DNA from: a virus
IMG/VR virus record: IMGVR_UViG_3300038825_000698
Span: 3,296-25,454 of that record
Length of the DNA: 22,159 bases
Strand: one strand, 5' to 3'
Below the pieces are notes generated by a model, which saw only the letters and a list, made by a program, of their open reading frames with translations, was not told the origin of the DNA and searched no databases. The translations under genes and the position numbers were made by a program. Shown in pieces: positions 1-22,159 of this stretch. Positions within the stretch are counted from its first letter, which is position 1, and each line of letters opens with the position of its first letter.

Positions 1-92
1 GTCTTCATCGTCTGTTCCCCATCAATCACAATCAGGAACCCGTCGTTCCTAGGAACCAGCAAAATTTGAGCTTTGCGCGGCTTTTCTCCCAT
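1..92 (-). CDS. Partial unknown protein (5' end only)
   Basis: The first 30 codons of a minus-strand gene run off the left edge of the window. The reading begins MGEKPRKAQILLVPRNDGFL and continues with IVIDGEQTMK. The ATG is at 92-90, with a GGGGA Shine-Dalgarno about 4 nt upstream and AAGGGA further out. It overlaps the end of the preceding gene by 44 nt in another frame, in keeping with the close packing of this operon. No stop occurs before the edge and the codons look like real protein. Too little is visible to assign a function. The gene could alternatively start at the ATG at 8, but the upstream frame stays open with sensible residues, so the earlier start is preferred. Confidence 0.5.
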   Translation of the reverse strand, partial: MGEKPRKAQILLVPRNDGFLIVIDGEQTMK

Positions 93-504
93 CGTCCCCA
101 TCCCTTATGAACGTAAAGTCGTTTATGTCGAACATCGCGACCAGATTGGTTTCATCTGTCCCCCGGTCGGTCCTGCCGCCGATCTCGACGTCGAAGTCGC
201 ATTCGAAGCTGATGAAGCCAACGCCATCAGTCCAGCGCACGATCAGAAACGTCTTCAGCCCGGAATTGCGACCAATCTGGCGGGCCGTCAGTACCTTTTC
301 CAGCCCGATCATCACCCGCTGATATTTACGCCAGGACGATGATCTGACCTTCACCTCGCACAAAGCGAAGACCTTGCGGCCCCGGATCAGCGCGTGATCT
401 AGGCTGTGGAAATGTGGCAGCTTAAAGGCTTCGCACCGCCATTTCCCGCAGACTTCGTTCATCGTCAGCATTTCATTGCTGCGGTCGGCGCTAGTCTCGC
501 GCAT
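49..504 (-). CDS. PD-(D/E)XK-like phage nuclease-fold protein
   Basis: A 151-residue protein, last complete gene of the leftmost minus-strand operon. Residues 36-52 contain an Asp (SLDHALI) followed by a hydrophobic strand ending in CEVK (E50, K52), the D...E-x-K arrangement of PD-(D/E)XK nucleases. A conserved-looking KYQRVMIGLEK helix and FLIVRWTDGVGFI strand follow. I have seen this layout (EVKVR, then a Lys/Tyr-rich helix, then LLVRWTDGV) in uncharacterised phage proteins, but the biochemical role is not known to me. The ATG at 504 has a good GAGAGG Shine-Dalgarno about 7 nt upstream and overlaps the methyltransferase stop by 14 nt, so the two are probably translated together. The last 50 residues, after the strand, are Asp/Gly-rich and not recognised. 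Confidence 0.72.
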   Translation of the reverse strand: MRETSADRSNEMLTMNEVCGKWRCEAFKLPHFHSLDHALIRGRKVFALCEVKVRSSSWRKYQRVMIGLEKVLTARQIGRNSGLKTFLIVRWTDGVGFISFECDFDVEIGGRTDRGTDETNLVAMFDINDFTFIRDGDDGRKAAQSSNFAGS

Positions 505-1480
505 TTTCTGCCTCTCTAATTGCGTAAAGAATACGCGCCGCCACCTGTGGCACGATGCTGTTTCCTAGTTGTTTAAGTCGGTGTACCCGACCGGGTATCC
601 CATTAGCCACTCGACGAATTGCGGGTTCAGGCTCCCACCAGCGGCCGTCTGTAAATCTATCCCGCGCTTCTGTCCGCTGTCCCTGCGTTGCACCGTCGAT
701 TGATTGACCACCAGATCGGCAGACCTCGGCCCCCTGTTGCTGGCATCCGGCGTTGGCCACATCCTCACTGCATCGGTCAATGCTGTCTGAACCTGTTTGC
801 CTGTATTTTTGCTGTGCGGTTTGCTGATGCCGTCCCACGGCGTCCCATCGGCGTTGACCAGCTCCCCACTCTCTGTCGTCTTGTTCGCTGCTGGCGTTGG
901 CCACATCCGCACTGCGCCGCCGAGTGTCGTCCCACGGTTGGTTCCGATTGTCTTGCCTTGGCCCCGGACTTGCGGGTTGTCCTGCGTCGTCGCTGTGGGC
1001 CACAATCCAGCATCGGTCGCGTCTGTGCGGGGCATCTGCGGCGACAGCCGGAATAACGTAGCACCGGCTGGTGTAGCCTGCGGCTTCCAAGTCAGATAGC
1101 ACCGTGTCGAGGCCCATAGTGATGTGGCCAGCAACATTTTCTCCAATGACCCAGCGGGGCCGGACAGCTTCGATAACTCTAAGCATTTCAGGCCAGAGGT
1201 GTCGGTCATCTTGATCGCCTCGCCTGACCCCGGCAAGCGAGAAGGGCTGGCAGGGATATCCCCCTGTGATGATGTCAACCATTCCTCTAAATCGATCTGC
1301 GTCATTTGCAAGCTCCCTTATATCCCCGATGATCTCTGTGTCAGGCCAGTGCTTCCGCAAGACCTTCTGCGCGTGTTCGTCATATTCACAGAACGCGACA
1401 GTCTCAAAGCCGCCGACCAGCTTCTCGCCAGCGTAGCTGAAACCGCCAATCCCAGCGAATAGATCAAGCATTCGAAGCAT
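491..1480 (-). CDS. dcm: DNA (cytosine-5) methyltransferase
   Basis: A 329-residue C5-cytosine methyltransferase, which transfers methyl from S-adenosylmethionine to cytosine in a short DNA target. Motif I is DLFAGIGG (6-13). Motif IV is GGYPCQPFS with catalytic C77. Motif VI is ENV (114-116). Motif VIII is HRRDRCW (152-158). Motif X is LGNSIVPQVA (305-314). The target-recognition region (about 165-290) is polar, repetitive (VANA-type repeats at 160, 193, 241 and 291) and unusually rich in Gln, Arg and Asp for a folded domain. All catalytic motifs are intact and the length is normal for phage enzymes. Start ATG 1480; GGGAG lies about 10 nt upstream, inside the preceding nuclease gene, which it overlaps by 17 nt. 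Most likely it protects phage DNA from host restriction. The recognition sequence cannot be read from the protein. An alternative frame inside the gene also looks coding. Confidence 0.95.
   Translation of the reverse strand: MLRMLDLFAGIGGFSYAGEKLVGGFETVAFCEYDEHAQKVLRKHWPDTEIIGDIRELANDADRFRGMVDIITGGYPCQPFSLAGVRRGDQDDRHLWPEMLRVIEAVRPRWVIGENVAGHITMGLDTVLSDLEAAGYTSRCYVIPAVAADAPHRRDRCWIVAHSDDAGQPASPGPRQDNRNQPWDDTRRRSADVANASSEQDDREWGAGQRRWDAVGRHQQTAQQKYRQTGSDSIDRCSEDVANAGCQQQGAEVCRSGGQSIDGATQGQRTEARDRFTDGRWWEPEPAIRRVANGIPGRVHRLKQLGNSIVPQVAARILYAIREAENARD
565..1305 (-). CDS. Overprinted WPTP-repeat protein inside the methyltransferase gene
   Basis: A 246-codon frame on the same strand as dcm, shifted by one base, lying wholly inside it (methyltransferase residues about 59-305). 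The ATG at 1305 has a clear AAGGGAG Shine-Dalgarno with 7-8 nt spacing. The product contains features I recognise from many uncharacterised phage proteins: an N-terminal SQGDIPASPS...PGSGEA stretch, TRCYLTWKPQATPAG, LFRLSPQMPRTDATDAGLWPT, two MWPTP units, and a C-terminal LNPQFVEWLMGYPVGYTDL. The methyltransferase VANAS motif and the WPTPA motif are the same bases read in two frames. No biochemical function is known to me for this family. It could be a true second protein, or a recurrent shadow frame that has been annotated because its partner is conserved. The dedicated ribosome-binding site favours real expression. Confidence 0.6.
   Translation of the reverse strand: MTQIDLEEWLTSSQGDIPASPSRLPGSGEAIKMTDTSGLKCLELSKLSGPAGSLEKMLLATSLWASTRCYLTWKPQATPAGATLFRLSPQMPRTDATDAGLWPTATTQDNPQVRGQGKTIGTNRGTTLGGAVRMWPTPAANKTTESGELVNADGTPWDGISKPHSKNTGKQVQTALTDAVRMWPTPDASNRGPRSADLVVNQSTVQRRDSGQKRGIDLQTAAGGSLNPQFVEWLMGYPVGYTDLNN
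749..915. repeat. Short direct repeat in the methyltransferase target-recognition region
   Basis: Two 23-nt copies, 749-771 and 893-915, share GGCGTTGGCCACATCC followed by T or G and then CACTGC. A third, more diverged copy with GTGGGCCACAATCC lies near 990-1010. On the minus strand each unit encodes VANA or VAHS in the methyltransferase frame and WPTP or WPTA in the overprinted frame. Tandem growth of this unit probably lengthened the recognition region. Confidence 0.7.
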
Positions 1481-1916
1481 CGGCCATAAGCTCCCGGACG
1501 ATCATCATCGCTGTGGTCACATCATCAAATTCTACAGCATAGCCCCAATCGAATTCAGCATCGACGCGGGCGCTGTGGTAATTGTGCGGCAGGCCAGCCT
1601 TCATCACGGCTTCGATGGGCATCCGCCACCGCCACGGGTGTCGGTCATAGCGATAGACCAACAGGGGCAGCTTACCAGCGGCTTCAGCTGCGGCACAGAC
1701 TTGATCCCACCATTTAGGATCAGGTCGGCCCCGTGTTTTGCCGTATCTTTTCACCTCGACCACAAACGGGAAGTCGCATTCGTCACAGATCAGATCGCCG
1801 CGATCTGCCTGCCGGAATTGCTCAATGTCTCTTTTGAAGGTCAGGCCCAGCTGTTCATACAGGATGCCCTGAACTTCGTATTCTCCAGAGCGGCCTTTTG
1901 TGCGCGGATTGGTCAT
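1464..1916 (-). CDS. Holliday junction resolvase-like PD-(D/E)XK nuclease
   Basis: A 150-residue basic protein starting MTNPRTKGRSGEYEVQ. It shows the order expected for Hjc-like and related phage resolvases: an early Glu (E12 or E14) in the first helix, D41 in RGDLI, then E54-V-K56 in a beta strand, and a WWDQVCAAAE helix with Q72. A strand KLPLLVYRYDR follows. Such enzymes cleave branched DNA during recombination or before packaging. The frame is open upstream to 2036, but ATG 1916 is preferred because AAAGGGG lies about 7 nt ahead and the conserved fold starts there. The upstream portion would run through the divergent promoter region. It is the first gene of the operon and overlaps dcm by 17 nt. 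A structure-dependent or RNA-directed role cannot be excluded. Confidence 0.78.
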   Translation of the reverse strand: MTNPRTKGRSGEYEVQGILYEQLGLTFKRDIEQFRQADRGDLICDECDFPFVVEVKRYGKTRGRPDPKWWDQVCAAAEAAGKLPLLVYRYDRHPWRWRMPIEAVMKAGLPHNYHSARVDAEFDWGYAVEFDDVTTAMMIVRELMADASNA

Positions 1917-2004
1917 TTCGATCCCCTTTCGTCGGCATTGTTGGCCGATCATCCCCACCAATGCAATATATTTGTTGCGCGGGGTGGGAACAGTCGTTAC
2001 TCCT
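1917..2004. promoter_or_regulatory. Divergent intergenic promoter region
   Basis: These 88 bases separate the resolvase-like gene (leftward) from the exonuclease gene (rightward), so promoters for both early operons should lie here. An AT-rich AATATATTT core at 1965-1973 is the only good -10-like sequence on either strand. No -35 box with ideal spacing is obvious. A shorter inverted repeat TCGGC/GCCGA (1932-1936 and 1944-1948) lies next to the resolvase-side ribosome-binding site. Confidence 0.55.
1954..1988. promoter_or_regulatory. Interrupted dyad, candidate operator
   Basis: CCCACC (1954-1959), GCAA (1963-1966), TTGC (1975-1978) and GGTGGG (1983-1988) form a two-part inverted repeat centred near 1971, with the AT-rich core in the middle. 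The inner and outer arms share the same centre to within half a base. This is the architecture of a dimeric repressor site covering a promoter. The binding protein is not encoded in this window. Confidence 0.45.
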
Positions 2005-2856
2005 ATGGCTATGACAGACATTTGGAAACAAGCCAATATCGATCACCTGTCGGCGTCCCAGCTTCTTCGGACGCCTGCGAAATGGGTCTTCGATTATCTC
2101 TATCTTTCACCCGGCGAACGGATGCGACAAGGCGTTGGCTGGCGGGCGCACCTAGGTTCAGCCTGCCACGATGCTATGCAGAACATCCTTTGCGACGGGC
2201 TAGATTTCGAAACATCGATCAAGGCTGGCAAAATCTATTACGACGACTGCATATCTGACGAAGGCGAAGATATGCGCGTTAGGCTGCGGCAAGCCATCCC
2301 CGGCATCATTGAGAACGGCACGCGCGTTTTGTCCGATGGCGGGTTTGCAAACAGCACGCCGGAGCAAGCGATCAGCGTCGAGCTTCCTGGCGTGGCCGTG
2401 CCGGTCATCGGCTTCATCGATATGATGCAAAAGACAAGCTCCGGCGGGATCGTGTCGGCCGAAATCAAAACGAAGGGGCCGAAGAAGACCGGCATCCGCA
2501 AGGATGGCACGCAAGGGTGGGGCAAAGCCTCTATCCCTAAAAAGCCGGAATGGTCCCACGTTTGCCAATCAGCGATTTACAATCTGGCAGTCGGCGGCGA
2601 TAGCGTCATTGCATACGCCGCAGAACACGATGCCGTGATCTTCACCGCTGATAACTGCGACGAATTAAAGCCATCGGGGCTTGCCGAAGCTTTGGAAGAA
2701 ATGCGCCAGCGTGCGCTGCTGCGGCAGAACCTGCTGACGATCAGCACCGATCCGAAACAGCTGACCACCATCATTGATCCAGATTGGCGGCATATGTATC
2801 AGTGGAAGATCAAAGACGAATTTTTAGCGAGGGCAAAAGAACTATGGCAACAGTGA
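2005..2856 (+). CDS. RecB/Cas4-like PD-(D/E)XK phage exonuclease
   Basis: A 283-residue nuclease (281 if ATG 2011 is used) with the full motif set of RecB-type exonucleases. Counting from ATG 2005, these are GSACHDAM with H55, D139 in GFIDMM, E153-I-K155 in VSAEIKTK, and Q188-x3-Y192 in the C-terminal helix QSAIYNL. In phages this fold resects double-stranded DNA to give 3' single strands for an annealing protein, and an ERF annealase is the next gene, overlapping by 13 nt. The frame is open back to 1900, but that part runs through the palindromic promoter region and does not resemble protein. No strong Shine-Dalgarno precedes either ATG, so translation initiation may be weak or leaderless. 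It is the first gene of the rightward early operon. Confidence 0.83.
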   Translation: MAMTDIWKQANIDHLSASQLLRTPAKWVFDYLYLSPGERMRQGVGWRAHLGSACHDAMQNILCDGLDFETSIKAGKIYYDDCISDEGEDMRVRLRQAIPGIIENGTRVLSDGGFANSTPEQAISVELPGVAVPVIGFIDMMQKTSSGGIVSAEIKTKGPKKTGIRKDGTQGWGKASIPKKPEWSHVCQSAIYNLAVGGDSVIAYAAEHDAVIFTADNCDELKPSGLAEALEEMRQRALLRQNLLTISTDPKQLTTIIDPDWRHMYQWKIKDEFLARAKELWQQ

Positions 2857-3305
2857 AAGAAACGCTTTTCGACGCGCTCGGAGCATTCCGGGCTGCGACG
2901 ACTGTCGGCAAGTCGGGAAAGAACCCGATGTTCAAGTCAGAATATACGACGCTGGGAGACGTTCTGACGGCTCTGGCTGATGTTGGCAAATACGGCCTCG
3001 GCTTTGAACAGCATCTGCACGATGGCCAGCTTGTGACGACCGTCGTTCATCTGAAGACAGGTGAAAGCTTCAGCAGCGCTATGGTGCTGCATCCAGAGAA
3101 ACAGACGCCGCAGTCATTGATTGCCGCTGTCACCTATTACCGTCGGGTTCAACTGATGACAATGTTCGGCTTAAACGCCGATGACGATGATGGTAATCTA
3201 GCCAGTAGCGACAGGGGTTCCTCCCTTGCTTCTGGCGCTACCCCGTCCGGCTCTGCTAGTTCCTCCGCAGGGTCGGGCGGGACGTCTAATCAAATTGGCT
3301 TTTAG
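2844..3305 (+). CDS. erf: ERF-family single-strand annealing protein
   Basis: A 153-residue protein of the ERF superfamily, whose members anneal complementary single strands in phage recombination and genome circularisation. Diagnostic stretches are KNPMFKSEYTTLGDVL near residue 25, GLGFEQ, a TTVVHLKTGE strand, PQSLIAAVTYYRRVQLMTMFGL and an acidic ADDDDGN end to the core. After about residue 120 comes a Ser/Gly/Ala-rich linker and a terminal NQIGF, reminiscent of the disordered tails of annealases and single-strand binding proteins. At 153 residues it is short for the family (usually about 180-220), because the C-terminal part is reduced. ATG 2844 lies inside the exonuclease end, with GAGGG 10-11 nt upstream. 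The frame extends to 2784, but the ERF core begins at 2844. Confidence 0.88.
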   Translation: MATVKETLFDALGAFRAATTVGKSGKNPMFKSEYTTLGDVLTALADVGKYGLGFEQHLHDGQLVTTVVHLKTGESFSSAMVLHPEKQTPQSLIAAVTYYRRVQLMTMFGLNADDDDGNLASSDRGSSLASGATPSGSASSSAGSGGTSNQIGF

Positions 3306-3317
3306 AAGGGATACCCA

Positions 3318-3575
3318 ATGCCAGAACAGTATGACAACACCGATCGCGGCGCTTTGTTCAAGAATGACAAAAAGACAAAGCCCACCCAGCCGGATTACAC
3401 CGGGCGGGTCAACGTCAAGGGCGTCGACCAGCGTCTGTCGGGCTGGATACAAACCAGCCAGAGCGGGCTGACTTATCTGTCGCTGAAATGCGAAGACCCG
3501 TTGCCGCCGCGTGACGAAGCCGCCCCGGCTGACAAGCCAACGGTCGAAGAACTCAATGACGAAGTCCCCTTCTGA
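3318..3575 (+). CDS. Small conserved phage protein, unknown function
   Basis: An 85-residue soluble protein with a strong AGAAGGGAT Shine-Dalgarno 6 nt before ATG 3318. The N-terminal pattern DNTDRGALFKNDKKTKPTQPDYTGRVNV, followed by LSGWIQTSQSGLTYLSLK, is one I recognise from short uncharacterised phage proteins near recombination and replication genes. The core looks like a small beta-rich fold. The C-terminus (PPRDEAAPADKPTVEELNDEVPF) is acidic and ends in EVPF, similar to the acidic tips with a terminal Phe of single-strand binding proteins. That suggests, but does not prove, a protein-docking tail. It sits 12 nt after the ERF gene and probably belongs to the same recombination operon. 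Confidence 0.75.
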   Translation: MPEQYDNTDRGALFKNDKKTKPTQPDYTGRVNVKGVDQRLSGWIQTSQSGLTYLSLKCEDPLPPRDEAAPADKPTVEELNDEVPF

Positions 3576-3783
3576 ATTGCCGTTCCGGCGTCATTTCTCG
3601 CGCTTCGTATCGTGCGAGCTTTGCGGGCAGCAGACACGGGGCCGCATCTGGCCCGGTGATCCTGCTGTCGTCAAATGCGGAAGCTGCCACGGGGTCCTGA
3701 CAAATGCGCCGGAAGAAGAAGATCATCAAACGGGAGCCTCGGCCGCATCAATGCCATTGGTGCGGTCGGGCCTTCGATCTTAA
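3556..3783 (+). CDS. Small zinc-ribbon protein, putative
   Basis: A 75-residue frame starting MTKSPSELPFRRHF, overlapping the preceding gene by 20 nt. It contains CELC near residue 20 and CGSC near residue 42, separated by 18 residues: two CxxC knuckles of a zinc ribbon. The tail after EEEDHQ is low complexity and overlaps the next frame. No strong Shine-Dalgarno is visible; reinitiation from the upstream gene is likely. The role is unknown. The C-terminal 27 residues share DNA with another plausible gene, so only the first two thirds need be under selection. Confidence 0.55.
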   Translation: MTKSPSELPFRRHFSRFVSCELCGQQTRGRIWPGDPAVVKCGSCHGVLTNAPEEEDHQTGASAASMPLVRSGLRS

Positions 3784-3958
3784 CGGTTACGGATGGGTGG
3801 CAGACGGAAACGGTGACCTGCTGCACCTTGAATGCCACGCCAAACGGTGGAGAGAATACCTTGCCCAGAACACGGAAACAGATCGAACAGATCGCAATCG
3901 ACAAGAACATCGAACCGCCGAAAACGCGGACGCGTTCGGGCTATGGGCTGACCGCTGA
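3704..3958 (+). CDS. Small zinc-finger protein, putative
   Basis: An 84-residue basic protein starting MRRKKKIIKREPRP. CHWC near residue 17 and HLEC near residue 41 form a CxxC...HxxC zinc-binding set, in a layout common in phage-encoded small zinc fingers (CxWCG...C/H...C). It overlaps the upstream zinc-ribbon frame by 80 nt and the next frame by 98 nt. The last 30 residues (NTETDRTDRNRQEHRTAENAD) are polar and may be spacer dictated by the overlapping gene. A possible role is DNA or RNA binding or modulation of host transcription; nothing in the sequence specifies a partner. Confidence 0.58.
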   Translation: MRRKKKIIKREPRPHQCHWCGRAFDLNGYGWVADGNGDLLHLECHAKRWREYLAQNTETDRTDRNRQEHRTAENADAFGLWADR

Positions 3959-4103
3959 AAGTATGGAGCCGGGCGACAGTGTTTTTTTTAGCAGCCGCGT
4001 TGAAAGGCAAAGAATGATCGATGCCTTCCGTTATCGCGGGATCAGATATGCCAGCCGCAAAACAGAGAACGGCTTAGGGTGGCGCATCTGGCGGCTGACC
4101 TAA
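3861..4103 (+). CDS. Small phage protein, unknown function
   Basis: An 80-residue frame that most likely begins at TTG 3861, which has GGAG 8 nt upstream. The frame is open to 3675, but that part is out of character and overlaps two other small genes. The product runs from PRTRKQIEQIAIDKNIEPPKTR through MEPGDSVFF to RQRMIDAFRYRGIRYASRK and ends in GWRIWRLT. The MEPGDSVFF...RYASR...GWRIWR pattern resembles short phage proteins that pair a PGDSV strand with a C-terminal strand, of unknown function. It is the last gene of the rightward operon, and its stop lies 30 nt before the terminator hairpin. Confidence 0.6.
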   Translation: MPRTRKQIEQIAIDKNIEPPKTRTRSGYGLTAESMEPGDSVFFSSRVERQRMIDAFRYRGIRYASRKTENGLGWRIWRLT

Positions 4104-4132
4104 TACCGGGCCAATTCGGTCGTGTCCGGTAT

Positions 4133-4169
4133 ACCCCCGGCGGATCACTCCGCTGGGGGTTTCTTATTT
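4133..4169 (+). terminator. Intrinsic terminator ending the rightward operon
   Basis: A 12-bp stem with one G-T pair (4133-4144 with 4149-4160) closes a TCAC loop. ACCCCC and GGGGGT form its base, followed on the plus strand by TTTCTTATTT. It lies between converging genes and overlaps the last bases of the holin gene. Read leftward, the stem lacks a U-tract, so it should work mainly for plus-strand transcripts. A weaker ACCGG/CCGGT pairing (4105-4109 and 4126-4130) precedes it. Confidence 0.9.
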
Positions 4170-4526
4170 CTTGACGCCCTTGAAGCTATCGACAACGCCG
4201 CCGCCAAAATAGAAGCCAAGAATGATCAGCATCGCATAATTTATGCTGAACTGTTCCATCACCTTCGTCACCGCGTCCGGGTCACCATAGCCCGTGATCG
4301 TCATCGACAGGACCAAAACATAGCTGGCAAGGAACGTCGCCCCAAACATCAGCGCCAAATAGCGTTGCGCGATCTTGAACGGGGCATAGGCATTCATCAG
4401 GTCGATGCGGGCTTTGCTTTTGGCCGCGACTTCTTCTTCGGTGCTGGTGTGAATGTCATCGATCAAGTTCAGCCCCTGCTTGATGACATCGCCCGATCCT
4501 AGGATTTTTGCCAATACTGCGAACAT
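4164..4526 (-). CDS. Holin, 3TM gene-transfer-agent type
   Basis: A 120-residue membrane protein with hydrophobic spans LALMFGATFLASYVLVLSM (about 58-76) and YAMLIILGFYFGGGVV (about 96-111), a basic C-terminus SFKGVKK, and an acidic N-terminal helix. The arrangement and the LIILGFYFGG end fit the GTA_holin_3TM family, which permeabilises the inner membrane for endolysin action. The start is set by AGAGGTGA upstream of two tandem ATGs (4529 and 4526); 4526 has the better 7-nt spacing. The start overlaps the stop of the preceding small gene, and the M15 endolysin lies one gene upstream, forming a lysis cassette. It is the last gene of the late operon. Confidence 0.8.
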   Translation of the reverse strand: MFAVLAKILGSGDVIKQGLNLIDDIHTSTEEEVAAKSKARIDLMNAYAPFKIAQRYLALMFGATFLASYVLVLSMTITGYGDPDAVTKVMEQFSINYAMLIILGFYFGGGVVDSFKGVKK

Positions 4527-4705
4527 CATTTCACCTCTCTGTCTGTGGGGAAGCATAGCATTTCGTTATTGATCGGCTGGCGTTCCGACCAATTAATATA
4601 CGTCCCGGCCACGTGACATTGCGCCATCGTGTCGTGCCGCGACAGCACCTTGACCGATAGATCGCCGTCGACGCTGGCAATCACCATAAGCAAAAGCCAC
4701 TGCAT
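4526..4705 (-). CDS. Small exported or membrane-anchored protein
   Basis: A 59-residue protein beginning MQWLLLMVIASV, a short hydrophobic N-terminus that could be a signal or anchor, followed by a polar domain with two Cys (in MAQCHVAG and EMLCFPTD). ATG 4705 overlaps the endolysin stop as TGATG. The pattern of a hydrophobic start, two cysteines and a small periplasmic domain also occurs in the protein at 5969-6163, so the two may be distant relatives. Lying between endolysin and holin, it may be lysis-associated, but no known family is recognised. Confidence 0.68.
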   Translation of the reverse strand: MQWLLLMVIASVDGDLSVKVLSRHDTMAQCHVAGTYINWSERQPINNEMLCFPTDREVK

Positions 4706-5022
4706 CAATAGGACCAGATATTCGGGCGGGGGCCGCCCGTAAACGTGTCGAGATGCAGGAACCGTCCCGAACCCTTCTGTGCCACGCCAATGCCCGTGAA
4801 ACCGTGCTTCAGTGCAAGTGCCAGGACGTCATAAGCTTCGCGCCCTGACACTGCTATATCGCACGCTATGCCTCGCGTATGAACGCCCGGCTGTGCCTTG
4901 CTGGCCTCAATGCTACGCAGGGCTTGCAAGCGGCGCATAAAATCCGCCTGCATCCGGCATTCGCCTGTCTGCGTGCAGCGAAATTCCGCTTCATCAAAAT
5001 TCGCATATTTCGACCAATCCAT
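4705..5022 (-). CDS. Endolysin, M15-type zinc peptidase
   Basis: A 105-residue peptidase of the M15 D-Ala-D-Ala/L-Ala-D-Glu group, which cuts peptide cross-links in murein. The metal-binding set is visible: H48 and D55 in VHTRGIACDIAV, and H90 in RFLHLDTFTG. RMQADFMRRLQALR near the N-terminus and the GPRPNIWSY end are typical of the phage M15_3 form. The protein has no signal peptide, so it would need the nearby holin to reach its substrate. It overlaps the upstream nuclease gene by 29 nt and the next gene by one base (TGATG). Family assignment is firm; exact bond specificity is not visible. Confidence 0.88.
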   Translation of the reverse strand: MDWSKYANFDEAEFRCTQTGECRMQADFMRRLQALRSIEASKAQPGVHTRGIACDIAVSGREAYDVLALALKHGFTGIGVAQKGSGRFLHLDTFTGGPRPNIWSY

Positions 5023-5443
5023 CGCGTCGATACTCCAAAGCTGTTTGAACAGCCCGGTGCCAGCTTTGCGCCTCTAGATCGTCCTGCGCAAAAAACTCCG
5101 GGCTGCGACGTTCCGACAGTTTATCGACCGACACCGCTGCGGTAAAGAAAACGCGTCGGCAGTCGATCGCCACGCGGGCCAGAATGTCATAGACCTCTGG
5201 ATTAGGGCGGGCCTTCTTCTGTCGACCCGATCCCAGCTGATGATGATAGCCCGGTAAGCTCCGGTCCTTTTGCTTGCGAAGTCTAGCGCTTTTGACCTGC
5301 ACGCGCAGAAAGACATTGCCCTGCCACGCCAGAAGATCGATGCCGTCCTGTGGACAAGGAACGGCCCGAAACCCTAGGTCGATGATCGCTGCTGCGGCTA
5401 GATGCTCCCCCATCAGGCCCGTTGTGGTGGCTGACCCTGTCAC
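4994..5443 (-). CDS. PD-(D/E)XK endonuclease-like protein (PDDEXK_5 type)
   Basis: A 149-residue protein with the compact nuclease core: E13 in the first helix (GEHLAAAAIIDLGF), then D36 in DGIDLLAW, then VFLRVQVKSA with Q49 and K51 replacing the usual E-x-K. This GxDLL...VQVKTA pattern is typical of group-I-intron-like PDDEXK_5 endonucleases. Its position inside the lysis/accessory cluster, away from the recombination genes, is odd and suggests an insertion-type cargo gene or a packaging/host-DNA nuclease. The start is GTG 5443, with GAGG about 4 nt upstream, overlapping the upstream stop in TGATGTG. Methionine 11 is an alternative start without a ribosome-binding site. Confidence 0.72.
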   Translation of the reverse strand: MTGSATTTGLMGEHLAAAAIIDLGFRAVPCPQDGIDLLAWQGNVFLRVQVKSARLRKQKDRSLPGYHHQLGSGRQKKARPNPEVYDILARVAIDCRRVFFTAAVSVDKLSERRSPEFFAQDDLEAQSWHRAVQTALEYRRDGLVEICEF

Positions 5444-5444
5444 A

Positions 5445-5891
5445 TCACCTCGCTGTTTCCTTCAGAATTAATACGACGTAAATCATGATGCCGATGCAGG
5501 ATGCCAGACAGATGCCGACAAAGCCCAGCCCGATCTGTTCCTTGATGCGCTCGCGCCGAAGATTAGCGGCACGCTTTGCCTTTGCCCTGCCGTCTCTGGC
5601 TTCTTCGCAGAACCGTTCATAATCTCGCAGAAGACCCGGCCGGCCGCTCATTATCATCCATTCGCGCAGTTCTTTTTCGCTCTGTTTGATGGCTTCGAGC
5701 GCCATAAATTCCTCTAGATCGCTGCCACCAACACCGCGCGCGCGCTTCTGATTGCCCTTGCGGGTCAGTTCATCTTTGGCTGATACGAAGTCAGACAGGG
5801 CCTTGCCAGCGGAAGCAAGCTCGCGACCGTTTTGGATCGTCGTTTTGATGACGGCAAAAGCCGCGTTTGCAGCGGCAAGTTCAGCGAGCAT
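5445..5891 (-). CDS. Alpha-helical protein with C-terminal membrane anchor
   Basis: A 148-residue protein, almost all helix. The N-terminal stretch LAELAAANAAFAVIKTTIQNGREL is followed by a charged, probably coiled-coil middle (Lys/Glu/Arg-rich, 30-118) and a single hydrophobic span LGFVGICLASCIGIMIYVVLIL near residues 122-143. I associate the AAANAAFAVIK...GREL...AGK opening with a family common in marine phages whose function is unestablished. An anchored coiled coil among lysis genes could be a spanin-like or ejection-related factor; neither is shown. It starts immediately after the stop of a 25-codon gene (TAAATG). Confidence 0.75.
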   Translation of the reverse strand: MLAELAAANAAFAVIKTTIQNGRELASAGKALSDFVSAKDELTRKGNQKRARGVGGSDLEEFMALEAIKQSEKELREWMIMSGRPGLLRDYERFCEEARDGRAKAKRAANLRRERIKEQIGLGFVGICLASCIGIMIYVVLILKETAR

Positions 5892-5969
5892 TTAACGTCT
5901 CGCGATCATCACGATGATGACGAGGACCAGCGCTGTCTGGATAGCGTCGATCAGGGGCACCTGTATCAT
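5892..5969 (-). CDS. 25-residue single-span membrane peptide
   Basis: A very short frame encoding MIQVPLIDAIQTALVLVIIV followed by MIARR: one hydrophobic helix with a positively charged end. GGAAGG lies about 8 nt before the ATG. The ATG shares bases with the upstream stop (TGATG) and its own stop abuts the next ATG. It exactly fills the gap between two longer genes, which supports translation. Similar micro-proteins act as accessory holins or regulators in other phages; that role is inference only. Confidence 0.55.
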   Translation of the reverse strand: MIQVPLIDAIQTALVLVIIVMIARR

Positions 5970-6163
5970 CAATACACCTTCCGGGTTGGCGGCACCATCT
6001 TCGGCAAGCAATATGCCGTGATCTGGTTGCCTTGCTTGTGCAATGCCTGCGCGAAACGGGTGCATTCGTAAACGTCCCGAAACGCTAAATCATCGCTGAC
6101 CTTGCGCTTGTCATCACCGACCCCGATGAAGACAAAAAGAACAAAGGCGACGGTCGGCTCCAC
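5969..6163 (-). CDS. Small protein with N-terminal hydrophobic segment
   Basis: A 64-residue protein beginning MEPTVAFVLFVFIGVG, a likely signal or anchor, then a polar domain with Cys near residue 34 (VYECTRFAQAL) and near 52 (TAYCLPKM). GTG 6163 is used, embedded in TGATGTG with the upstream stop. The same junction occurs at 5441-5447. The ECxxFA...A-CLP arrangement resembles short periplasmic phage proteins of unknown function and may be related to the protein at 4526-4705. Confidence 0.65.
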   Translation of the reverse strand: MEPTVAFVLFVFIGVGDDKRKVSDDLAFRDVYECTRFAQALHKQGNQITAYCLPKMVPPTRKVY

Positions 6164-6164
6164 A

Positions 6165-6329
6165 TCAGTCGCGCCCCGTCAGCTTCTTAACCGTTTCAGT
6201 TTCCCAAATGCGGATTAGCACCCAGATGCCGGTGACGATAGCGACGGCATTCGGGGCCATATCCATAAAGGCGGCAGCTGTGCCTGTACCGGCTGCGACG
6301 TCGACAAAGATTTTCTGTTCTTCTGGCAT
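6165..6329 (-). CDS. 54-residue holin-like membrane protein
   Basis: A short gene between the fibre chaperone and the small exported protein. It starts MPEEQKIFVDVAAGTGTAAA, continues FMDMAPNAVAIVTGIWVLIR and ends IWETETVKKLTGRD. One clear membrane span (NAVAIVTGIWVLIRIW) follows an amphipathic Ala/Gly-rich segment that could form a second weak one. Small size, a short N-terminal acidic end and a charged C-terminus suit a class II or III holin-type protein, but no family is recognised. ATG 6329 follows the stop of the fibre chaperone by 2 nt, and the stop is shared with the next start. Confidence 0.65.
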   Translation of the reverse strand: MPEEQKIFVDVAAGTGTAAAFMDMAPNAVAIVTGIWVLIRIWETETVKKLTGRD

Positions 6330-6331
6330 TT

Positions 6332-6631
6332 CTAAGGCTTTGTTGGCCAGACGACCGTGGCAAGGTCGCTGTAATTGTCAGTGATATCCCGCAGTGCTTG
6401 CCGATAAGATGTTTGCTCGGCTGTCATAGTCAGGTCAGACGATGCCCACCAGTCGGTTTCCGACAACAGCCTGTTCCGTTCCTCGCGCAACTCTTCCAAC
6501 TTTGCACGGGCCGTGACTGCGGCTGTGTCGTAGGTGATAACATTGCCATTTGCATCGTAGGCTGTGCTGCCATCAATCGACACAACCGTCGAGTTAAGGG
6601 CGTAAATCGCCGCGTGCTCTTTGCTAATCAT
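6332..6631 (-). CDS. Tail fibre assembly chaperone-like protein
   Basis: A 99-residue protein with the typical C-terminal half of Phage_tail_APC-type proteins: LEELREERNRLLSETDWWASSDLTM, then TSYRQALRDITDNYSDLATVVWPTKP. The N-terminal part (IYALNSTVVSIDGSTAYDANGNVITYD) is a short beta region. It follows the fibre gene with a TAATG overlap, the usual place for a factor that helps fibres fold or trimerise. The DWWASSDL...YRQALRDI signature is strong; the exact molecular role in this phage is inferred from family and position. Confidence 0.82.
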   Translation of the reverse strand: MISKEHAAIYALNSTVVSIDGSTAYDANGNVITYDTAAVTARAKLEELREERNRLLSETDWWASSDLTMTAEQTSYRQALRDITDNYSDLATVVWPTKP

Positions 6632-7479
6632 TACCCGGCAACCTCCATCAAAATAAGTCTAGAATAACTCGAACTTCCGGCGACGAAAGAGACAGTGCCA
6701 ACACCATCTGTTGAAACCTGAATTTTATATGTTGTTGCTGATGTGGTCGCGGGGCTGTCCACATCCATAATCGGCATCGGGAAATACATATCGGTCGCGC
6801 CGGTCTGCAAATTATCCTTCAGGGCGATTTGGGTCGCTCCTCGGACAAGGCGATACTTACAAGACCGCCCACTTGCGGTCTGTCCGCCCTGACCATCAAG
6901 CAAGCACAAAATCCTGCTGCTGGTGCTGGATGGCGTTATGGTTGCCGATAGGCCGGTGTCTTGGAAAGTGCTTGAAGTTGTGCTGAAGCTAGTCGACTTT
7001 GTGGCCTCAATGACTTGCAGAATTTTGCCACCACCAGCCGCCTCCTCTAGTCCGATTGACGTGGTCGAATGATCATACGTCAAAACATAGTTATCCTGAC
7101 CGCTGCCGACAGTCTGGTCAGCATCGAATGTCAAATTTCCGATTGAAACGTCGCCTGTGCCATTCGGGTCCAGCGTGATGTCGCCATTTGTGTCGGTGCT
7201 GCTGATGGTGTTGCCGTCGATGCGGATGTTGTCGACATCGATCTGCGTCACTGCATCGGCGGTCTGATCCAGCGTCAAAAGGCTGATCCACGCGTCATTG
7301 TCCTCGTTTCGGATTTTGACAATGTTGTTCGCGGTATCATACCAAAGCTGATTGGCATAGGTCGTCGAAGGCGCGGTTGCCCCAGAATTGGATGATCCCA
7401 GAGCTTGCAGCGCGTTGTTGATATCCGCGCGCGTTGCTGGGAAGCCCTGATTGGCAATATCTAGATCGTGCTGGCTCAT
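6631..7479 (-). CDS. Tail fibre / receptor-binding protein
   Basis: A 282-residue protein. The N-terminal about 65 residues (MSQHDLDIANQGFPATRADI, NNALQALGSSNSGATAPSTT, ANQLWYDTANNIVKIRN) form an attachment module I recognise from many marine-phage fibres. A Thr/Asn/Asp-rich repetitive region (DNIRIDGNTISSTDTNGDITLDPNG) suggests a beta-helical or triple-stranded shaft. The C-terminal about 130 residues, after GGGKILQVIEA, form a compact Ser/Thr-rich domain ending SYSRLILMEVAG that resembles a receptor-binding tip. It overlaps the J-like gene by 4 nt (ATGA). It is likely trimeric and attached to the tail tip; the host receptor is unknown. Confidence 0.85.
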   Translation of the reverse strand: MSQHDLDIANQGFPATRADINNALQALGSSNSGATAPSTTYANQLWYDTANNIVKIRNEDNDAWISLLTLDQTADAVTQIDVDNIRIDGNTISSTDTNGDITLDPNGTGDVSIGNLTFDADQTVGSGQDNYVLTYDHSTTSIGLEEAAGGGKILQVIEATKSTSFSTTSSTFQDTGLSATITPSSTSSRILCLLDGQGGQTASGRSCKYRLVRGATQIALKDNLQTGATDMYFPMPIMDVDSPATTSATTYKIQVSTDGVGTVSFVAGSSSYSRLILMEVAG

Positions 7480-10352
7480 GCTGCTACCTCTCCGTATCCC
7501 TTCGCGACATAGTCAAATGTCCGATCCACCGCCGTGTCGCTGCTATTGTAAAACGTAATCGTAAACCCGGCGGCGCTCTTGCTAGTTATAGCATAATAAT
7601 CGCCGCTGTTTAAGTTCGACGCGCTGATGCCAATTCCCTGCACCGCTTTGAAGGCAGGCGAAAACGTGATCGCCTTTGATCCTGCACCCGATGCGGTATC
7701 AGCCACCGCAATAGTCCGATCAGGCATATCGACGCTGACAGACAACGCGGTCACCTCCGGGCTGGCTTGCTCGTCTGTGCTTGTCAGCCTTGCTCGGAAG
7801 CGCAACGCCCGCGCTTTGTAATCACCGACGAAGAACGGAGCATAATCTGACCACGTTGGCGAACCTGCCGGATCGTCATCTGTCACGCTGACCAATAGCT
7901 CGACGTTGGTGTCATCAAACGCCTGAACGTCACCGTCGAAGGTGCCGACAGCATCGTCGAAAAGCCCTTCGTGATCGTCGAACGTGTTTACATAATCTGC
8001 ACGCGTCACGTTTACCGTCGCTGTCACCCGGCTGGTGAAGACCTGCGCCAGATCGACATAATTGTCGAAGTCATAGGTGCCGCTAGTCGCTGTATTGCCA
8101 CCCGCACCATCGAACAAGCCCGGCGCGTCATCGAAGTCGCCGGTCAGATCATCGAAATTGATCGATGATTTAAGCTTTAGAACACCGCCGGACACGACGG
8201 TCCCGGTTTTAGTGCCGCTGAATGCCGGGTGCTGCGTCGATGTTTCGACGACGTTCAGCCCTTTAATATCCTCAATGATGGCGATCTTGCTGGTGGCATT
8301 GGTCGAAGCATTGCCCAGCTTGTCGACGGCCTTGATGAAATACGTGCCGGTCATTGCCGGAACGATCACAGTGTTCGCCGGACGTGACACCTTCGGGGCC
8401 AGATCGATGCTGTTGCTGTATGTTGCGCCGGTTATCTCTCTGGCGTGCCGCACGTGATAATGCGACAGATCAAGATCACCGACAGGGGTCCAGCTAAGGT
8501 GAGCCTCTGTGCCGATGACATTCACCGAGAAGCCGGTCACATCTTCAGGCGGCGCGGTCTTGCCGACAACCTGATGCTGCTGGCTGTTAAACGGTGACCT
8601 GACGCCAATGCCGTTGATGATGCGCGATCTGACGTCATAAATCGCATTATCTTCGACGTCGACAAGCTCAAAGACATTGCCAGAACCGATGCCCAGGACG
8701 GTGTATTCGCTGTCTGTGCTTTTCTTCGCCTGAACTTCAAACTGTTTTGCATAGATCGATGGCGAAGCCACCTCGACAACCAGCACGGAAATCGCTGTCT
8801 GATTGAGCGCCCGCACCTGATCGGTCACCGTCATCGATGGCGGCGTCAGATCAAACGGATTTGGAAGGGTGGTGTTGTCTTGCAAGAAATCCGCTTCTTC
8901 GGCGTTCCAATCGAAGACAGTGTCGGCAAGCTCGCGAAGCATAAGATCGACGCCCATCGCCGTGCCATTGTCGCCGCTTTCAAACACCAGCGACCATTCA
9001 GCGACTTCGAAGACCTTAGAGCTAAACCCGAAGCGGTCATTTGTGACCTGTACGGTGTCACCGACCGACAGCTTGAATGCCTTTAGATTGGCCGGGAAAT
9101 CCATCGTGACCTGCTGCCGATTGCGATAAAGCGCAATCTTCGCCAGCCTTTGCGCCATCGCGGATGATTGCGTATATGGCAGATCATAATCTAGGAATTG
9201 CTGATAGCCGCCGTCCTCAGTCTCGAACGTGCTGCTGGTGATCACCGGATAATCGGTCGGCACGTAATTGGTTGAGGCTGGCGCGAACACGCCTTTGACC
9301 GCGTTGAAATTGTCCCGGCGGCTCCGCTTCGTCTGCACGCCAATCGGGCCGCGCAGATCGTCATTGGTCAGCGTCAAGGTCGGGCTGACATATTTGGCAG
9401 CTTTGATCCCAAACGCTCCGTTTGTGTAAGTCATCACGCCGCCGCAGGATGACAAAAGGCTCTCTAGGACCTGCCTAGGGGAGTTGGCGCTGTTGATGGT
9501 GCCATTGCAGGCATAACGATCTTCAGAGCCGCCAGCGGCCAAGGAAACGCTTTCATCGCATATATTAGCGGCAGTCTGGAATGCAGTGTCATCGATTTCG
9601 GCGGTTGAGGCAGCAAAACCATAGGAAGCATTCGTCAGGTAATCGCGAATAACCAATGCCGGGTTGGTGCTATATGCTGTCGTGTTGTCACGCGGATCGA
9701 ATAGCTTTTTGCCTTTGACCAGCGCCGATATGTTCGGAATGCCGTTCGGGAAGGCGTCGGCGTCGAACTCCAGCCGGACATACAGGTAACAGATGCCTTG
9801 CAGACGATGGTCATTCGTCCAGCTGGACACCTCGCTGACAAGATCGGCATCAGCTGATTGATCTGTCGTTCCCAAATGCTTTTTCACCCGGACCAAATTG
9901 GCAAAGCGGGATGGCGCGGTCACGTTCCCGCTGCCGTCCAGCGTCAGCGCTTCGTCGTTCAGATAAACGGTCGTGATTTCCTGACATTCGTGCGCCGCCA
10001 GCAGAACCACCAAATGCAGATATTGGTCGTCATTTGTGCTTTCAATAAAAGCCAACGGGCCTGACACCCGCGTCTGACCGTAAACCGCCCGGCGTGCCGT
10101 GATCGGCTGTTTAACCATCTGCGTGCGACCGGTCGCATCAGACGAAAACGACGCGAAATCGCCCAGCTTTGGCTTAGGGGACAGAGACTGTGCAGCAGAT
10201 GTAAGGGCGGCAGTGAGAACCGCCTTTTTCGCCGCCGCGACTGCGAACGCGCGGAAACCGCCAGCGGGGCCAGCGACAGCAGTCGAAACGACGGCCGTGA
10301 CGATGGTGACCGGGTCAGTGAGCGCTTTTACGAAATTCTTAAAAAAGCCCAT
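7476..10352 (-). CDS. Tail tip host-specificity protein, lambda J-like
   Basis: A 958-residue central tail-tip protein. It opens with a hydrophobic helix-rich stretch (FVKALTDPVTIVTAVVSTAV). The phage-tail_3/J-type core follows: KQPITARRAVYGQTRVSGPL, QYLHLVVLLAAHECQEI, NPALVIRDYLTN and YACNGTINSANSPRQVLESLL. Around 520-710 are two fibronectin-III-like segments (SPSIYAKQFEVQAKKS; PPEDVTGFSVNVIGTEAHLS). The last 230 residues are Asp/Thr-rich repeats with FDD...FDGA units (DLTGDFDDAPGLFDGAGG; TFDDHEGLFDDAVGTFDGDV) before a small C-terminal domain. It binds the host envelope and closes the tail tube. It overlaps the fibre gene by 4 nt. Length is somewhat below lambda J (about 1130). Confidence 0.9.
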   Translation of the reverse strand: MGFFKNFVKALTDPVTIVTAVVSTAVAGPAGGFRAFAVAAAKKAVLTAALTSAAQSLSPKPKLGDFASFSSDATGRTQMVKQPITARRAVYGQTRVSGPLAFIESTNDDQYLHLVVLLAAHECQEITTVYLNDEALTLDGSGNVTAPSRFANLVRVKKHLGTTDQSADADLVSEVSSWTNDHRLQGICYLYVRLEFDADAFPNGIPNISALVKGKKLFDPRDNTTAYSTNPALVIRDYLTNASYGFAASTAEIDDTAFQTAANICDESVSLAAGGSEDRYACNGTINSANSPRQVLESLLSSCGGVMTYTNGAFGIKAAKYVSPTLTLTNDDLRGPIGVQTKRSRRDNFNAVKGVFAPASTNYVPTDYPVITSSTFETEDGGYQQFLDYDLPYTQSSAMAQRLAKIALYRNRQQVTMDFPANLKAFKLSVGDTVQVTNDRFGFSSKVFEVAEWSLVFESGDNGTAMGVDLMLRELADTVFDWNAEEADFLQDNTTLPNPFDLTPPSMTVTDQVRALNQTAISVLVVEVASPSIYAKQFEVQAKKSTDSEYTVLGIGSGNVFELVDVEDNAIYDVRSRIINGIGVRSPFNSQQHQVVGKTAPPEDVTGFSVNVIGTEAHLSWTPVGDLDLSHYHVRHAREITGATYSNSIDLAPKVSRPANTVIVPAMTGTYFIKAVDKLGNASTNATSKIAIIEDIKGLNVVETSTQHPAFSGTKTGTVVSGGVLKLKSSINFDDLTGDFDDAPGLFDGAGGNTATSGTYDFDNYVDLAQVFTSRVTATVNVTRADYVNTFDDHEGLFDDAVGTFDGDVQAFDDTNVELLVSVTDDDPAGSPTWSDYAPFFVGDYKARALRFRARLTSTDEQASPEVTALSVSVDMPDRTIAVADTASGAGSKAITFSPAFKAVQGIGISASNLNSGDYYAITSKSAAGFTITFYNSSDTAVDRTFDYVAKGYGEVAA

Positions 10353-10910
10353 CTATTGACCCCAAATGACCTGCTTGTCCTGCAAACCAGCGATAAAATC
10401 CAAACCCTTGTCGGCCGGATAATCAATGCGCTGATCTTCGCTAGTATAACGCCGGGCGCGGCTTCGCTCCAGATCGATCAACTTGCTTTCAGCGGTCACG
10501 CTAATGTCTGCCGTCGCCCCATTGTCGGACACGGTCATAACGTCCATCTTGCCCGCGAAAATCTTAATCGGGTCAGCAATGACAGCGCCAGCATCAGACA
10601 GAACGCCGATATAGACGTTCAGGTCCCGGCCTTGATAGGCAGTCGTCAGGGCCGACGCGATCAGGCTGGTGCTAAGACCCGACAGGCTGATCTCGACGCC
10701 GTTGGCCTGCACCTCGCCGTTTTCGCTGATCGATGACACCGACAGAATATCGCCGCCGGGTGAGAATGTTTCGCCATCGATGGTGATCGATCCGTAGCCG
10801 GTCCAAAGCCGCAGGATGCCGTCAGTGAAATCCATCTCGACAGCAAAAAAAGGCGACAGTTCTGCCGCCGTAAATTCATTGTTAACCGCTGTTGTGACCG
10901 TGCGCGTCAT
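10353..10910 (-). CDS. Tail tip / baseplate hub-associated protein
   Basis: A 185-residue protein of a type common in marine siphophages, directly upstream of the J-like gene. It is beta-rich (RLWTGYGSITIDGETFSPGG; SISENGEVQANGVEISLSGL; FAGKMDVMTVSDNGATADIS) and ends SRARRYTSEDQRIDYPADKG...VIWGQ. The RRYTxEDQxxxYPxDxG signature and the central GxGxIxIxGExFxPGG are recognisable from such tail proteins, some of which are described as hub or DUF2163-like. It probably links the distal tail ring to the J-like protein; position and fold support this, but no direct functional motif is present. Confidence 0.75.
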   Translation of the reverse strand: MTRTVTTAVNNEFTAAELSPFFAVEMDFTDGILRLWTGYGSITIDGETFSPGGDILSVSSISENGEVQANGVEISLSGLSTSLIASALTTAYQGRDLNVYIGVLSDAGAVIADPIKIFAGKMDVMTVSDNGATADISVTAESKLIDLERSRARRYTSEDQRIDYPADKGLDFIAGLQDKQVIWGQ

Positions 10911-11533
10911 AGTGCTTCAACCGCCCCGAATGCAATCGAATAGAAGCCATCTGTGGTGATCGTCCAATTCGAAGCGCTTGTGGAAAGCCGGAACAGCCCT
11001 TTGGCATTGTCGACCACCACCGTCGCGTCATCTGCCGGGCTTGACCGCAGATCGGGCCAGACAGTGACGTCAGCTTCGCCGCTGGCGTTGCTGTCGACGT
11101 CATCCAGCACCTTGTAAAGCTGTGAAGTCGCACCGCTGCCCAGCTGAATATAATCGCCAGCCTTCAGATAGCCCGCCGCTGATGCAGGCAGGCCATCAAT
11201 CGACAGGGTGTCGCCTGTCTGTGACGCGCCATTGACGACCGGGGTGCCAGGCGTCGAGCTTGCCGAGCCACGGGCGCTTGCTCCGATAGGATCGCCCAGC
11301 AGGAACGTGCCATAAGGACCATATAGCTTTGTCAGGAACGTGACCCAGCCTTCAGCGTCTGCGCGTTTCATCGGCGGCAAGACAATGTCGGCTTCCCAGC
11401 GCTGGCCCGCGTTCTTTTGTGCCTGCTGCGCAAAGGTGAAAGGCGACTGCGTCAGGGCAACCGAATTGCGGGCGATCAGATTGATCTGCGCTATGCCTGT
11501 TGTCGGGGTGCTTAAAGGATACGAAATGGCCAT
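10907..11533 (-). CDS. Distal tail protein-like
   Basis: A 208-residue protein following the tape measure gene, overlapping the next gene by 4 nt. The N-terminal half (TGIAQINLIARNSVALTQSP, RWEADIVLPPMKRADAEGW, FLTKLYGPYGTFLLGDP) fits the ring-forming distal tail protein group seen in marine siphophages. An inserted Ser/Thr/Gly-rich beta domain (GDTLSIDGLPASAAGYLKAG, then YIQLGSGATSQLYKVLDD) is followed by a short C-terminal return (WTITTDGFYSIAFGAVEAL). It probably forms the junction between tail tube and tip. Assignment rests on gene order plus these stretches. Confidence 0.75.
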   Translation of the reverse strand: MAISYPLSTPTTGIAQINLIARNSVALTQSPFTFAQQAQKNAGQRWEADIVLPPMKRADAEGWVTFLTKLYGPYGTFLLGDPIGASARGSASSTPGTPVVNGASQTGDTLSIDGLPASAAGYLKAGDYIQLGSGATSQLYKVLDDVDSNASGEADVTVWPDLRSSPADDATVVVDNAKGLFRLSTSASNWTITTDGFYSIAFGAVEAL

Positions 11534-11536
11534 AAC

Positions 11537-13360
11537 TTACCCCAATGCTGCTGCATAAGAACCGCCCCGGCGCTTTGCATCCATTACCGCACCCTTAGCC
11601 GCATCGGCGATCTGTGGGAGCATATTGAGAACTTCGGCGCGAACCGTCTGGCTGACGCCGGTCGTCAGATTGATCGTCTGATTGACGGTGACAGCGCTGC
11701 CGCCCATCTGATTATTAGGCACGATGCCGCCGGTCCTGCCCGGAACAAACAGTTCGGGGCCGCGTTCACCGACCATATAAGGACGGCCTGCCGTGACAGG
11801 TCCGCCCATAGCACGGCCCGGAAGGAAGCCCGGCAATGCTTCTGCAATCGGCGCAATGATCGCCTTCCTGACTTGTAGGCGGATCAGATCGGCAAGGATC
11901 GAACGCGCCATATCCTTGAACGCGTCCTTTGCGGATTTCGTCTGCATCGCCACGTTGACAAGATTGTCTTCCAGACTTTGCAGGCCGCGCGTGGCGACGT
12001 TTGCCAACTGCGCGTTGGTATCTTTTGCCTGTTCCGCCAGCTTCTTCATCGCGTCGGCAAATTTGCCCGCTTTTTCCGGCCCCTGATCCATCGTTCCGAC
12101 AAGCTCGCTTAATTTTCGGTCAAGCTCCGCTGTGCTGTCGATCGTGACGTCATTCGCTTCGGCCAGCTTTTCCAGCGCATCAATATCTTTGTTCAGGCTG
12201 GGAAACAGCTTATCAAGCTCGGTCTTCAGGCCGGGGAACGTGCGGTCGAGAAGTTCGGTCGCCTCTTTCACCGCGCTTTCAATGCCCTCAACCAACTTGT
12301 CTAGTGTTCCGGTCAGCTGCGCGAAGACGATGGCCGTGGCCAGCGTTGAAAGGGTCAGCACCTTTGACGTCGCGGAATAAATCGTCGCCGCCTTGCGTGC
12401 TGTTAGCAGCGCACCCGCCAGTCGCAAAAATGCAACACCCTGTTGCAAAATTGCCCTAGTGAAGACGAAGGCTGTCACCGCAATAAACGATTTCCGCAGG
12501 AAGTCGAGATTGCGCCGGACAAGGTCTGCCGCGTCTGCCACCACGCCGAAGGCGGTCGGGATAGCATTGACGGCACCCGTCAGGAAGCGGCCGATAGACT
12601 GTGCCAGCCCGTCGTTTTCCTGCGCGATCTGGCTAAAGGTCCGGGCCAGATTAACGAGCGCTTCGTTAAAGCCAGCCTCACCAATAGCCTTTTTGAACAT
12701 ATCGAAACTGTCGCCTAGATTGCTGAAAGCACCGTTCAGCGTCTGCGATTGCTTTTCGATTGCCCCGGCGAACTCTGTTTCGCCCAGCGTGACAAGGAAG
12801 TCAGAGATAGCCGCGCCGGATTTTGTGACTTCTGTCTCGACGCCCTTGAACGTAAAGACGACCTTGTCACCCTCAGACCGGGCCTTGATGCCGAACTCTT
12901 TAAGGCGCTCAAACTCCCCGACAGCCGCGTCGGCTGCTGCCTCGACAAACTGATCCAGCGTCTTGCCGGTGCCGGATGCGATATTTCCGAAGGCGGTCAG
13001 TGCTGAAATGCTGGGGTTCAGGCCACGGGCGATCAGCTTGTTGAAGCCGCTGACGACTTCCCGCAGGGCGAACGGGGTGGTCGCCGCGAATTGCTGAAGA
13101 ATGCCGAACGCCTTTTCGGCCTTTTCAGTCGATCCCAAAAACGTCGACAGGCTGGCCTCTAGGCTCTGGAATTCCCTGTTAGTCTCGATGGTCCCTTTGA
13201 CCAACAGACCGAAGCCTGTGGCACCTGCCAGCGCTGCGACGGCAGTCTGTACAGAAAAGACCGCGTTCTTTACGCGGCCTAGCCCTGCATTGATTGAACG
13301 AAACGCTCCCCCGGTTCGGTCAACGGCACCAATTCTGATCTTAAGATTTGGATTGGCCAT
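11537..13360 (-). CDS. Tail tape measure protein, lambda GpH-type C-terminus
   Basis: A 607-residue tape measure protein that sets tail length and helps DNA ejection. Residues 1-60 contain a hydrophobic-rich start (FSVQTAVAALAGATGFGLLV). From 65 to 220 there is a conserved segment (SLEASLSTFLGSTEKAEKAF; TTPFALREVVSGFNKLIARG). Around 285-345 are two hydrophobic spans (LRKSFIAVTAFVFTRAILQQ; VLTLSTLATAIVFAQL) likely to insert into the host membrane. Long charged helices follow. The GpH family C-terminus is VNVAMQTKSAKDAFKDMARS...GRAMGGPVTAGRPYMVGERG. Short for a tape measure, it predicts a tail of roughly 90 nm using the usual 1.5 angstrom per residue. Its start overlaps the frameshifted chaperone by 20 nt. 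Confidence 0.93.
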   Translation of the reverse strand: MANPNLKIRIGAVDRTGGAFRSINAGLGRVKNAVFSVQTAVAALAGATGFGLLVKGTIETNREFQSLEASLSTFLGSTEKAEKAFGILQQFAATTPFALREVVSGFNKLIARGLNPSISALTAFGNIASGTGKTLDQFVEAAADAAVGEFERLKEFGIKARSEGDKVVFTFKGVETEVTKSGAAISDFLVTLGETEFAGAIEKQSQTLNGAFSNLGDSFDMFKKAIGEAGFNEALVNLARTFSQIAQENDGLAQSIGRFLTGAVNAIPTAFGVVADAADLVRRNLDFLRKSFIAVTAFVFTRAILQQGVAFLRLAGALLTARKAATIYSATSKVLTLSTLATAIVFAQLTGTLDKLVEGIESAVKEATELLDRTFPGLKTELDKLFPSLNKDIDALEKLAEANDVTIDSTAELDRKLSELVGTMDQGPEKAGKFADAMKKLAEQAKDTNAQLANVATRGLQSLEDNLVNVAMQTKSAKDAFKDMARSILADLIRLQVRKAIIAPIAEALPGFLPGRAMGGPVTAGRPYMVGERGPELFVPGRTGGIVPNNQMGGSAVTVNQTINLTTGVSQTVRAEVLNMLPQIADAAKGAVMDAKRRGGSYAAALG

Positions 13361-13831
13361 CTTCTAAAATCCCGAAATATGCGAACCATTCATTGATTTC
13401 AGACAGAGACAGGTCTTCGATTTCTGCCTGCGTCTTATGCAATCGATCCGCCAGGGCCATCACATTCAGCCGGAGCGGATCGCCCTTTAGTTTTTTTCCG
13501 CGTCCTCGATTGTCTCCACATCACCGAACATATTAGCGCCGATCTGCGAAATGACTTCGACCGGCTCATTCATCAAATGAACCTTGTCTTCGAGGGTGAA
13601 AAGACGATTACCATCGGCGTCACAGGCTTTCAGAATGATCAGATCGATCATCCCGTCGATGGTCGCGTCGTTCACAAAGTTTTTGTGCTTCTTCTGGATT
13701 TTGTTCATGTCTCCCGCTGTGATCGGGAAAACATACATCAGAAGAGGCGCATCATCGTCGCCCCATTCAGGGACTTCAATGACCCGCGCCTTCTTCTGAC
13801 GACGTTCAGAGATAGCTTTGCCAAGCGACAT
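13341..13831 (-). CDS. Tail assembly chaperone, -1 frameshift product (GT-like)
   Basis: A predicted 163-residue fusion made when ribosomes slip -1 at AAAAAAC (13490-13496). The first 114 codons are those of the shorter chaperone. After the slip, 49 more are read: LKGDPLRLNVMALADRLHKT, QAEIEDLSLSEINEWFAYFG, ILEDGQSKS, ending TAA at 13341. That extension looks like real protein (charged helix plus EWFAYF). It fills the otherwise empty interval before the tape measure gene and matches the gpG/gpGT organisation of lambda and many siphophages. The longer form binds the tape measure protein and recruits tail tube subunits. The extension has no ATG start of its own at a sensible position. Confidence 0.85.
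13444..13496 (-). promoter_or_regulatory. -1 programmed ribosomal frameshift signal
   Basis: On the minus strand, A AAA AAC (13496 to 13490) sits in the correct phase just before the zero-frame TAA. Seven bases later comes CGATCCGC (13482 to 13475), exactly complementary to GCGGATCG (13451 to 13444): an 8-bp stem with a 23-nt loop. A GGGC run at the foot of the stem could pair with GCCC in the loop, which would make a pseudoknot. Heptamer, spacing and stem all match known -1 signals. Confidence 0.85.
13487..13831 (-). CDS. Tail assembly chaperone, unshifted form (G-like)
   Basis: A 114-residue protein starting MSLGKAISERRQKKARVIEV and ending EDAEKN. It carries an N-terminal beta region with PEWGDDDAPLLMYVFPITAG, then a helical domain DLIILKACDADGNRLFTLED. 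This composition (EWG...Y, a helical domain with C-D-x-D-G-N-R-L-F) is common for chaperones encoded between tail tube and tape measure. TGA follows directly on the slippery site. It is the abundant form; the shifted form is the minor one. It starts in a TGATG overlap with the tail tube gene. Confidence 0.85.
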   Translation of the reverse strand: MSLGKAISERRQKKARVIEVPEWGDDDAPLLMYVFPITAGDMNKIQKKHKNFVNDATIDGMIDLIILKACDADGNRLFTLEDKVHLMNEPVEVISQIGANMFGDVETIEDAEKN

Positions 13832-14232
13832 CAGGCGACGGTGCCACGGGTCAGTGCGCCCGTGCCTTGGAAGCCAAACGAAGCTTCGACCATACCGTCG
13901 AAGGCGGCATTGACGTCGGCAGACGTCACGATGACCGAGCCGGTCAGGTACTGATCAGCGCTGTCAGAGCCTTCAGGATAGACGGTCAGGGTCAGTTCAG
14001 CACCCGCGACCATTTCGTCCTGCTTTGCATCGTCCGGGTCGAAATAGCAGTCGACGGTCCCGCTGAAGGTCTTAAGACCGACGGCATAGGTCCGGGCGCT
14101 ATCACCCATCACGCTGTCTTCGATTGTGTCAGCTGTTTCGCTGATTGAATAAGAACGGATTTCACCGACAGCAGTGTCAGACCCGACGGTGCCGAGCTTA
14201 ACCGTGCCTTCGCTTCCGGTATGTGTTGCCAT
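13831..14232 (-). CDS. Major tail tube protein
   Basis: A 133-residue beta-rich protein. Recognisable stretches are GTVKLGTVGSDTAVGEIRSYSI, ETADTIEDSVMGDSARTY, FSGTVDCYFDPDDAKQDEM, ELTLTVYPEGS and GMVEASFGFQGTGALTRGTV. This is the small tail tube type of marine siphophages, which stacks in hexamers to form the tube. An excellent TAAGGAG Shine-Dalgarno with about 8-nt spacing precedes ATG 14232, one of the two strongest in the window, as expected for a high-copy structural protein. It lies between the tail terminator and tail chaperones in the canonical order. Confidence 0.88.
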   Translation of the reverse strand: MATHTGSEGTVKLGTVGSDTAVGEIRSYSISETADTIEDSVMGDSARTYAVGLKTFSGTVDCYFDPDDAKQDEMVAGAELTLTVYPEGSDSADQYLTGSVIVTSADVNAAFDGMVEASFGFQGTGALTRGTVA

Positions 14233-14244
14233 CGTTTCGTCTCC

Positions 14245-14688
14245 TTACGCGGCTGTTTCGACGTCATTCTCAGCGGTCCGGTATCGCACCGCCACGGTGA
14301 AGCGGCCAATCGCGACAGGCTGTTCGCCATCACCCGCAAAATCGGCCTCAAACGCTGTTACCTGCATATCTTTGGACAGGCCCCCCAGCGTTACATCGGC
14401 GGCGAGGGCTTCTTCGACCTGCACCGCGATATTGTCTAATGTATTATCATAGTTTGCTGTCGATTTCACGTAAGCTTCGACAGCGACTTCCAGATCGCGC
14501 ATCACCGAACGGGGCCGCGACAGGGTGTCGAACTCTGTCGTCTCGCTGCGCGTGTAAACGCAAAGCCCCGGCAGCTTAATGCTTTCCAGCGGATAGATGC
14601 GGGAACGAAACACGTTTGACCCGGTGGTGGTCAGGCCGGTGACAGCTGTGACAATCGCATCCCGTATTTGCTGCCGAACGTGCGCCAT
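14245..14688 (-). CDS. Tail terminator / minor tail protein U-like
   Basis: A 147-residue protein that fits the tail completion group. It opens MAHVRQQIRDAIVTAVTGLT, followed by VFRSRIYPLESIKLPGLCVY, then RDLEVAVEAYVK, an alpha-helical LDNIAVQVEEAL and RFTVAVRYRTAENDVE. This order (an R-x2-I-R-DAI helix, the PLExxxLPGLxVY strand and a C-terminal VxYRT strand) is typical of proteins that cap the tail and join it to the head. TGATG overlaps the head-tail joining gene. Its own TAA forms part of the tail tube Shine-Dalgarno. Confidence 0.8.
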   Translation of the reverse strand: MAHVRQQIRDAIVTAVTGLTTTGSNVFRSRIYPLESIKLPGLCVYTRSETTEFDTLSRPRSVMRDLEVAVEAYVKSTANYDNTLDNIAVQVEEALAADVTLGGLSKDMQVTAFEADFAGDGEQPVAIGRFTVAVRYRTAENDVETAA

Positions 14689-14999
14689 CAGTCCTTTTCC
14701 AAAATCATAGTCGTGATGCCGGTGCCATCGTCCTGCACGATCCGGACAGTGTAAGCCACCGCGCTGATCACAATAGCGTCACCTTCGGCGGCAGAAGAAA
14801 CGTCGCCCGTCCGGCAAAGGAACCGGGGCTGCTGAAGCGCAACCCCGACACCGCCGCCAGCATCGACTTCGATGAAGTCATTATCGAAAATGCCGTTGAC
14901 CGTCGCCGCGCTTCCTCCGTCCGGCGTGTAAGTCGCCGCTGTGCCGAAATCATCGACACCGAAAAAAATCGCCCGGTCTTCTGCACTCTCAACGGCCAT
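14688..14999 (-). CDS. Head-tail joining protein, lambda FII-like
   Basis: A 103-residue protein of the phage_attach type. It has an N-terminal ESAEDRAIFFGVDDFGTAAT, strands VNGIFDNDFIEVDAGGGVGV, then QQPRFLCRTGDVSSAAEGDA and a C-terminal YTVRIVQDDGTGITTMILEK. The DFGTxAxY...IFDxxF...P.FxCRTxDV...GD.I pattern is recognisable for FII-type connectors. These bind the head vertex and let the finished tail attach. ATG 14999 follows the stop of the preceding gene directly (TAGATG). Confidence 0.83.
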   Translation of the reverse strand: MAVESAEDRAIFFGVDDFGTAATYTPDGGSAATVNGIFDNDFIEVDAGGGVGVALQQPRFLCRTGDVSSAAEGDAIVISAVAYTVRIVQDDGTGITTMILEKD

Positions 15000-15221
15000 C
15001 TATTTAGCCTTTTTCTTCGCTCCGCGCTTCAGGAGCGCGCCTGCCGACTTTGTGGTCAAACCCACCGCGCGGTCTTCTGTCGCCTCTGTGGCGGCTTCAT
15101 ACGCGCGAACCTTGCCCATATTGACAAGGCGGATGCCCACCTCGTCAGCGACATCGATGACTTCGCCCGGCTCATAACCAGAACCACCAATCACCACACC
15201 GCGAATAACTTGAATTTTCAT
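15000..15221 (-). CDS. Small basic head protein, unknown function
   Basis: A 73-residue protein starting MKIQVIRGVVIGGSGYEPGE, then a beta-hairpin-like VIDVADEVGIRLVNMGKVRAY, an Ala/Glu/Thr-rich linker, and a lysine-rich tail ending in RGAKKKAK. The KVxxG...G...PGEVxxV...A..L...GKA pattern recurs in short proteins encoded right after the capsid gene in many siphophages. GAGGTGATCAG gives ATG 15221 a good ribosome-binding site; the longer upstream frame overlaps the capsid gene and is rejected. The lysine tail may bind DNA or the capsid lining. Confidence 0.75.
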   Translation of the reverse strand: MKIQVIRGVVIGGSGYEPGEVIDVADEVGIRLVNMGKVRAYEAATEATEDRAVGLTTKSAGALLKRGAKKKAK

Positions 15222-15241
15222 CTGATCACCTCGGAGAAGCC

Positions 15242-15261
15242 GGGGCGACCGAAGCCGCCCC
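15242..15261 (-). terminator. UUCG hairpin just downstream of the capsid gene
   Basis: On the minus strand an 8-bp stem (GGGGCGGC with GTCGCCCC, one G-U pair) closes on a UUCG loop inside a C(UUCG)G context, a very stable tetraloop. It starts 9 nt after the capsid stop. No U-tract follows, so it is probably a weak attenuator or a block to 3' exonucleases that raises capsid mRNA relative to the downstream genes, not a full terminator. Confidence 0.6.
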
Positions 15262-15270
15262 AGCGTTTGA

Positions 15271-16554
15271 TTAGGCGTTGATATCGAGACACGCCGCGAA
15301 CGACTGCGCGTGACGTACCGCGATATCGCATTCCTGAATGACACGGATGCGAACCGCGCCGGTGCTGCCACCGGTGTACGGATCAATGAGCACATCCGGG
15401 GTGCTGAAGAAGCCAATCATCAGCTGCGAGAAGTCGCCAAACACCATTGCGGAGAGCCCGGTGCCGGTGCCTTTGGTAAGGTCGGACGGCACGTTATTGG
15501 TCACAGACATATTGTAACCGTAGAGCTGGTTCCAAGGGGCGTCCAGAAGCATCACGCTGTCGGTCGAAGCGACCTTTGCAGTGCTGGCCAGATGCGACTT
15601 CACCTTCGGGTTGGTCAGATATGCAAGGGTGTTTGCATTGATCGCCGCATTGTCGACCTCGACCTCTTTCACCAGATCGGTGACCTTTGCCCAAGTCATC
15701 GCGCCACCGTTGGTGCCGATAGCGACGCTACCGATGCCGGTGGTGCCGGTGATGCCGGTTGGCTCATTGGAACCGCCGCCTTCGATGGCAACATCTTCGA
15801 TCTTCTGCGCAATGCTGTTCAGCAGATCATCGCGAACAATCTGTTCAACAGACGGATCGGATTGGATCATCAGCAGGCGGGAAACGTCGGTGAAAGCACC
15901 AAGCGACTTCGGAGCCATTGTGACCTGCGCGAAGGTGGCGTTGACTTCAGAAGTCGCACCATTCTCAGCAACAAAGCCAGCGGATACGCCGGTTGCCAGC
16001 TTCGGAATAGCGACGTCACCCTTCAGACCGGACATAAAACGTGCGCCCAGTTCATTGAAGACCAGACGCGACCGAAGGGCATCGACGAATTCGCCGCCCA
16101 GATGGTCAGTCGGCTTCAGGTGGCCACCAGCAGTGGCTGTGCCAACGGTCAGGTCACGCTTGCCGCTCCAGAAGCTGTCCGGCGCATAGAAACCACGTGC
16201 TGCCTTACCGGCGCGCTGTGCGATTTCGTCGTTAACTTCGCGCTCCAGACCATTCAGGCCGGAACCGTTAACGATGCCGCGAACGGCCTTCATGAAGGAA
16301 TAATCGCGCTCTTCCTTTGCGGAAAGCTCGATTGCACCGTGGGCCTGCTCAAGCGGCTTGCCTTCGCCAATCGCTTCCAGCAGAACGCCACGGAATTGAT
16401 CGACAGACAGGCCGTCTTTGATCGCCTGATCGGCAAGATCGCGGCGGTTATGCTTGACGGCAAGCGAAGTGATTTCGCCAACAGTCTTTTGAAATTCACG
16501 CTTTACGCTCTCAGCGATATCCGCGCGGATTTCTTCGTGATTTACTTCGGTCAT
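15271..16554 (-). CDS. Major capsid protein, internal start within the polyprotein
   Basis: A 427-residue product of an internal start, beginning MTEVNHEEIRADIAESVKRE. Residues 1 to about 120 are a charged helical delta-type scaffold (AVKHNRRDLADQAIKDGL; AKEERDYSFMKAVRGI). The HK97 fold follows: GGHLKPTDHLGGEFVDALRS, LGARFMSGLKGDVAIPKL, MAPKSLGAFTDVSRLLMIQS and LGAMVFGDFSQLMIGFF-like C-terminal strands. A near-perfect AAGGAGGT lies 5 nt before ATG 16554, exactly at the domain junction. The size equals that of a normal HK97-type capsid precursor. About 400 copies per head are needed, many more than of protease, which makes internal initiation the economical reading. Confidence 0.78.
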   Translation of the reverse strand: MTEVNHEEIRADIAESVKREFQKTVGEITSLAVKHNRRDLADQAIKDGLSVDQFRGVLLEAIGEGKPLEQAHGAIELSAKEERDYSFMKAVRGIVNGSGLNGLEREVNDEIAQRAGKAARGFYAPDSFWSGKRDLTVGTATAGGHLKPTDHLGGEFVDALRSRLVFNELGARFMSGLKGDVAIPKLATGVSAGFVAENGATSEVNATFAQVTMAPKSLGAFTDVSRLLMIQSDPSVEQIVRDDLLNSIAQKIEDVAIEGGGSNEPTGITGTTGIGSVAIGTNGGAMTWAKVTDLVKEVEVDNAAINANTLAYLTNPKVKSHLASTAKVASTDSVMLLDAPWNQLYGYNMSVTNNVPSDLTKGTGTGLSAMVFGDFSQLMIGFFSTPDVLIDPYTGGSTGAVRIRVIQECDIAVRHAQSFAACLDINA

Positions 16555-17889
16555 TTTGACCTCCTTTTTAATCACAGGTTCAACAATTTCAGCGCTGCGA
16601 TTGACACCGACAGAAGCATCTGCCGGAACACTCACAATGCTGGCTTCATAGGGGACCCACGCGGAGATCGCGACCGTCCCGTCGCGTTCATTTTTCGGGT
16701 CCATTTCGCGCACCTGATATCCGATGCTGACATTGCTGCGGATACCATCTTTGACGTCGTCATAAATCTCCCTTGCCAGCGCGCCTTTTCCAAAGCGAAC
16801 CACCGCCCGCAACTTGCGGGCGGATTGATCAAGGTAGGTTCTTTCAACCACGCCAATCTGTTTCGTCATATCGTGATCCAGCAACAGGGGCGCGTGGCCG
16901 CTGTTCATCCGGCCGAGATCGACCGCATCGTCACTATGACGCAAAACCTCCAAACCAAAAGACCGCTCGACCGGCTCTTCCGATGACAGGGACATCCGCA
17001 CCCGGCGGTCGTCTTCATCCATCATTTCCGCATCTGTTGCGCGGAAGGTCAGCGTTGAACGGTCGATGCGAGAATAATCTTCCTCATCATCCTCGTCATT
17101 GCCTGCCGTCATCTCGACCGGCGGCTGCATCTCAGACTTGCCGTAAGTGATGATATAATCATCATCGGTTTCTTCGATGTTCTTAATATGTCGATCCATC
17201 TCGAAATTCCTTTCGTCGTCGGATTGTACATCAGATTTGAGCGGATGGCCATCTGGCAGCAGATCGGTGTCGAACTTGCCGCCGGAGAACTTGCCTGTCC
17301 TGACCGCTCGCAAAAAAGCATTCACGCGGGCATATGCCCATTGCTCCGGGCTTTTGACGTTCGGCCTCACAGAACCGGGGTTGGTTTTATAGGCCCCGAC
17401 GCCGCGACGGAAGACGGCAGACAGCATCCGCAGGGTGACGCGCTTGCCCTTCTGATCGCCATATTCGGCGTTATGGTCATCGACCTTCTTTTGCAGGCCC
17501 TCTTTTACCGCGCCAGACAGTTCTTCGCGCAGTGCGCGTTCCTCACCGTCAATGCGATCTAGGCTGGCAGCTTTGCCCCGCGCCCACGATTGACCGGGAT
17601 CACCGCCCCAAGCCGACCAGCTTACCCGGCCCGGGGACGGATAGCCATCTTCGCCCGGACGGAAGCCCTCGGCCTCTTTATCGACCTCGTGACGGCTGAA
17701 AAAGCTGTGCATCCGCCGGACAGTCTCCGGCGACAATTCCTGCCGGTTTACCAGCTGCCGGGCGCGTGCGACCGCGACGTCGGTTCCGCCCTTTTCACCT
17801 TCTGCCCGCCAATCAAGAAAGCGCTGTGCTTCTTCAGCCATCGCTTCAGTCGGGGTCAGATTGATTTCTTCGCCTTTATAGGTCGCCAT
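15271..17889 (-). CDS. Prohead protease-major capsid polyprotein
   Basis: An 872-residue open frame holding three regions. Residues 1-220 form an uncharacterised domain with VARARQLVNRQELSPETVRR, GYPSPGRVSWSAWGGDPGQSW and WAYARVNAFLRAVRTGKF. Residues about 275-430 are an HK97-type (U35) prohead protease with catalytic-type H339 in LLLDHD and S388 in NVSIGY. Residues 446-872 are the HK97-fold capsid protein. No stop separates them. The frame is open to 18027, but ATG 17889 is chosen: it lies inside the portal gene end (14-nt overlap), and the extra 46 residues look like shadow sequence. The protease would cut itself and the capsid scaffold region free. Two internal ATGs with ribosome-binding sites lie at the domain borders, so this is probably a nested-gene system. 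Confidence 0.88.
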   Translation of the reverse strand: MATYKGEEINLTPTEAMAEEAQRFLDWRAEGEKGGTDVAVARARQLVNRQELSPETVRRMHSFFSRHEVDKEAEGFRPGEDGYPSPGRVSWSAWGGDPGQSWARGKAASLDRIDGEERALREELSGAVKEGLQKKVDDHNAEYGDQKGKRVTLRMLSAVFRRGVGAYKTNPGSVRPNVKSPEQWAYARVNAFLRAVRTGKFSGGKFDTDLLPDGHPLKSDVQSDDERNFEMDRHIKNIEETDDDYIITYGKSEMQPPVEMTAGNDEDDEEDYSRIDRSTLTFRATDAEMMDEDDRRVRMSLSSEEPVERSFGLEVLRHSDDAVDLGRMNSGHAPLLLDHDMTKQIGVVERTYLDQSARKLRAVVRFGKGALAREIYDDVKDGIRSNVSIGYQVREMDPKNERDGTVAISAWVPYEASIVSVPADASVGVNRSAEIVEPVIKKEVKMTEVNHEEIRADIAESVKREFQKTVGEITSLAVKHNRRDLADQAIKDGLSVDQFRGVLLEAIGEGKPLEQAHGAIELSAKEERDYSFMKAVRGIVNGSGLNGLEREVNDEIAQRAGKAARGFYAPDSFWSGKRDLTVGTATAGGHLKPTDHLGGEFVDALRSRLVFNELGARFMSGLKGDVAIPKLATGVSAGFVAENGATSEVNATFAQVTMAPKSLGAFTDVSRLLMIQSDPSVEQIVRDDLLNSIAQKIEDVAIEGGGSNEPTGITGTTGIGSVAIGTNGGAMTWAKVTDLVKEVEVDNAAINANTLAYLTNPKVKSHLASTAKVASTDSVMLLDAPWNQLYGYNMSVTNNVPSDLTKGTGTGLSAMVFGDFSQLMIGFFSTPDVLIDPYTGGSTGAVRIRVIQECDIAVRHAQSFAACLDINA
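16559..16566 (-). promoter_or_regulatory. Strong internal Shine-Dalgarno for the capsid protein
   Basis: AAGGAGGT on the minus strand, inside the protease-capsid frame, lies 5 nt before ATG 16554. It encodes KEV of the linker KKEVKM. It is the best match to the anti-Shine-Dalgarno in the window. Confidence 0.85.
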
Positions 17890-19360
17890 CCTGCTCACCT
17901 TTGTCGATGGTAGGTTCGGCGGGTAGCTTAGTGCCGAACGGCTGGAATGCAGTGTCGATCCCGTACCTGTCAGCAAGCTCGCGCTCGCGGTCAATCTGCT
18001 CAAAGACGTCTTCAGTGTCGCGGCCATAGTGCGAGTGGATATCCTGCAGGCTGACGATGCCGTTATTCAGTGCCAGCACGTTTGCAGCGATTTCCCTTTG
18101 CGGGTCGACCCAGCTGAAGCCACGGGGGCGATAGATGACCTGATCGGCAAACAGATCATATTTGGTCATCGGCAGATTAATCCGCCCGTTGGTGATCGCC
18201 ATCTCAAGCCACGCCCGATATACGTGATCGATGAAGTGATCGACCATAAAGCGCTGCATCATCTTGAAATGATCACGGTCTTCGATGGTGCCTTGCCGGA
18301 TCGACGAATAGCTGACGCCTTCCAGATTGTTACTCAATGAAACATAGCTGACGCCCAGACCGGACGAAATCGACCGCAGGATCGCTTTTTCGAACTCAGC
18401 GAAGGCAGTCGTCGGATGCGCCGGGTCAAATGCTTCGAAGGACATCCCAGCTGGCAGCTGCGTAAACGTGCCGGGTTCGGCTTCCATAATCGGGGCCTGC
18501 GCGTCGTAATCATCGCCCACAAAGCCATCGCCTTCGGGGCTGGTGAAAAAGCCCATTTTTGACGCGGCGGTCCGGGCAGCGACAAGTTCGGCTTCCTGAT
18601 AACCGTCCAACATCTTCAGCTTCGACAGCACGTTTGCCATCGGCGGGACACCGCGCGTCTGGCCGGGACGTTCCTGAATGAAACAGTGAATGATCTCATC
18701 GGCTGGGACGCGAACGTGCTTCCGCTTTGTGTTCAAGCCATAGGCGTGATCGTGATGCGGATGGTCTTCGAAAAGGTGATACGCGACCGGGCGACCGGTG
18801 CCTTTTTCGATCTCGACGCCCATTCGGATCTCGCCGCCCTCAACCCGTTGGTCATATTCTTCATCAAGATAGTCGGCTTCGATGAATTGCAGGGTGAAGC
18901 CAAAGGGATTATCGCGCGGGTTTTTGATCTTTTTGATCAGAACTTCGCCGTCACGGGCCATCGTTTCGATGAACAGACGCTGTGCCTGCACCCAGGACAG
19001 CTTGCGGTCTGCTGTGCAAAAACCGGGCTTACCCCACGCCGCAAAGGCGCGTTCGACGATGCGATTGCCTACGGTGTCGAGCGATCCGTCATCGTTCCGC
19101 TTGCGCACCTGCATCTGCACGCCGGTATCACCGACGACATTGGTCGCCATAATTTGCAGATAGCGCCGGGCATATGGGTGGTTCCGGCTGATCTCCCGGC
19201 ATCGATCCCGCAGGATGCGGAGCGAAGGCCTGATCTCGCTATCGGCCGACCGGCTGGATGAAATGAAATCAGCGAACAGACGCCCGGTGTTTGCCCCATA
19301 ATAGGAACGCTTGCCGAGCTTCTTTGTCGGCTTTGCCTTGAAGTAATCCAGCAGTGCCAT
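17876..19360 (-). CDS. Portal protein, lambda GpB family
   Basis: A 494-residue portal, the dodecameric ring at the head vertex through which DNA is packaged. Clear family stretches are SLRILRDRCREISRNHPYAR, YLQIMATNVVGDTGVQMQVR, FAAWGKPGFCTADRKLSWVQ, RLFIETMARDGEVLIKKI, FTLQFIEADYLDEEYDQRVE, VPADEIIHCFIQERPGQTRG and the SLSNNLEGVSYSSIRQGTIE stretch. The length is slightly below that of lambda B (533), with a shorter C-terminus. It overlaps the polyprotein start by 14 nt and begins 1 nt after the connector gene. Confidence 0.95.
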   Translation of the reverse strand: MALLDYFKAKPTKKLGKRSYYGANTGRLFADFISSSRSADSEIRPSLRILRDRCREISRNHPYARRYLQIMATNVVGDTGVQMQVRKRNDDGSLDTVGNRIVERAFAAWGKPGFCTADRKLSWVQAQRLFIETMARDGEVLIKKIKNPRDNPFGFTLQFIEADYLDEEYDQRVEGGEIRMGVEIEKGTGRPVAYHLFEDHPHHDHAYGLNTKRKHVRVPADEIIHCFIQERPGQTRGVPPMANVLSKLKMLDGYQEAELVAARTAASKMGFFTSPEGDGFVGDDYDAQAPIMEAEPGTFTQLPAGMSFEAFDPAHPTTAFAEFEKAILRSISSGLGVSYVSLSNNLEGVSYSSIRQGTIEDRDHFKMMQRFMVDHFIDHVYRAWLEMAITNGRINLPMTKYDLFADQVIYRPRGFSWVDPQREIAANVLALNNGIVSLQDIHSHYGRDTEDVFEQIDRERELADRYGIDTAFQPFGTKLPAEPTIDKGEQDGDL

Positions 19361-19361
19361 C

Positions 19362-19946
19362 TTAGAACCTCACCTGAATTGTCGCGCCGGTTTTCTCGCC
19401 GTTCTTCGCTCGTTCGATTTGCCGCTCTTTGGCATATTCCTTACGGTAGAAATCACGCGCTCGGATCAGATCATCGAAGGACATCTTCGTCAGGCTGCGA
19501 CCGTTGATGCTGTAGCTTGCGACATCAGCATCAGCTTTGCCCTGCAAAATGCTTTCGATTTTTGTGATCATAATCTCCGCGTGTGTGCGCGGGTCGGTGT
19601 TATTGACATCAAGATCAACGACAGCAGTGAAAGTGCCACGATCGACGACAATCCTGTTGCCGCTGGCGGTTTCTGTGATCTCTAGCTGCCAATGATAGAA
19701 ACCCGGCGTGAAAAGCTCACTTTCCGCGCTTGTGACCGTAAACAAGTAATGTGTTGCTGTTTCTGTACCGGCAAGCTTGATTTCACTAGCGCCGCCTCCG
19801 GTGATCCGGGCCACATATTCGGCGCTGTGCGTCGCGGTCGGATAATCATCGACCAGATCGGTCCGCTTAAATTGAATGAAATCACCGACGACAATTTCGT
19901 CAGGTTCGCCCTCCGGCGCATTCGCCGCGTCGAAAAGATTAGCCAT
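19362..19946 (-). CDS. Head-tail connector-type protein with gpW-like C-terminus
   Basis: A 194-residue protein between large terminase and portal, the slot that gpW occupies in lambda. The N-terminal about 130 residues are beta-rich (EIVVGDFIQFKRTDL; ATHYLFTVTSAESELFTPGF; YHWQLEITETASGNRIVVDR). The last 60 contain YSINGRSLTKMSFDDLIRAR, followed by DFYRKEYAKERQIERAKNG, resembling the helix-loop-helix of gpW-like joining proteins. It may combine a decoration-like domain with gpW, which is longer than the usual 68 residues. ATG 19946 overlaps the terminase stop (TGATG); a GTG at 19955 is less likely. Confidence 0.68.
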   Translation of the reverse strand: MANLFDAANAPEGEPDEIVVGDFIQFKRTDLVDDYPTATHSAEYVARITGGGASEIKLAGTETATHYLFTVTSAESELFTPGFYHWQLEITETASGNRIVVDRGTFTAVVDLDVNNTDPRTHAEIMITKIESILQGKADADVASYSINGRSLTKMSFDDLIRARDFYRKEYAKERQIERAKNGEKTGATIQVRF

Positions 19947-21808
19947 CAGCGCCACCCATTAACAAAGCCGCCCTTTGGCTGGCGGCGTCTTGCAAAGACT
20001 TCTGGAACGGGCGGGGATTGCGGCTGATCAGCCGGTGCGGGCTGCGTTTCGCGACGGTCAGCTATTGCGTTCAGATTTAGGTTCAAAATCGCAAGCGCCC
20101 CAATCGCATAGACACGGCAGTCCAATGCCTCGTTCCTTGTCCGGGTCTTCACAAATTCACGCCGGGGAAACCCTTTGTGGAATTTCGTGACGATTTTCTC
20201 CGACGCGGCAAGCTGTTTGAAATATTCATCCGGCCTATCATCGGGAAAGTGCATAAAACCCGCTCCCGGCATTGTAATCTTTAACCGGGAAAATATCAAT
20301 TCTTTGGCGGCATCGACGCCAACAGTGAAAAGCTTAATCTTTCCGATGTTGTTTCGCGTCGGGCGGCTGACGATTGCGCGGTTCTCTCCGGCCATCCCCT
20401 TGATCGCAAAGATGCGCTTTCCTTCGCGCGGCCGAACGTAATTATAGACGGCTTGCGTATAGTGTCCGCCACTATCGATGCAGGCTGACCTGATCCCCAG
20501 ATCGCGCCCGTCTTCTGTCTTGAAGGTCTGTGACAAGATCGCGTCTAAATCCTGCCATAATTGCGGCGTGGATGGGTCACCGTAAAGGGTGCGATAATCC
20601 AGCGACCAGCTTTCCTCATCGCGGCCCCAGCCCACCACCTCCAATTCAAGGCGGTCATCCTGTACGTCGACGCCAGCTGTGATCAGAACTATGTCGTCAG
20701 GGATTTCGTCACCGAATGTTTCCGCACGTTCTGCGACAGCGAAGTCATCGACGCGTTCGCCCTGATCTTCCCACGTTTCCGCCAGATAGACATTCGTCCA
20801 GACGCGCAGGGTTTCCGGCAGCTTTTTGGCCGACAGGAAGTCTCTGACGGCATCGGCCAGCGGGGTCCAGGGGCTATAGATGCCGTTAATGTGGAACCCA
20901 GCGGTTCCGGTAAATTCTTCGGTGGCGATCCAATAGCCTTTTCGGACGGCACGGTTGCGCTTTGCGTCATCCCAGCACGATCCGCATTCCTCGCAAACAT
21001 ACGCCGCTGTATCGGGCCTGTCCTTCTCCCATTGGACGTTTGACCATTTCAGCGTCTGATCGTGGCCGCAATCCTCGCAAGCCACAAAATAACGCCGCTT
21101 GTCGCTTTCCTCAAAAGCGGCTTCGATGCGGGACGCGCCTTTGTTGGTCGGCGTCGACACCATCAGGATTTTACGGTTCCAGAACGTCGCTGACCTTTTC
21201 CGGGCCAGCTGGATCGGGTCACCCTCTGATCCGGCGCTTGCTGGATAGCGGTCGACCTCATCGCAAAGCACGATCCTGATCGGACGGCTGGCAAGACCGG
21301 CGGCGCTGTTTGATCCGACAAGGCTGATATGACCGCCCGGAAAGACCTTGTGGGTGGTTGTGTTGTTCGCGTCCCGACTTCGGGGGTCTTTGACCTTGCC
21401 GCGAAGCTGTGGCGTATCACGCAACATCGGGGCCAGACGGTCTTTTGAAAAGCTTTGCGCCATATCCAGCGTCGGCTGCACGCAAAGGATCGGGCTGGGA
21501 TCATGCGCGATATGATAGCCAATGACGTTCAGCAGCATTTCAGTCTTGCCGACCTGCGCACCTGCCATAACGACGACGTCCCGGTTTCTCGGATCGCTGA
21601 TGGCATCCATAATGCCGCGCTGGTAGTTCGCCCGCGCAGTATGCCATTTACCGGCTTCGGCACTAGCCTCCGACGACAGACGCCTTTCTAGGTCTGCCCA
21701 CGCCGCGACGGTTAGCTTTGGCGGGGGCTTCAGAACCGCCATCGCTTCCGACACCACTGCCGACAGTGCGGCCTGCGTGTTCTTCTGGTTTATAAGCGGA
21801 TAGTTCAT
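19946..21808 (-). CDS. terL: Terminase large subunit, GpA family
   Basis: A 620-residue packaging motor and nuclease. The Walker A-type motif is AGAQVGKTE (82-90) and Walker B is IVLCDEVD (179-186). Motif III is in ILMVSTPTNKG. Four cysteines, C244/C247 and C272/C275, form a zinc-binding insert. Nuclease acidic residues are D381 in AGVDVQDDR, D445 in CIDSGG and D563 in NEALDCRVYA. The length suits the GpA family. ATG 21808 has AGAGG about 7 nt upstream; methionine 23 (ATG 21742, with GGAAG upstream) is an alternative. The start lies 146 nt inside the small subunit gene. GpA-type enzymes generally cut at cos sites, so cohesive ends are expected. Confidence 0.95.
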   Translation of the reverse strand: MNYPLINQKNTQAALSAVVSEAMAVLKPPPKLTVAAWADLERRLSSEASAEAGKWHTARANYQRGIMDAISDPRNRDVVVMAGAQVGKTEMLLNVIGYHIAHDPSPILCVQPTLDMAQSFSKDRLAPMLRDTPQLRGKVKDPRSRDANNTTTHKVFPGGHISLVGSNSAAGLASRPIRIVLCDEVDRYPASAGSEGDPIQLARKRSATFWNRKILMVSTPTNKGASRIEAAFEESDKRRYFVACEDCGHDQTLKWSNVQWEKDRPDTAAYVCEECGSCWDDAKRNRAVRKGYWIATEEFTGTAGFHINGIYSPWTPLADAVRDFLSAKKLPETLRVWTNVYLAETWEDQGERVDDFAVAERAETFGDEIPDDIVLITAGVDVQDDRLELEVVGWGRDEESWSLDYRTLYGDPSTPQLWQDLDAILSQTFKTEDGRDLGIRSACIDSGGHYTQAVYNYVRPREGKRIFAIKGMAGENRAIVSRPTRNNIGKIKLFTVGVDAAKELIFSRLKITMPGAGFMHFPDDRPDEYFKQLAASEKIVTKFHKGFPRREFVKTRTRNEALDCRVYAIGALAILNLNLNAIADRRETQPAPADQPQSPPVPEVFARRRQPKGGFVNGWR

Positions 21809-22100
21809 TCAATGCCTCTGTGACTTGTCCCTCTAGAATATCCTGAATGACGTTGATCTCTGTCTCGACTGCGGCCATCGGTGCGCAGATCGTCGGCAAC
21901 GCCATCAGCTTCGCCTTCATCGCTGACAGAACATCAGCCCACGCGGTCTTTACATCTTCGGCGCTCACAAGCTCGCGTTTTGCTTTGAGCAGTTCAAGCT
22001 CGGCAAGTTCGGCGTCAGCGGTCATTTTCCGGGCGCGTGCTGCGTTGTAATCCGGCTCATCAATCGGTGGTCTGCCGGGCTTCCGTTTCGTTTCTGTCAT
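21663..22100 (-). CDS. terS: Terminase small subunit, Nu1-like
   Basis: A 145-residue protein at the head of the late operon. Residues 1-75 (TETKRKPGRPPIDEPDYNAARARKM, then helical ADAELAELELLKAKRELVSAEDV) resemble Nu1-type DNA-recognition subunits, including the YxxARxRKxxAxAEL...LxKxxGxLVxxxxV pattern. A second helical part (WADVLSAMKAKLMALP...ETEINVIQDILEGQVTEALNEL) fits oligomerisation. The tail is Gly/Ser-rich and ends with an AT-hook-like GVGRPRK. A similar GRP unit lies near the N-terminus. There is no clear Shine-Dalgarno ahead of ATG 22100. The tail overlaps terL by 146 nt. Confidence 0.82.
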   Translation of the reverse strand: MTETKRKPGRPPIDEPDYNAARARKMTADAELAELELLKAKRELVSAEDVKTAWADVLSAMKAKLMALPTICAPMAAVETEINVIQDILEGQVTEALNELSAYKPEEHAGRTVGSGVGSDGGSEAPAKANRRGVGRPRKASVVGG

Positions 22101-22159
22101 TGTTAACCAGATTTCAGTTAAATTCTGTCGCTAGAAAAGTGTTGCGATCGCGCGTTACC
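22101..22159 (-). promoter_or_regulatory. Upstream region of the late operon (partial)
   Basis: These 59 bases ahead of the terminase genes hold no gene that I can read. They contain the palindromes GCGATCGC (22144-22151) and GTTAAC (22102-22107). In lambda-type phages cos and small-subunit binding sites lie near here, but the window ends too soon to recognise one. No promoter with convincing -35 and -10 boxes is visible. Confidence 0.35.

Follow-up and report, generated by a model that had tools for sequence, protein, structure and literature searches.

A phage cytosine methyltransferase gene that very probably encodes two enzyme subunits in overlapping reading frames

Two reading frames in one dcm gene

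Does the long second reading frame inside a phage cytosine methyltransferase (dcm) gene encode a protein and, if so, what does that protein contribute? Bacteria and phages have few long nested genes on the same strand for which a function can be demonstrated. The gene examined here lies in a window of 22,159 nucleotides, which is part of a virus record of 25.5 kb. Its dcm frame (window positions 491 to 1480; this and all features below are on the minus strand) encodes alpha, a C5-cytosine DNA methyltransferase of 329 amino acids with motifs I to VIII and X. The second product, beta, would be read from an overprinted +1-frame ORF of 246 amino acids (565 to 1305), which starts with ATG, stops with TAG, and carries a probable target-recognition region and a putative motif IX. 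A Shine-Dalgarno (SD) sequence, AAGGGAG (1313 to 1319), is located 7 nt 5' of the beta ATG, within the alpha codons I-R-E-L. The initial annotation of this stretch had described a 246-codon ATG frame one base off dcm with AAGGGAG upstream, and both its coordinates and its motifs proved correct.

The codon for Cys77, the catalytic cysteine of alpha motif IV (PCQ; 1250 to 1252), shares its DNA with the N-terminal part of beta. The region between alpha motifs VIII and X (alpha residues ~170 to 290; 611 to 973) coincides with the recognition region of beta and its WPTP units. Both MWPTP units pointed out in that annotation are present, one at beta residues 134 to 138 (892 to 906) and the other at residues 182 to 186 (748 to 762), as is LNPQFVEWLMGYPVGYTDL, the putative motif IX of beta (residues 226 to 244; 574 to 630), which is encoded by the same DNA as alpha EPAIRRVANGIPGRVHRLKQ. 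In the beta alignment, P184, T185, and P186 of the second MWPTP unit are almost invariant, and P228 and M235 in motif IX are invariant. The methyltransferase was also said to keep its motifs across the same bases, and it does: motifs IV to VIII are intact throughout the overlap, and motif X (RLKQLGNSIVPQ, alpha residues 301 to 312; 545 to 580) spans the beta stop codon.

Alpha lacks motif IX and beta appears to supply it

Alpha matches PF00145 in Pfam (E = 5e-42) and phrog_363 in PHROGs (E = 2e-80), and its score against TIGR00675 is above the cut-off. Motifs I, IV (PCQ), VI (ENV), VIII, and X are present, and the motif residues, including C77, are invariant among 80 relatives. When alpha was compared to HhaI using phmmer, motifs I to VIII were covered, followed by a match to motif X that was below threshold only; motif IX and a recognition domain were not found in the alpha chain by this comparison, by the dN/dS analysis described below, or in the AF2 model. 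That model has a catalytic large domain with pLDDT mostly >90 and two motif X helices (residues 298 to 305 and 311 to 328, pLDDT 81 to 97), and it leaves about residues 185 to 290 unfolded, with pLDDT mostly <50 (about 36 to 50 at residues ~190 to 290). The top Foldseek match of the model was M.HhaI, with ~169 of 327 residues aligned, which corresponds to the size of the large domain only. Alpha is like M.HhaI and M.HaeIII (PF00145) in its large domain, motif X, and overall fold, but in these canonical enzymes a single chain also includes the recognition domain and motif IX, neither of which alpha has.

Beta residues 8 to 244 match phrog_1008 (E = 4e-32), a family labeled "DNA methyltransferase" in PHROGs; searches of whole beta against Pfam, NCBIfam, and PDB profiles returned no match. 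Both frames are already annotated as genes in Paenibacillus phage records, and a Paenibacillus larvae phage carries this pair. Proteins of this kind had been described to us as common unnamed phage proteins, which holds for their recurrence in phages (phrog_1008) and fails for their lack of a name, given the "DNA methyltransferase" label in PHROGs and the calling of both frames in Paenibacillus phages. In one phage relative (L216), a single ORF of 496 amino acids matches phrog_363 at residues 6 to 180 and phrog_1008 at residues 246 to 488 (E = 4e-36), and another (L210) likewise combines phrog_363 and phrog_1008 in one ORF (E = 2e-30). In such phages, then, a methyltransferase has the WPTP and LNPxxVEWLMG module as its C-terminal half.

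Searched against the PDB, a profile built from the ends bearing motifs IX and X matched DRM2 cytosine methyltransferases (E = 0.015); motif IX was in register, with rLnpalpEWlMGlpaGlvtd aligned against LEPDEMESILGFPKNHTRG. Profile-profile comparison of motifs IX and X with 16 canonical C5 enzymes using hhalign gave P = 1.5e-5, and comparison of the nested-beta motif IX alone with canonical motif IX gave a modest P = 4e-4, with 0 of 200 column shuffles scoring as well. A motif-IX-only profile produced nothing beyond chance matches in the PDB, and Pfam gave no match for the IX-X ends of fused enzymes when these were searched in isolation. Position, fusion, and the modest profile scores combined suggest that the C-terminus of beta is motif IX.

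AF2 predicted beta alone with low confidence (mean pLDDT 59), from an input alignment that left out two rows from phage records. The better-predicted parts were a hairpin at residues 70 to 90 and a motif IX helix at residues 228 to 235, in a block with pLDDT ~90, and Foldseek found no meaningful match in the PDB for this low-confidence model. As a point of consistency only, the poor prediction might fit a subunit modeled without its partner.

These data indicate that the dcm gene very probably specifies a two-polypeptide C5-methyltransferase in overlapping frames, similar to M.EcoHK31I. Alpha would provide the catalytic large domain (motifs I to VIII), with AdoMet binding and the catalytic cysteine, and motif X at its end. 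Beta, initiated separately at an ATG inside the alpha gene and preceded by its own SD site, would provide the small domain, consisting of the target-recognition region (WPTPxAxD units) and motif IX. Alpha and beta would associate into one active two-domain C5 enzyme, as in M.EcoHK31I, and their nesting would couple the expression of both subunits. We infer that both frames are translated, that the products pair as a heterodimer, and that sequence specificity is determined by beta; beta is most likely the DNA-recognition subunit of the enzyme.

Distribution and architecture of the gene pair

The nested arrangement is common in phages and bacteria, and beta hardly ever occurs without alpha. We detected 80 loci in viral contigs using the beta query, 46 using the alpha query, and 396 stretches in bacterial genomes that code for relatives. 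Among the best 80 of these 396 bacterial stretches, which come from many phyla, beta is in the methyltransferase +1 frame in 80/80. When 196 genomes were drawn evenly from the class of one positive genome (L131, a Clostridia-type genome), 6 carried beta, and the loci inspected from those 6 genomes were nested in every case. We classified 221 loci more strictly, not all of them independent: 197 are nested with motif X in alpha, 8 carry both IX and X within the core ORF, and 3 (2 independent) have an alpha that ends after motif VIII and a beta that bears motifs IX and X. L161 and L125 have a second polypeptide that contains motif IX as well as motif X. L161 supports placing the recognition region in beta, because its alpha stops directly after motif VIII and its beta is still intact, and longer. 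In four phage loci (L214 to L217), the beta-family module, with LLPTPxARD repeats, follows the catalytic core as an in-frame fusion.

The initial annotation suggested that the second product perhaps modulates the enzyme, and beta might indeed be a separate phage protein, such as a regulator or anti-restriction factor, that is overprinted on dcm and modulates the methyltransferase from outside the enzyme. Such a protein would be expected to share two properties of beta, namely selection on both frames (see below) and an independent start with its own SD site. It would not account for an alpha without motif IX and without a folded small domain, for the in-frame fusion of the beta module behind the catalytic core in L214 to L217, or for the location of beta inside alpha in every one of the best 80 of 396 bacterial stretches. 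We consider an independent modulator very unlikely and reject it on the strength of the fusions and of the absence of motif IX from alpha; beta is better read as a required half of the enzyme that carries motif IX and a probable recognition domain. The same annotation held that never finding the frame apart from dcm would speak against it. We do not count this co-occurrence (80/80 among the best 80 of 396) against the frame, because a nested subunit predicts strict co-occurrence.

Several loci depart from the common layout. In four phage contigs (L210 to L213), motifs IX and X are in the alpha frame and a short nested +1 ORF persists, which matches the N-terminal part of beta (SSWKT...WPRWG...ELPT...LLPTP) and is intermediate between the fused and nested forms. 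One free-standing beta-like ORF, the single case seen, is located on a Paenibacillus bovis plasmid (NZ_CP021170.1; L220, positions 3501 to 3899), 3' of a nested alpha/beta pair and without a methyltransferase core beneath it; it contains WPTP and NPAWIECMMGFPEGWTSL, and a search for viral relatives of this copy found none. The overlap of L126 has a short tandem duplication that reads as GEHGEHGEHGEHGE in alpha and SMASMASMASMAS in beta and is in frame for both. In L075 and L189, small indels merge the alpha and beta frames, which may reflect either sequencing error or a pseudogene, and the motif IX peptide of L075 falls in the alpha ORF. Finally, one alpha/beta locus occurs five times in a single chromosome of an uncultured Roseovarius (OX638333.1; L154 to L158), which suggests repeated related prophages.

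Selection on each frame

We compared 33 independent close pairs and classed each of 2717 changes by its effect in both frames, which gives two dN/dS estimates per frame (NN/NS and SN/SS for beta, NN/SN and NS/SS for alpha). The alignment was guided by beta; the 13 pairs with >90% identity, for which alignment is trivial, agree with the full set. In the recognition region, dN/dS was 0.40 and 0.28 for beta and 1.01 and 0.69 for alpha, and in the motif IX region it was 0.33 and 0.15 for beta and 0.95 and 0.42 for alpha. Across motifs IV to VIII, beta had 0.52 and 0.27 and alpha 0.27 and 0.14. In the control outside the overlap, a pseudo-beta frame had 0.90 and 0.93, and alpha 0.11 and 0.12. Both frames are thus under selection: from motif VIII to motif X, constraint falls on beta and the alpha amino acids are near-neutral, whereas in the catalytic core both frames are constrained, alpha more strongly. 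These values agree with the earlier proposal of a target-recognition region shaped by a second product.

Because beta is under purifying selection where alpha is near-neutral, and because AlphaFold leaves this part of alpha unfolded, the "variable region" of alpha between motifs VIII and X is probably filler, with recognition residing in beta. A stronger version is also reasonably likely, in which the recognition domain lies wholly in the overlapping frame, the alpha segment is neutral filler kept open only so that alpha reaches motif X, and motifs IX and X have moved between frames to give the nested, split, and fused forms.

The same estimates bear on whether a programmed +1 frameshift carries ribosomes from alpha into beta past motif VIII, yielding a single polypeptide rather than two subunits. 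The product would link motifs I to VIII to the recognition region and motif IX, much like the fused phage enzymes. However, beta has an independent and conserved start: an SD match of at least 4 nt precedes it in 85 of 92 distinct loci, compared to a mean of 32 (maximum 42) in synonymous shuffles, which also bears out the SD at the beta start as a conserved feature. In addition, motif X of alpha is under constraint yet would be absent from the frameshift product, and the overlap extends ~100 codons 5' of motif VIII, where beta is already under purifying selection (0.52 and 0.27, as above). A frameshift is highly improbable, and two subunits with separate starts remain our preferred explanation.

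Conservation of the alternative frame

Openness of the beta frame is by itself weak evidence, being only mildly unusual: the +1 frame was equally long or longer in 0.8% of synonymous shuffles of alpha for the window gene. We therefore rule out chance by conservation of the alternative frame rather than by its openness. In a permutation test, the alpha protein was held constant, synonymous codons were shuffled, and similarity and stops in the alternative frame were scored. For 29 relatives with <60% identity, similarity exceeded the shuffles with z = 34 in motifs IV to VIII, 25 in the recognition region, and 39 in the motif IX region, versus only 1.2 and 0.7 outside the overlap. Alternative-frame stops in this set numbered 2 versus 91 expected in motifs IV to VIII and 0 versus 23 expected in the recognition region; in the third frame, stops occurred at about the expected number. 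Because many of these loci had been retrieved with the alternative-frame query, we repeated the test using 7 representatives with <60% identity retrieved by the methyltransferase query alone. The three parts of the overlap gave z = 12.4, 7.1, and 20.7, compared to 2.6 and 0.7 outside, and 1 stop was observed versus 20 expected in the motif IV to VIII part.

The similarity of the N-terminal ~100 residues of beta derives in part from the conserved motifs of alpha: this part of beta has a weak match in a canonical enzyme (L228) when that gene is read in the +1 frame. An annotation artefact, with the frame held open by alpha's conserved motifs and codon bias, could draw on this match and on the 0.8% of shuffles but is hardly credible, and we reject it because the conservation (z of 7 to 21 versus 0.7 to 2.6 for methyltransferase-query loci) and dN/dS signals (0.26 to 0.42 for beta in the overlap versus 0.90 to 0.93 for the control frame) do not extend beyond the overlap, alpha is close to neutral where beta shows constraint, and fused homologues use the same protein sequence as beta. 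The analysis confirmed that the alternative frame is a genuine, selected protein-coding frame, with excess conservation confined to the overlap. The choice that had been left between a real protein and a repeated artefact thus falls to the former, with stops depleted and the frame conserved in the overlap only, and the shuffle z-scores and dN/dS support both frames of what had been called a two-frame gene.

Relation to known enzymes and implications

Lee, Kam and Shaw are said to have reported in 1995 that the small ORF of M.EcoHK31I lies within the large one, in a different frame. The second ORF of the window likewise lies inside the methyltransferase gene, out of phase with it, and its motif split is the same as that of M.EcoHK31I and M.EaeI (YGGCCR) when compared by published layout. 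As far as the account in PMC3404938 goes, the large subunit of M.EcoHK31I has motifs I to VIII and X and the small polypeptide has motif IX only, and the target-recognition domain is placed, by prediction, in the large subunit (PMC3404938). In contrast, selection and structure prediction here put it in beta. M.AquI is described there as a split enzyme whose small subunit includes motif IX together with motif X (PMC3404938). L161 and L125/L209 are M.AquI-like in being split between motifs VIII and IX, but their frames overlap; the window gene differs from M.AquI in keeping motif X in alpha and in having an overlap of 246 codons. The monomeric phage C5-methyltransferases L214 to L217 have the same catalytic core and phrog_1008 module in a single reading frame. 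A literature search on overprinted phage dcm genes found no paper describing the nested pair. The nested arrangement has a precedent, and its breadth and the placement of the recognition domain in beta appear to be new.

Gene callers that bar long same-strand overlaps report one gene of the pair. The two-subunit reading explains phrog_1008, a common and mislabeled phage protein family, predicts that many genes annotated as "dcm" would be inactive when their clones fail to preserve translation of beta, and points to the beta frame as the one from which to read specificity. The family offers hundreds of cases for testing both frames, and because it includes fused, split, and nested forms, it allows direct tests of how an overlap within an enzyme arises or is lost.

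The methyltransferase gene of the window is flanked by two predicted PDDEXK nucleases on the same strand. One, PDDEXK_15 or RusA-like phrog_244 (1467 to 1916), is directly upstream, and the other, PDDEXK_14 or phrog_7141 (49 to 504), overlaps the 3' end of alpha by 14 nt. Two relatives (L020 and L036) have flanking ORFs similar to this pair.
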